Source: Vulcanimicrobium alpinum | Lineage (GTDB): Bacteria; Vulcanimicrobiota; Vulcanimicrobiia; Vulcanimicrobiales; Vulcanimicrobiaceae | Length of the DNA stretch: 64,000 bases | Direction of reading: 5' to 3' | Assembly: GCF_027923555.1 (NCBI RefSeq) | Contig: NZ_AP025523.1 | Location: 1,240,001 to 1,304,000 of the forward strand | Shown here: in pieces, positions 1 to 64,000 of the stretch | Position numbering within the stretch: position 1 is the first letter of the stretch | Layout: every line of letters starts with the position of its first letter | Notes under the pieces: model-generated | What the model was told of the DNA's origin: nothing | Databases searched by the model: none | Seen by the model: the letters and a program-made list of their open reading frames with translations, nothing else | Translations under genes and position numbers: made by a program

Positions 1-2
1 TC

Positions 3-638
<636 letters not shown>

Positions 639-836
639 CGCGATGACGCTGCCGTGCAGGTGGCTCGAAGCCGCGCCGCTCTCCCGCATCACGTCGCAGT
701 AAACGCGTTTCACGCGCCGACATTCGTCGCACCTGCGCTGCGAAACGCAGATGTACGGATGAATGCGTCCTCGCGGCGTCTATCGTGTGAGGGGATTACT
801 TGCTGCGAAGCTGCGCCAACGCGCGTGGAGCGAACA

Positions 837-1622
837 ATGTCTCAACTCACGGTCGGTCAGTACCAGTTCATCTACAACGCCTTCTCGTTTTCGATCGCGA
901 CGATGGGCGCTGCGACGGTATTCTTCTTCCTCGGCCGGGGGCAAGTGTCGAAGGGGTACCGGACGGCGATCACCGTGACCGGACTGGTCACGCTGATCGC
1001 CTTTTATCACTACCTCCGCATCTTCTCGAGTTGGGAAGCCGCGTATTCGGTCGTCAACGGCACGATCCGGGCAACGGGTGCCGCATTCAACGACGCCTAT
1101 CGGTACGTCGATTGGCTTCTGACGGTGCCGCTGCTGCTGATCGAGCTCATCCTGGTGATGAAACTGTCGGGCGCCGAGACGACGGCGAAGGGAACGCGCC
1201 TGGGCGTGCTGGCTGCGATCATGGTCGCACTCGGCTATCCTGGTGAGATCGCCTCGTCGCTCGGAATGCGCTGGATCTTCTGGGTGTTGGCGATGATCCC
1301 GTTCCTCGCGATCGTCATCGAACTCTTCGTCGGGCTGCGTGCGTCGATCGACAAGCAGCCGCAGGAAGTTCGGGGGATGGTCAGCGCCGCGCGATGGATC
1401 ACCGTCCTCTCGTGGTGCTTCTATCCGGTCGTGTACATCTTCCCGATGATCGGTTTCACCGGCGGCGCGGCGACGACCGCGGTGCAGGTCGGCTACACGG
1501 TGGCCGATATCGTCGCGAAGGTCGCCTTCGGCGTCTTCATCTACGTGATCGCGGTGAAGAAGTCGGCCGCGGAGATGCCCGAGGTGCCGCTCACCGTACC
1601 GCGGCTCGTCGACGTCAGCTAG
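837..1622 (+). CDS. Proton-pump type microbial rhodopsin (DTE motif)
   Basis: Seven-helix retinal protein of 261 residues, expected to pump H+ outward across the inner membrane. Helix C reads RYVDWLLTVPLLLIE, giving D92 (acceptor), T96 and E103 (donor), the DTE set of proteorhodopsin/xanthorhodopsin-type pumps. H58 (FYHYL) matches the conserved helix B histidine, L100 sits at the spectral-tuning site (leucine, green-type), and K228 in helix G (DIVAKVAFG) is the Schiff-base lysine with D224 one turn before. W149 falls where carotenoid-antenna rhodopsins have glycine. The frame is open upstream to 654, but ATG 837 was chosen because GGAG at 827-830 is well spaced and the extension has no membrane character. 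The lycopene cyclase gene starts 6 bases after its stop. Confidence 0.95.
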   Translation: MSQLTVGQYQFIYNAFSFSIATMGAATVFFFLGRGQVSKGYRTAITVTGLVTLIAFYHYLRIFSSWEAAYSVVNGTIRATGAAFNDAYRYVDWLLTVPLLLIELILVMKLSGAETTAKGTRLGVLAAIMVALGYPGEIASSLGMRWIFWVLAMIPFLAIVIELFVGLRASIDKQPQEVRGMVSAARWITVLSWCFYPVVYIFPMIGFTGGAATTAVQVGYTVADIVAKVAFGVFIYVIAVKKSAAEMPEVPLTVPRLVDVS

Positions 1623-1628
1623 AACGCC

Positions 1629-2747
1629 GTGCGCGCGGAGATCGCGATCTTGGGCGGCGGCTGCGCCGGCCTGAGCCTCGCACATGCGCTCGCGACCGCG
1701 GACTCCGCGCGTGCGGTGGTCGTCGTCGAACGGCGAACCCAGTACGACGAAGATCGAACCTGGTGCGGTTGGGCGATCGAACCGCATGCTTTCGCCTCGT
1801 GCGTGCGCCGGCGTTGGGACCGCTGGCGCGTCTCGACCGCGGAGGCGCAGCACGAGATCGCGGCCGGGACCATCGCCTACGAGTCGGTCGGTGCCGGTGC
1901 GTTCTATGCGACGGCGCTCGCGAGCGTCGATGCATCGCCTGCAGTGACGCTGCTCGCGGGTGCCGCGGTCGCGGACGTTGCGGAACTCGATGCGTGTTCG
2001 GTCGTCACGCTTAACGACGGCCGGCGTATCGAGGCGCAGTGGGTCATCGACACCCTCCCCCGGCGCCGCGAGCTGACCTACCCGTGGATGTGGCAGAGCT
2101 TCGTCGGCTTCGAACTCGAGGCGCCGGAGGCGGGTGCCGGCGACGTGCCGGACCTGATGGACTTTCGCGTTCCGCAAGCGGACGGCGTGACGTTCCTGTA
2201 CGTGATCCCGTTCGCTCGCGATCGTGCGCTCTTCGAGCTCACCCGATTCGCACCGCAGCGCACTCCGAAACGCGAACTCGAGCGCGCCCTGCGCGTCGAG
2301 CTTGCGCTGCGGTTCCCGCGCGGCTATCGCATCGTCCGGCGCGAGCACGCCGATCTGCCGATGTCGCCCGCCGATCGCCGCGTCGCCGGCCGCCGCATCC
2401 CCGCCGGGATCGCCGGCGGCGCGATGCGGCCGGCGACGGGTTTCGCCTTTCACGCGATTCAGCGCTGGGCGTCACGCTGCGCTGCCGATCTCGTCGCGGG
2501 CCGGTCGCCGCACGCGGCCGCGATGCATCCGGGACTGCTCTGGATGGACCGCGTGTTCATGTCGGTCGTCCGCGACGATCCGCAGCATGCCCCGGAACTC
2601 TATGCGCGGCTGTTCGCTCGGACGTCGCCCGACGCGCTCGTGCGTTTCCTCGCGGGTGCGCCGCGCGTCTCCGACGTCGCCGACGTGGCGGGTGCGCTAC
2701 CGATCGGCCGATTCACTCGCGCCGCCGCGCGTTCGATCGTCGCTTGA
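1629..2747 (+). CDS. crtY: Lycopene beta-cyclase (CrtY type)
   Basis: FAD-dependent cyclase that closes both ends of lycopene to give beta-carotene. The 372 residues begin with a dinucleotide-binding loop (GGGCAGLSLA, residues 9-18), followed by CrtY hallmarks: DRTWC near residue 42, QSFVGFELE, MDFRV, FLYVIPF, and RPATGFAFHAIQRWA toward the C-terminus. GTG 1629 lies 6 bases after the rhodopsin stop, so the two are probably co-transcribed. The product is the substrate for the Blh oxygenase encoded convergently next door; together the three genes cover lycopene to functional holo-rhodopsin. Phytoene synthase and desaturase are not in the window. The last 51 bases overlap the 3' end of blh on the other strand. 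Confidence 0.93.
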   Translation: MRAEIAILGGGCAGLSLAHALATADSARAVVVVERRTQYDEDRTWCGWAIEPHAFASCVRRRWDRWRVSTAEAQHEIAAGTIAYESVGAGAFYATALASVDASPAVTLLAGAAVADVAELDACSVVTLNDGRRIEAQWVIDTLPRRRELTYPWMWQSFVGFELEAPEAGAGDVPDLMDFRVPQADGVTFLYVIPFARDRALFELTRFAPQRTPKRELERALRVELALRFPRGYRIVRREHADLPMSPADRRVAGRRIPAGIAGGAMRPATGFAFHAIQRWASRCAADLVAGRSPHAAAMHPGLLWMDRVFMSVVRDDPQHAPELYARLFARTSPDALVRFLAGAPRVSDVADVAGALPIGRFTRAAARSIVA

Positions 2748-3560
2748 ACGAGCGCGGCGTTCCGCGTACCAGACCGCGGCTTGATGCGGGACCGTCACGC
2801 CCAGCGTCAGCGCGACAAGCACGCGCCGCCGTTCGGCCGGACGCGCCAGCGCGAAGGCCAGCCCCGCGAACGCCGCCGCGAGCGCGGTGTTGCCGGCGGA
2901 CTCGGCGGCGAACTGCATCGACCTCCGGCCAAACGATCCGCCCTGTTCGGCACGCGCCGTGACGATCGCCAGATGGCGGGGTGCATGCCACAGCCCGAAG
3001 TAGGCAGCAAAACCGAGCGGAGCGGGTACTGCCGCCAGCACGCCGGCGGGGACGAGCAGATCCGCCGCTCCAGCGACGTCTCCGCGCGCGATGCGCTCGA
3101 GCACGGCCGCGGCGGCCAGCGTGCACATCACGGTTCGCCGGCCCGTATCGGGACCGCAGAGCGGGATCGCGCCGCGCAGCGCTCCGTCGAGAAGCGACCG
3201 TGCCCGAGCACTCGCCGTGCGGGCGAACGAGGCGTCCCCGCTGCCGAAGTGATACCACGAGAGCAGCGAGAGGGCGCGCGATGCGGTCGCGGGTGCGCGC
3301 CATGCTGCCGCTGCGACGCCGATCGTCGCCGCGCCGTACGCCGCGGAGATTGCGGCGAGCCCGCCCGGGAAGCGCGGCAGCAGCCGCGCGAGGATCCGGT
3401 CGTCGCTCGCTCCGTGCGCGATGCCGATCGTGCCGATCGCGAATCCCGCGAGCGCGCGCGCCGCCGCGGGCGAGACGCGCGCGAGCAGGGCGGCCGCCGG
3501 CAGCATGATCCACGTGGCGGTGCGCGTTCCGCGCACGATCGCGCGAGCGTCATCGGTCAT
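2697..3560 (-). CDS. blh: Beta-carotene 15,15'-dioxygenase, Brp/Blh family
   Basis: Membrane-bound oxygenase of 287 residues that cleaves beta-carotene into two retinals. Family histidines that bind the iron are all visible: H49 in GIAHGASDD, H104 in SWYHFGSGD, H192 and H196 in YFGLWHAPRH, and H259 in GVTVPHQ. Several hydrophobic helices separate them. It faces the rhodopsin-crtY pair and overlaps crtY by 51 bases tail to tail, so it needs its own promoter. ATG 3560 is the only one of four nearby ATGs in frame; the others are generated by a 14-base tandem repeat over the start region. Assignment is strong from motifs and context. Confidence 0.93.
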   Translation of the reverse strand: MTDDARAIVRGTRTATWIMLPAAALLARVSPAAARALAGFAIGTIGIAHGASDDRILARLLPRFPGGLAAISAAYGAATIGVAAAAWRAPATASRALSLLSWYHFGSGDASFARTASARARSLLDGALRGAIPLCGPDTGRRTVMCTLAAAAVLERIARGDVAGAADLLVPAGVLAAVPAPLGFAAYFGLWHAPRHLAIVTARAEQGGSFGRRSMQFAAESAGNTALAAAFAGLAFALARPAERRRVLVALTLGVTVPHQAAVWYAERRARSSDDRTRGGASESADR

Positions 3561-3592
3561 CGGTCGTCGGTCATCGGTCGTCGGTCATCGAC
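3551..3592. repeat. 14-bp tandem repeat spanning the blh start codon
   Basis: About two full copies plus partial copies of the unit CATCGGTCGTCGGT run through the 5' end of blh. Each unit carries an ATG on the minus strand (ATGs at 3588, 3574, 3560 and 3553). Because 14 is not a multiple of three, only the ATG at 3560 is in the blh frame. Gain or loss of a unit would change which ATG is in frame. Confidence 0.8.
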
Positions 3593-3645
3593 ACATCCCT
3601 CCCTTCCGTAGACGCCGAGAAACCCGCAGCCGCGTCGGGGCGCCG

Positions 3646-5268
3646 TCAGCGCGTGTCGACCTCCATCATGTCGTCGAACGGCGTGAGGACCGGCGGATGG
3701 AAGCCCGTCACGCGCGGATTCCATGCGTACCCGCCCTTCCAGACGTACAGGTTCACGGTCGGCACGATCGCGTCGATTCGTGCTTCCGCGGCGCGGAACG
3801 CGCTCCGCCGCGCGCCATCGTCGTAACTGCTCTCGACCCGGTCGAGGATCGCGTCGAGCCTCGGATCGCACAGCCGCATCCCGTTCATCCCGTGCGGCGG
3901 GATCGTGCTGCAGCCGTACGTCAGCGCAACGTCCGATGCGGCCATCAGCGTGCGTGGGTAGATGCTGAATTCGAAGCGGCCGCCGTAGAGGATCCCACCG
4001 GCGCTCGCCGGCGCGCGGAACGTGCTCGGCGCGAACTTGCGCGTGTCGAGCGCGATCCCCACCGCGCGCAGGTTGTCGCGCACGAACTCAACGGTCTGAT
4101 CGAGCTCCGAGGTGGAAGCCGGATAGACCGCGGCGAGCACGAGGCGTGTGCCGTGGCGCGCGCGCACGCCGTCGGAACCGGCGCGCCAGCCGGCCGCATC
4201 GAGCAGCGCGCGCGCCTGCGCCGGATCGTAGGGCGTCACGGGCTCGTTCACGCGCGGCGGATCGAGCGGGATCACCGGCCCATCGTGCAGCGTTCCGCTG
4301 CCGTGCATCACCGACGCGATCAGCTTGCGGCGGTCGATCGCGTACGCGACCGCGCGGCGCACGCGCACGTCGCCGACCAGCGGACGGGTGAACACGAAGT
4401 CGAGGTGCGTCGCGCGGTAATTCGGCGTCACCTCCACGTGGAGCGCGGGGACGCTCTGCATTCGCCGCGTGAAAGACGGCGACATCAGCGGCCACAGATC
4501 GACCTCGCCGCTCTGTAATTGCGTCGCAAGCGTGTCCTGCGACGCGATCAGCGGGATCGTGATCCGTTCGAGCTTCGGCGCGCCGCGCCAGTAGTAGGGG
4601 TTGCGCTCGAGTTCGATCGCGTCGCCGTGTCTCCACGCGACGACGCGGAACGGCCCGATGCCGACCGGCTTGCGGTTGTAATCTGCCGTGTTGATGTCGG
4701 AGAGGGTGCCGAGCAGATGCTTCGGCAGGATGCACGGCTCGTTCGCCGCGGTGCCGAAATAGAGCGGGAGAAAATCACCGTTGGGCTTGCTCAGGTGGAA
4801 CGCGACCGTGTACGGATCGCGGATCTCGACCCGCCGGATCAGATCCCAGCCCAGCGTCCCCTGCGCTTCGTTGTTGCGCGGATCGTTGATCGCGCGCACG
4901 GTGAACGCGACGTCGTCGGCGGTGAACGGCGCGCCGTCCGACCACCGGACGCCGCGGCGCAAGTGCCACAGGATCGTCTTGCCGTCGGCGCTGATCCCGC
5001 CGTTCACGCGCGTGGGGATCTGGGTGATCAGTTCCGGGACGGGCTTCCCGTTGCCGTCGTAGCGCGCGAAATACGCCTGCGTCAATTCGGCGACGTAATC
5101 GGTGATCGGCGAGGGGTCGAGGTGAATGTTGAGGCTGCTGGGGTCGCCGACCCCGACCCCGATCCGCAGCGTGTGCGGTGCCCGCACAGGGCCCCCGCCG
5201 CCCGCGGTGCAGCCGGCAACCGTCCACCCGATCGCCGCCGCGATCGCCCATCGCACGATCCGCCTCAC
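3646..5268 (-). CDS. Peptide ABC transporter substrate-binding lipoprotein (family 5)
   Basis: Extracytoplasmic solute-binding protein of the DppA/OppA family (about 540 residues), expected to capture oligopeptides or similar solutes for an ABC importer. The N-terminus is a lipoprotein signal: RRIVRW, a hydrophobic run, then lipobox VAGC with the cysteine at residue 20. The family core follows, including the conserved patch around GKTILWHLRRGVRWSDGAPF and the FTADDVAFTV segment. GTG 5268 is chosen because it gives a compact signal peptide and leaves the palindrome at 5285-5299 free. The frame stays open to ATG 5313 and ATG 5331, which would overlap the divergent gene's start, so the true start is uncertain. 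No permease or ATPase lies beside it; a lone DppB permease is found at 53.6 kb. Confidence 0.88.
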   Translation of the reverse strand: MRRIVRWAIAAAIGWTVAGCTAGGGGPVRAPHTLRIGVGVGDPSSLNIHLDPSPITDYVAELTQAYFARYDGNGKPVPELITQIPTRVNGGISADGKTILWHLRRGVRWSDGAPFTADDVAFTVRAINDPRNNEAQGTLGWDLIRRVEIRDPYTVAFHLSKPNGDFLPLYFGTAANEPCILPKHLLGTLSDINTADYNRKPVGIGPFRVVAWRHGDAIELERNPYYWRGAPKLERITIPLIASQDTLATQLQSGEVDLWPLMSPSFTRRMQSVPALHVEVTPNYRATHLDFVFTRPLVGDVRVRRAVAYAIDRRKLIASVMHGSGTLHDGPVIPLDPPRVNEPVTPYDPAQARALLDAAGWRAGSDGVRARHGTRLVLAAVYPASTSELDQTVEFVRDNLRAVGIALDTRKFAPSTFRAPASAGGILYGGRFEFSIYPRTLMAASDVALTYGCSTIPPHGMNGMRLCDPRLDAILDRVESSYDDGARRSAFRAAEARIDAIVPTVNLYVWKGGYAWNPRVTGFHPPVLTPFDDMMEVDTR

Positions 5269-5284
5269 AAGCGGGAAGGTTAAC

Positions 5285-5299
5285 TGTAAACTGTTTACA
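5285..5299. promoter_or_regulatory. Perfect palindrome, candidate operator
   Basis: TGTAAACTGTTTACA is a perfect 7+1+7 inverted repeat between the divergent peptide-binding lipoprotein and the aspartoacylase-like gene, 13 bases before the latter's ATG. Its AT-rich symmetric form is typical of LacI- or GntR-family operators. No regulator gene is adjacent, so the binding protein is unknown. Confidence 0.6.
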
Positions 5300-5311
5300 A
5301 TCCTAGCAATC

Positions 5312-6253
5312 ATGCTTGCCGATGCGATCATCAGCCATGTCCGCTGGGAGACCTTCTACGTCCCGGCCACCCTCGCGACGGGGACAATCCCCGTGCGGCA
5401 CGGGATCGTCGGTTCCGGCGGTCCGGTCGCGCTGCTCGCCGCCAGCCAGCACGGCGACGAAGGCCCCTGGGGGACGCGTGCGATCCGCAAGCTGCTCGAA
5501 TCGACCCCGCTCTCCGAACTGACGGGAACGCTGCGCCTGCTCCCCGTTGCCAACCCGATGGCGATGGAAGAGAACTCGCGCACCTCGCACATCGACGGCG
5601 AGGACGTCAACATGTCGTTTCCGGGCGATCCGGACGGCAAGCACACCGACCGGCTCGCCTACGCGATCGCGAAGAACGTCCTCGACAATCCGATCGACAT
5701 CGTGATCGACATCCACGGCGGCGGAAGCTGGTGCCAGAACTGTTTCGTCTACCGCTACGCCGGCGGCGAAACGCTGGCGGCCGCGATCGGCGGCCCGTTC
5801 GTGCGCACCGGGCACGAACGCGGCGACACCAGCCTGTGCGGCTACGCGATGGCGCGCGGCGCGCAGGCGGTGTGGATCGAGATGGGCGGTGCCGGCGCGC
5901 GCGAGGAAGAGTGGGCGCAACGGATCGCCACCGGGATGCGCCGCGCGCTCGGCAAGCTCGGCGTGATGACGCCCGCGAACCTGCCTGAACCGGAGCCGGC
6001 GCGCGAGAGCGGTGCATCGCACTCGATCCGCACCTCGATGCCCGGCTTGTATCTTCCGGTGCTGCGCGAAGACGGCGTCGGCGCGGTGATCCCCAAGGGC
6101 ACCGAGATCGGGCACCTGCTCGATCCGGTGACGAACGACGTGATCGAAACGTACACTGCGCCGTTCGATCAGACGGTCTGTCTGCTGCTGCGTCCGACGC
6201 TCGCGGTGATGGAGGGCGGCGAGATGGTCGCCGTCCTCTCGACGCTCGTGTAG
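5312..6253 (+). CDS. Succinylglutamate desuccinylase/aspartoacylase family hydrolase
   Basis: Zinc-dependent amide hydrolase of the AstE/AspA (M14-like) family, 313 residues, that removes an acyl group from an N-acylated amino acid or similar substrate. The zinc site is visible as QHGDEGPWG (His and Glu) and the later His in IDIHGGG; DVNMSFPGD corresponds to the family's N-R-x-F-P-G-like substrate loop. The C-terminal half carries the beta-barrel-type domain (GVGAVIPKGTEIGHLLDP). ATG 5312 follows the palindrome at 5285-5299. It is divergent from the peptide-binding lipoprotein, suggesting joint control and a role in using imported N-acyl peptides or amino acids; the exact substrate cannot be read from sequence. 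Confidence 0.85.
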   Translation: MLADAIISHVRWETFYVPATLATGTIPVRHGIVGSGGPVALLAASQHGDEGPWGTRAIRKLLESTPLSELTGTLRLLPVANPMAMEENSRTSHIDGEDVNMSFPGDPDGKHTDRLAYAIAKNVLDNPIDIVIDIHGGGSWCQNCFVYRYAGGETLAAAIGGPFVRTGHERGDTSLCGYAMARGAQAVWIEMGGAGAREEEWAQRIATGMRRALGKLGVMTPANLPEPEPARESGASHSIRTSMPGLYLPVLREDGVGAVIPKGTEIGHLLDPVTNDVIETYTAPFDQTVCLLLRPTLAVMEGGEMVAVLSTLV

Positions 6254-6304
6254 CGCCGCCGCGGCAGGATTCCGCGCCGGGTCGGCGCACGACGGGCACC
6301 CGGT

Positions 6305-7582
6305 ATGAGAATCCTCGTCGTCGGCGGCGGCGCCCGCGAAGATGCGTTGTCGTGGCGGCTTGCCGCGTCGCCCTCGTGCGACGCGCTTTTCCACGCGCCG
6401 GGCAACGCCGGCACCGCGAGCCGCGGTGAAAACTGGAGCGACGTCGCCGCGACCGACGCGCGCACGCTCGTGCGCCGCGCACAAGAGGCGCGGATCGACC
6501 TCGTCGTGCTGGGACCGGAGACGGCGATCGCCGCTGGTGTCGGCGACAAACTGCGCGATGCGGGGATCGCGGTGTTCGGACCCAATCGCGGCGGCGGGCG
6601 CCTTGAAACGAGCAAGGTCTTCGCGAAGCGCTTCATGGAGCGCCACGGCATCCCGAGTGCGCGCTTTCGCGTCGTGCACAATCTCGATCAAGCGCGGCGC
6701 GCACTCGAGGCGTGGAGCGGCGCCGCGGTGGTGAAAGCCGACGGACTGGCCGCCGGCAAAGGCGTCGTCGTGTGCGATGGTGCGGCCGACGCGCTGACGG
6801 TGCTCACCGGCTGGTATACCGGGAACGCGATCCCCGGCGGCGGTCAGGACGTCGTGATCGAACAGCGGCTCGCGGGCCGAGAAGTCAGCGTGTTCGCGAT
6901 CGCCGACGGGCGCGCGATGGTTCCGATCGCCGCGGCATGCGATTACAAACGCGCCGGCGACGACGACAAGGGGCCCAATACCGGCGGGATGGGCGCGTAT
7001 TCGCCGCCGGCGCTCTTCGGCGACGACCTGCTCGACGTCGTGCGGGAACGCGTCGTCGCGCCGGCGTTGCGCGGGCTGCTCGCCGAGGGCGAAGAGTACC
7101 GCGGCGTGCTCTACTGCGGGCTGATGATGACCGACGACGGCCCCTACGTAATCGAGTTCAATGCCCGGTTTGGCGATCCCGAGACGCAAGTGCTCGTGCC
7201 GCGCGTCAACGGCGACTTCGCACGTTATCTGAAATCCGCCGCCGACGGCGCGCTCGAGATCGACGCCGCGACGTGGTCGGACGACGCGTGCGTCGGCGTC
7301 GTGCTGGCGACGTCGCGCTATCCGTACGAGAACACGCCGGTGCGCGGCCTTCCCGCCGAACTCGGTCTGGCAGGCGACGTCGTTGCATTCTGGGGGACGT
7401 CGTCGCGCGAGGACGACGGCACGGTGACGTCGCCGGGCGGCCGCGTCCTCACGGTTGCCGCGCGCGGCGCGAACGTCGGCGTCGCGCGCGCGCACGCGTA
7501 TGCCGCAATCGACGGTCTGAAGGCGCGGTTTCCGAGCGGGACGCCGCTCGCGTACCGCTCCGACATCGCGCGCCTGCCGTAA
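6305..7582 (+). CDS. purD: Phosphoribosylamine-glycine ligase
   Basis: GAR synthetase, second step of de novo purine synthesis: phosphoribosylamine, glycine and ATP give GAR. It is full length (425 residues). The N-terminal domain starts RILVVGGGAREDALSWRL, the ATP-grasp domain shows VVKADGLAAGKGVVVC and the GPNTGGMGAYSPP signature, and the metal/ATP site ends in IEFNARFGDPETQ. The C-terminal domain completes the enzyme. It lies downstream of an unrelated hydrolase and is convergent with a membrane-protein gene. Other purine genes (guaA, purF, purM, purN) lie within 12 kb either side, but not in one operon. Confidence 0.96.
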   Translation: MRILVVGGGAREDALSWRLAASPSCDALFHAPGNAGTASRGENWSDVAATDARTLVRRAQEARIDLVVLGPETAIAAGVGDKLRDAGIAVFGPNRGGGRLETSKVFAKRFMERHGIPSARFRVVHNLDQARRALEAWSGAAVVKADGLAAGKGVVVCDGAADALTVLTGWYTGNAIPGGGQDVVIEQRLAGREVSVFAIADGRAMVPIAAACDYKRAGDDDKGPNTGGMGAYSPPALFGDDLLDVVRERVVAPALRGLLAEGEEYRGVLYCGLMMTDDGPYVIEFNARFGDPETQVLVPRVNGDFARYLKSAADGALEIDAATWSDDACVGVVLATSRYPYENTPVRGLPAELGLAGDVVAFWGTSSREDDGTVTSPGGRVLTVAARGANVGVARAHAYAAIDGLKARFPSGTPLAYRSDIARLP

Positions 7583-7599
7583 GACGCGCCCGCCTGCGT

Positions 7600-7614
7600 G
7601 CCCGATTTTCGGGC
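7600..7614. terminator. Short hairpin between convergent genes
   Basis: GCCCGA-TTT-TCGGGC forms a 6-bp perfect stem with a 3-base loop 18 bases after purD and before the convergent membrane-protein stop. There is no T-run, so termination is only plausible. Confidence 0.35.
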
Positions 7615-7639
7615 GCGCTTCGACGAGCTCGTGACGACG

Positions 7640-8872
7640 TTACGTGCCGGTTCGGACGAAGGTGTTCCAGTACCAGACACCCCATGCGCCGACGAGCGCG
7701 GACCACACGATGAGCGCGATCCCCCAGCGCGGGAGTTTTTCGCGTACGCCCAGCGCCATCAAGGCGAACAGGAACGGCAGGAAATCCAGCGCGTGGCGCA
7801 TCCCGAACTGCACCCAGCCGTTGAGATAGTAAAGGAACTCGGGCGCGGCGACGAGGGCCGTCGTGATCCACAGCGCGACGACGAGCCGGCGCGGCTCCTT
7901 CGCGAGAAACGCGAGCACGAGCGCGGGGCTGGTGAAGGTGAGCGCGATCCCGTTCGTGTCGGGCTTGACGTAGGGCCACTGCGCTTTCTGTAGCCACTCG
8001 ACCAGCACAGGTGCGCGGAAGAAGAACGAGTAGATCTGATACGGCACGTATCCGAGCTGAAACGGCGAGCCTTCCGGCGAGCCCCAGCTGTCCTGGTGAT
8101 AGTAGACGGTGTGGCCGATGTCGAGCACCGTCCCCCACATCAGTTCGTCGTAGCCGACGAAGACCGCCGCCGCTGCGACGAGCACGATCGCAAACCCGCG
8201 CACGTGCGCGATGCGCGTTTCGCGCGTCGGCGTCATGCCGCCCAGCGCGCCGGTCCACAGCGCCCACGCGAAGAACGGAAACGCGGCGACCTCGACGAAC
8301 CGCGCGCCGGCCGCGAGCACCGCACACAGCGCGACGATCCAGCCGCGCGATTTCCCGCTCAGCTCGACCATTGCGCCGAAGACGAACGCCATCGCGACGA
8401 GATGCGCGAGGAACCACACGTCGCCGAGCTGCGCGCACCACCACACATCGGTGCCGGCGGCCAGGAAGAGCGCCAGGAAGAACAGCGTCGTGCGGTCCTT
8501 GACGCCGAGCCGCTCCGCCAGCACCCAGGCGAGCCCCGTCGCTGCCGCGGCGAACGCGATCGCGACCAGCGTCTGGTTCGCGGCGTTCCCCCAGATCGCG
8601 ACGAACGGAAGCATGAAGAGCGCCGGCACCGGCCCGTCGACGCCGTAGTAGTGGCCCTGATACTGGACCGCGTCCATCCAACGCCCCGGCCAGTCGATCC
8701 ACATCCGGCCGTGCAGCCACGCATACGCGACCCGCACGTAGTTGTTCTGGTGGGTGGAGCGCAGGTGCGAACTGACCAGGATGACGAGAAAGGCAACCGC
8801 GGCGGCAACGGCTGCACCCGGGATGCGCCGCAGAGCCACCGCCGCTGCCCGAGTTCGAGACGCGGCGACCAT
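7640..8872 (-). CDS. Polytopic membrane protein, GT-C glycosyltransferase-like
   Basis: About 410 residues with roughly ten hydrophobic segments. A loop after the first membrane span reads HQNNYVRVAYAWLHG and GHYYGVDGPVPALFMLPF, which resembles the first periplasmic loop of GT-C (PMT/ArnT-like) glycosyltransferases, including acidic residues there (MWIDWPGRW, GVDGP). This suggests a lipid-linked sugar transferase in the inner membrane, but the family assignment is by resemblance only. ATG 8872 was preferred to the longer frame reaching 8947, because the latter would overlap the ribosome-binding site and start of the divergent Bax-inhibitor gene. It is convergent with purD. No partner genes for surface polysaccharide synthesis are nearby. 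Confidence 0.6.
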   Translation of the reverse strand: MVAASRTRAAAVALRRIPGAAVAAAVAFLVILVSSHLRSTHQNNYVRVAYAWLHGRMWIDWPGRWMDAVQYQGHYYGVDGPVPALFMLPFVAIWGNAANQTLVAIAFAAAATGLAWVLAERLGVKDRTTLFFLALFLAAGTDVWWCAQLGDVWFLAHLVAMAFVFGAMVELSGKSRGWIVALCAVLAAGARFVEVAAFPFFAWALWTGALGGMTPTRETRIAHVRGFAIVLVAAAAVFVGYDELMWGTVLDIGHTVYYHQDSWGSPEGSPFQLGYVPYQIYSFFFRAPVLVEWLQKAQWPYVKPDTNGIALTFTSPALVLAFLAKEPRRLVVALWITTALVAAPEFLYYLNGWVQFGMRHALDFLPFLFALMALGVREKLPRWGIALIVWSALVGAWGVWYWNTFVRTGT

Positions 8873-8934
8873 CGTTGGGGCGTCGGTTCTGCCGCCCGAA
8901 ACCCGAACCCCGCCGGACCGGTAGAGAGGAACGC

Positions 8935-9609
8935 ATGTACCAGTCACGTTCTCAGCAGCCTCGCGGCGCGTACGGTTACGGGCCGCCGGCGGTCAGCACG
9001 CCCGCGCTCCTCGGCCAAGTCCTCGGGATCACCGGGGTCGGCTTCCTGCTCACGGCGCTGGCCGCGTACCTCTTCGCGGGGATCTCGCCGGGGCTCGGCT
9101 TCGCCGCGTTCATCGGCGCGTTCGTCCTGCTTTTCGTGATGTCGGCGGTGCGCGGCAATCCGCGCACCGCGCTGCTCGTCTTCTACGCCTTCGCGTTCCT
9201 CGAGGGGATCGGGCTCGCGCCGACGATCGCACGCTACGTCAGCCTCATCGGCCCCGGACAGGTCGCCGAGGCCGCCGCGACCACCGGCTTCGGGATGCTG
9301 GTGCTGGGCGGCGTCGCGTTCGTGTTCTCGATCGACTGGCGGCGTTTCTCCGGGCTCGCGTTCGGGTTGCTGATCGCGCTCCTGATCGTCGGCGTGATTT
9401 CGGCGTTTACGCACTTCCTGCACCCGGGCGTCTACGCGTGGCTGACGCTGGGGGTGTTCACGCTGATCACGCTGGTCGACTTCAGTCGCATCCGCGCCGG
9501 CGGCGACGGCGCGACGCCGGTCGAATTGGCGGTCTCGATCTACCTCGACGCGATCAACATCTTCATCGCGCTCCTCCAGCTCTTCGGCTTGCGCTCGCGC
9601 GACGACTGA
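8935..9609 (+). CDS. Bax inhibitor-1 / YccA family membrane protein
   Basis: A 224-residue protein with seven predicted membrane segments. The C-terminal part carries the family signature IYLDAINIFIALLQLFG, and the N-terminus is short, soluble and Gln/Gly/Tyr-rich. Members of this family (YbhL, YccA, BsYetJ) are inner-membrane proteins linked to calcium leak or to modulation of FtsH; which applies here is not readable. ATG 8935 has a good ribosome-binding site (GAGAGGA at 8923-8929). It precedes purF by 53 bases on the same strand and may be co-transcribed with it. Confidence 0.9.
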   Translation: MYQSRSQQPRGAYGYGPPAVSTPALLGQVLGITGVGFLLTALAAYLFAGISPGLGFAAFIGAFVLLFVMSAVRGNPRTALLVFYAFAFLEGIGLAPTIARYVSLIGPGQVAEAAATTGFGMLVLGGVAFVFSIDWRRFSGLAFGLLIALLIVGVISAFTHFLHPGVYAWLTLGVFTLITLVDFSRIRAGGDGATPVELAVSIYLDAINIFIALLQLFGLRSRDD

Positions 9610-9662
9610 GCGAACTCGCGCCGAAACCGGGATGATCGCACCCGGTTCGTGAACCGTGCACC

Positions 9663-11108
9663 ATGGCGCGAGCCTACGACGAGCAAGCGGAACAGCCGGC
9701 CGGTGACGTCCTGCACGAAGCGTGCGGAATCGCCGGCGTCTACGCGCCGGGCGATGACGTCGCCCGGCTCGTCTATTTCGGCCTGTACGCCTTGCAGCAC
9801 CGCGGCCAGGAGAGCGCCGGGATCGCGGTCGGCGACGGCCGCGCGATCGACAGCCATCGCGAGATGGGGCTCATCACGGGCGTCTTCGACGAGGAGATCC
9901 TCGGCCGGCTGCGCGGCGACGTCGCGATCGGGCACACGCGCTACTCGACCACCGGCAGTTCGATCGTCGTCAACGCGCAGCCGTTCATCGAAGAGTCCGA
10001 TCTGGGCACGTTCGCGTTCGGGCACAACGGCAACCTGACCAACGCCGACGACATCGCGGCGATGCTCCCCGACGACGTGCGCCTCACCGCAACCTCCGAC
10101 TCGGAGATTCTCGCGAAGTTCATCGCGCGCGCACCGGGCGCGACGTGGGTGGAGAAGATCAAGGCTGCGATGCGCGTCGCCGAAGGCGCGTACTCCGTCG
10201 TGATGTGCACGCGCGACACCGTCTTCGGGTTCCGCGATCCGTGGGGCGTGCGGCCGCTCTGCATCGGGACTTACGGCGATTCGGGGTACATGATCGCCTC
10301 GGAGTCGTGCGCGCTCGCGACCGTCGGCGCACACTATCTGCGCGAGATCGCCGCGGGCGAAGTCGTCGCGATCCACGCGCGCGGGATTCGCACCGAGCAT
10401 ACCGAGGTGGTGAAACCGCCGTCGCTGTGCATGTTCGAGTACATCTACTTCGCGCGGCCCGACTCGGTGCTCAGCGGACGGTCGATCTACATGGCGCGTT
10501 ACGAGATGGGCCGAGCGCTCGCGCGCCAGCATCCCGCCGACGCCGACGTCGTGATGGCGATCCCCGACAGCGCGATCCCCGGCGGAATCGGCTACGCCGC
10601 CGAGAGCGGTCTGCCGTACGTCGAAGGGCTCATCAAGAACCGCTACATCGGGCGCACGTTCATCTCGCCCGATCAGAAGATGCGCAGTCAAGGCGTGCGT
10701 CTGAAATTCAATCCGGTCGTCGAGAACTTGCGCGGACAGCGCGTCGTCGTCGTCGACGACTCGATCGTGCGCGGCACGACGACGCCGCGCATCGTCTCGC
10801 TGCTGCGCGACGTCGGCGTGCGCGAAGTGCACCTGCGCATCACCTCGCCGCCGATCGTCCACCCGTGCTACCTCGGCGTCGACATGGCGTCGTACGCGGA
10901 ACTGATCGCCGCCAACCTGAGCGTCGAGCAGATCTGCGAGAACGTCGGCGCGGATTCGCTCGGCTACTTGAGCATCGAGAATCTGGTGGCGTCGACGGGG
11001 CGCGAGCGTCGCGATTTCTGCCTAGGATGCCTGAACGGGCGCTATCCGAGCGTCCCGGCGGTCTCGCACGGCGTCCAAGCCGATATGCAGCCCGCCCTCA
11101 AGGGCTGA
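9663..11108 (+). CDS. purF: Amidophosphoribosyltransferase
   Basis: First committed step of purine synthesis: PRPP and glutamine give phosphoribosylamine. At 481 residues it is full length and of the Bacillus type, with a propeptide removed before the nucleophile C21 (EACGIAGVYAP) and four cysteines for a 4Fe-4S cluster (in SLCMFEYIYF, VHPCYLG and FCLGCLNG). The PRPP loop is VVVVDDSIVRGTT. The last 11 bases overlap tail to tail with the minus-strand small-protein operon. The product of purF is the substrate of purD, encoded 2 kb upstream. Confidence 0.97.
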   Translation: MARAYDEQAEQPAGDVLHEACGIAGVYAPGDDVARLVYFGLYALQHRGQESAGIAVGDGRAIDSHREMGLITGVFDEEILGRLRGDVAIGHTRYSTTGSSIVVNAQPFIEESDLGTFAFGHNGNLTNADDIAAMLPDDVRLTATSDSEILAKFIARAPGATWVEKIKAAMRVAEGAYSVVMCTRDTVFGFRDPWGVRPLCIGTYGDSGYMIASESCALATVGAHYLREIAAGEVVAIHARGIRTEHTEVVKPPSLCMFEYIYFARPDSVLSGRSIYMARYEMGRALARQHPADADVVMAIPDSAIPGGIGYAAESGLPYVEGLIKNRYIGRTFISPDQKMRSQGVRLKFNPVVENLRGQRVVVVDDSIVRGTTTPRIVSLLRDVGVREVHLRITSPPIVHPCYLGVDMASYAELIAANLSVEQICENVGADSLGYLSIENLVASTGRERRDFCLGCLNGRYPSVPAVSHGVQADMQPALKG

Positions 11109-11448
11109 TCGCAGACGGGTTCGATCCCGCCGGCCACCACGCCGGCGGCGCGATCGCGCGCTGCGCGAAGTAGTCGGCGAGTTCGGGCAGCGGCTGCAGC
11201 GTGGCGAGCGACCAGTCGAGAATGCCGCACTCCACGAGCGGCAGCGTCGCCAGCGCTGCGCGCGCGGCGGCGGCGTCGGCCGCATCGACGATGACGTACG
11301 CCGTCGCGGCGCCGGCGTCGAAGTAGATCTCGCGCATGCTGCCGTCTCCGAGCAGACGCGACACCTGTTCGGCCTCCGCGGCGTAGTGCTGCGGGATCTC
11401 GGCGATGCGCTCGGGCGCGCGGATGATCGAGGTCGCGAGGAATCTCAT
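11098..11448 (-). CDS. Small dimeric alpha-beta barrel protein (muconolactone isomerase/YCII-like)
   Basis: A 116-residue protein, third gene of a translationally coupled operon: its ATG overlaps the stop of the SnoaL-like gene (ATGA). The pattern is ferredoxin-like: MRFLATSII, a helix with AEAEQVSRLL, then YVIVDAADAAAARAALATLP and LVECGILDWSLATLQPL, which matches muconolactone delta-isomerase and YCII-type folds. No catalytic residue set can be fixed, so the reaction is unknown. Its neighbours (SnoaL-like and EthD-type proteins) share the small-barrel or cone architecture used for hydrophobic ring compounds, suggesting a small-molecule degradation or detoxification unit. It is convergent with purF. 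Confidence 0.6.
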   Translation of the reverse strand: MRFLATSIIRAPERIAEIPQHYAAEAEQVSRLLGDGSMREIYFDAGAATAYVIVDAADAAAARAALATLPLVECGILDWSLATLQPLPELADYFAQRAIAPPAWWPAGSNPSAISP

Positions 11449-11891
11449 CCGAACGCTCCCGTCTGGGCGAGAAAGCCGAAGAAGTCCTCGATGTGCCACG
11501 ACTCGGCGATGCGTCCGTCCGGGGCGATGCGGTGGATGTCGCAGGTGCGCAGGACGATCGGTTTCCCGGTCGCGGCGACGCCGAGGAACGGGCCGCGATG
11601 CGTCGCGCGCATCGTGCAGCGCACGACGACGCGGTCGCCGGCGGCGAAGGTGTCCTCGATCGTCACTTCGCAGTCCGCGAAGGCCTCGCGAAACATTTGC
11701 AGTGCCGGCAGATATCCGGGCAGCCCGGGCGGTGCGCCGGGCGCGGTCGGAACGACGTTCCAGTCGTCGCTCACCGCGCGTTCGATCGTGCCGTCCCCGC
11801 CGGCTTCGAAGGCGGCGTAGAACGGCAGGGCGCGGTCGACAAGTGCCTCGGCGGCGGGATCGGTCGACGGCGTGCGGTGCGCGATGATCAT
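11445..11891 (-). CDS. SnoaL-like polyketide cyclase/ester cyclase family protein
   Basis: A 148-residue NTF2-fold protein. Typical segments are VDRALPFYAAFEAGG at the start, FREAFADCEVTIEDTFAAGD in the middle, and CDIHRIAPDGRIAESWHIEDFFGFLAQTG near the end, as in SnoaL-like ester cyclases. Its ATG overlaps the stop of the EthD gene (ATGA), and its own stop overlaps the start of the next gene, so the three products are probably made in fixed ratio. The substrate is unknown. Confidence 0.8.
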   Translation of the reverse strand: MIIAHRTPSTDPAAEALVDRALPFYAAFEAGGDGTIERAVSDDWNVVPTAPGAPPGLPGYLPALQMFREAFADCEVTIEDTFAAGDRVVVRCTMRATHRGPFLGVAATGKPIVLRTCDIHRIAPDGRIAESWHIEDFFGFLAQTGAFG

Positions 11892-12145
11892 GCCGCCTCT
11901 CCGGCCAGGGCCACGCGTTCTTCAACCGCGTCCGCGAACGCGGCGTCGTCGGCGTACCAGACCTCGGCGATGCCGGAGACCTCGGCGTCGGGGTGCCCGA
12001 CCTCCGCGAGCACCGCGTTTTGCTTGTAGCGCAGCAGCCCCGGCATCCGCGCGACGATCGGCGCGTGATGCTCGAGGTAGATGTGCCGGAATTCCTCGGG
12101 ACTGACGTCGGCACGCCGGACGACGGTGATGATCCGTTTGGTCAC
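11888..12145 (-). CDS. EthD domain protein
   Basis: An 85-residue dimeric alpha-beta barrel protein and the first gene of the three-gene operon. RRADVSPEEFRHIYLEHHAP, then IVARMPGLLRYKQN, is the classic EthD layout of conserved H-x-x-x-H-type patch and arch. GTG 12145 is supported by a strong AAGGAG at the matching distance upstream. The longer open frame to 12541 has no coherent sequence. EthD proteins accompany oxidative degradation of ethers and aromatics; the actual role here is unknown. Confidence 0.8.
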   Translation of the reverse strand: MTKRIITVVRRADVSPEEFRHIYLEHHAPIVARMPGLLRYKQNAVLAEVGHPDAEVSGIAEVWYADDAAFADAVEERVALAGEAA

Positions 12146-12390
12146 GATGCGTTCTCCTTCACGAGCGATGCGAGTAGCGGACGAGAGACCGTTTACGCCG
12201 TCGGGCGGGCAGGATCGTACCCGTGCGATCCGCAGCAGAACGCCGTGACGCCGCCCGAGTTCGGGATCGCAAACGCCTTTCCGGTGCGTTCGCGGCGCAC
12301 GTTGTCCCACTTGCGCGGGCAGCGTGAGCCACGGCGGAAACGGCTCGCCCCCATGCAGAGAGCAGCGAGGGCATGCGCAGCTTTTCATGA
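12146..12390. other. No gene seen
   Basis: About 245 bases between the EthD start and the regulator remnant. No reading frame with family resemblance and no RNA gene was recognised. It probably holds the promoter of the minus-strand operon and may mark the deletion that removed the front of the regulator. Confidence 0.4.
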
Positions 12391-14173
12391 GCGAGCTCGG
12401 GTGCGAACGGAATCGTCCCCTCCCAGCGTCCCGCGGTCGAACCGCCGAACTGTTTCGGCGGCGTTCGCATCCTGCTGACGAGCCGCGTCGTCCCGAACGT
12501 CGCCGGCGTCGCGGCCCAGTCGGTCGCCGGATTGGATGCACCCGCGGCCGCGGCGCTGTTCCGGCGCAGCGCGTCGCGTCAGCGAGTGCGTCTTCTCGAC
12601 GATGCAGAGAGCGATGCCCTGATCGTCGAAATATGCGCGCGTCTGCGCGGGAATCCGCTCGCGATCGAGGTTGCGGCGGCCCGGCTGGACGTCACGTCGC
12701 TGCGAGCGTTGGCGCGTGCGCTCGAGAGCAGCGCGCTCTTCACCGCGCGCGGACGCCGCGAGGAGCGTCAAGGTTCGGCGGCGGCGTCGGTGGCATGGAG
12801 CTGCGCCGGCCTCGATACGCGCGGCAACGCCGCGCTCGAAAGTTTGGGGGCGTTCGCATCGTCGGCGTCGGTTGACGCGTTCGCCGCCGTCCTCGGGACG
12901 GAGAAGCCGGACGCGCTCGACGCGGCGGGCGTGCTGCGCGATCATCATCTCGCCGAGCGCGCGGGCGACGCGGACGGCGATCGTATCCGTCTCTTCGACG
13001 TCGTGCGAGAGGTCATCGCCGACGATCCGGCGCGTGCCGGATCGCGGGAAGTGCGCGCGCGGCGCCACTGGAACTATTATCTCGACCTCGCCAAACGCAT
13101 CGACCGCCGGTCTTCCGCCGAGGATGAAGCCGAACTCGACGGCGTCGCGCGCACGGAGATCGATGAGTTTCGCCGAGCGCTCGAACGTGCCGAACGCCGC
13201 AGCGACGCCGATGGCGTCCTGCGTTTGGCGGCGCGGTTGCGCTACGTGTGGCAGTCATCCTCGACACCGGATGAGGCGTGCGGCTGGATCGAGCGCAGTC
13301 TGCCCGTCGCCGCAGACGGCGGCGTCGTCGAGGCCGAAGCCCTGCTGGTGCTCGCCGCGGCGGCGACGAACCGCAGTGAACCCGAGCGCGCCGCCGCATA
13401 CCTCGATCGCGCGTTCGCGTGTGAGATCGCTGAACCGCGTACCCTCGCGCTGCTGCACCACGAACGGGTGCGGCTCAGTTCGCACACGGGGGACGTCGCG
13501 CTGTGCGAGCGCAGCGTCGCGGATGCCGAACGCTGCTCACGGCTCGCCGGCAGCGATCACCTTACCGCCAACGCCGCGGTGGCCCGCGGTGTGTTCCTTG
13601 CCCGTCTGCGCGACGATCGGCGCGGCGCGATCGCAGAGTTTCGCCGCGGTCTGCTGCTGCACCGGCGGACGCGCTGCTGCATCCGCGGCGCGATCCTGGC
13701 ACTCGTGAATCTCGGCGCCGCCTATCGCGAGGGCGACCGGTGTGCGCTCGCGCTGCACCATCTCGACGAGGCGTGCGATCTGGCCGCCGGCCTCGGCATC
13801 CGCTATCTGCGCGGCCTTGCGCGAATCTATCGCGGACAGACGCACACGCGACCGGGGACGTACGTGCGGCCGTACGCGATCGCGCCGCCGGCGCGGCCGA
13901 CGCGTGCGCAACCAGACCGCCTTCCTGTTTCGCGACGGTATCGTGAGCGCGACCGACGCGCTGCTCGCGCTGGGCAACGCGGCGGCGGCGGCGACGGCTC
14001 TGGGCGTGTTTGCAGCCGACGCCGACGATCCCGAATCGCTCCGCGAAGACGAGCGCCGGCTTCGCATCACCGCAGCGCTCGGCGCCGACGGGTTCGACGC
14101 CGCGTACGACCGCGGATTCTTTTTCAGCCCGTTGCAGCGGCTGGCGTTCCTCGACGAACTCGCTCGCGACTGA
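12391..14173 (+). pseudogene. Remnant of NB-ARC/TPR (AfsR/LuxR-type) regulator
   Basis: C-terminal part of a large signal-transduction ATPase. From 12391 the frame reads FGGVRILLTSRVVPN, the ATPase sensor strand, then GNPLAIEVAAARLDV of the winged-helix region, and about 400 residues of alpha-helical TPR-like repeats. The P-loop, Walker B and any DNA-binding domain are absent, and there is a stop at 12388-12390. No start precedes the conserved core. Around 13830-13905 the frame shifts by one, so the last part (RNQTAFLFRDGIVSATDALL to FLDELARD) lies in the next frame and ends at 14173. Both lesions make this a pseudogene. Some proteins could still be made from TTG 12532, but they would lack the motor. 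Confidence 0.75.
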
Positions 14174-14246
14174 CCCTGCGGTCGGAAAGGGACCAGGCCG
14201 TGCCGGAGAGTCGGAACCCCGACAAAAGTCGCGGCGTCCGACTGGC

Positions 14247-14327
14247 ATGGAATACGCACTCGCGCTCATCCCCGCCCTCATCGGCGCCGGCTTCGTCGCG
14301 ACCCGCATCGCCTCGCGCGACCGCTAG
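14247..14327 (+). CDS. Possible 26-residue membrane peptide
   Basis: MEYALALIPALIGAGFVATR followed by IASRDR: one hydrophobic helix with a positively charged tail, a form seen in small regulatory membrane peptides. There is no clear ribosome-binding site and it follows a pseudogene. Treat as a candidate only. Confidence 0.3.
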   Translation: MEYALALIPALIGAGFVATRIASRDR

Positions 14328-14440
14328 CGGGCGCGCGCGAACTCGGCGGGCTCCGGCGGATCGGGTTCCGTCACGGGGGCTCGCGGCTCACCTTCGGGAT
14401 CGTTGGGCTCCGGAACGACGGGGGCGGATTCAGGATGCAT
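14324..14440 (-). CDS. Possible 38-residue Pro/Glu-rich peptide
   Basis: A short frame from ATG 14440 gives an acidic, proline-rich, disordered peptide (about ten prolines and eight acidic residues). No ribosome-binding site is visible. It may be chance in GC-rich DNA. The rest of the 14174-14575 stretch holds the small plus-strand frame and the inverted repeat. Confidence 0.2.
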   Translation of the reverse strand: MHPESAPVVPEPNDPEGEPRAPVTEPDPPEPAEFARAR

Positions 14441-14466
14441 GCTGCACACCGTACCCGTCCTTCGCA

Positions 14467-14565
14467 GTCACGCTGAGCTTGTCGAAGCGTCGCGCCGATC
14501 GCGTCCGCCGGCCGCCGCCGCGCAACCGCCGCGATGGCGGCTGCGCTTCGACAGGCTCAGCGTGA
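14467..14565. repeat. REP-like inverted repeat, copy 1
   Basis: Left arm core CTGAGCTTGTCGAAGCG at 14474-14490 and right arm CGCTTCGACAGGCTCAGCG at 14544-14562, separated by about 54 bases. The arms are near-perfect complements. Copies 2 and 3 are at 41619-41693 and 49959-50032. It sits at the pepA 3' end. Confidence 0.85.
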
Positions 14566-14575
14566 AACGACAGGC

Positions 14576-16120
14576 TTAGCGCGACGTTGCGGTTTCTTTT
14601 GCGGTGACGCCGTTGGCGGTGACGCCGTTCGTCGAGAAGCCGTGCTTGGCGAGATCTTCGACGATGGTGACGAACGCGCGGACCGGCGTTCCCGTCGGGC
14701 CCTTCGCCGAATACGGCGACTCGCTGTCCAGATAGGCGGTGCCGGCGACGTCGAGGTGGATCCACGGGACGTCGTCGGCGAACGCCTTGAGAAATGCGCC
14801 GGCCGTCTCCGCGCCGCCGGCGCGGCCGCCGGTGTTCTTCAGGTCGGCGATCTCGCTCTTGATCTGCGTGTCGAAGTCCGGATAGAGCGGGAGCTGCCAG
14901 TAGCGCTCGCCGCAGTCTTCGACGACGCGCAGGAAGCGCTCGACGAACGCCTTGTCGTTCGTCATCGTTCCGCTCGCCGCATGACCGAGCGCGACGACGC
15001 ATGCGCCGGTGAGCGTGGCGGCGTCGATGATCTTGGTCGCGCCGAGCTCTCGCGCGTAGCAGAGCGCGTCGGCGAGGATGAGCCGCCCTTCGGCGTCGGT
15101 GTTGATGACTTCGATCGTCTTGCCGTTCATCGCGCGCAGGATGTCGCCCGGCTTCATCGCGCGCGGTCCGGGCAGGTTCTCCGACGACGGCACGAGACCG
15201 ATCACGTTGAGCTTCGGACGGAGTTTCCCGATCGCCCACATCGCCGCGATCACGCCGGCACCGCCGGACATGTCGTACTTCATCTCGTGCATGTTCTCGG
15301 CCGGCTTGATCGAGATGCCGCCGGAATCGAACGTCAGCCCTTTGCCGACCAGCGCGAGGATCTCGTTCGACGACGGATCGCCTTTGTAGGTCATCACGCT
15401 GAGCGTCGCCGGTTCGTCGGAACCGCGCGAGACGCCGAGCAGCGAGCCCATCCCCTTCGCGCGCATGCGGTCTTCGTCGAGTACGTCGATCTCGAGGCCG
15501 GCGTCGGCCGCGAGTTCCTTCGCGCGGTTGGCGAGGTGGGTCGGCGTCATGTCGTTGGCCGGCGTGAGCGCGAGCGTACGCGCCGTGTTCACCGCGTGGC
15601 CGATCGTCCCGCCGCGCAGCGCGCCCGCTTCGAGTGCGGAGCGATCGTAAGAACCGGCGACGATCGTGACCGCCTCTGTGAGAACGGGACGGTCGGCTTC
15701 GCTGCGGTACAGCGTCGTGTCGATCAGCCCGGCGTGCGCACCCTCAGCGACGAACGACGCCGCGAGCGCCGCATCGACGCCGCCCGGCAGCGCGATCGCG
15801 ATCTGCCGGACGCCGCGCTTGCCGAGGTACCGCACCGCGGTCCCCGCGTACTTCGCCAGACCGCTGGCGGTGAATTTCGCGCGGTCGCCGAGGCCGACGA
15901 CCAGCACGCGCCCGAACGGCGTGCCTTTCGCGTGCAGCAGCGACGTCTCGTTCGCTTTGCCGGCGATCTCGCCGTTTGCGATCACCTCGGCGATCGCGCC
16001 GTCGAGGGCGCGGTCGACGTCGGCCGCGGCGCCGTCGAGCGCGTCGCCGGTGAAGACCGGTACGACGAGCGCGCCGGTCGCGATCGACGCCGCAGCTTCG
16101 GTCGAGACGTGAACCTGCAT
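14576..16120 (-). CDS. pepA: Leucyl aminopeptidase (M17)
   Basis: Cytosolic two-zinc aminopeptidase of 514 residues that removes N-terminal residues from peptides. The C-terminal catalytic domain shows VGKGLTFDSGGISIKP (metal-binding Lys and Asp) and the family signature NTDAEGRLILADAL (Asp and Glu ligands). The N-terminal domain is typical of the family. ATG 16120 is fixed by a GGAGG about 5 bases upstream. An open frame continues far upstream antisense to purM but has no protein-like sequence. It is divergent from purM with about 90 bases between. Confidence 0.95.
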   Translation of the reverse strand: MQVHVSTEAAASIATGALVVPVFTGDALDGAAADVDRALDGAIAEVIANGEIAGKANETSLLHAKGTPFGRVLVVGLGDRAKFTASGLAKYAGTAVRYLGKRGVRQIAIALPGGVDAALAASFVAEGAHAGLIDTTLYRSEADRPVLTEAVTIVAGSYDRSALEAGALRGGTIGHAVNTARTLALTPANDMTPTHLANRAKELAADAGLEIDVLDEDRMRAKGMGSLLGVSRGSDEPATLSVMTYKGDPSSNEILALVGKGLTFDSGGISIKPAENMHEMKYDMSGGAGVIAAMWAIGKLRPKLNVIGLVPSSENLPGPRAMKPGDILRAMNGKTIEVINTDAEGRLILADALCYARELGATKIIDAATLTGACVVALGHAASGTMTNDKAFVERFLRVVEDCGERYWQLPLYPDFDTQIKSEIADLKNTGGRAGGAETAGAFLKAFADDVPWIHLDVAGTAYLDSESPYSAKGPTGTPVRAFVTIVEDLAKHGFSTNGVTANGVTAKETATSR

Positions 16121-16207
16121 GGAGTTCCTCCGGGTGGACAGAAACGGTCGGGCGACCGTGATGGACAACCTGTTTGCGTTTACGCGCGCCGTCGGCGCCG
16201 CCCTCCG

Positions 16208-17245
16208 ATGACCACGAATTCTTCCGGAGACGACGCCTACGCCCGCGCCGGCGTGAACATCGATGCCGGCAACCTGGCCGTGCAGAAATACCGGGACGTG
16301 ACGTCGGGTTGGACGCACCCCGACCAGCTCGGTTCCCTCGGAAACTTCAGCGGTCTTTTCCGCCTGCCGGGCGATGCGACACGGGCCTTGGTCGGTTCGG
16401 CCGACGGGGTGGGAACGAAGATTCTGATCGCGGCGGCGGTGAAACGCTACGACACCGTCGGTGCCGACCTCGTCAACCACTGCGTGAACGACATCCTCGT
16501 CACCGGCGCCGAGCCGCTGTTCTTCCTCGACTATCTGGCGGTCGGCAAGCTCGACCCGCACGTCGCGAGCCTCATCGTCGCCGGCGTGCATCGCGCGTGC
16601 CGCGAGAATCATTGCGCGCTGCTCGGCGGCGAGACGGCGGAGATGCCGGGCGTCTACCGTCCCGATCACTTCGATTTGGCCGGCACGATCGTGGGGATGG
16701 TTGAGCTCGCGGCGATCCCCGATCCGAACCGCGTGCAGCCGGGCGACGCGATCGTCGGCCTGCCGGCGGTGGGTCTGCACACCAACGGATACACGCTGGC
16801 GCGTGCGCTGATCCCCGAGGACGAGTACGGCGCGCCGTTCGGCATGGGGACGTTCGCCGACGCGCTGCTCGCGCCGCATCCCTCGTATCTGCAGCAGGTG
16901 CGCGCGATGCGCGCCGTCGCCGACGTGAAATCGATGGCGCACATCACCGGCGGCGGCCTGCTCGAGAACGTGCCGCGCACGCTCCCCGATCACGCCGCGG
17001 CGGTCTTCGAACAAACGCGCTGGGACGTGCCGCCGATCATGGCGGAACTGGTGCGGCGCGGGAATCTGCAGCACGAGGAATGCTATCGCACGCTCAACAT
17101 GGGCGTCGGCTACACGCTCGTCATTCCGATCACCGACGTCGACGCTGCGCTTGCGGCGGCGCCGGGCGCTCGCGTCATCGGTTTCGTGCAGCCGCGACGC
17201 GACGGCGAGCCGCGCGTCGTCGTGCACCCCGCACGCACCGCGTAG
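16208..17245 (+). CDS. purM: Phosphoribosylformylglycinamidine cyclo-ligase
   Basis: AIR synthetase, fifth step of purine synthesis, closing the imidazole ring with ATP. It is full length at 345 residues. Signatures are YARAGVNIDAGNLAVQKY at the start, VGSADGVGTKI, VNHCVNDILVTGAEPLFFLDY, LLGGETAEMPGVY and HITGGGLLENVPR. The PurN fusion gene starts 8 bases after its stop, so purM, purN and the DsbA-like gene form one operon. Confidence 0.97.
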   Translation: MTTNSSGDDAYARAGVNIDAGNLAVQKYRDVTSGWTHPDQLGSLGNFSGLFRLPGDATRALVGSADGVGTKILIAAAVKRYDTVGADLVNHCVNDILVTGAEPLFFLDYLAVGKLDPHVASLIVAGVHRACRENHCALLGGETAEMPGVYRPDHFDLAGTIVGMVELAAIPDPNRVQPGDAIVGLPAVGLHTNGYTLARALIPEDEYGAPFGMGTFADALLAPHPSYLQQVRAMRAVADVKSMAHITGGGLLENVPRTLPDHAAAVFEQTRWDVPPIMAELVRRGNLQHEECYRTLNMGVGYTLVIPITDVDAALAAAPGARVIGFVQPRRDGEPRVVVHPARTA

Positions 17246-17253
17246 CGCGACGC

Positions 17254-18378
17254 GTGCCGCACAACCTGCTTGCCGCGCTCGACGACGAGCGCTACGGCGC
17301 GGCCGGGCTCGCGCGCGCGCACGACGCCGCGGTGCGCGCCGGGTACACGCTGCAGCGCGTCGACGGGCCCGACGACCTGCTCGCCGCGTGGATCGATCTG
17401 CAGTGGCCGGGGTCGTGGTGGTCGTCGGAGGCACGCGCCGGCAGCGCGTGGGTCGCGCACCGCGACGGTGCGATCGCGGGGTTCGCGGCCTTCGGTGCGC
17501 GCGGGCTGCGCTTTCCGTGGCTGCGGCGGTGGCACGATCGCACGGACGTCGGCATCTTCGGGCCCTACGGCGTCGGCGCGGCGGATCGCGGACGCGGTGC
17601 CGGCGAGCCGCTGCTGACGGCCGCCTTGTGCGGTCTGCGCGAAGCGGGCTTCGCGTTCGCGCTCATCCCCGCGGTCGACGGGGCGCCGCTCATCGATCTC
17701 TACACGATGCGCACCGCTGCGGCGGTCGTCGACACCTACGCCTACGACGACGGACGCAGGCGCCGTGCGACGATCCTGGCCTCGGGCGCCGGGACGAACG
17801 CGCGCAACGTGATGGAGCGCGTGCGTGCAGGCACGCTGCCCCTCGAACTCGCGGCGCTGGTCAGCGATCGTCCCGGAGCCGGCGCGCTCGACGCGGCGCG
17901 CGAACGCGACATCCCGGCGATCGCGCTCGCATGGGACCGGGAGACGGAGACGCGGGCCGCCTTCGACGCGCGCATCATCGAGGCGGTGGCCGCGACCCGG
18001 CCCGAACTCGTGCTGCTCTTGGGCTGGATGCATCTGCTGCCGGCGGCGTTCCTCGAGCGCTTCCCCGAGACGATCAACCTGCATCCGTCGTTTCTGCCGC
18101 TCGATCCCGCGGCCGACGAGGTCCTCGCGCCCGACGGCACGACGATCCCCGCGCTGCGCGGCGCGCATGCGCTGCGCGATGCGCTGCGCGCCGGCGTCGC
18201 ATGGACCGGCGCGACCGTGCACTACGTGACCACGGCGACCGATCGCGGGAGCGTGCTCGTGCGCATCCCGCTCGCGGTGGGTACGGTGACCTCGGAGACG
18301 GAGCTGCGCGAACGCGTACGCCCGGTTGAGTTTGCAGCGGTCGCCGGAGCGATCCGCCGCTGGAGTTTCGAACGCTGA
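17254..18378 (+). CDS. purN: GNAT-like domain fused to phosphoribosylglycinamide formyltransferase
   Basis: A 374-residue two-domain protein. Residues about 165-374 are PurN, which transfers a formyl group from 10-formyl-THF to GAR: ILASGAGTNARNVMERV binds the nucleotide, INLHPSFLP carries the catalytic Asn and His, and VHYVTTATDRGSV carries the catalytic Asp. An insertion of about 15 residues (PAADEVLAPDGTTIPALRG) lengthens the loop after HPSFLP. Residues 1-160 look like a GNAT acetyltransferase, with FGPYGVGAADRGRGAGEPLL giving the R-G-x-G-x-G acetyl-CoA loop. The frame is continuous with no internal start that would separate the domains. GTG 17254 follows purM by 8 bases. PurN alone is normally about 200 residues, so the fusion is unusual. 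Confidence 0.88.
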   Translation: MPHNLLAALDDERYGAAGLARAHDAAVRAGYTLQRVDGPDDLLAAWIDLQWPGSWWSSEARAGSAWVAHRDGAIAGFAAFGARGLRFPWLRRWHDRTDVGIFGPYGVGAADRGRGAGEPLLTAALCGLREAGFAFALIPAVDGAPLIDLYTMRTAAAVVDTYAYDDGRRRRATILASGAGTNARNVMERVRAGTLPLELAALVSDRPGAGALDAARERDIPAIALAWDRETETRAAFDARIIEAVAATRPELVLLLGWMHLLPAAFLERFPETINLHPSFLPLDPAADEVLAPDGTTIPALRGAHALRDALRAGVAWTGATVHYVTTATDRGSVLVRIPLAVGTVTSETELRERVRPVEFAAVAGAIRRWSFER

Positions 18379-18379
18379 G

Positions 18380-18931
18380 ATGAACGACGACAGCCTCACT
18401 CGCCTGGCGGTTCCGGTGAACGACGACGATCACGTGCGCGGACCGGCCGACGCGCCGGTGACGCTGGTCGAGTACGGCGATTTCGAGTGTCCCTTCTGCG
18501 GCGTCGCATACGCGGCGATCAAGGAGTTCGAGCGGCGCTATCCCGCCGCGCTGCGGGTCGTGTTCCGCAACTTTCCGCTCGCGATGCATCCGCACGCGCA
18601 AAGCGCCGCCGAGGCCGCGGAGTTCGCAGCCGACGGCGGCCGCTTCTGGGAGATGCACGATATGCTCTACGAGCACCAGCGGCAGCTCGACGTGCCGCAC
18701 CTGCTGCACTACGCGCGCGACTTAGGGCTCGACGCCGCGGCGCTCGACGAAGCGCTGCGTTCGCAGACGTACCGCCCGATCGTCGAAGAGAGTAAGGAAG
18801 GCGGAGAGGAGAGCGAGATCCCGGGAACGCCGGCGCTCTTTCTCAACGGCGTGCTCTTCGAAGAAGACCCGACGGTCGAGAACCTCGCGCACGCCGTCGA
18901 GTGGATTCTCGAACACGGGGGGACGGCGTAA
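18380..18931 (+). CDS. DsbA-family thioredoxin-like protein
   Basis: A 183-residue thioredoxin-fold protein with the DsbA-type active site FECPFCGVAY and the cis-proline loop SEIPGTPALFLNG. This family includes DsbA, DsbG-like and FrnE-like oxidoreductases. No signal peptide is present from ATG 18380, so it may act in the cytosol. The frame extends upstream to 18326 but that would overlap purN by more than 50 bases. It starts one base after the purN stop and is probably the last gene of that operon. Confidence 0.88.
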   Translation: MNDDSLTRLAVPVNDDDHVRGPADAPVTLVEYGDFECPFCGVAYAAIKEFERRYPAALRVVFRNFPLAMHPHAQSAAEAAEFAADGGRFWEMHDMLYEHQRQLDVPHLLHYARDLGLDAAALDEALRSQTYRPIVEESKEGGEESEIPGTPALFLNGVLFEEDPTVENLAHAVEWILEHGGTA

Positions 18932-18939
18932 CCGCGCGC

Positions 18940-19950
18940 CTACGTGAACGGCAGGTTCGGATCCGCGACGAGGTGCAGCGGGTCGACGCGCGCGACGTCG
19001 CCGCGCCGCTCCGCCGCGGCGGCGATCATCGCCGCGTTGTCGGTGCAGAAGCGCCGTTCGGGGACGAACGCCGGGATGCGGTACCGTTCGCCGAGTGCGA
19101 GGAACGCCGACTGCAGCGCACCGTTCGCCGCCACGCCGCCGCTCAGCACGACGGCTCGATAGTCGCGAGCATCAAGCGCCCGCGCGGTGCGGTCGATCAG
19201 CACGTCGACGACGGCCGCCTGGAACGACGCCGCGACGTCTTCGCGCCGTGCGTCCTTGCCGGTGTCGGATTCCAGGAAGTAGCGCACCGAGGTCTTCAGC
19301 CCGGAGAAGCTCATGTCGAGCGTTCCGGGATCGGGACGATGGCGCGGAAACGCGAACGCCTTGGGGTCACCCGTGCGCCCCAAAGCCTCGAGCGCCGGCC
19401 CGCCCGGGAACGGGAGATCGAGCAATCGCGCGGTCTTGTCGAACGCCTCGCCGGCGGCGTCGTCTCGCGTCCTGCCGATGATGCGCAATGCCGTCGGCGA
19501 TTCGACCTCGACGAGCTGCGTGTGACCGCCCGAGACGAGCAGCGCCAAAAATGGATACGGCGGCGGTGCGTCGCGTTCGAGGAACGCGGCAAACAGATGG
19601 CCGTGCAGATGGTTGACGGCGTAGAGCGGCAGGCCGGTCGCGAACGCGAGCGCCTTTGCTGCGGCGACGCCGACGACGAGGCTGCCGATGAGACCGGGGC
19701 CCGCGGTCACCGCGATCCCGTCGAGCTGATCGAGGTGCGTCCCGGCGCGGCTCAGCGCGTCATCGACGGCCGCAGAGAGGAGCGCCGCGTGACGGCGCGA
19801 GGCGATCTCGGGGACGATCCCGCCGTACTTCGCGTGAAACGCGTCTTGGTTGGTCGAGACGTTCGCCAGCACGTGCACGCCCCCGCGGACGACGGCGGTC
19901 GCCGTGTCGTCGCAGGACGTCTCGATCCCGAGCAGCAGCACCTTCGGCAC
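18940..19950 (-). CDS. tsaD: tRNA N6-adenosine threonylcarbamoyltransferase
   Basis: TsaD (Gcp/Kae1) transfers threonylcarbamoyl to A37 of ANN-decoding tRNAs with TsaB and TsaE. At 336 residues it is full length. LLLGIETSCDDTATAVV opens the ASKHA fold, the metal-binding histidines are H114 and H118 in NHLHGHLFAAF, LLVSGGHTQL follows, and the C-terminal FCTDNAAMIA holds the third ligand. GTG 19950 is the best fit to the family start. TsaB and TsaE are not in the window. It is divergent from an MFS carrier. Confidence 0.96.
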   Translation of the reverse strand: MPKVLLLGIETSCDDTATAVVRGGVHVLANVSTNQDAFHAKYGGIVPEIASRRHAALLSAAVDDALSRAGTHLDQLDGIAVTAGPGLIGSLVVGVAAAKALAFATGLPLYAVNHLHGHLFAAFLERDAPPPYPFLALLVSGGHTQLVEVESPTALRIIGRTRDDAAGEAFDKTARLLDLPFPGGPALEALGRTGDPKAFAFPRHRPDPGTLDMSFSGLKTSVRYFLESDTGKDARREDVAASFQAAVVDVLIDRTARALDARDYRAVVLSGGVAANGALQSAFLALGERYRIPAFVPERRFCTDNAAMIAAAAERRGDVARVDPLHLVADPNLPFT

Positions 19951-20012
19951 GACCGTGCGCGGCGCAGCGTGGTTGCAACCTGCACCCGGCCGGAGAGACT
20001 CGAGGGCAAACG

Positions 20013-21212
20013 ATGATGCGTCTGCGCACGCTCGCCGTGGCAGCCTGCGGCGGAAGCGCCTTTCTCGATATGTACGCAACGCAGCCGCTGATGCCCGAGC
20101 TGCGCGCGGCCTTCGTCGCGAGCGAGGCGCAGGTCGGTGCCACGATCGCGGTGCTGACGCTCGCGTGCGCGCTCGCGGCGCCGTTCGTCGGATCGTTCGC
20201 CGACGCTGTCGGCCGCAAGCGCGTGATCGTCGGCGCGATCCTCGGCCTCGCGCTGGTAACGTTCGGCGCCGCACACGCGACGACGCTGCCGCAGCTGCTG
20301 GCGTGGCGTTTCGCGCAAGGGCTCTTCATGCCGGCGGTGTTCGCGGTGACGATCGCTTACGTCGCGGAAGAGTTTCCCGCCGCCGAGGCGGGCCGCGCGA
20401 TCGGCGCGTACATCGGCGGGAACGTGCTGGGCGGATTCCTCGGGCGATACCTGGCGGCGCTGGTGACGGCGCACGGTTCGTGGCAGCAAGCCTTCGTCGT
20501 GCTCGCGCTGCTGAATCTCGCGGGCGCCGCGTTCGTGTTCGCGTTTCTTCCGCGGGCCACGCGCTTCGTGCGCGCGGCGCCGGGTCGCGATGCGCTGCGC
20601 GCGGTCGGAACGTTCGTGCGCGACCCGGTGCTGCTCTCGACGTTCGCGGTCGGCGCCAGCGTGCTGTTCTCGCTGACCGCGGCGTTCACGTTCGCAACCT
20701 ATTACCTGGCGGCGCCGCCGTTCGGACTCGGGACGATCGCGCTCGGCAACGTGTTCTTCGTCTATCTGCTGGGCGTGATCGTCTCGCCGCTCTCGGGGCG
20801 TCTGATCGATCGGATCGGCCATCGCAGCGCCGTTCTCGCCGCGATCGCGACCAGCAGCGCGGGCGTGCTCCTGACGCTGGTGCCGTCCGTCCCCGCGATC
20901 GTCGCCGGACTCGCGGTCATGTCGACCGGCGTCTTCGCCGCGCAGGCGGCGTCGCAGGCGTACATCGGCGTCGTCGCCCGCGAGCGCCGCTCGACCGCCG
21001 CGTCGCTGTACATCTCGGTGTACTACGCCGGCGGCGGCTTGGGGTCGGTGGTCCCGGCGGTCGTGTGGAGCCGCGGCGGATGGCCGGCGACGGTCGCGCT
21101 CATCCTCGCGGTCGAGTGCTTCGCAGCTGCGGCCGCGGCGACGTTCTGGCACCGCCGCGCCGCGCGCACCGCGGCCGCCGCCGCGATCGAGGTCGAGGCG
21201 CTAACGCCGTGA
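20013..21212 (+). CDS. MFS transporter, YnfM-like
   Basis: A 399-residue, 12-helix major facilitator. Motif A reads GSFADAVGRKRVIVG after helix 2, and the first helix carries FLDMYATQPLMPELRAAF, typical of the YnfM/arabinose-efflux-like group of drug or sugar exporters. The substrate cannot be predicted. It is divergent from tsaD, with about 60 bases between, and its last 12 bases overlap the thrS stop tail to tail. Confidence 0.85.
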   Translation: MMRLRTLAVAACGGSAFLDMYATQPLMPELRAAFVASEAQVGATIAVLTLACALAAPFVGSFADAVGRKRVIVGAILGLALVTFGAAHATTLPQLLAWRFAQGLFMPAVFAVTIAYVAEEFPAAEAGRAIGAYIGGNVLGGFLGRYLAALVTAHGSWQQAFVVLALLNLAGAAFVFAFLPRATRFVRAAPGRDALRAVGTFVRDPVLLSTFAVGASVLFSLTAAFTFATYYLAAPPFGLGTIALGNVFFVYLLGVIVSPLSGRLIDRIGHRSAVLAAIATSSAGVLLTLVPSVPAIVAGLAVMSTGVFAAQAASQAYIGVVARERRSTAASLYISVYYAGGGLGSVVPAVVWSRGGWPATVALILAVECFAAAAAATFWHRRAARTAAAAAIEVEALTP

Positions 21213-22916
21213 CGCGACGCGCGCGGCGAGCTCGTCGGCGAATGCGTCGACGGTCGCGGCGCGTTTTTCGTCGACGCCGCGTTCGTTGACGTTGACCGTC
21301 CCCTCGGCGAGCTCGGCTTTGCCGACGACCAGGATGTAGGGCACCTTCTGCGTCTTCCAATGGCGGATCTTGTAGCCGATCTTTTCGTTGGACGCGTCCG
21401 CGTCGACGCGAAAACCTCGCGCGCGCAAACGGTCTCGCACCTCGTAGGCGTAGTCGAGCTGGTGCTCGGAGATCGGCGCGACCACCGCCTGCACCGGCGC
21501 GATCCAAGCCGGAAACGCGCCGGCGAAATGCTCGATCAGCACGCCGAAGAACCGCTCCATCGAACCGGCGAGCGCGCGGTGGATCATCACCGGACGATGA
21601 TCGTGTCCGTCGGCGCCGCGATATTTCAGATCGAACCGTTCGGGCAGAACAAAGTCGACCTGCACCGTTCCGAGCTGCCACTTGCGTCCGATCGCGTCGT
21701 GCAGGTTGATGTCCAGCTTCGGCCCGTAGAACGCGCCGCCGCCCTCGTCGATCCCGTACGGAAGGTTGTGGGATTCGAGCGCGTTGCGGATCGCGTTCTC
21801 GGCGATCTCGTCGGTCGGTCCGCGATGTTCGCGCGTGCTCAGGAAATACTCGAAGTCTTTGAAATCGAACGCGTCCATGAGCCGCAGCGCCTCGTCGAGC
21901 GTCTGTTCGAACTCGCTCTGCAGCTGTTCGGGCGTGCAGAAGAGGTGCGCGTCGTCTTGCGTGAAGCCGCGCACGCGGGTGAGCCCGTGCAGCGTCCCGC
22001 TGCGCTCGAAGCGGTAGACCGTCCCGAACTCGCTGTAGCGTAGCGGCAGGTCGCGATACGAGCGGCCGTCGCTGCGATAGATCAGGATGTGGCCGGGGCA
22101 GTTCATCGGCTTGAGCCGGAAGCGCTGGCCCTCGACCTCGAGCGGGCCGAACATTCCCTCCGCAAAGTTTTCGAGATGACCGGAGGTCGCGTAGAGGTTT
22201 TCGTGCACGACGTGCGGCGTGACGACCGGCAGGTAGCCGCGTTCGCGCAAGCCGTCCCGAATGAACTGCTCGACGATCCCGCGCATCAGCGCGCCCTTGG
22301 GGTGCCAGAAGATGAGCCCGCCGCCCGCCATCTCGTCGACGTGGTAGAGATCGAGTTCCTGGCCGAGCTTGCGATGATCGCGCTTCGCGGCCTCTTCGAG
22401 GAAGGCGAGGTAGTCGTCGAGTTCCTGCTGCGTCGCAAACGCGGTGCCGTAGATGCGCTGCAGCATCGCGTTGTGCTCGTCGCCGCGCCAGTAGGCGCCG
22501 GCGACCGACATCAGCTTGAGCGCGCCGATCTCGCCCGTTGAGTCGGCGTGGCCGCCGCGGCAGAGGTCGGTGAACTCGCCGATCGTGTAGAGCGTGATCG
22601 GCTCGTCCGCGGGGATCTGCTCGGCCAGTTCGACCTTGTAGGGGTTGTCGCGGAAGGCGGCGATCGCTTCGTCGCGCGTGACGCGGCGCCCGGTCATACG
22701 GTAATCCGCCTGCACGATCTCGTGCATGCGAGCCTCGAGCTTCGCCAGGTCTTCGGGCGTGAACGGCGTGCCGCGGTCGAAATCGTAGTAGAACCCGTTG
22801 TCGATCGCGGGGCCGATGGTCGGCTTCGCGTCGGGGAAGAGGTCCTGCACGGCATACGCCAGCACGTGGGCGGCGGTGTGGCGAAGGTGCGCGATGTCGA
22901 CGGAGGTCATGGTCAC
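21201..22916 (-). CDS. thrS: Threonyl-tRNA synthetase lacking the TGS domain
   Basis: Class II synthetase charging tRNA-Thr. At 571 residues it is about 70 shorter than the usual 640. It starts directly in the editing domain: LRHTAAHVLAYAV gives H13 and H17 of the editing site, and LCRGGHADSTGEI gives the Cys and His partners. The catalytic domain has motif 2 around YRFERSGTLHGLTRVRGFTQ and ends with the anticodon-binding domain and VNVNERGVDEK. The N-terminal TGS domain is absent, and no upstream frame encodes it. No T-box leader was seen. Confidence 0.95.
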   Translation of the reverse strand: MTMTSVDIAHLRHTAAHVLAYAVQDLFPDAKPTIGPAIDNGFYYDFDRGTPFTPEDLAKLEARMHEIVQADYRMTGRRVTRDEAIAAFRDNPYKVELAEQIPADEPITLYTIGEFTDLCRGGHADSTGEIGALKLMSVAGAYWRGDEHNAMLQRIYGTAFATQQELDDYLAFLEEAAKRDHRKLGQELDLYHVDEMAGGGLIFWHPKGALMRGIVEQFIRDGLRERGYLPVVTPHVVHENLYATSGHLENFAEGMFGPLEVEGQRFRLKPMNCPGHILIYRSDGRSYRDLPLRYSEFGTVYRFERSGTLHGLTRVRGFTQDDAHLFCTPEQLQSEFEQTLDEALRLMDAFDFKDFEYFLSTREHRGPTDEIAENAIRNALESHNLPYGIDEGGGAFYGPKLDINLHDAIGRKWQLGTVQVDFVLPERFDLKYRGADGHDHRPVMIHRALAGSMERFFGVLIEHFAGAFPAWIAPVQAVVAPISEHQLDYAYEVRDRLRARGFRVDADASNEKIGYKIRHWKTQKVPYILVVGKAELAEGTVNVNERGVDEKRAATVDAFADELAARVASRR

Positions 22917-23002
22917 GCGGCGCGTTTCGACATCCGCGTTCGGACAGCCTCACGCGATGCGCGGGCCGTGACAAGATCGGCGTCGTCCGGTACACTGCCT
23001 CG

Positions 23003-23713
23003 GTGATTCAAGCCGCCGAACACGAACGCCACGGAGCCGGGACGCAGACGATCCGCGACCTCGTCCTCGGGATGGCCGACGGGCTGACCGTCCCCTTCGC
23101 GATCGCCGCCGGCGTGACGGGCGCCGTCGCCGCGAGCGGCATCGTCCTCACCGCCGGGCTCGCCGAGATCGTCGCCGGCGCGATCTCGATGGGTCTGGGC
23201 GGCTACCTCGCCGCGCGCTCCGAGGTCGCGCACTATCACAAAGAATACGCGCGCGAGATGAACGAGACGCACGAGATCCCCCAAGAAGAGAAGGCGGAGG
23301 TCGCGCAGATCCTGCACGGCTACGGCGTTCGCGAACCGGTGCTCACGAGGGTGGTCAACGAGATCGCCAGCGACCGCGAGCAGTGGGTCGAGTTCATGAT
23401 GCGCAACGAACTCGGCCTCGAGAAGCCCGACGAGCGCGCCGCGCCGCGCAGCGCCTTCCTCGTCGGCGGCGGCTACGTCCTCGGCGGCATCTTCCCGCTC
23501 GCGCCCTACGTCTTCATCGCCAACGCGCACGACGCGCTGCTGTGGTCGATCGTCACGACGTCCGTCGCGCTGATCGGCTTCGGGGCGGTGCGTGCGCGCG
23601 TCCTCGCCACCCCGGTGGTCGCCGGCGCGCTGCAGGCGTGGATGATCGGCGCGATCGCCGCCGGCGCCGCCTACGGGCTCGCGCGCCTCGTCTCGCACGG
23701 TCTCGCTCCGTAG
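23003..23713 (+). CDS. VIT1/CCC1 family metal transporter
   Basis: A 236-residue membrane protein of the vacuolar iron transporter family, which exports or stores Fe2+/Mn2+ using H+ exchange. LVLGMADGLTVPFAIAAGV and AGAISMGLGGYLAARSE are the two family signatures, followed by a charged cytosolic helical domain rich in Glu (EEKAEVAQILHGYG) that binds metal, and then three more membrane segments. GTG 23003 is the start. It stands alone, divergent from thrS, with a strong hairpin after its stop. Confidence 0.92.
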   Translation: MIQAAEHERHGAGTQTIRDLVLGMADGLTVPFAIAAGVTGAVAASGIVLTAGLAEIVAGAISMGLGGYLAARSEVAHYHKEYAREMNETHEIPQEEKAEVAQILHGYGVREPVLTRVVNEIASDREQWVEFMMRNELGLEKPDERAAPRSAFLVGGGYVLGGIFPLAPYVFIANAHDALLWSIVTTSVALIGFGAVRARVLATPVVAGALQAWMIGAIAAGAAYGLARLVSHGLAP

Positions 23714-23728
23714 CCGAAGCCCGAAATG

Positions 23729-23758
23729 CGAGAACCGCGCATCTCTGCGCGGTTCTCG
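23729..23758. terminator. Strong hairpin shared by VIT1 gene and tRNA-Val
   Basis: CGAGAACCGCGC-ATCTCT-GCGCGGTTCTCG is a perfect 12-bp stem with a 6-base loop, midway between the VIT1-family stop and the 3' end of the convergent tRNA. It could end transcription in both directions, though U-runs are weak on both sides. Confidence 0.7.
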
Positions 23759-23762
23759 ATCG

Positions 23763-23837
23763 TGGTGGGCGGCAGAAGGATTGAACTTCTGACCTCCACA
23801 GTGTCAATGTGGCGCTCTCCCACTGAGCTAGCCGCCC
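23763..23837 (-). tRNA. tRNA-Val (GAC)
   Basis: A full cloverleaf on the minus strand: acceptor GGGCGGC/GCCGCCC, D-arm GCTC-AGTGGGA-GAGC, anticodon stem CCACA/TGTGG with loop TTGACAC (anticodon GAC), T-arm AGAAG-TTCAATC-CTTCT, discriminator A. The 3' CCA is encoded (23763-23765). Confidence 0.95.
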
Positions 23838-24006
23838 AGGTTCCAAGCCGTGAGTCTACCCGATGCGCGGGCTCCGCGTCAAACCCCTTTCCCGTGCAAC
23901 GCTTGGTTGGTCAAGCAGAATAATGCACGTCTGGGCGGCGGGAGAACGCATCCCGTCAGGAAACGAAAGCCGCACTGCTCGGGGTTTGGAGGGAGCTTCT
24001 TTCGCC

Positions 24007-25515
24007 ATGAAACGCAACGATTTTCTGTATGGGGCGACGGCGATCGGTCTCGCCGGCTGCACGACATCGAGCGGGGCGTCCGGAAACGGACCGCTGCTCC
24101 CGACCGTCGGCGTCGGCGCCGGAAGCTCGTCCGACCTGCGTTACGGCTTCGCGCCGGTTCCGGCCAGCAACGCGGCGGCCGGCTTCGATCCGGCCGGCGA
24201 TGCGGCCGCGCTGATCCTCCCCGGCAACCCTCCGTCGCCGGCGACCGCGCCGATTCCGGGCGTGCAATTCTTCGGCTCGACGGGGACCGACAATCGCTAC
24301 GTCATCCGCGTCCCCACCGCGTGGAACGGCAAGCTCGTCGTGGCCGGGACGCCGTCGCAGCGCAGCGAGTTCGCGAACGACGCAATCTGGAGCGACTTTC
24401 TGCTCGCGAACGGCTACGCGTACGCGAGCAGCAACAAAGCGCTGCCGTTCAACGCGATCGTCGAACCGATCAGCGCGAGTCCGAACCCGAACATCAGCTG
24501 GCCCGTCTGCTACGATCTCGCCGGCCTCGAGACGGCGAAGTTCTCGTTCCGGCTGAGCGAGATCTACCCGGCAAAAAAGCCGATCAACGGCTGGAACACC
24601 GAGTTCTACAACTTGATCCTCGCCGCGCAAGCGTATCTGACGCAGAACTACAAGACGCCGACCAAGACCTACGTTGTCGGCCTCTCCAACGGCGGCGCCG
24701 AGGTGCGCTCGCTGCTCGAGCAGCATCCGGAGATCGTCGACGGCGGGGTCGACTGGTCGGGACCGTACTGGTCGCAGAACCTCAACATCCTCACGTATCT
24801 GCCGGGCTTTCTCAAACTGATGCCCGGCTACGTCGCCAGCAACTTCAGCGACGCGACGATCGCGGCGCAGATCCAGGCGCTGGGGTATCCCGCCGACGTC
24901 AAGGGCGCCGGCGCGGCGCATCCGTCGCTGTGGCTCGAATACTATTCGGGACAGGCGTCGTTCTACTCCGACCTGACGCTGTTCGTGTACGCGCTGCTTA
25001 TCGATCCGGCGGCGACGTCGACCCTGCCGTCGACGGCGTCGTTCACGCCCAACCCTGCGAACCCGACGCGTCTGCCGGGGACGCCGTCGGCGGGCGTGAG
25101 CGGTCTCGCCGATCCGGTTGCGCGTCAGAACTACGTGCTCAGCACTGCCGGCAAAGCGGCGATCGCGCCGTTCGCGCACACCGGAAACATCGGCAAGCCG
25201 CTGGTGTCGATCGCCGGCGCGAACGACATGTTCATCACACCGCAGAACAACTTCACGCCGTATCTCAACGCCGTGAAGGCGGCCGGAAAATCGTCGATGT
25301 ACTGGCAGTACCTCGTCTCGGGCGGCACGCACGTCGACACGTTCGCCAACCCGACGTGGGGCTACGGCCTGCAGCCGCAGGTCACGTTCGCCTGGGCCGC
25401 GTTCAACGAGCTGGTCTCGATCGCCGAGTCCGGTGCGAAGCCGGCCGGCGCGGGAACGCAGCAGACCGTTTCCACGCCGACCCAGATCCACTCCGCGGCG
25501 CGGGTCAGCCGCTAA
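24007..25515 (+). CDS. Alpha/beta-hydrolase lipoprotein (tannase / oligomer hydrolase-like)
   Basis: A 502-residue exported esterase. The N-terminus MKRNDFLYGATAIGLAGC is a lipoprotein-type signal. The catalytic triad is visible: Ser in YVVGLSNGGAEVR (G-x-S-x-G-G), Asp in IAGANDMFITPQNN, and His in VSGGTHVDTF. The large lid between strands and the size match tannase/feruloyl-esterase or 3-hydroxybutyrate-oligomer hydrolases; substrate not determined. ATG 24007 is preceded by GGAGGGAG. The frame is open back to 23863 but lacks a signal there. The last 11 bases overlap the MarR gene tail to tail. Confidence 0.75.
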   Translation: MKRNDFLYGATAIGLAGCTTSSGASGNGPLLPTVGVGAGSSSDLRYGFAPVPASNAAAGFDPAGDAAALILPGNPPSPATAPIPGVQFFGSTGTDNRYVIRVPTAWNGKLVVAGTPSQRSEFANDAIWSDFLLANGYAYASSNKALPFNAIVEPISASPNPNISWPVCYDLAGLETAKFSFRLSEIYPAKKPINGWNTEFYNLILAAQAYLTQNYKTPTKTYVVGLSNGGAEVRSLLEQHPEIVDGGVDWSGPYWSQNLNILTYLPGFLKLMPGYVASNFSDATIAAQIQALGYPADVKGAGAAHPSLWLEYYSGQASFYSDLTLFVYALLIDPAATSTLPSTASFTPNPANPTRLPGTPSAGVSGLADPVARQNYVLSTAGKAAIAPFAHTGNIGKPLVSIAGANDMFITPQNNFTPYLNAVKAAGKSSMYWQYLVSGGTHVDTFANPTWGYGLQPQVTFAWAAFNELVSIAESGAKPAGAGTQQTVSTPTQIHSAARVSR

Positions 25516-25933
25516 GCGCGCTGGCGAGCGCGAGGACGCGTTCGACGTCCTCCGCTCGCACCCGCTGCGCGAGCGTCTCCTGCGCCTTGCGCCAGTAGGG
25601 CCGCGCGCGCGCGAGCGCCGCGGCGCCGCGGGCGGTGAGCCGCGCGACGTTCGCGCGGCCGCCGCGCGCCGGCTCGACGGCGATCAGTTTTTCCTCGGTG
25701 AGCGGCCGCAGGTTGCGCAGCAGCGTCGTGCGGTCCATCGCGAGATCGCGTGCGTACGCGGCCAGCGTCGGCGTGCCGAGCCGCTCCAGCGTGGTGAGCA
25801 GCGAGTAGCGGGCGATCGTCAACCCCGCGGGCGCCAGATGCTCGTCGTAATGCCGGGTGAGGGCACGGTTGGCCCGGCGGAGCGCGCCGCAGACGCAGCG
25901 CGGCTCGGTATCGGGGCCGAAGGAATGTGCCAC
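25505..25933 (-). CDS. MarR-family transcriptional regulator
   Basis: A 142-residue winged-helix repressor: RRANRALTRHYDEHLAPAGL is the dimerisation helix, TPTLAAYARDLAMDRTTLLR is the recognition helix-turn-helix, and ARGGRANVARLTARG is the wing. GTG 25933 is the start; a longer antisense frame upstream has no protein character. It is divergent from an MFS carrier with only 21 bases between starts, and these contain a perfect 6-2-6 palindrome. It very probably controls both itself and the carrier in response to an exported compound. N-terminal PRCVCGALRR holds two cysteines that could act in sensing. Confidence 0.88.
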   Translation of the reverse strand: MAHSFGPDTEPRCVCGALRRANRALTRHYDEHLAPAGLTIARYSLLTTLERLGTPTLAAYARDLAMDRTTLLRNLRPLTEEKLIAVEPARGGRANVARLTARGAAALARARPYWRKAQETLAQRVRAEDVERVLALASALSG

Positions 25934-25936
25934 AAC

Positions 25937-25950
25937 GGTGTAAATACACC
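25937..25950. promoter_or_regulatory. MarR operator candidate
   Basis: GGTGTAAATACACC, a perfect inverted repeat (GGTGTA/TACACC), fills most of the 21 bases between the marR GTG (25933) and the MFS ATG (25955). Neither gene has room for a normal leader, so at least one transcript is probably leaderless or starts inside the other gene. Confidence 0.75.
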
Positions 25951-25954
25951 GTGC

Positions 25955-27151
25955 ATGCAGGATCGTCCTGGGTTGCGGATCCTGCTCGCCGCCTGCATCG
26001 CGCTCTCCGTCGGGTACGGCGTGCGGCAGTGTCTGGGGCTGTTCATCACACCGCTGGAGGCCGTGCGCGGGTGGCCCGCCGGCGTGTTCGCGCTCGCCTT
26101 CGCGCTGCAGAATCTCGTGTGGGGGATCGTCCAGCCGTTCGTCGGTGCGTTCGCGGACCGGTTCGGCGCGCGCCTGACCGTCGCGGCCGGCGGGATCTCC
26201 TATGCGCTGGGCCTCGGGCTGATGGCGACCACCCACGATCGCACGCTGTTCGCATGGGGCGGCGGGACGTTGCTCGGGTTCGCGCTCGCCGCGACCTCGT
26301 TCGGCGTGCTGATCGGTCCGGTCGCATCGCTGGTTCCGCCTGAGCGCCGCAACGCCGCGCTCGGGATCCTCGGGGCCGCCGGATCGCTCGGGCAATTGTT
26401 TTATCCGCCGTTCGCGCAGATCGCGATCGGCGCGGCCGGGTGGTTCACGGCGCTGGTCGGCCTCGCCGCGGTCGGCATCGCGATCGTTCCGCTCGGATTC
26501 ATGCTCCGCGAGCCGGCTGCCGTGCCGGCACGCGCGCATCAGACGCTGCGAGACGCGGTGCGCGAGGCGTTCGGCGTTCCGAGCTACTGGCTGCTCTCCG
26601 CCGGCTTTTTCGTCTGCGGCTTCCACCTCGCGTTCTTTCAGACGCACATGCCGGCGATCGTCGCGCGAGCCGGCCTCGCGCCGGCGCTCGGGGCGGCGGC
26701 GCTCGCGATCGTCGGCGGGTTCAATGTCATCGGCAGTTACCTCAGCGGCCGGCTCTCCGACCGGTATCCGAAACGCTTCATTCTCTCGTCGATCTACGGC
26801 CTGCGTTTCGTCGCGATCCTCGCGTTCGTCGCGGTGCCGATCAGCACGGTCTCGGTGATCGCGTTCTCGGCGGCGATGGGATTGCTGTGGCTTTCGACGA
26901 TTCCGCCGACGACCGGCGTGATCGCCGAGAAGTTCGGCCTGCAATGGGTTTCGACGCTCTTCGGCGTCGCGTTTCTGATCCATCAGATCGGCGCGTTCTG
27001 CGGCGCGTGGCTGGGCGGCGTGATCGTCGACCGCACCGGGAGTTACAACCTGATGTGGGTGATCTCGCTGGCGGTCGCGCTGTTCGGCGTGGTGATCCAA
27101 CTGCCGATCGACGAGCGCCGCGTCAGCCGCGAGGCGCCGGCAGCCGCGTAG
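25955..27151 (+). CDS. MFS transporter under MarR control
   Basis: A 398-residue, 12-helix carrier of the OFA/monocarboxylate-type MFS group: LSVGYGVRQCLGLFITPLE in helix 1, VGAFADRFGARLTVAAGG as motif A, and GRLSDRYPKRFILSSIYG in the second half. It moves small organic anions or drugs; the substrate is unknown. ATG 25955 directly follows the operator palindrome. The LysE-type gene starts about 40 bases after its stop, so both exporters may be induced together. Confidence 0.87.
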   Translation: MQDRPGLRILLAACIALSVGYGVRQCLGLFITPLEAVRGWPAGVFALAFALQNLVWGIVQPFVGAFADRFGARLTVAAGGISYALGLGLMATTHDRTLFAWGGGTLLGFALAATSFGVLIGPVASLVPPERRNAALGILGAAGSLGQLFYPPFAQIAIGAAGWFTALVGLAAVGIAIVPLGFMLREPAAVPARAHQTLRDAVREAFGVPSYWLLSAGFFVCGFHLAFFQTHMPAIVARAGLAPALGAAALAIVGGFNVIGSYLSGRLSDRYPKRFILSSIYGLRFVAILAFVAVPISTVSVIAFSAAMGLLWLSTIPPTTGVIAEKFGLQWVSTLFGVAFLIHQIGAFCGAWLGGVIVDRTGSYNLMWVISLAVALFGVVIQLPIDERRVSREAPAAA

Positions 27152-27194
27152 CCGCCGCGCAACCGGCGCCGTCGCGTCTCGGTCGTATCGAACG

Positions 27195-27814
27195 ATGCAC
27201 TTGCACGCGTGGACGCTGTTCGTCGCGACGACGGTCGCGATCTGCCTGGCCCCGGCCCCGACATGCTGTTCGTCGTTGCGACCGCGGCCCGCGGCGGCGT
27301 TCGGGCCGGGTTCGAAGCCGTGCGCGGAATCCAAAGCGCGATGATCGTGCACGTCGCGGCGGCTGCGCTCGGGCTCTCGGCGCTCTTTGCGGCGTCGCAT
27401 CTCGCGTTCGACGTGCTGCGCGTCGCCGGGGCCGGCTATTTGATTTGGCTCGGGATCGCGGCGCTGCGCAGCGGCGCGCGTGGCCGGCATGCGGAGCCCG
27501 CAGCGGGAAGCGACGCGTTTCGGCGCGGGTTCCTGACCAACGTCACGAATCCGAAGGTGATCGTGTTCTTCGCGGCGTTTCTGCCGCAGTTCGTGACGGC
27601 CGGCGGCGCACCGGTCGCACTGCAGATCTTGGTGCTCGGCGCGACGTTTGCGGCACTCGGCTTCGTGTGCGACGTCGCCTACGCGATCGGTGCCGGTGTG
27701 CTCAGCCGCCGGCTGCTGCGCAGCCCGCGCGTGATGCGGGCGGTCGATGCGGCGGCCGGTGCGGTGATGATCGCACTCGGCGTCGACGTGCTCGCGGAAC
27801 GGCAGGCGGCCTGA
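27195..27814 (+). pseudogene. LysE-family exporter with a 1-base deletion
   Basis: Amino acid or homoserine-lactone exporter of the LysE/RhtB family, about 206 residues if repaired. The expected start MHLHAWTLFVATTVAICLAP is in the frame of ATG 27195, while DMLFVVATAARGG onward is in the frame ending at 27814. The join is at 27254-27255, where CCCCGGCCCC would read LAPGPDM if one more G were present; LAPGPD is the family's near-invariant motif. The total length of 620 is one short of a codon multiple. The rest, including FLTNVTNPKVIVFFAAFLPQ, is intact. It is either a fresh frameshift or an assembly error in a G/C run. Confidence 0.85.
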
Positions 27815-27815
27815 G

Positions 27816-28241
27816 ATGCATCTGCGCTACGAATCGGTCGCCCCGGTCCTGATCGTGGAGCGCGTCGAGCCGACGCGTGATTTCTTCCGCGATCGTCTCG
27901 GCTTCGCCCAGACCGCGGAGGTCGAGCACGAGGGCGCGCTGGGGTTCGTGATGCTCGAGAAAGACGACGTCACCATCATGGTGCAGTCCCATGCGAGCGT
28001 GATCGCCGACTTCGGAGATGACGCGGCGCGGTCGATGAACGAGGCGATCTCGGGCCGCGGCGCGGCGATGCTCTACGTCAACGTGAGCAGCGTGGAGATC
28101 ATCATCCCGCAGGTCGCCGATGCCGACGTCATCGTTCCGCCACGCAGGACGTCCTTCGGGATGCACGAGATCGTGGTGCGAGAACCGGGCGGCCACGCCG
28201 TAGCTTTTGCCTCCCGGCTCCCGCAGGGAGAGGGCGTTTAG
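27816..28241 (+). CDS. VOC (glyoxalase/bleomycin-resistance) family protein
   Basis: A 141-residue paired beta-alpha-beta3 protein. VAPVLIVERVEPTRDFFRDR is the typical first module start, GFVMLEKDDVTIMVQ follows, and HEIVVREPGGHAVAFA ends the second module with the usual Glu region (acid EIVV then E of REPGG). The metal site is not complete enough to name the reaction. It starts one base after the LysE-type stop and overlaps the next minus-strand gene by 4 bases. Confidence 0.87.
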   Translation: MHLRYESVAPVLIVERVEPTRDFFRDRLGFAQTAEVEHEGALGFVMLEKDDVTIMVQSHASVIADFGDDAARSMNEAISGRGAAMLYVNVSSVEIIIPQVADADVIVPPRRTSFGMHEIVVREPGGHAVAFASRLPQGEGV

Positions 28242-28603
28242 CCCTTTTGCTGTTTGACCGCGGCCTGGCTGCGGTTGAGCACCAGGATGCGGTCGGCATG
28301 ACGCGCGCCGAGCAGTTTCTGGTCGTAGAAGACCTTCACGAGCTGTCCGCTTTTCAGGCTCTTCATCTGGTACGTCGTCTTTCCGTCGCCGGAGAAGACC
28401 TGATCGAAGTGCGGCACGAGGAGGAAGCTGACTTCCTTCCCGGTCTTGTCGTCTTTGATTTTGACGTTGCTGGTCGAGATGTGGACGAGAGTGCCTTCGA
28501 CCCACGACGAGCCGACGGGCGCGGCCTGAGCCGGCGCGAGTGCGGCGACCGTCGCGCCCAAGGGGAGAGCCGCAAAAAGGGCGGCCATGAGAAGAATACG
28601 CAT
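28238..28603 (-). CDS. Secreted small protein, unknown function
   Basis: 121 residues with a clear Sec signal peptide (MRILLMAALFAALPLGATVA and an AQAAP cleavage region). The mature part is short, beta-rich, and shaped like an OB-fold or metal-chaperone domain: VEGTLVHISTSNVKIKDD, then EVSFLLVPHFDQVFS and LKSGQLVKVFYDQKLLG. No family could be named. It acts outside the inner membrane. It is followed on the same strand by nothing and lies just upstream of the topoisomerase end. Confidence 0.7.
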   Translation of the reverse strand: MRILLMAALFAALPLGATVAALAPAQAAPVGSSWVEGTLVHISTSNVKIKDDKTGKEVSFLLVPHFDQVFSGDGKTTYQMKSLKSGQLVKVFYDQKLLGARHADRILVLNRSQAAVKQQKG

Positions 28604-28620
28604 GCCCGCCGCTTACCCGC

Positions 28621-29751
28621 TTATGCGGCCTTTTTCGCACCCGGGCGCTTGCGCTTCGCCCGCTCCCGCACCGAGCGCGCGAGGACGTCCGCCAGCGGCT
28701 CCGCCTCGGCCGCAACGAGCCGTTCGATCAATGCCACGACAGCCCGTTCGTGGCGGTCGAGCGCGTGCGGCGACGTGGTTCTGACGGCGCGCTCGATCAG
28801 CGGCAGCGCGCCGTCGGCGAGAAACGTCTCAATCACGCCGGGATAGATGTACGACTTCTTGCAGACCGTCGGCGTGTTGCCGAGGTGTTCGGCGACGCGC
28901 GCGACGGCCTCGGCGATCTGGGCTTTGCGTTCGCTCTGCGTGCGTTCAGCAGCCTCGACGGCGGCGAGGTACAGCGCGCACATCATCGTCGCTTCCCACG
29001 TGCGGAAATCTTTCGCGGTGAAGTCGCCGCCCGCGACGTCGCGCACGTAGGCGTTGACATCGTCGGAACGCACGGGACGCGCAGCGCCGTCGTCGTCGAG
29101 GTATTCGAAAAGCTGCTGTCCCGGCAGATCCTGGGCGCGCTTCACGATCCCCGCGATCCGGCGATCGCGCACCGCGATCTCGTGATTCTTCCCGCTCTTG
29201 CCGCGGAAAGTGAAGCGCACCGTGGCGCCCGCGACGTCGACGTGCTCTTCACGCAGCGTCGTGAGGCCGAAGGTATCGTTTTCGCGCGCGTATTCGTCGT
29301 TGCCGATGCGGATCGCCGTGCGCTCCATCAGCGAGACGATTGTCGCCAGTACCTTTTCGCGCGGCAGCCCCGGCCGCCCCATGTCGCGATGCACCGCTTC
29401 GCGAATCGCCGGCAGGGCCTTCGCGAACGCGATCATCCGGTCGAACTTGTTCTCGTCGCGCACGGCGCGCCAGCGTTTGTGGTAACGATACTGCTTGCGA
29501 CCGCGCGCGTCGCGGCCGGTGGCCTGCAGGTGTCCGTTGGGGAGCGGGCAGATCCACACGTCGGTATAGGCGGGCGGAACGGCAAGTGAGCGGATACGCG
29601 CGAGTTCGCCGGCGCCGGTCACCGGCGCGCCGTCGGCCGTCACGTAGGCGAAGCCGCCGCGCCGCTTGATTCGCTTGATCCCCGGCATTGCATCGGTCGT
29701 GTAGCGAAGCCCGGCAGCCTTGGCCGCATCGGGGCCTTCGGTCGGCAGCAT
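28621..29751 (-). CDS. DNA topoisomerase IB
   Basis: Poxvirus-like bacterial type IB topoisomerase (376 residues), relaxing supercoils through a 3'-phosphotyrosine. The N-terminal domain has VPPAYTDVWICPLPNGHLQA; the catalytic domain has GRKQYRYHKRW, RTAIRIGNDEYARENDTFGL, FRGKSGKNHEI, and the active-site Tyr in VCKKSYIYPGVI. The C-terminus is Lys/Arg/Ala-rich. ATG 29751 is used; a later start at about residue 22 (MPGIKRIKRRG) would also leave the conserved core. It is divergent from the tRNA-Val/Asp pair. Confidence 0.92.
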   Translation of the reverse strand: MLPTEGPDAAKAAGLRYTTDAMPGIKRIKRRGGFAYVTADGAPVTGAGELARIRSLAVPPAYTDVWICPLPNGHLQATGRDARGRKQYRYHKRWRAVRDENKFDRMIAFAKALPAIREAVHRDMGRPGLPREKVLATIVSLMERTAIRIGNDEYARENDTFGLTTLREEHVDVAGATVRFTFRGKSGKNHEIAVRDRRIAGIVKRAQDLPGQQLFEYLDDDGAARPVRSDDVNAYVRDVAGGDFTAKDFRTWEATMMCALYLAAVEAAERTQSERKAQIAEAVARVAEHLGNTPTVCKKSYIYPGVIETFLADGALPLIERAVRTTSPHALDRHERAVVALIERLVAAEAEPLADVLARSVRERAKRKRPGAKKAA

Positions 29752-29828
29752 GAGCGCCTTCTACCCACTTGCACTAGACAGGGGCGGACCCGGTGCTTTA
29801 GAATACGTCGGTTCGTCGTCGAGGCCGT

Positions 29829-29903
29829 GGGCGCGTAGCTCAGTGGGAGAGCATCCGCTTCACACGCGGGGGGTCGTTGGTTCAATCCCAACCGTGCCCA
29901 CCA
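29829..29903 (+). tRNA. tRNA-Val (CAC)
   Basis: Cloverleaf with acceptor GGGCGCG/CGTGCCC (one G-U pair), anticodon loop TTCACAC (anticodon CAC), T-arm GTTGG-TTCAATC-CCAAC, and encoded CCA at 29901-29903. A second tRNA-Val, with GAC, lies at 23.8 kb. Confidence 0.95.
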
Positions 29904-29913
29904 TGAGCTCGAT

Positions 29914-29990
29914 GGCGTTGTAGCTCAGTTGGTTAGAGCGCCGCCCTGTCACGGCGGAGGTCGTGGGTTCGAGCCCCATCAACGTCGCCA
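29914..29990 (+). tRNA. tRNA-Asp (GTC)
   Basis: Cloverleaf with acceptor GGCGTTG/CAACGTC, anticodon loop CTGTCAC (anticodon GTC), T-arm GTGGG-TTCGAGC-CCCAT, discriminator G and encoded CCA at 29988-29990. It lies 10 bases after tRNA-Val, so both are probably one transcript. Confidence 0.95.
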
Positions 29991-29997
29991 GTCGCAG

Positions 29998-30025
29998 CGC
30001 CGGATCTCGGAAACGAGGTCCGGCG
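29998..30025 (+). terminator. Hairpin terminator after the tRNA pair
   Basis: CGCCGGATCTCG-GAAA-CGAGGTCCGGCG: a 12-bp stem with one G-U pair and a GAAA tetraloop, 8 bases after tRNA-Asp. The U-tract is weak (TTCGCTTG). Confidence 0.65.
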
Positions 30026-30050
30026 TTCGCTTGTGCGAACCTGGCCGACC

Positions 30051-30794
30051 GTGGCGTCGATCGCGATCGAGCACCTGACGAAACGCTACCCGAGCGGAAC
30101 GACCGCCCTCGACGACGCCAACCTCGACATCGCGGACGGTGAGTTCGTCGCGATAGTCGGCCCCAGCGGCTGCGGCAAATCGACGCTGCTGCGCATCCTC
30201 GCCGGGCTCGACACGGCGACCGAAGGGCACGCGGCGGTCGAAGGCGCGGCGCCGGCGGCGAGCGCGCTCCCGAGCGCGACGGTCTTTCAGGAAGCGTCGC
30301 TCTTTCCGTGGATGCGCGTCGGCGAGAACGTCGCGTTCGCGTTCGACTCGCTCGGCGTGCCGCGCGCCGACATCCAGCGTCGCGTCGCCGACGTCCTCGC
30401 GCTGGTAGGCTTGGGCGACTACGCGCGCGCGTGGCCGCACGAACTCTCCGGCGGGATGAAGCAGCGCGCCGCGGTCGCGCGCGCGTTCGTCACCGATCCG
30501 CCGGTGCTGTTCATGGATGAACCGTTCGGCGCGCTCGACGAGCAGACGCGCGTCGGACTCGCCAACGAGTTGATGCGGCTGTGGGAGCGCTCGCCGAAGA
30601 CCGTCGTCTTCGTCACGCACGGGATCGAAGAGGCGGTCACGCTCGCCGACCGCGTCGTCGTGATGAGCGCGCGTCCCGGGACGATCAAGGCCGTGATCCC
30701 GGTGCCGTTTCCGCGTCCGCGCGATGCGGTTGCGATCCGCGCGGAACCGGGCTTCGGCGAGCTCGTCGTGCGCATCTGGGACTTGCTGCGATGA
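30051..30794 (+). CDS. ABC transporter ATP-binding protein (SsuB/TauB-like)
   Basis: ATPase subunit of a nitrate/sulfonate/taurine-type importer, 247 residues. Walker A is GPSGCGKST, the Q-loop follows in VFQEASLFPW, the signature is ELSGGMKQR, Walker B is PPVLFMDEPFGALDEQTR and the switch His is in FVTHGIEEAV. GTG 30051 is chosen; GTG 30033 is also possible. It overlaps the permease gene by 4 bases (ATGA). The substrate-binding protein normally encoded with it is not nearby, so the imported compound is unknown. Confidence 0.9.
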   Translation: MASIAIEHLTKRYPSGTTALDDANLDIADGEFVAIVGPSGCGKSTLLRILAGLDTATEGHAAVEGAAPAASALPSATVFQEASLFPWMRVGENVAFAFDSLGVPRADIQRRVADVLALVGLGDYARAWPHELSGGMKQRAAVARAFVTDPPVLFMDEPFGALDEQTRVGLANELMRLWERSPKTVVFVTHGIEEAVTLADRVVVMSARPGTIKAVIPVPFPRPRDAVAIRAEPGFGELVVRIWDLLR

Positions 30795-31546
30795 GGGTCC
30801 GCTGGCTCAACATCGCCGCGCCGTTCTCGCTCTTGGTCTTGTGGCAAGTTGCGGTATCGACGCGGCTGCTCAACCCCGGTCTGTTTCCGCCGCCGACCGC
30901 GATCGCCGCAAACTTCGTTGCCTACGCGGCAAGCGGCGAACTCGCTACGAACGCGCTGTGGACGCTCTCGCGGCTCATGGTCGGACTCGTCATCGGCGGG
31001 ATCCCCGGCACGATCATCGGCCTGCTGATGGGGATGAACCGCTACGTGCGCGCGTACTTCCAGCCGGTGATCGCGCTGCTCTACCCGATTCCGAAGATCG
31101 CGATCCTGCCGCTGTTCTACTTCATTTTCGGGACCGGTGAAGCGGCGAAATGGGCGGCGGTCGCGGTCGGCGTGTTCTTCCTGATGGCGATCAATACCGA
31201 AGCCGGCGTGCGGCAGATCGAGACGATCTATCTCGACGTCGCGCGCGCGTACCGCATTCGCCCGGTATCGTTCTTTTTCCGCGTGCTGCTCCCCGGCGCG
31301 CTCCCGAACATCTACGCCGGTTTGAAGCTGAGCATCGGGATCGCCATCGTGCTCGCGGTCGCCGCGGAATACCAGTTGACGCGCGTCGGGCTCGGCTTCG
31401 CGATCTTCAACGCGCAGCAGCTGCTCGACGTCGAGCGCCTTTACGCCGCGCTGGTCGCGGTCTCGCTGCTCGGTTTCGCGCTCGCGGCGATCGTCGATGC
31501 GGTCGAGATGATCGCCTTGCCGTGGCGGCGTCACCGCCGCGCCTGA
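30791..31546 (+). CDS. ABC transporter permease (SsuC/TauC-like)
   Basis: A 251-residue inner-membrane permease with about six helices. The coupling-helix motif is EAGVRQIETIYLDVARAYRI with the later LPGALPNIYAGLKLSIG (the EAA-type loop). It is translationally coupled to the ATPase gene. Together they form a sulfonate/nitrate-type importer lacking its binding protein in the window. Confidence 0.88.
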   Translation: MRVRWLNIAAPFSLLVLWQVAVSTRLLNPGLFPPPTAIAANFVAYAASGELATNALWTLSRLMVGLVIGGIPGTIIGLLMGMNRYVRAYFQPVIALLYPIPKIAILPLFYFIFGTGEAAKWAAVAVGVFFLMAINTEAGVRQIETIYLDVARAYRIRPVSFFFRVLLPGALPNIYAGLKLSIGIAIVLAVAAEYQLTRVGLGFAIFNAQQLLDVERLYAALVAVSLLGFALAAIVDAVEMIALPWRRHRRA

Positions 31547-31645
31547 GAGCGCTCGAGCGCCGTTGTCCGCTTCGTTGAGCGCCACAGAGGCGATTGGTCG
31601 GCTGCTTGGCGAACATGGAAGTCCGTGGACTCCTACGGAGCGACG

Positions 31646-33637
31646 ATGGCGCGGAAGCACGTGCGGGCATTGCTCGTCACGGGCGACGGCGGCGCCGCCT
31701 CGCAGTGGGCCCGGACTCTCCGCGACGACCTCTCGCTCGACGAACGCTACGCGCCGACGCTGCGGGATGCGCTCGCGGTGCTCCAACGCGAAGGCGCCGA
31801 CGTCGCGCTGGTCGGCAACGACGTCGCCGACGGCTCGTTCCGGGATCTGCTGCGCGAACTGCAAGTCGCCCGCGACGATCTGCCCGTGATCGTCGTCGCC
31901 GATGCCGACGCCGACGCGATGCGCGAAGCGATGAACCTGGGCGCGGCGGACGTCGTTGCGCCGGGCGACATGCTGCGCCTCGGCCACGCCGTCGTGCGCG
32001 CGCTGCGCGAAGCCGGGCGGGCCGCGCTGCTGCGACGCACGCGCGCGGAGACGATGCTGCTCGACGAGACGCTGCGCCGGACGCGCGACGATCTCGTCGT
32101 CGTCAGCGCGGACGATGAGATGCTGCCGGTGGTCTATGCGACGCGGCCCGACCTCATCGGCCGGCCCCTCGCGGACCTGCCGTTTGTGCGTGACGGAGAA
32201 GAAGCGGAAGAGCTGGCGGCGGCGGTGCTGCTGCAGCGCTCGGGCCGGATGCTCTTCGGGGCGGGCAGCATCGCCGTCGATCCGCTGGCGCTGCCACCGT
32301 ACGACCGGCGGTATGTCGCGATCACGCTTGAGCGCGACGGACGATCGACGTCCGACGATCGCGACCCCGTCACCGGCTTGCCGCAGCGCGCCGCCTTCGA
32401 GCGCCTCGCCCGCACTGCGCTTGCGGAAGCGGAACGCGACGGCGCATCGGTCGTGATGCTGTTCCTCGACGTCGACCGCTTTCACGTCATCAACGAACTC
32501 GGCGATCACGCCGCCGGCGACGCCGTGCTGCGCGAGATCGCGCGCCGCCTGCGCGATGCGTGCCCGGATGCGGTGCTGGCGCGCTTCGGCGGCGACGAGT
32601 TCGTGCTGCTGCGCGTGGAGCACCGCGAGGAGATCGCGCGCGATACGGTCGACGGCGCGCTCGCGACGTTCGCAATGCCGTTTACCGTCGCCGAGAAACC
32701 GGTCTTCCTCACCGCCAGCGTGGGCGTCGCGCATGCGCCGGACGACGCGAGCGACGTGCCGGCGTTGATCGGCACGGCCGAGGCTGCGGTGTTCGAAGCA
32801 AAGCGCCTGGGGCGCAACAACGCGCGCTGGTATCGCTCGCAGGGCGTCTCCTCATCGATCGAGCGGGTGCTGATGCGGCGCGATCTGCACGGCGCGATCG
32901 CGCGTGACGAGTTCGATCTGTACTACCAGCCGATGTACGACATCGAGACGCGCGCGCTCCACGGTGTCGAGGCGCTCCTGCGCTGGCGCCATCCCGTGCA
33001 CGGGATCGTGTCGCCGGACCGGTTCATCCCGGTCGCCGAAGAGTTCGGATTGATCGAAGAGATCGGCGCGTGGGTGCTCGATCGCGCGATCGCGCAGGTT
33101 CGGGAGTGGTCGGATCTCGGAATCCCGTCGGTTCGCGTGAGCGTCAACGTCTCGGCGCGGCAGTTCGAGAGCGACGCATTGCCGCCGCTCGTGGCGGACC
33201 TGCTCGCGCGGCACGGCGTCGCCGCATCGTGCCTCGAACTGGAGATCACGGAGTCATCGATCATGCGTGACGTCGCGGCGGCGGCGCGGCTGCTGCGCGC
33301 GCTGCGCGATCTCGGCGTCCGCGTCTCGATCGACGACTTCGGCACGGGCTACACGTCGCTCGGGTTTCTCAAGCGCTTCCCGGTCGACATGCTGAAGATC
33401 GACCGCACGTTCGTCGCCGATGTGCTGAACGGCACGTTCGACTGCGCCGTCGTGCGCGCCGTGACGACGCTCGCCCGTGGCCTCGGCGTGCGCACCGTCG
33501 CCGAGGGCGTCGAGGAGCAGGCTCAGCACGAGCGCCTGCGCGCGCTCGACTGCGATGTGGTGCAGGGCTTCCTGTTCTGCCACCCGCTCACCGTGGCAGC
33601 ATGCACGCCGGTGCTGCGCGCGGGCCGCGTCTTTTAG
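31646..33637 (+). CDS. REC-like/GGDEF/EAL c-di-GMP enzyme
   Basis: A 663-residue cytosolic protein. Residues 1-120 resemble a receiver domain (VRALLVTGDGG, then DLPVIVVADADADAMREAM), followed by a linker of about 120 residues, a GGDEF domain with an intact RFGGDEF active site and FLDVDRFHVINELGDHAAGD, and an EAL domain with GVEALLRWRHP, the NVSARQF loop, SIDDFGTGYTSL and LKIDRTFV. Both the cyclase and phosphodiesterase motifs look complete, so it can in principle make and degrade c-di-GMP. ATG 31646 has GGAG at 31637-31640; GTG 31625 is the alternative. It precedes tRNA-Phe. Confidence 0.9.
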   Translation: MARKHVRALLVTGDGGAASQWARTLRDDLSLDERYAPTLRDALAVLQREGADVALVGNDVADGSFRDLLRELQVARDDLPVIVVADADADAMREAMNLGAADVVAPGDMLRLGHAVVRALREAGRAALLRRTRAETMLLDETLRRTRDDLVVVSADDEMLPVVYATRPDLIGRPLADLPFVRDGEEAEELAAAVLLQRSGRMLFGAGSIAVDPLALPPYDRRYVAITLERDGRSTSDDRDPVTGLPQRAAFERLARTALAEAERDGASVVMLFLDVDRFHVINELGDHAAGDAVLREIARRLRDACPDAVLARFGGDEFVLLRVEHREEIARDTVDGALATFAMPFTVAEKPVFLTASVGVAHAPDDASDVPALIGTAEAAVFEAKRLGRNNARWYRSQGVSSSIERVLMRRDLHGAIARDEFDLYYQPMYDIETRALHGVEALLRWRHPVHGIVSPDRFIPVAEEFGLIEEIGAWVLDRAIAQVREWSDLGIPSVRVSVNVSARQFESDALPPLVADLLARHGVAASCLELEITESSIMRDVAAAARLLRALRDLGVRVSIDDFGTGYTSLGFLKRFPVDMLKIDRTFVADVLNGTFDCAVVRAVTTLARGLGVRTVAEGVEEQAQHERLRALDCDVVQGFLFCHPLTVAACTPVLRAGRVF

Positions 33638-33714
33638 AAGCGCCCCGGTCGCGGTCCGACCCGTCGTGAGAGGGAGCGTCGACCGCCCGCCGAATCTGGG
33701 TCGGTCGCGCCAAC

Positions 33715-33787
33715 GCCGAGATAGCTCAGTTGGTAGAGCACAGGTCTGAAAAACCTGGTGTCGTGAGTTCGATTCTCACTCTCGGCA
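33715..33787 (+). tRNA. tRNA-Phe (GAA)
   Basis: Cloverleaf with acceptor GCCGAGA/TCTCGGC, anticodon stem CAGGT/ACCTG with loop CTGAAAA (anticodon GAA), and a normal T-arm GTGAG-TTCGATT-CTCAC. The 3' CCA is not encoded (ATT follows the discriminator A), unlike the other three tRNAs in the window. Confidence 0.95.
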
Positions 33788-33795
33788 ATTTCTCG

Positions 33796-33836
33796 AAGCC
33801 TCGCCTCCTTAAAACGACGGCGGGGCTTTCTCGTTT
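33796..33836 (+). terminator. Intrinsic terminator after tRNA-Phe
   Basis: AAGCCTCGCC (33796-33805) pairs with GGCGGGGCTT (33819-33828), a 10-bp stem with one G-U pair, followed by the T-rich TCTCGTTT. This is the most classical Rho-independent site in the window. Confidence 0.7.
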
Positions 33837-34331
33837 CCGTTGTTCGCCTCTTACTGAAGCGAGTTCTGCGGTCCGCGGTTTGGTGCGCACCATCGCGACA
33901 ACGTTGTGCTGTCCTAGGACGCCTTTGAAAGCTTTGCGAAAGTAGCATAATGGGTCGCCTCCGTTCGGCAGCGTGCGCATCATGCGGATCACTGAAAATA
34001 CTCCTTCAGAGCGGTGCGAGTCGTTGCGTTCCTTGTCACAACAAACGGGGTCGTGAGTATCATCACCGCAGCACAGTCAGAAGATGAAAATGCTCCGCTC
34101 TTACGTTCTTCGTCGTTACGCTGCGTCTTTGGAACGACTTGAGAATCTGTTGGAAGAGCAAAACCAGAAATGCGCGATCTTTCTTCGCCACTGGAGCCGT
34201 TGCGTTGCGGCGCGGAAAGTCATTCACGACGAATCATTCCTGCAGTATCTCTGCGTCGATCATGACCACGACCGCGGTCAGGTGAGGGGCCTGCTCTGCA
34301 ACGCCTGCGACACCGCAATCGGACTGCTCGA

Positions 34332-35698
34332 CCGAAGAAGTCAAGTCCCAAATCTGCTGTAATTCCGGTTCGTCGTTCGCGTAAGTTAGGCTGCTCGTCT
34401 GTCTCGTTTTACGGCGGCCGGCTTGGCCACCGTCGTTGCTTTCCATTCGAAGTATTCGGTCATGTCGAAGTAGGCTCGGCTTAACCATTCGTCGTTTTGC
34501 TCGGAGAGTAACGCGCCGACCATGCGAATCGCTGCGGCGTCGTTTGGGAAAATGCGAATGACTTTCTCCCGGCGACGAATCTCTTCATTGAGCCGCTCTT
34601 GCATGTTGCTCGTGCGCAGTCGCCGACGATATTTCTCCGGCAGCGGCAAGATCGCAAACATGTCTTCGAACGCTCCTTCCAAGCACACGCACGACTTCGG
34701 CGCTGTTTCTGCGAAGCGGGCCATGAATTCCGCATATCGACGCTCAGCCTCTTTGCGATCAGTTGCGAGAAAGATCAGCCGAGCTGCAGCGGTTACGTTT
34801 TCGCGTTCTTTCTTGGGCGCGTGATCGAGCAAGTTCTTCATCACGTGGAACTGGCAGCGCTGCCATGTCGCGCCGACGAATTGCTTGGCGATCGCCTCGC
34901 GTAAGCCCGAGTGATTGTCGGAGACGGCAACGTCGACGCCGTGCAAGCCGCGTGCTTTGAGGCCGCGAAAGAACTCGTTCCACGTCGCAAAGCTCTCCGA
35001 ATCGCCGATCGAAAGACCAAGGATTTCTCGGTATCCGTCAGCGCGAATGCCGCTCGCGATGAGGAGCGCTTTGCTGACGACGCTCTTGTCGGTGCGCACC
35101 TTCGTAAAGAGCGCGTCAACGATGATGAACGGGTACGCCGCATCAAGCCGACGATTCAAGAATCCCGCGACCGGCTCGTCAAGGGCCTTCGCGAGGCGAC
35201 TGACCGTCGACTTCGAAAACGACGTCCCACACAGACCTTCGGTTATCCGCGTGACCTTCCGCGTCGAGACGCCGTTGACGACCATCTCCATCAGGCCCAC
35301 GACAAAGGCTTGTTCGCTGCGGCGATAACGCTCAAAGATGTCGGTTGAGAAGCTGCCGTCGCGCGTTTGCGGCACGCGCAGGACCAGCGATCCGACGCGG
35401 GTCGAGAGCTGTCGATCGCGATACCCATTCCGATAGCCCTCCCGTTCTTGACAGCGTTCGTACCGCTCGGCGCCCAGATGATCGCGCATCTGCGCCTCGA
35501 GCACTTGGTTCAAAATCGTTTCGACGAGCTTCCCGAGCGCCGCAGGTTGATCGAGCAACGCTGGAATCGCGTCGCGGGATAGGGTAAGATCGTAATCGGC
35601 CACCGTTCCGGTCCTTTCGATTGAAGTGTTGTCAACGTCAATCTTCGAACCGGAGCGGTGGCTACCCGCCCGCTGAATTTACATCAATTATAGGGACT
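34332..35698 (-). mobile_element. IS256-family insertion sequence
   Basis: An element of about 1.37 kb encoding one transposase. The right end, read inward, is AGTCCCTATAATTGATGTAA; the left end has AGTCCC at 34344-34349 followed by a similar AT-rich stretch ending in TGTAATTCC, so the terminal repeats are imperfect and the left one starts 12 bases in. An 8-base near-repeat flanks it: CTGCTCGA at 34324-34331 and CTGCCCGA at 35699-35706, as expected of IS256 target duplications (one mismatch). It has inserted into the endonuclease VII-like gene. No second copy is in the window. Confidence 0.85.
34386..35603 (-). CDS. IS256-family transposase (mutator type)
   Basis: An intact 405-residue DDE transposase. 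D163 (YPFIIVDALFTKVR), D229 (HGVDVAVSDNHSGL) and E336 (TSNMQERLNEE) form the catalytic triad; the Cys/His patch CQFHVMKNLLDH and the N-terminal GYRNGYRDRQLSTRVG DNA-binding segment are typical of IS256/IS905-like enzymes. The frame is complete, so the element may still be active. Its codon use is less GC-biased than that of the neighbouring genes. Confidence 0.95.
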   Translation of the reverse strand: MADYDLTLSRDAIPALLDQPAALGKLVETILNQVLEAQMRDHLGAERYERCQEREGYRNGYRDRQLSTRVGSLVLRVPQTRDGSFSTDIFERYRRSEQAFVVGLMEMVVNGVSTRKVTRITEGLCGTSFSKSTVSRLAKALDEPVAGFLNRRLDAAYPFIIVDALFTKVRTDKSVVSKALLIASGIRADGYREILGLSIGDSESFATWNEFFRGLKARGLHGVDVAVSDNHSGLREAIAKQFVGATWQRCQFHVMKNLLDHAPKKERENVTAAARLIFLATDRKEAERRYAEFMARFAETAPKSCVCLEGAFEDMFAILPLPEKYRRRLRTSNMQERLNEEIRRREKVIRIFPNDAAAIRMVGALLSEQNDEWLSRAYFDMTEYFEWKATTVAKPAAVKRDRRAA

Positions 35699-36014
35699 CT
35701 GCCCGACGAAGATCCCCAACGTTTCGAAAACGCAGCCTCGTATATCAAGCGCTTCCCGGCGTGGAATGAGGCTTGTCACGTATGCGTCGACGGCGCGCCG
35801 ATTCCCGATAAAGGCCTGGAGAGGAAACGGTACAATGACTGCTGATTCCAGCGGCTTCATTGTCACCGGCAAATTTGCGGGAGATGCGGAGGGAAGGGCG
35901 GGACCTGCGTCCCGATGGCCCGTACTTTTGGCCGCTTCGTTGGGCCGGCAACACAGGGATACTCGTGGAGAGAATCTCGTGCCCCATCCCGGCACCCGTA
36001 CGGAGGCGTCCTTC

Positions 36015-36593
36015 ATGAGTGTTGTGCGCATTCTCGTCGTGCTGTTGCTCTCGGTTTCCGCTTCGTTGCTCATCGCGCCGCCGCTCGCCGAGGGAGCGCC
36101 TACGGCGCAGGGTGGTTCGACGCAGGCTCCGGCGCAGGACGGATGCATGAACCAGTGGATGTTCAACTGCGTCTGGCGCGTTCGGGTCACGAACGTTGCA
36201 TTCCACCCGGCCGGTGATGCGGTGAACGGCTGGGACGTCACGATGCAGTGGGCCAACGGCACGTCGTACGCGGGGATCTCCCCGGTCGACACGCGCAAGC
36301 AAGATCTGGTCCTTGGACTCGCCAACGGCGACACCTTGACCGCGACCGACACGACGCGCGGCTCGCTCAATCAGCAGCAGCTCGATTTCCACACCTTCCC
36401 GGCGTCGGGACAGTTCACGTACACGCAGTCGTTCTTGTCGGGGGCCACGCTCGATCCAAGCAACAAGCCCGTGAAACTGTTGGTGACGTTCGACGTGACG
36501 GCATATCGCGCAGCCGCCGGAAGTTCCGCCAAGTTCTGGAAGCTGAAGACGCCGGGCTATAACTATCGCATCAACTTGACCTGTCCGGCGTAA
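36015..36593 (+). CDS. Secreted protein, unknown function
   Basis: A 192-residue protein with a Sec signal peptide (MSVVRILVVLLLSVSASLLI, then APPLAEGAP). Mature features are a cysteine pair near the start (QDGCMNQWMFNCVWRV), one at the very end (LTCPA), and long beta-strand stretches such as RVRVTNVAFHPAGDAVNGW, consistent with an exported beta-sandwich. No family was recognised. ATG 36015 is used, since the frame upstream to 35766 runs over the remains of the interrupted nuclease. Confidence 0.75.
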   Translation: MSVVRILVVLLLSVSASLLIAPPLAEGAPTAQGGSTQAPAQDGCMNQWMFNCVWRVRVTNVAFHPAGDAVNGWDVTMQWANGTSYAGISPVDTRKQDLVLGLANGDTLTATDTTRGSLNQQQLDFHTFPASGQFTYTQSFLSGATLDPSNKPVKLLVTFDVTAYRAAAGSSAKFWKLKTPGYNYRINLTCPA

Positions 36594-36623
36594 CGCACCT
36601 CAAGGCGCGGTACAATCCCGCGC

Positions 36624-37004
36624 ATGACGACAGCCGATGCCGAGCACGTTGAGGCGACCGTGCGTGCCCTCTACGCCGCGTTCCTCGAGGGAGATCGTGC
36701 GCGCGCCGATGCGCTGATTGCAGACGGGTTCACGTTTACGAGCCCGTACGACGACAGGATCGACCGTGCCGCCTACTTCGAGCGCTGTTTTCCGCACGGG
36801 GACCGTTTCAAGGTGTTCGAGATCGAACGCGTGGCCGTCGTTCGTGACGATGCTTTTGTCTCGTATCGCGCTGCGCTCGTCGACGCGACGACATTTTCCA
36901 ACGCCGATTTCGTCGAGGTACGCGGCGGGCGCATCCAAAGCGCGCAGGTGTACTTTGGGGCGAGCTACCGGAAGGGACGGTTCGTGCCGTTGCCTGGCAC
37001 GTAG
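36624..37004 (+). CDS. SnoaL-like/NTF2-fold protein
   Basis: A 126-residue cone-shaped NTF2-like protein. VRALYAAFLEGDRARADALI, then FTFTSPYDDRIDRAAYFERC, is the standard SnoaL-like beginning, with a beta-sheet finish (RIQSAQVYFGASYRKG). It lacks a signal peptide and works in the cytosol. No catalytic role can be assigned. It follows a secreted protein gene by 30 bases. Confidence 0.82.
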   Translation: MTTADAEHVEATVRALYAAFLEGDRARADALIADGFTFTSPYDDRIDRAAYFERCFPHGDRFKVFEIERVAVVRDDAFVSYRAALVDATTFSNADFVEVRGGRIQSAQVYFGASYRKGRFVPLPGT

Positions 37005-37130
37005 CGCTCCAAGATCGTGTAAGCGTTTCGACAGGAATGTCGATTCCCGGCGCCCGACCGCGTATTCGATCCGACAGTCTTTGCCGTTATGTTTGGCCCG
37101 CGAACCTCGGTGTTCGCGAAGGAGTCGACC

Positions 37131-37544
37131 ATGACACAGTTGATCAAGGCGCTTGCCGTCGGCGGCGGCGTCATTCTGGCAGCGCCGTCCGTAGCTTCGG
37201 CGGCAACGCTCACCCTGATACCAAATGCGACGCAGACGGTCAGCGCCACGGTGCGCTGCTCCGCGGCGGGCGCCCCCGCGTCGATCCTGGCCGCGGCCGA
37301 TGCGGAGCTGCCGGGGATTGCGGCAGGACAGAACGTACAAGGAGCAACCGCAATTCGCATCGGTCTGAATCCCGGCGGACGGCTGGAATACGCATCGGTG
37401 ATGCGCACCAGCGGGAATCCGTGGATCGATGCGGCAGCACTTCGGGCGACGCGACTCTCGCACTATCGCAGCGAGACCCGCGACTGCTCGTCCGTTTCGG
37501 GGGAGTACGCCGTCCTCGTCGACTTCAGCGGCGAAGACAAATAG
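37131..37544 (+). CDS. Secreted protein with TonB C-terminal-like domain
   Basis: A 137-residue exported protein: MTQLIKALAVGGGVILAAPS is the signal peptide with cleavage near SAA. The mature part includes IRIGLNPGGRLEYASVMRTS, then GNPWIDAAALRATRLSHYRS, which match the beta-alpha-beta TonB-C/energy-transducer domain. No proline-rich linker or membrane anchor precedes it, so it is not a normal TonB. AAGGAG lies 8 bases before ATG 37131. One cysteine pair may form a disulfide (RCSAAG and RDCSSV). Confidence 0.78.
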   Translation: MTQLIKALAVGGGVILAAPSVASAATLTLIPNATQTVSATVRCSAAGAPASILAAADAELPGIAAGQNVQGATAIRIGLNPGGRLEYASVMRTSGNPWIDAAALRATRLSHYRSETRDCSSVSGEYAVLVDFSGEDK

Positions 37545-37571
37545 CGGCCGCCGGCTTCGCTGCCGGCATGC

Positions 37572-37937
37572 CTAGACCTCGCTCACGATCGCGCGCTTGA
37601 GTTCGCGGATGCGTTTCTCGTCGCGGCGATAGAACGTCCACTGCTTGATGCGCTTGCCGCGGACCAGGCCGGCATGCGCGAGGACCTTGAGATGTTCGCT
37701 CGCCGTCGGCTGGCTCACGCCGAGCTTCTCGGCGATGAACAGGCCGCAGACGCCGTCAGAGACGAGATCGCCGTCGATTTGCGGCGGGAAGTTCGCGACC
37801 GGGTCTTTGAGCCACGTGAGGATCTGCAGCCGGCGGTCGTTGGCAAGCGCGCGAAGCGCCGCCGCGACGCCGGCGTCAGCGCGCGAAGTCGACGGCAACG
37901 GTGTTGCCTCCGCTGATGATGATCCCGACCCGCTCAC
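37572..37937 (-). CDS. ArsR-family transcriptional regulator
   Basis: A 121-residue winged-helix repressor: AALRALANDRRLQILTWLK, then LFIAEKLGVSQPTASEHLKV as the recognition helix-turn-helix, and RGKRIKQWTFYRRDEKRI as the wing. A cysteine (GVCGLF) just before the helix-turn-helix could sense metal or thiol. The start at 37937 overlaps the upstream dehydratase end by 62 bases; a later TTG (37898) would reduce this. It may be co-transcribed with that gene. Confidence 0.85.
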   Translation of the reverse strand: MSGSGSSSAEATPLPSTSRADAGVAAALRALANDRRLQILTWLKDPVANFPPQIDGDLVSDGVCGLFIAEKLGVSQPTASEHLKVLAHAGLVRGKRIKQWTFYRRDEKRIRELKRAIVSEV

Positions 37938-38834
37938 CGTTTGCCGGGCGATACGCTCCCGCGAGCAGCGCTGCGAACGCGGCGGCGCCGCCCGGCTCCG
38001 CGACGACGCGCAACGCGTCCCACAAGGTGCGCTGCGCGCCGCGGATCGCGTCGTCGTCGACGGGCACGATGCGATCGACGTGGCGCTGCACGATCGGCAA
38101 GGAACGGGCGCCCGTTCGGCGCGGGGCGAGCGAATCGGCCGCGATCGAGCCCATCGGCGAGTCGACCGGTTCGCCGGCTTCGAGCGCCCGCGTGAGCGAT
38201 GGCGCGCCGTCCGGTTCGACGCCGATCACGCGCACGGACGACCCGTACCATGCAGCGATCCCTGCGATCAAGCCGCCGCCGCCGACCGACACGAGGATCG
38301 TGTCGAGTTGCGGCGCCTGCGCCTCGAACTCGCGCGCGAGCGTGCCTTGTCCAAGGATGGTTTCGACGTCGTCGAAGGCATGGACGGGGAGCGCACCGGA
38401 CGTTGCGACCCCTCGTTCGCTCGCCGCGAGCGCGTCGGCGTAGCCGTCGCCGCCGACCTGGAGCGCTGCGCCGTATGCGCGGATCCGCTCGATCTTGGCC
38501 GGCGAGGAGATCCGCGGAACGAAGATCTTTGCCGCAATCCCAAGCCACATCGCTGCGTAGGCGACCGCCGCGCCATGGTTGCCGCCCGATGCGGCGACCA
38601 CGCCGGCAGCCGGGATCGGGCGCGTGAGCAGGTTGGCGAACGCACCGCGGGTCTTGAATGATCCGGCATGCTGCAGCTGCTCGAGCTTGACGTCAGCGTC
38701 GTGCCCGTCACCCCGACGTCGCTGCCGCTGATCTCGATTGTCAGTGTCTGCCGCACGTACGGTGCGATACGAGCGGCGACGTGCGCGATCGCATCGCGGT
38801 CGATCGTCGATGACGTCAGGTCGGTCGGCGGCAT
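37876..38834 (-). pseudogene. Threonine/serine dehydratase with a frameshift
   Basis: PLP-dependent dehydratase of the IlvA/TdcB family, about 319 residues if repaired. ATG 38834 (GGAG 7 bases upstream) gives DRDAIAHVAARIAPYVRQTL as expected, but near 38690 the frame moves by one; LKLEQLQ-type sequence and GSFKTRGAF, with the PLP lysine, lie in the next frame. It then runs intact through ASGGNHGAAVAYAA and SVGGGGLIAGIA to 37876. The span is one base short of a codon multiple, so a single lost base explains it. It is either a recent mutation or an assembly error. Confidence 0.82.
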
Positions 38835-38874
38835 GGCGAAGCTCCGGGGAGGATGATGCCATTGTATGAGGCGC

Positions 38875-39330
38875 TTAGCAAATTAGCAATATGCCGTCGC
38901 CGACCCCACCGCGGGGCGACGGATGCCGTCGGTCGGTGCGCTTCGCGGCGCCGACGGACTGGAACGTATAGGTATCGGGTCCGGGGATCGCGGCGACCAT
39001 GTCGAGCACGCCGTTTTTGAACGTGCCGGTCAGGTGAAGCCGGCCCATTGCGCCGATGTCGAGCCAGATATTCTGTCCGTCGAGACCGCCGGTGACCGTG
39101 CGGTACGAGCCGTCATCGGGACGGTACAGCCCCTGCACGATCCCATTTGGGTAGATCGTCAACATCAGCGTCCCGCCGTATGCGCCCGCGGAGAAGCGAT
39201 CGGCCAGGCGCGTTTCGAACCGGTAGTGCGCCGGCGGCGCCGTCGTGGTCGTCGCGGCGGTTGCCGCTAGGGGGCTCGCGGTCGCCGCCAGCAGCGCCGC
39301 GGATGCGGCCGCGCGCAGCATCATCATCAT
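38875..39330 (-). CDS. Secreted protein, unknown function
   Basis: A 151-residue exported protein. A signal peptide (LRAAASAALLAATASPLAAT) is followed by a beta-rich mature part with YGGTLMLTIYPNGIVQGLYR and MGRLHLTGTFKNGVLDMVAA, a lipocalin- or jelly-roll-like strand pattern. No family was recognised. Four successive Met codons leave the start uncertain by a few residues. It stands alone between the dehydratase and the histone-like gene. Confidence 0.7.
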   Translation of the reverse strand: MMMMLRAAASAALLAATASPLAATAATTTTAPPAHYRFETRLADRFSAGAYGGTLMLTIYPNGIVQGLYRPDDGSYRTVTGGLDGQNIWLDIGAMGRLHLTGTFKNGVLDMVAAIPGPDTYTFQSVGAAKRTDRRHPSPRGGVGDGILLIC

Positions 39331-39487
39331 CGTGACGCATTCAACCCGCGGCGGTGCCCGATGTTTCCCGTTACGGCAGCTTCTCAGGGCCTTGCACGGT
39401 CGCGGCGTTCGGGAGCAAGTTGCGGTCGCGTCGCGTGCGATTCACGGTCGGGGATGCGGGGGTATGCTTCGATCCAAGGAGGTGCCA

Positions 39488-39856
39488 ATGGCCACCCGTA
39501 CGACTCGAAAGAAGGCGACCTGGAAGACCTCGGCCTCGCGCAAGAAAACGACGACCGCGCGCAAGAAAACCGGCGCACGAAAAGCCGCCGGCACGCGCAA
39601 GAAGTCCACGGGGGCGCGCAAGAAGACGACCGGCCGCAAGAAGGCCGCGTCGCGCCGGAAGTACAGCCGCGGCACGTCGGAGAGCGTGCGCGAAGAGATG
39701 CACGAGATGAAGCGCGGCGAATTGCGCAGCGGACGCTCCCGGCACAAGGTCACCAACCCCAAGCAGGCGATCGCGATCGGGCTTTCCGAGGCGCGAGCCG
39801 AAGGGAAGAAGGTGCCCCCGAACCCGAATCGCCGCGGACGCAAGAAGAGCAGCTGA
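39488..39856 (+). CDS. Histone H1-like protein with DUF6496-type tail
   Basis: A 122-residue, very basic protein. Residues 1-65 are a Lys/Arg/Ala/Thr-rich repeat (RKKTTTARKKTGARKAAG and similar), as in bacterial H1-like DNA-binding proteins. Residues 66-122 form a conserved module with SVREEMHEMKRGELRSGRSR and VTNPKQAIAIGLSEARAEGK, matching DUF6496-type sequences. A strong AAGGAGGTG precedes ATG 39488, suggesting high expression. It probably binds and compacts DNA; exonuclease III lies tail to tail with it. Confidence 0.85.
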   Translation: MATRTTRKKATWKTSASRKKTTTARKKTGARKAAGTRKKSTGARKKTTGRKKAASRRKYSRGTSESVREEMHEMKRGELRSGRSRHKVTNPKQAIAIGLSEARAEGKKVPPNPNRRGRKKSS

Positions 39857-39860
39857 GCGC

Positions 39861-40634
39861 TCAGAGGTCGTAGTCGATCGTCACCGGCGCGTGATCGGAG
39901 AAGCGTTCGTGGCGGTAGATCGTCGCCGCGCGAACGCGCGGCGCGAGATCGGGCGTGATCAATTGGTAGTCGATCCGCCAGCCGAGATTGTTCTCCCACG
40001 CGCCTTTCCAGCCCGACCACCACGTGAACTGCTTCACGGCAGTATTGACCAGGCGGAACGCGTCGACCCAGCCGACGCGTTCCACCACGTCGTCGAACCA
40101 CGCGCGCTCCTGCGGCAGAAAACCGGTCGTACCGCTGCACGACTTGACGCTGAACACGTCGATGTCGAGGTGCGCGATGTTGTAGTCGCCGCAGATGATG
40201 AACGGATGCCCCTCGTTCTTCATCTGCGCGAGGTTAGCGATGAAGCGGTCTAGGAAGTTCTCTTTGACGGCTTGGCGCGCCGGCCCCGACGTGCCCGACG
40301 GGACGTAGAGCGACGCGACCGACAAGCCGCCCTCGAAGTCCATGCGCACGAAGCGGCCCTCGCCGTCGATGTCGTCCATCCCGGTACCACGCACGACCCG
40401 CAACGGTTCGCGCTTGGCGTAGATCGCAACGCCGCTGTACCCTTTCTTCTGCGCGTCGACGAAGGCCGAGTGGTAGTGCGCGAGGTCGAGGGCCTCGGGC
40501 GGAAGCTGGTGCTCCTGAGCCTTCGTCTCCTGCAGGCAGACGACGTCCGGCGCCTGGGCGTCCATCCAGCGGAAGAAGCCTTTGCGGGCCGCGGCCCGGA
40601 TGCCGTTTAAGTTGGCGGTGATGACGCGAAACAC
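39861..40634 (-). CDS. xth: Exodeoxyribonuclease III
   Basis: AP endonuclease/3' exonuclease for base-excision repair, 257 residues. Active-site motifs are visible: VITANLNGIRAA, LQETKAQ (metal-binding Glu), FIICGDYNIAH, and SDHAPVTIDY at the end (catalytic Asp-His). GTG 40634 overlaps the start of the divergent polymerase gene by 14 bases, so the two promoters must lie in each other's coding sequence. A longer frame to 40766 lies wholly within that gene and is not credible. Confidence 0.93.
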   Translation of the reverse strand: MFRVITANLNGIRAAARKGFFRWMDAQAPDVVCLQETKAQEHQLPPEALDLAHYHSAFVDAQKKGYSGVAIYAKREPLRVVRGTGMDDIDGEGRFVRMDFEGGLSVASLYVPSGTSGPARQAVKENFLDRFIANLAQMKNEGHPFIICGDYNIAHLDIDVFSVKSCSGTTGFLPQERAWFDDVVERVGWVDAFRLVNTAVKQFTWWSGWKGAWENNLGWRIDYQLITPDLAPRVRAATIYRHERFSDHAPVTIDYDL

Positions 40635-41628
40635 GACGGAGCGGATTGAGCCTGGAGCGTTCGCGATTCCTCGCGACCGCGCCGACGCCGTCGTGCGCGC
40701 CGGCGACCGGGACGTCACCCTGACGAACCTCGGCAAGGTGTTCTTCCCGCAGACGGGCGCCACCAAGGGCGATCTGCTGCAGTACTACGCCGACGTCGCC
40801 CCGCTGCTCGTCCCCCACCTGCGCGGACGCGCCGAGGTGATGAAGCGATACCCCAATGGCGCCGCCGGCGATTTCTTCTACATGAAGCGGACGCCCGCCA
40901 ACGCGCCGCCGTGGCTGAAGACGTGCTCGATCGAACACGGCTCCGGGAGCGTGATCGCGTTCCCGATCATCGACGATCTCGCGTCGCTGCTGTGGGTGAT
41001 CAACCTCGGCTGCATCGATCTCAACGAGTGGTACTCGCGCTGTGACGATACCGACCGGCCCGATTACCTGCATTTCGATCTCGATCCGATGAAGGACGGC
41101 TCGACGCCGTTCGCGACGGTGCGCGCAGTCGCGCTGCACGTGCGCGACGCGCTCGCCGATCTCGGGATCGCCGCGTACGCGAAGACGAGCGGATCGTCGG
41201 GGATCCACGTCTACGTGCCGATCGTGCGCGGCCCGCGGCAGAAAGAGGTGTGGACCTTCGCCAAAGCGTTCGCGCAGACGATGGAACGTGTCTATCCGGA
41301 CGAGGTCACCGCGGAGTACCGGATCGCGAAGCGTCCGTCGGGCCGCGTCCTCGTCGACTACAACCAGAACGCGTGGGGGAAGACCCTGGCCTCCGTGTAC
41401 TCCGTGCGCGCCAAGCCGCGCGCGACCGTCTCCACGCCGGTGACCTGGGACGAGATCGCCGCCGGCATCGAGATCGAAGACTTCCGCCTGGACAACGTCC
41501 GCGACCGGTTCGTACAGGTCGGCGACTTGTGGTCACCGCTGAAAGCTGCGACCGGACGCGTCGATCTTTCGCGCTACCTCGAGGGCATAACCGCCGGTGC
41601 CCAGCGCGCGAAGCCCTCGTCACGCTAA
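40621..41628 (+). CDS. LigD-type NHEJ polymerase (PrimPol domain only)
   Basis: A 335-residue stand-alone polymerase of the kind fused to ligase in LigD, which fills in or adds nucleotides at double-strand breaks. Typical blocks are LTNLGKVFFPQTGATKGDLL, VMKRYPNGAAGDFFYMKR, YLHFDLDPM (metal-binding DxD), KTSGSSGIHVYVPI and RVLVDYNQNAWGKT. A separate ATP-dependent ligase is encoded at 44.5-45.5 kb. No Ku gene is seen. ATG 40621 overlaps the start of xth head to head. The stop codon is inside the left arm of inverted repeat copy 2. Confidence 0.9.
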   Translation: MTRNTTERIEPGAFAIPRDRADAVVRAGDRDVTLTNLGKVFFPQTGATKGDLLQYYADVAPLLVPHLRGRAEVMKRYPNGAAGDFFYMKRTPANAPPWLKTCSIEHGSGSVIAFPIIDDLASLLWVINLGCIDLNEWYSRCDDTDRPDYLHFDLDPMKDGSTPFATVRAVALHVRDALADLGIAAYAKTSGSSGIHVYVPIVRGPRQKEVWTFAKAFAQTMERVYPDEVTAEYRIAKRPSGRVLVDYNQNAWGKTLASVYSVRAKPRATVSTPVTWDEIAAGIEIEDFRLDNVRDRFVQVGDLWSPLKAATGRVDLSRYLEGITAGAQRAKPSSR

Positions 41629-41693
41629 GCTTGTCGAAGCGCAGCCGCGTTCGTGCACGAATTGGTCCGGCGCTTCGACAGGCTCAGCGTGAC
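41619..41693. repeat. REP-like inverted repeat, copy 2
   Basis: Left arm at 41619-41641 (core CTAAGCTTGTCGAAGCG) and right arm CGCTTCGACAGGCTCAGCG at 41671-41689, 29 bases apart. The left arm supplies the TAA stop codon of the LigD-type polymerase (41626-41628). It lies between convergent genes. Confidence 0.85.
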
Positions 41694-41701
41694 AGACGCC
41701 A

Positions 41702-42262
41702 TCAGTGCATGCGCGCGATCAGCGGGCGATCGATTCGTTTCGCCAAGCGCATCTCGACCGCAAAGGCCGACGCGATGCCGCCCGCCTGCGGGATCGCGAT
41801 CAGGGCGAACCAGCGCGGGCCATACCGCACGTAGGTCGTTCCGGCGACGCGAATCGCCCCGTCGCCGATCCCGCGCACCGCGACTCCGCGGGCGGCATCG
41901 GGCGGGAGCGCAGCGTGACGTGCGACGACGAACAGCGTGCGTTCCGCGCCGCCGGTCGAAACGTACTGGCAGATCGTACCGCTGGTCGGCATCAGGCGCA
42001 TCGGCGTCCCCAGTGTCTCGCTGATCTGCTGTTCGGAGAGAATCGAGCACGGAACCCCGGCGACGACTTTTGACGCATCGCGCCGCGGCGCGAACGCGAA
42101 GACGGAGAAAAGCACGAGCAGCGCCGCCGTCGCCGCCGCGGCTTGCCGAAGTTCGGTACGACGCTCGGGCTCGGGTCGAGCGTGGTGCGGGAAAGAAGAC
42201 ATCATACCTGCAGTACAACGCATCAGGACTTCTCGCGCATCGTCCGATCGTTCAGCGTTCAC
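41702..42262 (-). CDS. Membrane-anchored protein, unknown function
   Basis: A 186-residue protein with one membrane span (TAALLVLFSVFAFA) after a charged N-terminal segment. The external part begins CSILSEQQISETLGTPMRLM and has a second cysteine (TICQYVS), a pattern that recalls small exported proteins of the DUF3558 type. No enzyme motif is present. The start is GTG 42262, with GGAG about 10 bases before it; the double Met at 42205 is an alternative. Confidence 0.6.
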   Translation of the reverse strand: MNAERSDDAREVLMRCTAGMMSSFPHHARPEPERRTELRQAAAATAALLVLFSVFAFAPRRDASKVVAGVPCSILSEQQISETLGTPMRLMPTSGTICQYVSTGGAERTLFVVARHAALPPDAARGVAVRGIGDGAIRVAGTTYVRYGPRWFALIAIPQAGGIASAFAVEMRLAKRIDRPLIARMH

Positions 42263-42347
42263 AACCGCGATCGCTCCTATTCACAAATGCGCATATCGAT
42301 TCGATCGTATGCGTAATCGCGCGAAAGAAATATACTCGGCAGCGCCC

Positions 42348-44442
42348 CTAATGCGAACCGTTGCGGTGCGCGGTGACCGCGGTGAATGATTCGGACGTCA
42401 GCGCGAGATGTTCGCGCTCGCCGTCGTGCGGCAATGCGTCGTCGCCGCCGATCCGGAAGCGCGAGACCAGCCCGCGCAAGCGGCTCGCGGTCTCGTCGAG
42501 CATGAGCGCTTCGGCACGCACGTGCGCCGCGTCGTCTTCCATGCGTTCGGCGGAGGTGGAGACTTCGTTCGTGTTCCGCACGTTCTCGTCGGCGGTCGCG
42601 GCGATCGCGCCGATTGCGCGGGCGAGCTCGCCGGTCTGCGACGCCATCTCTTCTGTTGCGGTCGAGTTCTGCTCGACGACCGCGTTGATCGAATCCATCG
42701 ACCAGCCAACGCTGCGCGCGCCGTCGGCCATCTCGCGCATCGCCTCCGCGATGTCGCCGACGCGCTCGACCGTGCGGTCGACGGCGCCGATGATCGCGTC
42801 GAGTGCGGCGCTCGCCGTGCCGACGCGCGCGGAGCCGCGATTCGCGATCGTCGCGCCGGCCTCGGCGGCGGCGACGGCCTCGCGCGTGCGTCGCTGCACG
42901 TCGACGATCAGGCCGCCGATTTCGCGCGTCTGACGCGATGCCGATTCCGCGAGCTTGCGGATCTCGTCGGCCACGACGGCGAAGCCGCGGCCGTGCTCGC
43001 CAGCCGCGCCGCTTCGATCGCCGCGTTGAGTGCGAGCAGGTTCGTCTGGTCGGTCAGCGTGTCGATCGTCTCGACGACGACGCCGATGCGCGTCGAGAGT
43101 TCGCCCAGCTCGCGATCTTCTCGAGCGCGAGCGCGACGCCGCGCTGGATCTCCGTCATGTCGGCGATCGTCTCATGCACCGCCTTGGCGCCGCTCTGCGC
43201 GGTCGTGCGCGTCTGCTGACCGGCTGAAGCGAGATCGGCGGTGATCTCCGCGACGCGTTCGACGTCGGCGGTCATCCGCTGCGCGTCGTTCGATGCGGCC
43301 CGCACCTGCGTCGCCTGGTCGACGGCGCCGCGCGCGATCCCGTCGATCGCGGCCTCGAACTGCCGCACGATGACATTCGAGGTCTCCGCGGCGGTGGAGA
43401 GATCGGCGGAGCCTGCCGCGAGCTCGCGCACGGCGACGCCGACCCCTCCCACGATCTCGGCCGAGCGCGTCGCCGCGCCGTCGAGGGGGTGAGCGTGTTC
43501 GCCGAGTTCGCCCGACGATTGCTGGAGTTCGATCACGATCTCGCGCAGCGTTTCGGTCATCCGAGCGACGGCGTTGCCGAGGCGGTCTCCGCTCCCGGCG
43601 GCGTTCACCGAGCGCGACAGATCGCCGTCGGCGATCGCGGCGGCGACGTCGGCGATTGCGCGCTGGTAGACGATGAGCTCGCCGAACGATTCCGCGATGC
43701 GGCCGAGCTCGTCGTCGCCGCCGCGCGGTCTCACGTCGTCGACGCGGCCCTCGGCAAGCGCCTCGGCGTCGCGTGCGAGCCGCCGTGAGATCGACGCGAG
43801 CGGGCGGACGACCAGCCAGAGCAGGCCCAGGACGACCGCGATCGCGATCAGGGCGATGATGAGGATCGAGGTGAAGGCGCGCGCGATCGCTTCGTGCTCC
43901 GCAGCGAGCGGAATCCCGTCGTACAGGATCCCGATCGTGTTGCCGAGCGGATCGTGCACCAGCGCGTAGTGGTTGATGTACGGTAAACCCAGGACCAGGC
44001 TCATCCCGTCGTAGTCCTGACCGTTCTCGAACGCGTCGCGCGCGACACCCTTGAGCTCGGTCCCGACGATCCGTTTGCCGTCCTGCATCAAGGTGGTGGA
44101 GATGCGCATCGGTTTGCCGCCGATGATTTGGAACACGGTCGCGTCGGCGCCGGTCACCTGCTTCACGCGATCGACGATCGTGAAGTCGTTGTTGATGACG
44201 GACGTGCCGAACATCATCGACTTGCCGTCGGCCGAGAGGTGCATCTCTCCGGCGGAGTCCGCGAAGCCGCGCAGCACCTCGGACGCGGTTTGGACGCGCG
44301 CGCGGGTCTCGTCTTCGATCGTCCGCGAGATCTCCGTGCGCACGACCACGAGCAGCGTCGCGGCGAAGGCGAGAAACACTGCCGCAGTGACCGCGAGAAT
44401 GCGGGCCGCGCGGGAACGGCGCCACCAAGCGAAGAGATCCAC
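42348..44442 (-). pseudogene. Methyl-accepting chemotaxis protein with two frameshifts
   Basis: A receptor of about 698 residues if repaired. From GTG 44442 come TM1 (ILAVTAAVFLAFAATLLVVV), a Cache-type sensor domain ending in ALVHDPLGNTIGILYDG, TM2, a HAMP domain, and the first half of the signalling domain. Near 43110 one base is missing: ELGELSTRIG and TNLLALNAAIEAAR lie in the next frame. Near 43003 a second base is missing: the GRGFAVVADEIRKLAE region is in a third frame, which runs intact to 42348. The lesions fall in the most conserved hairpin tip, where CheA and CheW bind. As drawn, the receptor cannot signal. Start and promoter are unclear. Confidence 0.85.
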
Positions 44443-44486
44443 CTCCTCCCCTATCGGCGCGGGGCGGCAAGCCGTTAACGCGCGGT

Positions 44487-45515
44487 TCAGCGGATTAAGG
44501 AAAGAACTGCCCCGGCGGTCTCCAACTGGTCGACCGTGCACGAGCGCGGCGCCTTGTCCGTGCGCCAGCGCAGCGGCCGTGTCCCGTGGCGGATGCGGCC
44601 GCCCGTCACTTGATCGAAGCCGACTTCCAGCACCAGCTCCGGCGCCAGGGCGACGTAGGAACGGTCGCGCTCCGGGTCGCGGCTCCACCGCGACGGCGCA
44701 TCGCCCGGCGCGCCGCCGGTGAACCCCGAGCCGCCGGCGTGCGGGAGGAGCCGTTCGAGCAGCGCGCGCCGCTCGGCCGTCGAGAAACTGCTGCAGAATC
44801 CGATGTAGTCGAGCAGACCGGCGTCGTCGTAGAGCCCGAGCATCAGGCTGCCGACGCGGTCCGTGCTGCCGGCCGCATAGCAGAAGCCGCCGACGACGCA
44901 ATCCGCGGTGCGCTGCTTTTTGATCTTCACCGCCGCGTCGCGCCGACCGCTGGCGTACGGCACGCCGAGCCGTTTCGCAATCACGCCGTCGAGCGCGCCG
45001 CCGACCTCGGCGAACCAGCGGTCGACGACGGCCCGGTCGCGCGTCGCCGGGCTCAGCCGTAGCGTCCCGTGCTCCTCGGCGTTCGCGTGCATGAACCGTT
45101 CCAGTGCTTCGCGCCGGCGTTCGAGCGGCTCGCCGACGCGGTCTGCGCCCTCCTCGCGCAGCAGATCGAAGACGAGGTAGAGCGCCGGCGTCTTCCGCGC
45201 GAGCATCTGCACGCGGCTCGCCGCCGGATGGATCCGCTGCTGCAGGGTATCAAAGGAAAACGCGCCCGCGACCGGGACGACGAGTTCGCCGTCGAGCGAA
45301 AAGCCGTCGGCGCCGAGCGCGGCGAGCGCCGCGACGACCTCGGGGAAGTAGCGCGCGAGGGGCTGGCCGTTTTTCGAGGTGATCGCGACGCGGTCGCCGT
45401 CGCGGTGCACGAGCGCGCGGAATCCGTCCCACTTGGGCTCGTACTGCCACGCCGGACCTTCGGGGATCGCATCGACCGCGCGCATCTCCATCGGCGCGTA
45501 CTGCGCGTCGACCAT
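44487..45515 (-). CDS. ATP-dependent DNA ligase
   Basis: A 342-residue ligase without accessory domains. YEPKWDGFRAL is motif I with the adenylated lysine, LDGELVV is motif III, GVIAKR is motif IV, and AAVKIKKQRTADCVVGGF is motif V. This small LigC/LigD-ligase type works in end joining or break repair and fits with the LigD-type polymerase 3 kb away. It starts one base after the stop of the dehydrogenase gene on the same strand, so the two may be co-transcribed, though unrelated in function. Confidence 0.93.
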   Translation of the reverse strand: MVDAQYAPMEMRAVDAIPEGPAWQYEPKWDGFRALVHRDGDRVAITSKNGQPLARYFPEVVAALAALGADGFSLDGELVVPVAGAFSFDTLQQRIHPAASRVQMLARKTPALYLVFDLLREEGADRVGEPLERRREALERFMHANAEEHGTLRLSPATRDRAVVDRWFAEVGGALDGVIAKRLGVPYASGRRDAAVKIKKQRTADCVVGGFCYAAGSTDRVGSLMLGLYDDAGLLDYIGFCSSFSTAERRALLERLLPHAGGSGFTGGAPGDAPSRWSRDPERDRSYVALAPELVLEVGFDQVTGGRIRHGTRPLRWRTDKAPRSCTVDQLETAGAVLSLIR

Positions 45516-45516
45516 C

Positions 45517-46545
45517 TCAGCGGCCCTCGGCCGCTGCGACGACCTGCGCGACCGTCGCCTCGTCGGGACGTACCGGGTTGTTGTCGAGCAGCGGCGATTC
45601 CATCACGCGCGGCACGACGCGCATCGCGAGGTCGTGCGGGGCGTCCAGCGACGCGAACGTCCGAGGCAGCGCGAAGGCAGCGGCGATCGCCTCGGCATGC
45701 GTCGCGAGGTCGCCGATCCCGAACGCCGCCTCGACCGCGTCGACGGCATCGGGCGCGAGACGTGCGTTCGCGCGAATCGCATGCGGCAGGACGATCGCGT
45801 TGACGATTCCGTGCGGGATCTGCGTCAGGCCGCCGACGACGTGACAGATCGCGTGATGCATCCCCATCGACCGCGTGTCGAGCGCGAAGCCGGCGAGGTG
45901 CGCCGCTTCGAAGAACGCCTCGTGCAGCGCGTCGTCGCGCCGGTCCGCCGCCCGCAGCAGCAGGCTCGGGAGGCGGCGGCCCGCAGCGTGCGCCGCCGCG
46001 GTGCCGAGCGCGTGGGGCGTCCGCGCGTACGCCGCCTCGATCGCGTGCGCCCAAGCGTTGATCCCGATCGACGCGAGTTCGCGCGGCGCGAGCGATGCGA
46101 GCAGCGATGCGTCGTAGATGACGCCCTGCGGCGGGACGGCGGCCCGCGCCGTCGCTTTGCGGTCGCCCTCGAGGACGCCGTAGCCGCGCGACATCTCCGC
46201 GCCGCCGAGCGCCGTTGGGATCGCGACGAGCGGCAGTCCGCTTCCGTCCGCGACTGCTTTGCCGAGATCGATCGCGCTCGAGCTGCCGATCGCGACGACG
46301 CTCGCGCAGCCGTGCTCGTCGACGCGCGCGCGTGCCGCATCGACCGTCGCGCGCGGATTGTGCGGCCGGACGCCGTCGAACCGGTGCACCGCCGCGCCGC
46401 CGAACGCATCGTCGGTGAGGAGCGCCAGCGATCGGCGCGAACCGAGCAGCGCGATCGGCCCCGCTGGCGCGAGCGCCGCGATCCCGTTCGCCACCGGCGC
46501 GAAGACGATCCGTCGCTCCGCGATCCGCTGGACGCGCGTGTGCAT
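45517..46545 (-). CDS. Iron-containing alcohol dehydrogenase / maleylacetate reductase-like
   Basis: A 342-residue group III dehydrogenase. The nucleotide loop is VAIGSSSAIDLGKAVAD, and the metal site is formed by histidines in NAWAHAIEAAYA, SMGMHHAICHVVGG and QIPHGIVNAIVLPHAI. The size matches maleylacetate reductases, which end aromatic ring degradation, but alcohol dehydrogenase function is equally possible. ATG 46545 was chosen because the longer frame to 46701 is Arg/Ala-rich and overlaps the divergent gene. The start has no good ribosome-binding site. Confidence 0.85.
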   Translation of the reverse strand: MHTRVQRIAERRIVFAPVANGIAALAPAGPIALLGSRRSLALLTDDAFGGAAVHRFDGVRPHNPRATVDAARARVDEHGCASVVAIGSSSAIDLGKAVADGSGLPLVAIPTALGGAEMSRGYGVLEGDRKATARAAVPPQGVIYDASLLASLAPRELASIGINAWAHAIEAAYARTPHALGTAAAHAAGRRLPSLLLRAADRRDDALHEAFFEAAHLAGFALDTRSMGMHHAICHVVGGLTQIPHGIVNAIVLPHAIRANARLAPDAVDAVEAAFGIGDLATHAEAIAAAFALPRTFASLDAPHDLAMRVVPRVMESPLLDNNPVRPDEATVAQVVAAAEGR

Positions 46546-46630
46546 GGGATGGCCTTGGATATCCGGCCCAGCGGGACCCGCGCCGCGACGACGCGCAACC
46601 GATCGCCGGCGATACGCGTCGGGTACTGTC

Positions 46631-47776
46631 GTGGATGCTCGGACCGCGCGTCTCGACGCCGCAATCGACCGCGCTCTTGCGGAGCGCCGCATCGTCGGCA
46701 CCGTCGTCGTCGTCGCTCAGGGCGGCGCGATCGTCTACGAACGGGCCGCCGGTTTCGCGGACCGTGAAGCGCGCAGCCCGGTGCGCATGGACACGCTGTT
46801 CCGGCTCGCGTCGTTGACAAAACCGATCGTCTCCGCCGCCGCGCTCGCGCTCGTCGACCGGGGTGTGCTCGCGCTCGACGACCTCGTTGCCCGGCGGCTG
46901 CCCGCGTTCGCGCCGCACGCGATCGACGGCAGCGCGCCGCCGATCACGCTGCGCCATCTGCTGACGCACACCGCCGGCCTGCGCTATGGGTTTCTCCAGC
47001 CGCCCGGCTCGGCGTACGAACGCGCGGGAATCAGCGACGGACTCGATCAGCCGGCGCTCCCGCTCGACGAGAATCTCCGGCGCATCGCGTCGGTCCCGCT
47101 GCAGCGTCAGCCGGGGACGAGATGGGAGTACTCGCTCGCGACGGACGTGCTCGGCGCGCTCCTCGCCGCGACGGCGGGTGCAAGCCTGCCCGACGTCGTC
47201 GAAACGTTCGTGACCGGACCGCTCGAATTGCGCGACACCGCGTTCGCCGTCCGCGACGTCGCGCGTCTGGCAGTGCCCTACGCCGACGATTTCCCCGAAC
47301 CGCGGCGGATGCGCGAGCCGGACGCGGTCCCGTTCGTCACCGGCGGAGGGATGCTGCGCTTCTCTCCCGCGCGCGCCTTCGCACCGGGCGCCTATCCCTC
47401 GGGCGGTACCGGGATGGTCGGCAGCGCGCGCGATCTGGTGCGGTTCTTCGAAGCGATCCGCACGGATGGCGCGCCGATTCTCACGCCGGAGAGGGCGCGC
47501 GCGATGACCTCAAACCAGATCGGCGATCTGGCGGTCGATCTCAGCGGACCCGGGTTCGGCTTCGGGTTCGGCGCGGCAATCGTGCTCGATCCTGCGGCGG
47601 CGCGGACGCCGCTCTCGCGCGGCGCGTTCCGATGGGGCGGTGTCTACGGCAATCATTGGTTCGTCGATCCGGCGCGGCAGCGCACGCTCGTCTCGCTGAG
47701 CAACACCTCGGTCGAAGGGATGGCGGGGCGGTTCGCGCTCGACGTACGCGACGCGGCCTGCATGGAGCGGAACTAA
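46631..47776 (+). CDS. Serine hydrolase, beta-lactamase class C family
   Basis: A 381-residue protein. The active-site S-x-x-K is FRLASLTKPIVS, the Tyr motif is WEYSLATDVLG, and LLTHTAGLRYG is the conserved block after it. The family includes esterases and D-aminopeptidases as well as lactamases; the substrate is unknown. No signal peptide is visible from GTG 46631, suggesting a cytosolic esterase. It is divergent from the dehydrogenase gene and overlaps the zinc-ribbon gene by 4 bases tail to tail. Confidence 0.87.
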   Translation: MDARTARLDAAIDRALAERRIVGTVVVVAQGGAIVYERAAGFADREARSPVRMDTLFRLASLTKPIVSAAALALVDRGVLALDDLVARRLPAFAPHAIDGSAPPITLRHLLTHTAGLRYGFLQPPGSAYERAGISDGLDQPALPLDENLRRIASVPLQRQPGTRWEYSLATDVLGALLAATAGASLPDVVETFVTGPLELRDTAFAVRDVARLAVPYADDFPEPRRMREPDAVPFVTGGGMLRFSPARAFAPGAYPSGGTGMVGSARDLVRFFEAIRTDGAPILTPERARAMTSNQIGDLAVDLSGPGFGFGFGAAIVLDPAAARTPLSRGAFRWGGVYGNHWFVDPARQRTLVSLSNTSVEGMAGRFALDVRDAACMERN

Positions 47777-47925
47777 GCGGCGAGCGGATGTGGGAGAAGT
47801 TGGAGCTCGATCGCGAGCTCGATTTCGATCAGGCAATCCAGGCAGCGCACCCGGTGGCCGAGGACGGCCTCGCCCGGTTCGTCGTGGTCGGCGCCGCAGT
47901 CGGGGCAGCGGTAGGCGTGTTCCAT
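47773..47925 (-). CDS. Small zinc-ribbon protein (LysW-like)
   Basis: A 50-residue protein with two zinc knuckles: YRCPDCGAD and VRCLDCLIEIE. The spacing is like that of LysW, the amino-group carrier of lysine/arginine synthesis, but the EDWGE tail that carries the substrate is absent; it ends LQLLPHPLAA. It may be a diverged carrier or a plain zinc-ribbon adaptor. ATG 47925 is the nearest start that leaves the domain whole. No LysX-type ligase is near. Confidence 0.6.
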   Translation of the reverse strand: MEHAYRCPDCGADHDEPGEAVLGHRVRCLDCLIEIELAIELQLLPHPLAA

Positions 47926-48029
47926 GCCCCCACGATAGGGAGGCGGGATGCCACCATCGTGGCACTCCATTCGCACACTTAACGCAAGGTGACTAGGGAC
48001 GCCGCTGGTCACTGCCGATATTTTCGGTA

Positions 48030-49952
48030 ATGCCCGTGGAGCGCCGATTCGAACGCGTCCTCGAGATCACGCGTGACATTCTGCGTCTGCGTGAGCTCGA
48101 TCTCGCGCTCGAATCGATCGCGCGGGGCGTCGCCGATCTGTTCGGATTTCGCTACGTGACCATCGTGTTGGCCGACGGCAGCGTCTCGGGTGAGATGACG
48201 CGCCGCGTGCTGCTGGGCTACAACCCCGAGGTCCAGCGCGCGCGCAAAAACGAACGCGTCGCGAAGGAGGACATCCTCTCCGTCCTCGCGCCCCGCTTCG
48301 AAGTCTTCGAAAACGCGTTTTACATCCCGGCCGAGCGCGAGTTCACCTGGGAGCGCGCGATCTACGCCGGCGAAGCCGACCGCGACTCGCCGCGCGAAGC
48401 CCCCGACCGCTGGCACGAGCGCGACTCGCTGTGCCTCGTCCTGCGCGACAGCGACGGTGAGATGATCGGCTACCTGAGCCCCGACGGCCCCGCCGACGGC
48501 CGGATTCCGAGCCGGGACACCATACGCGGGCTGCAGCTTTTCGTCAACTTGATGGGGCTGGCCGTCGCGAGCGCGCAGGCGCATCGCGCTGAAGTCGAGC
48601 GCAGCCGCCTGCTCGAAGCGAACCAGGCCCGCCTCCGCCACGAAGCGACGCACGATGCGCTGACCGGGCTCCCGAACCGCACGTTCTTCCAAGAACGCCT
48701 CGCCGAGACGCTCGACACCGCGCGCGCCCAGCCCCAGCGCATCTATGCGGTCCTTTTCGTCGACCTCGACGAGTTCAAGTCGATCAACGACTCGCTCGGC
48801 CACATGGCCGGCGACGCGCTGCTGGTGGCCGTCGCGGACCGCATGCGCGCCACGGTCTCGCCCGATGACTTCATCGCGCGCATCGGCGGCGACGAGTTCG
48901 GTCTCGTCCTCGCGCATCGCCAAGACGTCGGCCAGATCGAGGACGCGGTCGAAGCGATTCAAGGCGCACTCGTCGCCCCGATGCTGATCGAAGGCCGCGC
49001 TGTCTACAACACCGCGTCGATCGGGATCGCGAAGATCGAGCCCGGCGAAAAACGCATTGAAGAAGTGCTGCGCAACGCCGACACGGCGATGTATCAAGCG
49101 AAGGCGCGCGGCCGCGGCCGCCACGCGTTCTTCGACCACCACATGCACTACGAAGCCGCGCGCCGGCTCGCACTCACCAGCGACCTGCGCGCCGCGATCG
49201 AAGGCGAGCAGTTCCGCGTCGAATATCAGCCGATCGTGCGCCTCGGCGATCGGCGCATCACGGCGTTCGAAGCGCTCGTCCGCTGGCGCAACCCCGCGTC
49301 CGGGGACGTTCTCCCCGGCGAATTCATCCCGCTCGCGGAAGAAGTCGGCTTGGTCGTCCCGATCGGCCGCTTCGTCTTCTTCGACGCCTGCCGGCGCCTC
49401 GCCGAATGGCGCAGCCGCGCCCCGCTTCTGGACCTGCGCATGCACGTCAATCTCTCGGTGCAGGAAGTCCTCGAACCGGACCTCGATGCGTTCGTCGCCC
49501 GCAACCTGCGCCGCTTCGGCCTCTCCTCCGACGACATCGTCCTCGAAATCACCGAATCGGCAGTGATCCGCTCCAACACGCTCTCGCTCGGCTCGCTCGC
49601 GCGGCTGCGCGCCACCGGCGTCCATCTCTGCATCGACGACTTCGGCACCGGCTACTCATCGTTGCGCTACCTGCACCAGCTCCCGTTCGACGCCCTGAAA
49701 ATCGATCGCTCGTTCGTCGAAAGCACCGACGGCGGCCTCGGCAGCGCCCCGATCGTCCGCATGCTCATCCAACTCGCCCACTCGTACGGTATCGACATCG
49801 TCGCCGAAGGCGTAGAAACCGCTCGCCAATCGAGCGAACTCATCGCCCTCGACTGCGAATACGCCCAAGGCTACCACTTCCACCGACCGATGAGCCCCGA
49901 AGCCGTCAACGCATTACTCGACGCCTCCACCACCGCAGAAGCCGTCTCGTAA
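48030..49952 (+). CDS. GAF-GGDEF-EAL c-di-GMP enzyme
   Basis: A 640-residue cytosolic protein. Residues 1-190 form a GAF-like sensor (LDLALESIARGVADLFGFRY), then a GGDEF domain with intact RIGGDEFGLV and HDALTGLPNRTFF, and an EAL domain with FEALVRWRNPA, CIDDFGTGYSSLRYL and LKIDRSFVE, EGVET. Both activities appear complete. Its stop is 7 bases before inverted repeat copy 3. It is a second, separately regulated c-di-GMP enzyme besides the one at 31.6 kb. Confidence 0.92.
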   Translation: MPVERRFERVLEITRDILRLRELDLALESIARGVADLFGFRYVTIVLADGSVSGEMTRRVLLGYNPEVQRARKNERVAKEDILSVLAPRFEVFENAFYIPAEREFTWERAIYAGEADRDSPREAPDRWHERDSLCLVLRDSDGEMIGYLSPDGPADGRIPSRDTIRGLQLFVNLMGLAVASAQAHRAEVERSRLLEANQARLRHEATHDALTGLPNRTFFQERLAETLDTARAQPQRIYAVLFVDLDEFKSINDSLGHMAGDALLVAVADRMRATVSPDDFIARIGGDEFGLVLAHRQDVGQIEDAVEAIQGALVAPMLIEGRAVYNTASIGIAKIEPGEKRIEEVLRNADTAMYQAKARGRGRHAFFDHHMHYEAARRLALTSDLRAAIEGEQFRVEYQPIVRLGDRRITAFEALVRWRNPASGDVLPGEFIPLAEEVGLVVPIGRFVFFDACRRLAEWRSRAPLLDLRMHVNLSVQEVLEPDLDAFVARNLRRFGLSSDDIVLEITESAVIRSNTLSLGSLARLRATGVHLCIDDFGTGYSSLRYLHQLPFDALKIDRSFVESTDGGLGSAPIVRMLIQLAHSYGIDIVAEGVETARQSSELIALDCEYAQGYHFHRPMSPEAVNALLDASTTAEAVS

Positions 49953-49958
49953 AACGAT

Positions 49959-50032
49959 GTCACGCTGAGCCTGTCGAAGCGCCGCTTTCTTCGTGCACGA
50001 AGGCGGCTGCGCTGCGACGGGCTCAGCGTGAC
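49959..50032. repeat. REP-like inverted repeat, copy 3
   Basis: Left arm at 49959-49981 (core CTGAGCCTGTCGAAGCG) and right arm CGCTGCGACGGGCTCAGCG at 50010-50028, about 28 bases apart. It sits between convergent genes, as copies 1 and 2 sit at gene 3' ends. The right arm has diverged slightly. Confidence 0.85.
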
Positions 50033-50057
50033 GCTGACCACGCGTGACGACGCGGCT

Positions 50058-52208
<2,151 letters not shown>

Positions 52209-52235
52209 CAAAGGTCCTTTACGACACAAAGAAAG

Positions 52236-52252
52236 GCTCGACGGCGTCGAGC
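52236..52252. promoter_or_regulatory. Small perfect hairpin upstream of hppA
   Basis: GCTCGAC-GGC-GTCGAGC: 7-bp arms, 3-base loop, 28 bases before the hppA start and within the divergent gap to the reductase gene. It could be an operator or a leader hairpin; no regulator can be linked. Confidence 0.35.
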
Positions 52253-52345
52253 GCTTCGAACGGTCCTGCGTTTAGCGCCGTCGGACCGCTGTCCTTTGCC
52301 GCCGTAACGGGCATCACCGCATCGGTGCGCGAAGGCCCCGGCCGC

Positions 52346-53545
52346 ATGGAGTCGACCGAGTTCCTCGTCGTTGGCTGCGGACCGGCCGGGGGGACGGCCG
52401 CACGTGAGGCGGCTCGCCGGGGGATTGCAACCGTCGTGCTCGAGCGCGATCCGATCGTCGGAGCCAAGCGCGTCTGCGCCGCCGGCTTGCGGCCCGGCTT
52501 CTGCGAGGAGTTCGATCTCCCGCGCTCGATCGTGCACCTCGACCCATCGACGATCACGCTGACGACCGTCAAGCGGACGTACGCCTTCAAGGTCGGCCCG
52601 TCGCACACGACGACGCGCGAGGAACTCGACGGCACGATCGGCGCGCTGGCCCGCGGCGAGGGCGCCGAGATCCGGACCAGCACGCTCTTTCGCGGGCTGC
52701 GCCGCGACGGCGACCAGGTCGTCGTCGAGTACGCAGACATGAAGGAAGGAACCCGCAAGGCGATTCGCGCGCGCTCCGTCTTCCTCGCGCAGGGCTCGAG
52801 CGCACGCCTCGACGATGTCGAGCCGCGCTTTCGCCACCCCGCTTGGGCCGACGGGCTCATCACCTGTTTTCAGTACCGCGTCTATCCCGAGCGGCCGGCG
52901 GCGGAGCGCACGTACGACACGCTCGAGATGCACTACTACGTGAGCCCGCTCTCGGGCCGCAACGTGATCGCGTGGATGTTCCCCAAGCGCGACCATCTGG
53001 CGATCGGGCTGGGGATTCAAGCGAAGGTCGCCGGCGCGGCGCTGCGTGCCGAACTCGACGCCTTTCTCGTCACCGTCCGGCAGCGGCTCTTCGCGGGGAT
53101 TCCGTACACCGTGCGCGAGGAGGGCAACCTGCTCTACGGCGGCCTCCCGCGCGTGACGATCGGTGCCGACAACGTGATGGTGGGCGGCACGGCGGCAGGC
53201 CTGGTCGATGCGACGACCGGCGAGGGGATTCACGAGGCGGCGACCAGCGGGCGTTATGCTGCCGAGGCAGCGGCAACCGTGCACGCCGGAGGCGCGCGCG
53301 ACGCGGCGCCCGGCTACGCGCGCGCGGTCCGGCGCGCGTTCTACGGCCGCCTGCGTCATCGCGCGCGGCTGATGACCGTGCTCGAACGCAAGCCCGTGCG
53401 CTTCGACATCCTGTTCCGTCAGCTCGAAGAGACGCCGCGTTTCGCGGCGCTGCTGCAGCGCGACCGCAACGACTTCACCCCGCTGGAGTGGCTGTATCTG
53501 TACGCGCAGGCGGCCAAGTTCGGGCTCTCCGCGCTGCGCGCATAG
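52346..53545 (+). CDS. Geranylgeranyl reductase family flavoprotein
   Basis: A 399-residue FAD protein of the geranylgeranyl reductase/digeranylgeranylglycerophospholipid reductase family. It opens FLVVGCGPAGGTAAREAARR, has VCAAGLRPGF as the conserved substrate-side Cys/Gly block, and GGTAAGLVDATTGEGIHEAA as the C-terminal FAD motif. It would saturate isoprenoid chains of lipids, quinones or pigments; the exact acceptor is unknown. ATG 52346 is used; GTG 52325 is the alternative. It is divergent from hppA. Confidence 0.88.
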   Translation: MESTEFLVVGCGPAGGTAAREAARRGIATVVLERDPIVGAKRVCAAGLRPGFCEEFDLPRSIVHLDPSTITLTTVKRTYAFKVGPSHTTTREELDGTIGALARGEGAEIRTSTLFRGLRRDGDQVVVEYADMKEGTRKAIRARSVFLAQGSSARLDDVEPRFRHPAWADGLITCFQYRVYPERPAAERTYDTLEMHYYVSPLSGRNVIAWMFPKRDHLAIGLGIQAKVAGAALRAELDAFLVTVRQRLFAGIPYTVREEGNLLYGGLPRVTIGADNVMVGGTAAGLVDATTGEGIHEAATSGRYAAEAAATVHAGGARDAAPGYARAVRRAFYGRLRHRARLMTVLERKPVRFDILFRQLEETPRFAALLQRDRNDFTPLEWLYLYAQAAKFGLSALRA

Positions 53546-53563
53546 TTCCGCGTCCGCCGCCGT

Positions 53564-54583
53564 ATGGTCCGTTTCGTCGCCGATCGGCTCGTCCGCCTCG
53601 TCGCCGTGCTCGTAGCGATCACCGTGGTCAGCTTTGCGTTCATGCACGCGATCCCGGGCGATCCGGTCGCGCTGCGTTTGGGCGAGCACGCGAGCGTGGC
53701 GGAGATCGCGCACCTGCGCGCGTCGCTCGGCCTGGACCGGCCGTGGTATGTCCAGCTGGTGCTGTATCTCGCTGCGGTCGCGCGCGGCGATCTCGGCGTC
53801 TCCGCGTTCGACGCGCGTCCCGTCGCCGAGAAGCTGACGCAGTATTTTCCCGCGACGCTGGAACTGACGGTCGGCGCGATGCTCGTCGCGATCGGCGTCG
53901 GGATCCCGGCGGGCGTGCTCGCAGCGGTCCGCCATCGCGGCGCCCTCGACGCGTTCACGATGAGCGCGGTTCTGGTCGGGGTTTCGTTCCCCGTGTTCTG
54001 GCTGGGTTGGATGCTGGTGTACGCGCTGGCGGTGCTGCCGTCGCGGATCGGGCTCGATCTCTTTCCGATCTCGGGCCAGATCTCGTACGCCTATGCGGTG
54101 CCGGCGCGCACGCACGTCGTGGTCCTCGACGCGCTGCTGGCGGGGAACGGCCGCGCCGCGCTCGACGCGGTTCGTCACCTCGTGCTGCCGGCGATCACGC
54201 TGGGCACGATCCCGCTCGCGATCGTCGCGAAGATCACGCGCAGCGGGATGCTCGACGTCCTCTCGTCCGACTACATCCGCACCGCGCGGGCGAAGGGGCT
54301 CGGCGCGCGCGCGGTCGTGATGAAGCATGCCCTGCGCAACGCGCTCATCCCGATCATCACCATCCTGGGCCTGCAGACGGGGCTGCTGCTTGGCGGCGCC
54401 GTGCTGACCGAATCGGTCTTCGCGTGGCCGGGCGTCGGACGGCTCGCGTTCGAAGCGATCTCGAACCGTGACATGCCGCTCATCAACGGCTGCCTGCTGC
54501 TCTTCGCGACCGTCTTCGTGGTCGTCAACGCTGCGGTCGACGTGCTCTACGCCGTCGCCAACCCACGCATCCGGTATCGCTGA
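53564..54583 (+). CDS. Peptide ABC transporter permease (DppB-like), isolated
   Basis: A 339-residue inner-membrane permease: VRFVADRLVRLVAVLVAITV is the first helix, AFMHAIPGDPVALRLGEHA follows, and YIRTARAKGLGARAVVMKHA is the EAA coupling loop. It is an intact DppB-type subunit, but DppC and the ATPases DppD/F, normally next in line, are missing; cheR comes 6 bases later. It may work with the peptide-binding lipoprotein at 3.6 kb and subunits outside the window, or mark a deletion scar. Confidence 0.88.
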   Translation: MVRFVADRLVRLVAVLVAITVVSFAFMHAIPGDPVALRLGEHASVAEIAHLRASLGLDRPWYVQLVLYLAAVARGDLGVSAFDARPVAEKLTQYFPATLELTVGAMLVAIGVGIPAGVLAAVRHRGALDAFTMSAVLVGVSFPVFWLGWMLVYALAVLPSRIGLDLFPISGQISYAYAVPARTHVVVLDALLAGNGRAALDAVRHLVLPAITLGTIPLAIVAKITRSGMLDVLSSDYIRTARAKGLGARAVVMKHALRNALIPIITILGLQTGLLLGGAVLTESVFAWPGVGRLAFEAISNRDMPLINGCLLLFATVFVVVNAAVDVLYAVANPRIRYR

Positions 54584-54589
54584 GGCGCG

Positions 54590-55240
54590 TTGCTCGAGAT
54601 CTCCGACGCCGAGTTCGTCACGCTGCGCGATCTGGTCCGCGCGCGGTTCGGCATCTGGTACGACGACCAGAAGCGCTTCCTGCCGCTCAGCCGGCTCTCG
54701 ACGCGCGTCGTGAAGCGCGGCTTCGACACCTACGGCGCGTACGTGCGCTTTCTGCGCGACGCTCCCAAGCGTGAGAGCGAGTGGAACGAGCTGGCGTCGA
54801 TCCTCTCGAACAACGAGACGTACTTCTTTCGCGAACGCGCTCAGCTCAAGACCCTCGCCGCGTCGGTCCTCGATGAATTCCTGGCGCGTTCGCCGCGCGT
54901 GCGCCTATGGTCGGCCGCGTGTTCGTCGGGCGAAGAGCCGTACTCGCTCGCGATGACGCTGATCGAGACGGGCAAGGTCAGCAACGCGATGCTGTCGATC
55001 CGTGCGACCGACATCTCTCCGCGCGTCCTGGAACTCGCGGCGGCCGGCTACTATCGCGCGCTCTCGTTCCGCGCGACCGACCGCCGATGGAGGGCGTTGC
55101 GTCCCGGAGGCTATCTGTTTTTGGGACATGCCGAGTCGCTGTTTCATCTGACGGATCTCTACGAGCCGGTCATCGGGCCCGACGCGATCGTCTATCGCCT
55201 CAAAGCGGCGCCGCTCGACGCCCTACGGGTGACGGCGTGA
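54590..55240 (+). pseudogene. cheR: CheR methyltransferase with internal deletion
   Basis: Chemotaxis receptor methyltransferase, 216 residues against the usual 270-280. The N-terminal domain is complete, with ILSNNETYFFRE and the SAM loop WSAACSSGEEPYSLAM. After YYRALSFRATD the chain jumps directly to RRWRALRPGGYLFLGHAES. About 60 residues are missing in between, including the F-x-x-x-N and FDVIFCRNVLIYF region of the methyltransferase core. The reading frame stays open, so it is an in-frame deletion rather than a base error. The product is expected to be inactive. It starts with TTG and its stop overlaps the cheB start (GTGA). Confidence 0.8.
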
Positions 55241-56339
55241 ACGCGCCGGCGCGGACGATCACCGTCGTCGTCACCGACGACTTGGCGTTCATGCGGCGTG
55301 CGATCCAGAAGATGCTCGAGAAGGTCGCCGACATCCGCGTCGTCGGGACGGTGGCGAGCGGCGAGGAGTCGCTGGCGATGGTCGAGCGACTCCATCCGGA
55401 CGTCGTGACGATGGATGTCGAGATGCCGGGGATCGGCGGCCTGGAAGCCGCGCGGCGGATGGTGGAGCGGCGCGGGCCGCCGGTGATCATGGTCAGCGCG
55501 CTCACCCGCGAAGGCGCCTAGACGACGCTGCGCGCGCTCGAGGCCGGCGCGGTCGACTTCATCCCCAAACCCGACTCGTCACTGATCGATATCGTGAACG
55601 TGCAGCGCGAGCTCGTCGAGAAGGTCCGGCACTTCGGCAGCCGGCGTGCGTACCTGCGCGCGATGCAGGCGGCACGCACCGCGCCGCCGGCCGCGCCCGC
55701 GCCCGTCACGCCGCGCGAGCCGCTGCGGCGCACCGCCGTGAGGACGCGCGGCGCGTTCGCCTGCGTCGCGATCGGAACCTCGACCGGCGGTCCCGTCCCC
55801 CTCTCGCAGATTCTGCCGCGCCTCCCCGCATCGTTCCCCGTCCCGATCGTCGCCGTTCAGCACATGCCGCCCGGGTTCACGCGCCCGCTGGCCGAGCGGC
55901 TCGACGCGGCGAGCAAGATCGCCGTGATCGAAGGGAAGCACGGGTTGACCTCGCCCCGGGCGTTGCGGTGGTCGCGCCGGCCGGGCGGCCACTGCGATTG
56001 GAACGGCATGTCGCGGCGGTGCGGATCGCCCTCTACGACGAGAACGTCAAGTCGCTGCACGTCCCGAGCGTCGACGTGATGGCGGCGTCGGTCGGCGAGA
56101 TCTACGGTCCGGCCGCGCTCGGCGTGATCCTCACCGGGATGGGACAGGACGGCGTCGCGGGTCTGCGCGTGATCAAGGAACGCGGAGGCTACGTCGTCGG
56201 GCAGGACGAGGCCAGCGCAGTCGTCTACGGGATGCCGCGCGCCGCCGCGGCGGCCGGCTTGGTGGACCGGGTGGTCGCGCTCGATGCGGTTTCGCGCACA
56301 TTGTGCGAATTGACCGGGATTGGGGACGCCGCGATGTAA
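55237..56339 (+). pseudogene. cheB: CheB methylesterase with stop codon and frameshift
   Basis: Chemotaxis response regulator/methylesterase, 367 residues if repaired. The receiver domain is good (VTDDLAFMRRAIQKMLEK, MDVEMPGIGG). At 55519-55521 an in-frame TAG stands where the family has Glu (MVSALTREGA, stop, TTLRALEAGAVDFIPKP). The esterase domain follows with the Ser in IGTSTGGP and His in VQHMPPGFT; near 55950 one base is lost, and the remaining part with the catalytic Asp (TGMGQDGVAG) is in the next frame. Two independent lesions beside a damaged cheR indicate a dying chemotaxis unit, or heavy sequence error. Confidence 0.85.
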
Positions 56340-56447
56340 CGAATGGCGATCTGTTTTCGGCCGAGAGCGAGGGGAGCTTTAGCAGGTGGGCGTGAAGCGT
56401 GCACCAATTGGGGGCAGGCAAGTGAGGACCCGTCTCGGGAGCATGCC

Positions 56448-57293
56448 GTGAAAGCACTCCGCGATTCGTCGCGCTACATTATCGGCGGGGTCGAGCTCAG
56501 CCGAGAAGAGATCGTTCACAAGTACCTGCATCTGGTCAAGTACGTGGCCGGACGCATCTCGATCAACTTGCCGCCCAACGTCGAGATCAACGATCTGATC
56601 AACGACGGGATCCTCGGCCTGATCGACGCGATCGAGAAGTACGACGACGCGCGCGGCGTCAAGTTCGAGACCTACGCGATCACGCGCATCAACGGCGCGA
56701 TCCTCGACGCGCTGCGCGCGCTCGACTGGGTCCCCCGCGCCGTCCGTCAGCGGGCGCGCGAGCTCGAGCGGACCTACCAGGAGTTGGAAATCCAGCTCGG
56801 CCGCGCTGCCACGGAAGACGAGGTGGCCGCGAAGATGGGGATCACGCGGCGCGAGCTCGACGTGCTGATGCAGAAGATCCGCGGCACGTCGGTCCTCTCG
56901 CTCGAAGAGTTTCTTCCCAACGAGCGCGGCTACGAGATCCCGTTGCTCGACACGCTGCGCGACGACGGCACGGAGGTCACGAGCGCGGTCGAAGCGCGCG
57001 AGATCAAGTCGGCGCTGGTCCGCGCGGTCGACGAACTCCCGCCGCAAGAGCGCACCGTGATCTCGCTGTACTACTTCGAGGGCCTGACGCTCAAGGAAAT
57101 CAAAGGCGCCCTCAACGTCTCGGAGTCGCGCGTCTCGCAGATCCACGCGCAAGCGGTGATCCACCTGCGGACGAAATTACGGGCGCTGCGTGCCGATCTA
57201 GGATATCGTGAGGGCGACCCCACGGTGAAACAGAAGTACACGCGACGAAACCCCGCCCAGAATCCCGCAACCGACGTCAGGGCGATGGGCTAG
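56448..57293 (+). CDS. RNA polymerase sigma factor, FliA/WhiG type
   Basis: A 281-residue group 3 sigma factor. Region 2 is KYLHLVKYVAGRIS to YDDARGVKFETYAITRIN with the DALRALDWVPRAVRQ segment diagnostic of FliA/WhiG; region 3 follows; region 4 (LPPQERTVISLYYFEGLTLK and VSESRVSQIHAQAV) is intact. It would direct transcription of late flagellar and chemotaxis genes. GTG 56448 has GGGAG 6 bases upstream. It follows the cheR-cheB remnants on the same strand, as usual in motility loci, and remains intact while they do not. Confidence 0.92.
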   Translation: MKALRDSSRYIIGGVELSREEIVHKYLHLVKYVAGRISINLPPNVEINDLINDGILGLIDAIEKYDDARGVKFETYAITRINGAILDALRALDWVPRAVRQRARELERTYQELEIQLGRAATEDEVAAKMGITRRELDVLMQKIRGTSVLSLEEFLPNERGYEIPLLDTLRDDGTEVTSAVEAREIKSALVRAVDELPPQERTVISLYYFEGLTLKEIKGALNVSESRVSQIHAQAVIHLRTKLRALRADLGYREGDPTVKQKYTRRNPAQNPATDVRAMG

Positions 57294-57361
57294 CCTCAGG
57301 GCGACGGTCTGCCGGGCGGCGCGGTAGGCCGACGCGCGCTGCGGCGCGAACCGCGGAGTCC

Positions 57362-58858
57362 GTGAAAATACGGAGATTGACGTTCGCCGCGCTCCTGGCG
57401 GCGTTCGCCTGCGTCGCGGGCGCGCCGCATCCCGCGCGCGCCGCCGACGATACCGCCGTCACGCATCACAGCGTCACGGTCGGCGGCAAACCGATCGCCT
57501 ACACCGCGAAAGCCGGGACGCTCGCGCTGCGCAACGCCGAGGGCGACGAGATCGCGCGCGTCTTCTCGGTCGCGTACACGCTCGACGGCGCCGATCCGCG
57601 CACGCGACCGGTTACGTTCGTGTGGAACGGCGGCCCGGGATCCTCGTCGATGTGGCTGCATCTGGGGTCCTACGGACCGCTGCGCGTCGACGCGCCGTCG
57701 AACGGCACCGTCCCCGCGCCGAACACGCCGCTCGTCCCCAACGCGGATTCGCTGATCGATACGACCGATCTCGTCTTCGTCGACGCGGTCGGGACCGGGT
57801 TCAGTCAGATCACCGGAAAAGGGACGGCGGAGACGTTCTTCGGCGTCGACGAGGACGCCGGCGCGTTCGACAATTTCATCCGCACGTGGGCGACCGCGAA
57901 CGACCGCTGGTCGTCGCCGGCGTTTCTGTTCGGCGAGTCCTACGGGACGACGCGCGCCGCGAACGTCGTCAACCTGCTGCAGAAGCACGGGATGGCCGTG
58001 CGCGGCGTCATCCTCGTCTCGTCGGTGCTCGACTACAACGCGCTCGACAACGGTCAGGGGCTCGGAGAAGATTACGGCAACATCGCCTTTCTGCCGACCG
58101 AAGCGGCGGTCGCGTGGTACCATCACGCACTGCCGGCGAACCCGCCCGATCTGCCGCGCTTCGTCGACCAGGTCCGGCGCTTCGCGCTGGGACCGTACGC
58201 CGACGCGCTCGCGCGCGGCGACGCGATCGACGCGCCGGCGCGGCGAGCGATCGTCGCGAAACTGCACGAGTATACCGGCCTCGATGATGCGTACATCGAT
58301 CGCGCCGATCTGCGGATCGAACCAGCCCGTTTCGAGCAGGTGCTGCTGCAGCGCAGCGGCGTGCAGACGGGCAGGCTCGACGGCCGCTATCGCGGTCCCG
58401 CCATCGACCGTACGAGCGATTCGGCGACGTACGATCCGGCCAGCGACGATCTGCTGACCGACGCGTTCGTCGGTGCCGCAAACGGGTATCTGCGCGACGA
58501 TCTGGGCTACAAGACCGACCGCACCTACTACGGCACCAACTATCCCGTGGTCGGCCGGCATTGGAAGTTTCGCCGCAGCCGCTCGGCGCTCGCACCGAAC
58601 GTCGCCGGCGACCTGCGCGAAGCGCTCATCAAAAATCCGTACCTGCGCGTGTTCGCCGCCAACGGCTACTACGATCTGGCGACGCCGTTCTTCGGCACCG
58701 AGTACACCCTGCACCATCTCGATCTCGATCCCGGCCTGCGAACGCACATCGAGTACGGCTTCTATCCGTCGGGGCACATGATCTATCTCAACGACGAGTC
58801 ACGCCGCGCGCTGAAAAGCGATCTGGCGCGGTTCTATCGCGAAGCGGCGGGCCGCTGA
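57362..58858 (+). CDS. Serine carboxypeptidase, S10 family (copy 1)
   Basis: A 498-residue exported peptidase that removes C-terminal residues in acidic conditions. It begins with a signal peptide (MKIRRLTFAALLAAFACVAG, then PARA). VTFVWNGGPGSSSMWLHLGS is the oxyanion region, LFGESYGTTRAANVVN holds the catalytic Ser, AANGYYDLATPF the Asp, and YPSGHMIYL the His. It stands first in a tandem pair with a paralogue beginning 2 bases after its stop. The start is GTG 57362. Confidence 0.93.
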   Translation: MKIRRLTFAALLAAFACVAGAPHPARAADDTAVTHHSVTVGGKPIAYTAKAGTLALRNAEGDEIARVFSVAYTLDGADPRTRPVTFVWNGGPGSSSMWLHLGSYGPLRVDAPSNGTVPAPNTPLVPNADSLIDTTDLVFVDAVGTGFSQITGKGTAETFFGVDEDAGAFDNFIRTWATANDRWSSPAFLFGESYGTTRAANVVNLLQKHGMAVRGVILVSSVLDYNALDNGQGLGEDYGNIAFLPTEAAVAWYHHALPANPPDLPRFVDQVRRFALGPYADALARGDAIDAPARRAIVAKLHEYTGLDDAYIDRADLRIEPARFEQVLLQRSGVQTGRLDGRYRGPAIDRTSDSATYDPASDDLLTDAFVGAANGYLRDDLGYKTDRTYYGTNYPVVGRHWKFRRSRSALAPNVAGDLREALIKNPYLRVFAANGYYDLATPFFGTEYTLHHLDLDPGLRTHIEYGFYPSGHMIYLNDESRRALKSDLARFYREAAGR

Positions 58859-58860
58859 GG

Positions 58861-60375
58861 ATGCGCCCTCTGCTGCTCTCGCTCGCGCTGAGCGCGCTGG
58901 TCGCGCCGTCGGCGGCGCTCGCGCAATCGTCGCCCTCGCCGGCCCCGTTCCGCCCCGTCCCGGGAGCACGCGATGCGGTGACGCATCACGCGATCGTGCT
59001 GGGCGGGAAGCGCATCGCCTACACGGCCCGCGCCGGAACGCTCCTGCTGCGCGATGCCGAGAACGAACCGACCGCAAGCGTCTTCTACGTCGCCTACACT
59101 GCCGACCGCGCCGACGCGAAGCGGCGTCCGGTCACGTTCCTATGGAACGGCGGCCCGGGCTCGTCGTCGATCTGGCTGCACATGGGTTCGTTCGGACCGG
59201 TCCGAGTGCCGGTGCCGAAGGACGGCTCGCTCCCCGGCCCGCGTCCGCGCCTCGTCGACAACGCGTCGTCGCTGCTCGACACCAGCGACCTCGTGTTCGT
59301 CGACGCGGTGGGTACGGGCTGGAGCACGATCGTCGCGCGCGGGAAGACCGCCGACTACTACGGCATCGACGAAGACGCGAAGGCGTTCGCGCAGTTCATC
59401 GAACGCTGGGCAACCAAGAACGCGCGCTGGGAGTCGCCGAAGTTTCTGCTCGGCGAATCCTACGGGACGACGCGCGCGGCGAACGTCGTGAACCGTCTGC
59501 AGGACGACGGGATGGCGGTGAATGGCGTCGTCCTGCTCTCGAGCGCGCTCGATTACAACTTTTTGCCGATCGGCCAGGGCCCCGGGAACGACTACGTCTA
59601 CGCGGGGTACCTGCCGACCGAAGCGGCCGTCGCGTGGTACCACCACCGCGCTGTTGGCGCGTCGCCGGATCTCGCCCGCTTCGTCGCGCAGGCGCGCGCG
59701 TTCGCGGCGGGCCCGTACCTGCACGCGCTCGCGCAGGGCGACCTCCTGGACGACGCGTCGCGCACCGCGATCGTGCGCCAGCTGCACGCGTTCACCGGAT
59801 TGAGCGAGGCGTACGTCCGTGCCGCAGACCTGCGGATCGACCCGAACAAGTTCCGTCAGGAACTGCTACGCGACGAGGGCCGCACGATCGGACGCTACGA
59901 CGGCCGTTACAGCGGGACGTCGACCGACACCAATGCCGCCTACTCCGACTACGATCCCTCCGACACGATGACGTCGGCGGCATACGTGGCGGCGTTCAAC
60001 CACTACGCGCACGACGTGCTGCACTACAAGGACGACCGGCCTTACGACGTCCTCGATTTCAGCGTCAACCGGGCGTGGAAGTACCAGCGCGAGAACGACT
60101 CCAACGCACCGACCGTCGTCGCCGACCTCAAGTCGGCGATCGTCAAGAACCCCTCGCTGCACGTCCTCTCGGCGAACGGCTACTACGACCTCGCTACCGG
60201 CTTCTACAGTACCGAGTATCTGCTGGGTCACATGGGACTCGATGCAGCGCAGCGCGCGCGCCTGCACTACGCGTACTACCCCTCGGGTCACATGGTGTAC
60301 TTGAACGCGGACTCCCTCGTCGCGTTCAAGGCCGACCTCGTGCGTTTTTACGCGACCGCCGCCGCGGCGCGCTGA
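58861..60375 (+). CDS. Serine carboxypeptidase, S10 family (copy 2)
   Basis: A 504-residue exported paralogue of copy 1, with signal peptide MRPLLLSLALSALVAPSAAL. It keeps all active-site blocks: VTFLWNGGPGSSSIWLHMGS, LLGESYGTTRAANVVN, SANGYYDLATGF and YPSGHMVYL. Overall it looks closely similar to copy 1, consistent with tandem duplication. ATG 58861 follows the copy 1 stop by 2 bases, so they are one operon. The 3' end overlaps the C-terminal end of the minus-strand aldo/keto reductase frame by 50 bases. Confidence 0.93.
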   Translation: MRPLLLSLALSALVAPSAALAQSSPSPAPFRPVPGARDAVTHHAIVLGGKRIAYTARAGTLLLRDAENEPTASVFYVAYTADRADAKRRPVTFLWNGGPGSSSIWLHMGSFGPVRVPVPKDGSLPGPRPRLVDNASSLLDTSDLVFVDAVGTGWSTIVARGKTADYYGIDEDAKAFAQFIERWATKNARWESPKFLLGESYGTTRAANVVNRLQDDGMAVNGVVLLSSALDYNFLPIGQGPGNDYVYAGYLPTEAAVAWYHHRAVGASPDLARFVAQARAFAAGPYLHALAQGDLLDDASRTAIVRQLHAFTGLSEAYVRAADLRIDPNKFRQELLRDEGRTIGRYDGRYSGTSTDTNAAYSDYDPSDTMTSAAYVAAFNHYAHDVLHYKDDRPYDVLDFSVNRAWKYQRENDSNAPTVVADLKSAIVKNPSLHVLSANGYYDLATGFYSTEYLLGHMGLDAAQRARLHYAYYPSGHMVYLNADSLVAFKADLVRFYATAAAAR

Positions 60376-61303
60376 ACGCCCGGCTACAATCGCCAGTTCG
60401 TTCATCGGCGGGAAGCCGTGCTGTGCTCGGCCCTCGTCGGCGTCGTTCTTCATCGACGACTTGTAGAGCTCGAGGTGGCCGTCGGTCGCGCGTTCGCGGT
60501 GGCGGTCGCGCAGCCGCTGCAGCGCCGCGTCGTCGAACGGTGAAGCCGTCGGCGGTGCGCACGTGGTGATCGAGCACCGCCTGCGAGTCGATCCCGGTGA
60601 CCGTCGTGAGAACACCGGGGAGCGACATCGCGTAGCGCAGTGCGTCGTCGGCGTCGACGCCGCCGGCCTGCAGCATCCGACCTTCGGCGAACGCCTTCAT
60701 CCCGATGACATGAATCCCTCGCTCGCGCGCGAGCGGGAGGACGTGCTTCTCGAAGCTGCGGTAGTTCGGATCGAGGACGTTGAGCGGCATCTGCGCGGTG
60801 TCGAACGCATAGCCGCGTTCGATCATGTCGATGTGGATCGCCGGACCCTTGTGGCCGGTGAAGCCGACGAAGCGCACCTTTCCATCGCGTTTCGCGCGAT
60901 CGATCGCTTCCACCACGCCGCCCGTGGAGTAGTGCCGGTGCGGATCGTCGTCGTACACGCACTCGTGAATCTGCCATAGATCGAGCCTGGCGGTGCGCAG
61001 ACGGCGCAGCGACTCCTCGAGCTGCTGCATCGCGACGGCGCTCTCACGGCCGTGCGTGCAGACCTTCGTCATCAGGAAGACGCGATCGCGGTGGCCGCCG
61101 TCGGCGAGCGCCTTTCCCATCCGTTCCTCGCTGCGATGCTCGTTGTATTCCCACGCGTTGTCGAGGAAGGTGATCCCCGCGTCGATCGCCGCGTGCAGCA
61201 AGCGGATCGCCTCGCGTTCGTCGTCGAGCATCCCGAGGTGGTAGCCGCCGAAGCCGAGCGCCGAAACGCCGACGCCGGGCGCGATCTCACGGTGCGGAAT
61301 CAT
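60326..61303 (-). CDS. Aldo/keto reductase with frameshifted C-terminus
   Basis: NADPH-dependent reductase. The catalytic tetrad is complete: D48 (TFLDNAWEYN), Y53, K80 (LMTKVCTHG) and H113 (WQIHECVY). The barrel runs normally to VTGIDSQAVLDHHVRTADGF. Then, near 60547, the frame goes to an Arg/Ala-rich tail, while the expected family sequence (SPFDDAALQRLRDRHRERAT, GHLELYKSS) lies in the next frame. A one-base gain or two-base loss explains this. As drawn, the last 75 residues are not genuine and the NADPH-binding end would be spoiled. It is convergent with the S10 pair. Confidence 0.82.
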   Translation of the reverse strand: MIPHREIAPGVGVSALGFGGYHLGMLDDEREAIRLLHAAIDAGITFLDNAWEYNEHRSEERMGKALADGGHRDRVFLMTKVCTHGRESAVAMQQLEESLRRLRTARLDLWQIHECVYDDDPHRHYSTGGVVEAIDRAKRDGKVRFVGFTGHKGPAIHIDMIERGYAFDTAQMPLNVLDPNYRSFEKHVLPLARERGIHVIGMKAFAEGRMLQAGGVDADDALRYAMSLPGVLTTVTGIDSQAVLDHHVRTADGFTVRRRGAAAAARPPPRTRDRRPPRALQVVDEERRRRGPSTARLPADERTGDCSRAFSAPRRRSRKNARGRP

Positions 61304-61419
61304 GGCGGGATTGTACCCCGCCGCGGCGCCGCGCAGCGAGGGGGCGTGCGGCAGCCCGACCGAAGTCGGAGCGCGCGCAAGGATGCCGCGACCCGGCGCG
61401 CCGCGAACCAGCCGCTATC

Positions 61420-62343
61420 GTGAGTTGGTTCGGAAAATTGAAAACCGCGCTGCAGCGGACGCGCGAGGCCTTCGGCGGCGAGCTCGAGACGATGGCGCTC
61501 GCGCGCCGTCCGGTCGACGACGAGCTGTGGGACGACCTGGAAGAGATCTTGCTGGCCGCCGATTTCGGCGTGCCGACGACGGTGAAGATCGTCGACGCGC
61601 TCAAGGTCGTCGCGAAACAGGATCGCTACGAGACGAGCGACCAAGTCGTATCGCGCTTCCGCCGCGACGTGCAGAACTTTCTCACGCTGCCCGGGATGAC
61701 GCTCAACGTGCAGGCGAAGCCGGCGGTGATCCTCGTCGTCGGCGTCAACGGGAGCGGGAAGACGACCACGATCGGCAAGCTCGCGACGGTGCTGCGCGCG
61801 CAGCGCAAGAAGGTGATGGTCGTCGCCGCCGACACGTTCCGCGCCGCGGCGGCCGAGCAGCTCGCGGTGTGGGCACAGCGCGCCGGCGCCGAGTACGTGC
61901 GCGGCGCCGAAGGCTCCGATCCGTCGTCGGTCGTGTTCGACGGGATGACCGCGGCGAAGGCGCGAGGGATCGACGTCGTGCTCGTCGATACCGCGGGCCG
62001 TCTGCAGACCAAGACGAACCTGATGGAAGAGCTGAAGAAGATGCGTCGCGTCATCGAACGCGAGATGGGTGCGCCGCCGTCCGAGACGCTGCTCGTCGTC
62101 GACGGGACCACCGGACAGAACGCGCTCTCGCAGGCCAAGCTCTTCAACGAAGCGACGCAGCTGACGGGCGTGATCGTCACGAAACTCGATTCGACCGCGA
62201 AGGGCGGCGTGCTGGTCGGGATCGTCGATCAGCTCACCGTTCCGGTGAAGTACATCGGGCTGGGCGAAGGACAGGACGCGCTTGCGCCGTTCGATCCGGC
62301 GCAGTTCACGCGAGCGCTCTTCGAAGTGGGCGCCGCCGCGTAA
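61420..62343 (+). CDS. ftsY: Signal recognition particle receptor FtsY
   Basis: SRP receptor GTPase (307 residues), which docks ribosomes translating membrane proteins. The N domain starts SWFGKLKTALQRTREAF, G1 is VVGVNGSGKTTT, and DTFRAAAAEQLAVWA, LVDTAGRLQTKTNLM and TKLDSTAKGG follow as G2 to G4. The acidic A domain seen in E. coli is absent, as in many bacteria. GTG 61420 is the start. It stands between the aldo/keto reductase and the ArsR gene. Confidence 0.96.
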   Translation: MSWFGKLKTALQRTREAFGGELETMALARRPVDDELWDDLEEILLAADFGVPTTVKIVDALKVVAKQDRYETSDQVVSRFRRDVQNFLTLPGMTLNVQAKPAVILVVGVNGSGKTTTIGKLATVLRAQRKKVMVVAADTFRAAAAEQLAVWAQRAGAEYVRGAEGSDPSSVVFDGMTAAKARGIDVVLVDTAGRLQTKTNLMEELKKMRRVIEREMGAPPSETLLVVDGTTGQNALSQAKLFNEATQLTGVIVTKLDSTAKGGVLVGIVDQLTVPVKYIGLGEGQDALAPFDPAQFTRALFEVGAAA

Positions 62344-62363
62344 CGGGGTTTTCCGGCCCGCGG

Positions 62364-62660
62364 TTACCGGTCGGCGTTGCCGTCGCGCGCGTCGAGGCGA
62401 TCGTTCCAGAAGCGGCGATAGCGCGAGAGCCACGCATCCAGTTCGGCGAGACCGGCCGGCTGAAGCGCGTAGATCCGGCGCTGCGCATCCTTGCGCATCC
62501 CGATCAGCCCGGCGTTGCGGAGCGTTTTGAGATGCTGCGAGACCGCGGGCTGCGTCATGTCGAACCGGCGCGCGAGTTCACCGGCGGCGTAGTCGCGCTC
62601 CGCCAGCATCTCGACGATGCGGCGGCGCGTCGGGTCCGCGAGCGCGGCGAAGGCCTCCAT
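62364..62660 (-). CDS. ArsR-family transcriptional regulator
   Basis: A 98-residue winged-helix protein of the simple ArsR type: FAALADPTRRRIVEMLAERD, then LARRFDMTQPAVSQHLKTLR as the recognition helix-turn-helix, and MRKDAQRRIYALQPAGLAE as the wing. There are no cysteines, so metal sensing is unlikely. Upstream of its start lies an AT-rich stretch with a perfect palindrome, a likely operator. It is divergent from recA with 229 bases between and may influence it. Confidence 0.88.
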   Translation of the reverse strand: MEAFAALADPTRRRIVEMLAERDYAAGELARRFDMTQPAVSQHLKTLRNAGLIGMRKDAQRRIYALQPAGLAELDAWLSRYRRFWNDRLDARDGNADR

Positions 62661-62684
62661 ACTTGGCTAGTATATTGCAGTGGG

Positions 62685-62694
62685 CTTATATAAG
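62685..62694. promoter_or_regulatory. AT-rich palindrome upstream of the ArsR gene
   Basis: CTTATATAAG, perfectly symmetric, lies 25 bases upstream of the ArsR start in an unusually AT-rich tract (62665-62712). It is a candidate for the ArsR operator and promoter; TAAAAT at 62706-62711 could be a -10 box for recA. Confidence 0.45.
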
Positions 62695-62717
62695 AAAAGA
62701 CTTTTTAAAATCTGCTG

Positions 62718-62733
62718 TCGAACACAGGTTCGA
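62718..62733. promoter_or_regulatory. LexA (SOS) box of recA
   Basis: TCGAACACAGGTTCGA, perfect 6-4-6 dyad that contains GAAC-N4-GTTC, the LexA site of Gram-positive and other Terrabacteria. It lies 157 bases before recA. No lexA gene is in the window. Confidence 0.85.
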
Positions 62734-62889
62734 TCCCTGCTCGCTTCGAAGGGTGGAGGTAATGACGCGCCTTGCCGGCGCGGAGCGCGGTGGGAAGGGT
62801 CGGCGGCGGCGCTTCGAACTGTGTCACGCATCTGGCACTCGAGCGCGGTACCGTCGGATCATCCCGACCACCCGACGTCACGGAGCATC

Positions 62890-63939
62890 ATGGCAGACGA
62901 GAAACAGGTAGCTCTCACCAGCGCGCTCGCGCAGATCGAGCGTCAGTTCGGTAAGGGCTCGATCATGAAGATGGGCGAGATCCAGGAGCGGATGGCGTTC
63001 GACGTCATCTCCACCGGATCGATCGCCCTCGATCTGGCGCTGGGCGTCGGCGGCTTGCCGCGCGGCCGCATCGTGGAGATCTACGGCCCCGAGTCGAGCG
63101 GGAAGACGACGCTCGCGCTCCACGTCATCGCCGAAGCGCAGAAAGCCGGCGGCACCGCGGCGTTCGTCGACGTCGAGCACGCGCTCGATCCCACCTACGC
63201 CCAAGGCTTGGGGATCGATCTCGACAACCTCCTCGTCTCGCAGCCCGACGCCGGCGAACAGGCGCTCGAGATCGCGGAGATGCTGGTGCGTTCCAACGCC
63301 GTCGACGTCGTCGTCGTCGACTCGGTCGCCGCGCTCGTCACCAAAGCCGAACTCGAAGGCGACATGGGCGACACGCACGTCGGCCTGCAGGCGCGCTTGA
63401 TGTCGCAGGCGCTGCGCAAGCTGACCTCGGCGATCTCGCGCTCAAAGTGCGTGATGATCTTCATCAATCAGCTGCGCGAGAAGGTCGGCGTGATGTTCGG
63501 CAATCCCGAGACGACCTCGGGCGGCCGCGCGCTGAAGTTCTACGCCTCGGTCCGGCTCGACGTCCGCAAGCTCGAGCAGATCAAGGTCGGGACCGACGTG
63601 GTCGGGACGCGCACCCGCGTCAAGGTGGTGAAGAACAAGGTCGCGCCGCCGTTCCGTCAAGCCGAGTTCGACATCACCTACGGCAAGGGGATCTCGAAGA
63701 TGGGCTCGATCATCGACGTCGCGCTCGAGCGCAATATCATCGGCAAGTCGGGTTCGTGGTACACGTACGGCGAGCAGCGCATCGGCCAGGGCCGCGAGAA
63801 CGCGAAGGCGTTTCTCGAGGAACACTCCGACGTCGCCGACGAGATCGCGGCGAAGATCCGCGAGGCGCTCAAGTCGGCGAATTCGACGAACGGCGCCGCC
63901 AAGACGGTCGGCGCCGGCGTCGCGAGCGACGACGAGTAG
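62890..63939 (+). CDS. recA: Recombinase RecA
   Basis: A 349-residue strand-exchange ATPase and SOS co-protease. Walker A is [10 protein letters not shown], the Walker B region is [13 protein letters not shown], loop L1 is [20 protein letters not shown], and loop L2 [23 protein letters not shown] 62890 has GGAG close by (4 bases). The upstream 229 bases contain an SOS box. It is followed by the start of recX. Confidence 0.98.
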
Positions 63940-63945
63940 GGCCCG

Positions 63946-64000
63946 ATGCCCTCGGCACGCGTGACGGCGCTGCGCTTCTTGGCGCAGCGCCGCCTCACCG
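63946..64000 (+). CDS. recX: RecX regulatory protein, N-terminal fragment
   Basis: From ATG 63946 the frame gives MPSARVTALRFLAQRRLT and then leaves the window. The pattern A-L-x-F-L-A-x-R-x-L-T is the usual start of RecX, which modulates RecA and is normally encoded right after recA. Only 18 residues can be seen, so this rests on context as much as sequence. Confidence 0.65.
   Translation, partial: MPSARVTALRFLAQRRLT

Follow-up and report, generated by a model that had tools for sequence, protein, structure and literature searches.

Dual phototrophy has been described or predicted for Alphaproteobacteria (PMC7701988, PMC7762795, PMC13043013) and for Myxococcota (PMC10576062), and Roseiflexus is cited as a further example in PMC7701988. 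Among the rhodopsins, the subgroup II xanthorhodopsins were defined by a difference at the antenna position of xanthorhodopsin (XR; Vollmers et al. 2013, PMC3646047). Trp at the XR Gly156 position abolishes keto-carotenoid binding; the Octadecabacter members carry Gly there, unlike most of subgroup II, and were shown to acidify the medium in the light, with an absorption maximum near 535 nm (PMC3646047).

Vulcanimicrobium alpinum WC8-2 is an aerobic anoxygenic phototroph (AAP) from an Antarctic fumarolic ice cave, which produces bacteriochlorophyll (BChl) a as well as carotenoids with peaks at 476, 502 and 541 nm (PMC9758169). Light improves its growth, an effect that the authors credited to BChl, and the cells move toward light of 470, 527 and 624 nm (PMC9758169). 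Its rhodopsin, WPS_12390, received one mention from the describers, who suggested that it may be a photoreceptor, left its function unidentified, and listed it together with a PYP homologue as candidate phototaxis receptors (PMC9758169). A 2025 review treats V. alpinum as an AAP only and names Sphingomonas AAP5 for dual photosynthesis; we found no statement of dual phototrophy in Vulcanimicrobium in the literature searched.

We analyzed a 64,000-nt window of the WC8-2 genome, which is one closed contig of 3,508,363 bp (phylum Eremiobacterota/Vulcanimicrobiota). An initial annotation, made from the sequence of the window, had described a cluster of rhodopsin, crtY and blh at 837–3560 and raised the possibility of an Eremiobacterota host. 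The DNA is that of V. alpinum WC8-2, with consistent gene content, and the cluster is real: the coordinates are exact and all three genes are matched by Pfam, with E-values far beyond chance (Table 1). A profile search of the whole contig returned one Bac_rhodopsin match only, therefore WPS_12390 is the rhodopsin of this cluster. We propose, with a probability of about 0.72, that the cluster is a retinal-based phototrophy cassette in a host with a type-II reaction center, i.e., that V. alpinum is a dual phototroph in which lycopene would be converted via β-carotene to retinal for a proton-exporting rhodopsin.

Table 1 Features of the cassette, the borders of its site and the carotenoid genes linked to the reaction center in V. 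alpinum WC8-2 (window coordinates unless stated).
Feature	Position	Strand	Evidence
guaA 3' part (GMP synthase), left border of variable site	33–638	+	PF00958 2.8e-42; synteny
Xanthorhodopsin (subgroup II type), 261 aa	837–1622	+	PF01036 1.9e-39; ATG start
CrtY-type lycopene cyclase, 372 aa	1629–2747	+	PF05834 7.8e-51; GTG start
Brp/Blh-type β-carotene 15,15'-dioxygenase, 287 aa, divergent	2697–3560	-	PF15461 7.5e-21; TIGR03753 3e-22; ATG 3560
blh leader: SD-like run (3608–3597) and two micro-ORFs encoding MTDDR and a stop (3588–3571, 3574–3557)	3557–3608	-	read from sequence
purD, right border of variable site	6305–7582	+	PF01071/PF02844; synteny
puf cytochrome, pufM, pufL, then crtB, PDS-type desaturase	L015 3600–11225 = genome 2.5696–2.5772 Mb		

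The rhodopsin ATG is preceded by a GGAG, and crtY starts 6 nt past the rhodopsin stop. The crtY and blh genes are convergent and their 3' ends share 51 nt (2697–2747), a detail absent from the initial annotation. None of the three frames is interrupted, and each of the proteins retains its conserved residues. The third-position G + C of the cassette genes (0.82–0.86) is near that of neighboring genes; the rhodopsin has an overall G + C of 0.62, against 0.67–0.74 in its neighbors, with a third-position value of 0.86 that is similar to theirs. A scan for promoters and terminators across the cassette found nothing, and a search for direct or inverted repeats marking an insertion gave only GC-rich, chance-like pairs. 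At the start of blh, a 14-nt tandem repeat creates the two micro-ORFs, in which each stop overlaps the next ATG (ATGA) and the last ATG is that of blh, and the SD-like run fits the first micro-ORF. These micro-ORFs could couple or limit Blh translation.

The rhodopsin has the DTE motif noted in the initial annotation, as D92 (acceptor), T96 and E103 (donor), together with H58 as the acceptor partner, L100 for green tuning and K228 as the retinal lysine. The nearest solved chains are psXR, Gloeobacter rhodopsin (GR), XR and Kin4B8, and H58, D92, T96 and E103 are common to all of these. We compared 84 relatives and references: the six residues, L100 and K228 included, agree with the four solved references and with 79/80 relatives from public genomes, the one exception being a truncated match which ends before the lysine position. 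The AlphaFold model (pLDDT of 90.7) has seven helices, with psXR and XR as the closest folds (TM-score on the query of 0.90–0.92). At the XR Gly156 position, where Gly makes room for the ring of the carotenoid antenna, the protein has Trp149. We rejected a carotenoid-antenna xanthorhodopsin (subgroup I) on this residue.

Phylogenies of the rhodopsin and of Blh had been proposed as checks in the initial annotation. The rhodopsin tree places the protein in a clade of 61 rows that all have Trp at the antenna position (support 91). The closest relatives are 70–73% identical and come from Glaciimonas, other Oxalobacteraceae, Acidobacteriota and others. A contig labeled as a Klebsiella pneumoniae metagenome bin (L037) encodes a xanthorhodopsin that groups with Burkholderiales-type ones, and the label is probably wrong. 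Judged by its sequence, the protein is an antenna-less xanthorhodopsin of subgroup II, in a tree which contained no formally assigned subgroup II sequence. From the kept pump residues, Trp149, the subgroup II precedent and the model fold, it is expected to act as a green-light proton pump without an antenna. The pump-type sequence predicted initially is therefore borne out.

The describers hinted at a sensory role, with the rhodopsin guiding phototaxis instead of conserving energy as a pump. This reading draws on the movement of WC8-2 toward three wavelengths and on the listing of the rhodopsin beside the PYP homologue (PMC9758169). However, all of the pump residues are present, including the carboxylate donor E103, and close relatives sit in pump operons. 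There is also no transducer among the identified flanking genes (guaA, crtY, blh, a solute-binding protein, an AspA-like hydrolase and purD), and a green pump near 535 nm would be a poor explanation of the response at 624 nm. We consider a photoreceptor role unlikely, and favor the pump.

The two enzymes of the predicted retinal branch are divergent members of their families, since their NCBIfam matches lie below the curated cut-offs: CrtY falls well below those of TIGR01789/01790 despite its Pfam score, and Blh, which passes the PF15461 cut-off, falls below that of TIGR03753. CrtY is the sole strong lycopene-cyclase match in the genome. It keeps 44/50 columns that are conserved among 48 CrtYs of XR loci, including E203 of an L-x-E-x-T stretch, and so has the FAD motif and cyclase residues looked for in a CrtY, consistent with the cyclase assigned initially. 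Blh keeps the metal-ligand histidines of the family (H49, H104, H192, H196 and H259), is confidently modeled (pLDDT of 88.1) and is the only Blh in the genome, adjoining the only rhodopsin and the only strong lycopene cyclase. The retinal-forming oxygenase of the initial annotation is thus upheld as a putative, divergent Brp/Blh family member. Neither a sequence search nor a fold search found a related solved structure for Blh. XR-linked Blhs share a median identity of 29% with one another and of 21% with the V. alpinum Blh, and the Blh tree places the latter in a deep, separate two-member lineage with a 44% identical Blh from another genome of the phylum (G024, support 100). No plasmid-borne relatives of it were found. 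In most relatives XR, crtY and blh cluster together. Blh was found at 58/80 relative loci, always on the strand of the rhodopsin, as is CrtY at XR loci (48/48), whereas the V. alpinum blh is on the opposite strand.

The initial annotation had called the cluster self-contained and had named a lack of lycopene synthesis genes as the result that would count against it. The cyclase and oxygenase are indeed at the locus, but the lycopene genes are not, which makes the term too strong; candidate genes for lycopene synthesis do lie elsewhere in the genome, so the adverse result did not arise. We found crtB (phytoene synthase, best NCBIfam match cyanobacterial CrtB) at 2.575 Mb in the genome, about 3 kb from pufL, pufM and the reaction-center cytochrome, and beside it a relative of the plant-type (PDS-type) 15-cis-phytoene desaturase. 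This pair lies ~1.33 Mb from the cassette, with the cassette at 1.24 Mb and pufL, pufM, the cytochrome and crtB at 2.57 Mb. The genome has no canonical CrtI above the TIGR02734 cut-off (best 95.5 vs 238.1 bits), so that the search yielded crtB with a PDS-type desaturase in place of CrtI. A CrtD/carotenoid-isomerase-like protein is encoded at 1.043 Mb and a CrtO-like protein at 1.109 Mb. We also considered crtB and the desaturase as HpnC/HpnE of hopanoid synthesis. This is disfavored by their better CrtB and phytoene-desaturase scores and by the proximity of pufLM, and it is unlikely because a separate squalene synthase adjoins the squalene-hopene cyclase. The pair is linked to puf genes in two other genomes of the phylum (G025 and G038) and crtB is so linked in a third (G012) as well; this linkage of carotenoid and reaction-center genes is kept across genera. 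The three carotenoid peaks of WC8-2 indicate desaturation at least to the lycopene level, therefore lycopene is probably available in the host. Since canonical CrtI is missing, we infer its supply through the PDS-type desaturase.

Thus, reaction-center genes and the rhodopsin/retinal gene set are present in one closed genome, the combination of genes by which dual phototrophy is recognized. We propose that lycopene from the carotenoid pathway serving the photosystem would be diverted by CrtY to β-carotene, which Blh would cleave to retinal. With the cassette expressed in the host, retinal would bind K228 of the Trp149 xanthorhodopsin, which in green light would export protons and add to the pmf from respiration and the BChl photosystem.

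We surveyed 149 genomes of the phylum for PF01036 rhodopsins, PF15461 Blhs and type-II reaction centers. Rhodopsin was found in two genomes (V. alpinum, G000, and G017), Blh in two (G000 and G024) and the reaction center in six (G000, G012, G017, G024, G025 and G038). All three carriers of rhodopsin or Blh sit among the six reaction-center genomes; the chance of such an overlap under random placement is 3.7e-5 by genome, 3.7e-4 by genera of the phylum and 2.4e-3 by genera of the family, values which are indicative only given shared ancestry. The coding sequence of the rhodopsin in G017 is scattered over three frames, and the crtY next to it is missing about 110 codons (L019, contig C290, about 13400–14880, - strand). 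This broken pair looks like decay, with assembly error as the alternative source of the frameshifts. The G017 rhodopsin also has Trp at the antenna position and is sister to that of V. alpinum, with support that is not decisive (93/89), and no Blh was found in its genome. Some 2 kb beyond the remnant, on its downstream side, is a photolyase gene. G024 carries the Blh-like gene (L169, contig C149, 6433–7272, - strand) and a reaction center, with no rhodopsin detected in the 91% complete genome. In G038, pufM is split into two frames (L172, contig C266, about 8590–9506), through assembly error or reaction-center decay. The ten congeners have no rhodopsin, Blh or reaction center. A heliorhodopsin search of the six reaction-center genomes gave no match, but it gave none in the control genomes either, so this result does not speak for absence.

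The initial annotation had read the cassette as adding light-driven pumping to the energy supply of the group, alongside an H+-PPase at 50 kb. The gene is of the pump type, but the group at large lacks the cassette (rhodopsin in 2/149 genomes) and the host is already a BChl phototroph; reaction-center phototrophy supplemented by a second light-energy system is the better reading. The H+-PPase gene is real (50058–52229, - strand) and nothing in this analysis connects it to the cassette. Beside it is a gene of the geranylgeranyl-reductase (BchP/ChlP-like) family (52325–53545, + strand).

The site of the cassette was examined using guaA as the synteny marker; the solute-binding gene was set aside as it has too many paralogues in the congeners. 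The guaA gene was found in 8/10 congeners, followed by purD in those examined. In one congener (G009) purD follows directly, and the interval between the two genes varies among the others examined, where it holds, e.g., an AMP-dependent ligase or a metallo-β-lactamase-fold protein. In V. alpinum it holds the rhodopsin, crtY, blh, the solute-binding protein and the AspA-like hydrolase. Thus, the cassette occupies a variable site, which could reflect either gain in the V. alpinum lineage or loss in the congeners. The rhodopsin-crtY pair is probably of lateral origin, and shares the site with a Blh of separate ancestry.

A rare and patchy cassette of this kind could instead be a recent acquisition or a decaying relic that forms no functional holo-rhodopsin, as suggested by the frame-broken rhodopsin and shortened crtY of G017, the divergent and oppositely oriented Blh, and the absence of CrtI above the cut-off. 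Against this, all three V. alpinum frames are open with their conserved residues retained, and their third-position G + C is near that of the neighboring genes, such that we regard a relic as improbable, slightly more so than a photoreceptor. Least probable is that CrtY and Blh are there to make cyclic carotenoids or an apocarotenoid product, with the rhodopsin as an incidental neighbor, a reading for which the Blh of G024 in a genome with no rhodopsin found might speak, since the three genes cluster in most relatives and are adjacent single copies in V. alpinum. Returning to the retinal cassette as the preferred reading, we tentatively suggest, at somewhat less than even odds, that the module is an accessory of reaction-center phototrophs alone in this phylum. 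Early phototrophs of the family might already have combined both systems, having joined a laterally acquired rhodopsin-crtY pair to a Blh from a separate lineage of deep divergence. Piecemeal loss might now be under way: G017 retains a broken pair, G024 a Blh but no detected rhodopsin, and V. alpinum alone an apparently intact set.

With these results, one more phylum joins those for which dual phototrophy is predicted, represented by a cultured strain whose genome is closed. A gene that had been listed as a photoreceptor of unidentified function becomes a proton-pump candidate that can be tested. The light-stimulated growth of WC8-2 and its phototaxis to blue, green and red light can now be apportioned to two light systems. 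Because the rhodopsin and Blh genes of the phylum were found only in reaction-center carriers, why a rhodopsin is kept in lineages that already have a reaction center also becomes a testable question.

Comparison with the described systems indicates that every part of the cassette is of a known kind; the novelty lies in finding the retinal module complete in this lineage and confined to reaction-center carriers, and in a Blh that is both divergent and inverted. The rhodopsin resembles subgroup II xanthorhodopsins of the Octadecabacter type in family, DTE motif, green-tuning Leu and, for most members, Trp at the XR Gly156 position (PMC3646047). It differs in the phylum of its host and in having as its sister a broken copy from another reaction-center carrier of the family. 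Sphingomonas glacialis AAP5 and glacial Tardiphaga (PMC7762795, PMC7701988) are likewise cold-environment bacteria with a type-II reaction center and a xanthorhodopsin with its own retinal synthesis, whereas V. alpinum belongs to another phylum and has a deeply branching reaction center. The AAP5 xanthorhodopsin retains the antenna glycine where V. alpinum has Trp, and Tardiphaga has a contiguous XR-crtEIBY-brp array with mobile elements on its flanks, whereas in V. alpinum only crtY and blh accompany the rhodopsin, with blh inverted. The same three genes form the XR-crtY-brp operons of marine dual-phototrophic Rhodospirillales (PMC13043013), compared to which the V. alpinum blh runs against its rhodopsin gene and belongs to a separate, deeply branching lineage, the Blhs of relatives being on the rhodopsin strand in 58/58 cases. 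Myxococcota of the Kuafubacteria are also predicted to combine a BChl photosystem, a rhodopsin and Blh outside Pseudomonadota (PMC10576062); that prediction comes from metagenome-assembled genomes, whereas V. alpinum is a cultured strain with a closed genome.

Follow-up and report, generated by a model that had tools for sequence, protein, structure and literature searches.

A predicted GNAT acetyltransferase domain fused to PurN in Vulcanimicrobium alpinum and its family

In Vulcanimicrobium alpinum, the purine enzyme PurN is encoded in one reading frame with an N-terminal acetyltransferase domain of the GNAT type. The reading that we favour, and consider somewhat probable, is that of a bifunctional protein, i.e., an ordinary GAR transformylase joined to an independently selected acetyltransferase which probably acts outside purine synthesis. 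The C-terminal half would perform the ordinary PurN chemistry, predicted as the formation of FGAR from 10-formyl-THF and GAR. The N-terminal half would be a GNAT enzyme that uses acetyl-CoA or another acyl-CoA to acylate an amine of its own, probably one outside purine synthesis, and would descend from a free-standing GNAT still encoded at non-purine loci in sister families. We infer the catalytic activity of the GNAT half, the kind of its acceptor and the independence of the two activities.

The fusion gene is located at positions 17254-18378 on the forward strand of the window, i.e., the whole stretch of 64,000 nucleotides that was analysed. It starts with GTG at 17254, its stop codon ends at 18378, and it encodes 374 amino acids; the coordinates given by an earlier sequence-only reading are correct. 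Directly upstream, purM (16208-17245, forward strand, orthologous cluster c4 in sister genomes) leaves a gap of 8 bases between its stop codon at 17245 and the start of the fusion gene. The same window carries purD (6305-7582; TIGR00877, 402 bits) and purF (9663-11108; TIGR01134, 502 bits). The downstream neighbour, outside the fusion, is a DsbA/thioredoxin-like gene (18380-18931, forward strand; PF13462 1.6e-23, PF01323 1.8e-16). The genome consists of a single contig of 3,508,363 bases. An upstream start at 17080 inside purM, which would give a frame of 432 amino acids, was rejected, since homology to relatives starts at about residue 4. That two genes had been joined by a frameshift or by mis-assembly was rejected as well, because the identical frame recurs throughout the family; both halves share one frame in each of 30 loci from the family that gave a GNAT-PurN match. 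With regard to other contexts, a defence gene was rejected, since PADLOC gave no match, and so was a plasmid-borne fusion, since none of the 578 matching plasmid records reaches 80% query coverage.

The PurN half comprises residues 170-374 (17761-18375, forward strand; PF00551 4.6e-29). Its model superimposes on solved GAR transformylases, with Z 27.0 and rmsd 1.9 over 195 residues for 3auf and Z 26.2 for human GART, and a sequence search of the PDB likewise places GART structures on top (3av3, 1.2e-23). The catalytic residues N275-x-H277 (18076-18084, forward strand) and D330 (18241-18243) are invariant in 57 of 57 aligned sequences and presumably correspond to the triad N106, H108 and D144 of E. 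coli PurN. Only two PF00551 sites were found in the V. alpinum genome, namely the fusion and a protein at 1156642-1157157, which we read as Fmt. No PurT was found over the cut-off in this genome, the best profile match scoring 188 bits vs 502. The fusion is thus the sole candidate for a GAR transformylase, and its PurN half would have to be the working enzyme if purines are made de novo.

The GNAT half comprises residues 1-161 (17254-17736, forward strand) and is followed by an interdomain linker of residues ~162-169 (17737-17760, forward strand), delimited by the secondary structure of the model, whose length varies among relatives. For the isolated V. alpinum domain the match to PF00583 is borderline, with an E-value of 5e-4 and 20.8 bits vs a cut-off of 20.7. 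Every one of 39 relatives in the alignment has a PF00583 match at E<=0.1, the best being 2.8e-11. When modelled alone by AlphaFold, the GNAT half reaches a pLDDT of 96.3, and its best fold match by VIA-align is 5kf2 (Z 14.2, rmsd 2.9 over 151 residues, 15% identity). Foldseek returned 45 matches at E<=0.001, and most among the matches listed are of the GNAT, FemX or MprF type. The claim of the sequence-only reading that an N-terminal domain of about 160 residues carries a GNAT fold is therefore well founded, both in the profile matches of its relatives and in the predicted structure with its likeness to solved GNATs; the acetyl-CoA loop that it had noticed is the segment R112 to G117.

This loop, RGRGAG (residues 112-117), presumably holds the pyrophosphate and lies, together with the stretch GIFGPYGV (residues 100-107), at 17551-17604 on the forward strand; we take the two to be the acetyl-CoA binding signature, and they are conserved in the fused relatives. 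Among 49 fused sequences, G106 and G117 are found in all, G103 and P104 in 48, and R112 in 48, the other one having Q. Motif A, which we take to read R/Q-x-x-G-x-G/A, is present as RGRGAG; its R/Q and its last G occur in 49/49, its first G only in 26/49. Outside the motif, W46, D48 and S57 are invariant in all 49 intact fused sequences. These counts describe the intact majority: the underlying alignments, A3 and A4, hold 49 and 48 of the 61 two-domain loci together with V. alpinum (A3 also includes 7 unfused PurNs) and leave out two decayed sequences (L127 and L128, from genomes G032 and G031) and 10 or 11 others that are partial or unused. A smaller alignment, A2, holds 21 of the 28 full-length fused references. 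As both domains retain a full motif set of their own, the formyl/acetyl-handling hybrid site considered in the sequence-only reading is unlikely.

Further clues come from the nearest solved relatives. In a profile search of the GNAT half vs solved structures, a clostridial glucosamine N-acetyltransferase ranks first (5.5e-9), followed by mycothiol synthase (2.3e-6) and by a fungal beta-N-acetylglucosaminidase, matched in its GNAT region (0.0029). The clostridial enzyme, from Clostridium acetobutylicum (5kf1, 5kf2, 5kga), is presumably GlmA, a glucosamine/glucosaminide N-acetyltransferase. It is the top match in profile and fold alike, the fold match being to its C-terminal GNAT; GlmA is a tandem GNAT, whereas the fusion has one GNAT domain of 161 residues. 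Tyr297 of GlmA corresponds to Y150 of the fusion, with Y in 47/49 sequences. The catalytic Asp287, numbered after the title of the PDB mutant entry D287N, is replaced by Pro139 (P 42, A 4 and G 3 among 49). From this comparison the GNAT half should work like the GNAT of the GlmA group, which does not imply action on glucosamine. Mycothiol synthase MshD (TIGR03448, 1ozp), a tandem GNAT with a different acceptor, shows weak profile similarity to 18/39 members (best 1.2e-4) and a fold match of Z 12.1.

The likeness to glucosamine N-acetyltransferases, by profile and by fold, is also what could be put forward for a role in purine chemistry itself, where the GNAT would acetylate a purine intermediate or a related amino-sugar phosphate, i.e., GAR or phosphoribosylamine. 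The sharing of one gene with purN and the adjoining purM fit this proposal. However, a Pro stands where the clostridial enzyme has its catalytic D287, N-acetyl-GAR would presumably be a dead end, and free orthologues of the domain are encoded outside purine clusters, so that we regard acetylation of a purine precursor as very improbable.

The distribution of the fusion was determined by searching 98 genomes with the entire protein as query and 149 genomes from the phylum with its GNAT half. In the following, f1 denotes the own family (Vulcanimicrobiaceae), f2 a sister family, and f3 relatives from the same class. Within f1, the GNAT domain was found in 87 of 99 listed genomes and in 34 of 38 genera, which answers the check proposed in the sequence-only reading, namely whether related genomes share the fusion; 27 further genomes without a match stand outside the list and were taken as more distant. 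Of the 30 f1 loci with both halves in one frame, one (L009) is truncated at a contig end. A scan of genome contigs yielded 80 loci, comprising 61 with both halves, one without GNAT (L113, the contig of G009), 11 unfused PurNs mostly titled Eremiobacterota or "bacterium", and 7 unfused PurNs from Helicobacter and a gammaproteobacterium. The scan used patterns of the class PurN (LLLGWMH and N-x-HP-x-x-LP), by which a GNAT on a GFMR-type PurN in other phyla would escape, and it overlaps in species with the set of 30 loci, so that the two are not independent. The fusion occurs in records under the titles Eremiobacterota, Eremiobacteria, Vulcanimicrobiota, WPS-2, UBP12 or bacterium. Two records titled Rhodospirillales (L100 and L115) also carry it, at 46% identity, and are probably mislabelled Vulcanimicrobiota MAGs.

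Twelve listed f1 genomes gave no GNAT match. Seven of them (G001, G009, G022, G031, G035, G037 and G049) were searched again with TIGR00639, leaving G109, G119, G120, G121 and G133 aside. In G009 and G031 a PurN was found at the purM locus, and G037 gave no match. Judged by partial matching and by frame length, the other matches resemble other formyltransferases; we therefore read these genomes, apart from G009 and G031, as cases of missing sequence rather than of loss. The sequence-only reading had called the joining of a GNAT to PurN a non-standard architecture, and we agree. We found no description of a PurN fused to a GNAT or another acetyltransferase in openly licensed PMC text, and regard GNAT-PurN as a new domain architecture.

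In f2 and f3, PurN is a separate gene. The called upstream neighbour is purM in 10 of 13 loci, mostly with pepA beyond (clusters c0, c4 and c1), and in the other three a gene was missed by the caller or the contig ends. The order purM-purN in these families is thus that of V. alpinum minus the GNAT. The orthologous GNAT is free-standing in all four f2 genomes and in 10 of 14 f3 genomes. In f2, it lies in each case beside a family-5 solute-binding protein (SBP_bac_5) and EPSP synthase (aroA). In f3, two types of neighbourhood occur, one with GH125, AstE/AspA-type, GAF and MFS-like genes, the other with a cation-efflux gene and with genes that by eye resemble SecD/SecF. None of the genes called around the 14 free GNATs was recognised as a purine gene. 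In seven f3 loci (L036, L037, L039-L041, L044 and L045), the free GNAT adjoins a small gene (cluster c3), an AstE/AspA-type deacylase and a GH125 mannosidase. One tested member of cluster c3 gave no Pfam match. These neighbours, which are often co-directional, are a possible clue to the acceptor of the free GNAT.

In a GNAT tree, computed by a quick method with no bootstrap, the 30 fused rows form one clade with an SH-aLRT of 97, next to an f3 clade (96) and an f2 clade (94). A more distant single-domain GNAT from family f5 (L067 in genome G080, 1151-1886), which adjoins a gene that looks radical-SAM-like by eye, served as outgroup. The fused and free domains were also aligned with each other (alignment A1, with 26 fused GNATs and 13 of the 14 free ones; L032 was left out, as its reference ended early). 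As the fused GNATs form one clade and the free ones stand elsewhere, the simplest history is a single fusion in the ancestor of the family. Other GNAT matches in f1 are weak, with ~33-34% identity, and the gene therefore seems to have been moved and not copied. In this history, a free GNAT gene would have moved between purM and purN in the family ancestor, lost its stop codon and become fused in frame to purN, which would have subjected it to pur operon control.

The fusion has not been kept everywhere. In G009, which belongs to the same genus as V. alpinum, purM is followed at once by a PurN of 228 residues starting with VPHYDD (L062/L113, 2596-3279). This start combines three initial codons of the fused gene with the linker, i.e., an in-frame loss of ~160 codons, seen on one contig of 3,562 bases from a MAG that is 73% complete. 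In the PurN tree, G009 is nested inside the fused genus, beside G010 (95). G031 (L063) and G032 (L064), sister rows in the same tree (89), carry a GNAT-sized domain without the CoA motif R-x-x-x-x-G, which by its sequence is a decayed pseudo-enzyme domain. G036 has kept the CoA motif and lost the GP of the beta-4 signature. PurN is retained in all of G009, G031, G032 and G036, which shows that PurN can do without the GNAT, at least in those genomes.

The two decayed domains raise the question whether the GNAT might be a catalytically dead relic, held in frame before an essential gene, or an aid to folding or oligomerisation. Besides G031 and G032, such a proposal can draw on the consideration that a frame joined to an essential gene would be awkward to lose. 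In contrast, G117, G106, W46, D48 and S57 are invariant in the 49 fused relatives (the two decayed sequences left out), and dN/dS of the GNAT half is 0.13-0.27. Since the CoA motif has been kept over so many genera, we disfavour the dead relic and consider it quite unlikely.

Selection on the two halves was compared in closer relatives. For six pairs, dN/dS is 0.135, 0.221, 0.13, 0.247, 0.155 and 0.268 in the GNAT half and 0.133, 0.091, 0.14, 0.188, 0.212 and 0.245 in the PurN half; several of the underlying dS values lie near 1 and are rough. Purifying selection acts on the two halves with similar force. Over 351 pairs from 27 full fused sequences, mean pairwise identity is 49.5% for GNAT and 54.4% for PurN. 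The ratio of GNAT to PurN divergence amounts to 1.20 in the fused proteins (351 pairs); where the GNAT is free, it is 1.35 across 28 f3 pairs and 0.62 across six close f2 pairs. L009, L024 and L031, whose N-terminus is missing or diverged, do not enter the identity and divergence counts. The fused GNAT is held about as tightly as the free GNATs of f3, and this, together with the similar purifying selection, speaks for an activity of its own, in good agreement with the bifunctional reading.

Nevertheless, the domain has changed after the fusion. Where all 49 fused sequences have D48 and S57, the 14 free GNATs mostly show R and A (or H). In the free GNATs, in turn, Pro at position 143 and Phe at position 67 are invariant, two residues mostly absent from the fused ones, and fused GNATs have about three additional residues ahead of Tyr150. 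These fused-only residues and the longer stretch indicate that the acceptor site or the interface has shifted, and count against the simplest reading, that of an unchanged enzyme.

Another proposal is that the GNAT regulates PurN, i.e., that binding of acetyl-CoA or self-acetylation tunes the GAR transformylase to the carbon supply. Invariant residues particular to fused GNATs, the retention of the GNAT throughout the family, and the decayed yet retained domain in G031 and G032 are in line with such a role. The AlphaFold model of the full chain points in the same direction, reaching a pLDDT of 96.3 and a pTM of 0.93; at such a pTM, the position of two domains relative to each other is confidently predicted, which suggests a fixed packing. 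All of these points count against the bifunctional reading as well: retention in 87 of 99 family genomes is longer than simple hitch-hiking needs, the predicted packing is more than beads on a string, the fused-only residues point to a changed acceptor site or interface, and the decayed GNAT kept in G031 and G032 could mean a structural role. However, three observations speak against a regulator of PurN: the free orthologue in sister families lacks recognised purine neighbours, G009 lost the GNAT and keeps PurN, and the fused GNAT evolves much as the free one does. We consider regulation unlikely. Its special form, a built-in acetyl-CoA gauge that would couple the first folate-dependent purine step to carbon status by binding acetyl-CoA or by acetylating PurN, appears distinctly doubtful; in openly licensed PMC text, we found no description of such control for a purine enzyme.

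Known proteins with a GNAT beside another domain provide opposite precedents, either of which may apply to the fusion. RmNag, a fungal GH3 beta-N-acetylglucosaminidase with a C-terminal GNAT (4zm6, fold Z 13.4), likewise joins a GNAT to a metabolic enzyme. Its partner is a glycosidase acting on the product of the GNAT, and its GNAT is a tandem one, both unlike the fusion. The authors of the RmNag study speculate that the fused domains have merely a structural connection (PMC4680927). In fungal Ngs1, the GNAT is reported to be activated by its own sugar-binding partner domain, a coupling that gives a precedent for regulation (PMC5063960). On the whole, PurN regulation and purine chemistry are somewhat disfavoured as interpretations of the fusion.

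The sequence-only reading had further described a loop insertion beside the PurN active site as part of the unusual architecture. The insertion itself exists: 17 residues at about 284-301 (18103-18156, forward strand; PDGT...FRG) follow HPSFLPL in the alignment with PurNs from the phylum and from outside, and are absent from 7/7 outside PurNs (Helicobacter and a gammaproteobacterium). Its connection with the fusion did not hold, as it is present in all 16 unfused PurNs aligned from five families of the same phylum (L046-L061). The insertion is thus an older, separate feature, and its origin as a consequence of the fusion was rejected. The TIGR00639 score of the fusion is 118 bits and falls below the cut-off of 150.1, which is a naming threshold and not a biochemical feature. 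Three unfused PurNs from f2 and f3 also fall short (147, 131 and 123), so that the low score characterises the class and is no effect of the fusion. PurNs with the loop insertion from families f5, f12 and f9 pass (205, 185 and 202). The insertion as cause of the low score was rejected, because its removal raises the score only from 121 to 128. In a strand that presumably lines the folate pocket, PurNs of f1-f3 read GWMH (one f3 row GWMR) vs GFMR in outside PurNs. Judging from these sequence traits, the PurN of the class to which V. alpinum belongs seems somewhat unusual in itself.

From a biological point of view, this family of soil bacteria shows cleanly how a gene can be inserted and fused within a conserved operon, since unfused, fused, decayed and cleanly lost states are all found among relatives. 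If the two halves are uncoupled, the fusion is a warning for annotation, since the gene is likely named PurN only and the acetyltransferase overlooked; where the PurN cut-off is missed, it may be named merely formyltransferase. If the halves are coupled, they would represent a new tie between purine synthesis and acetyl-CoA, in an organism that is in culture.
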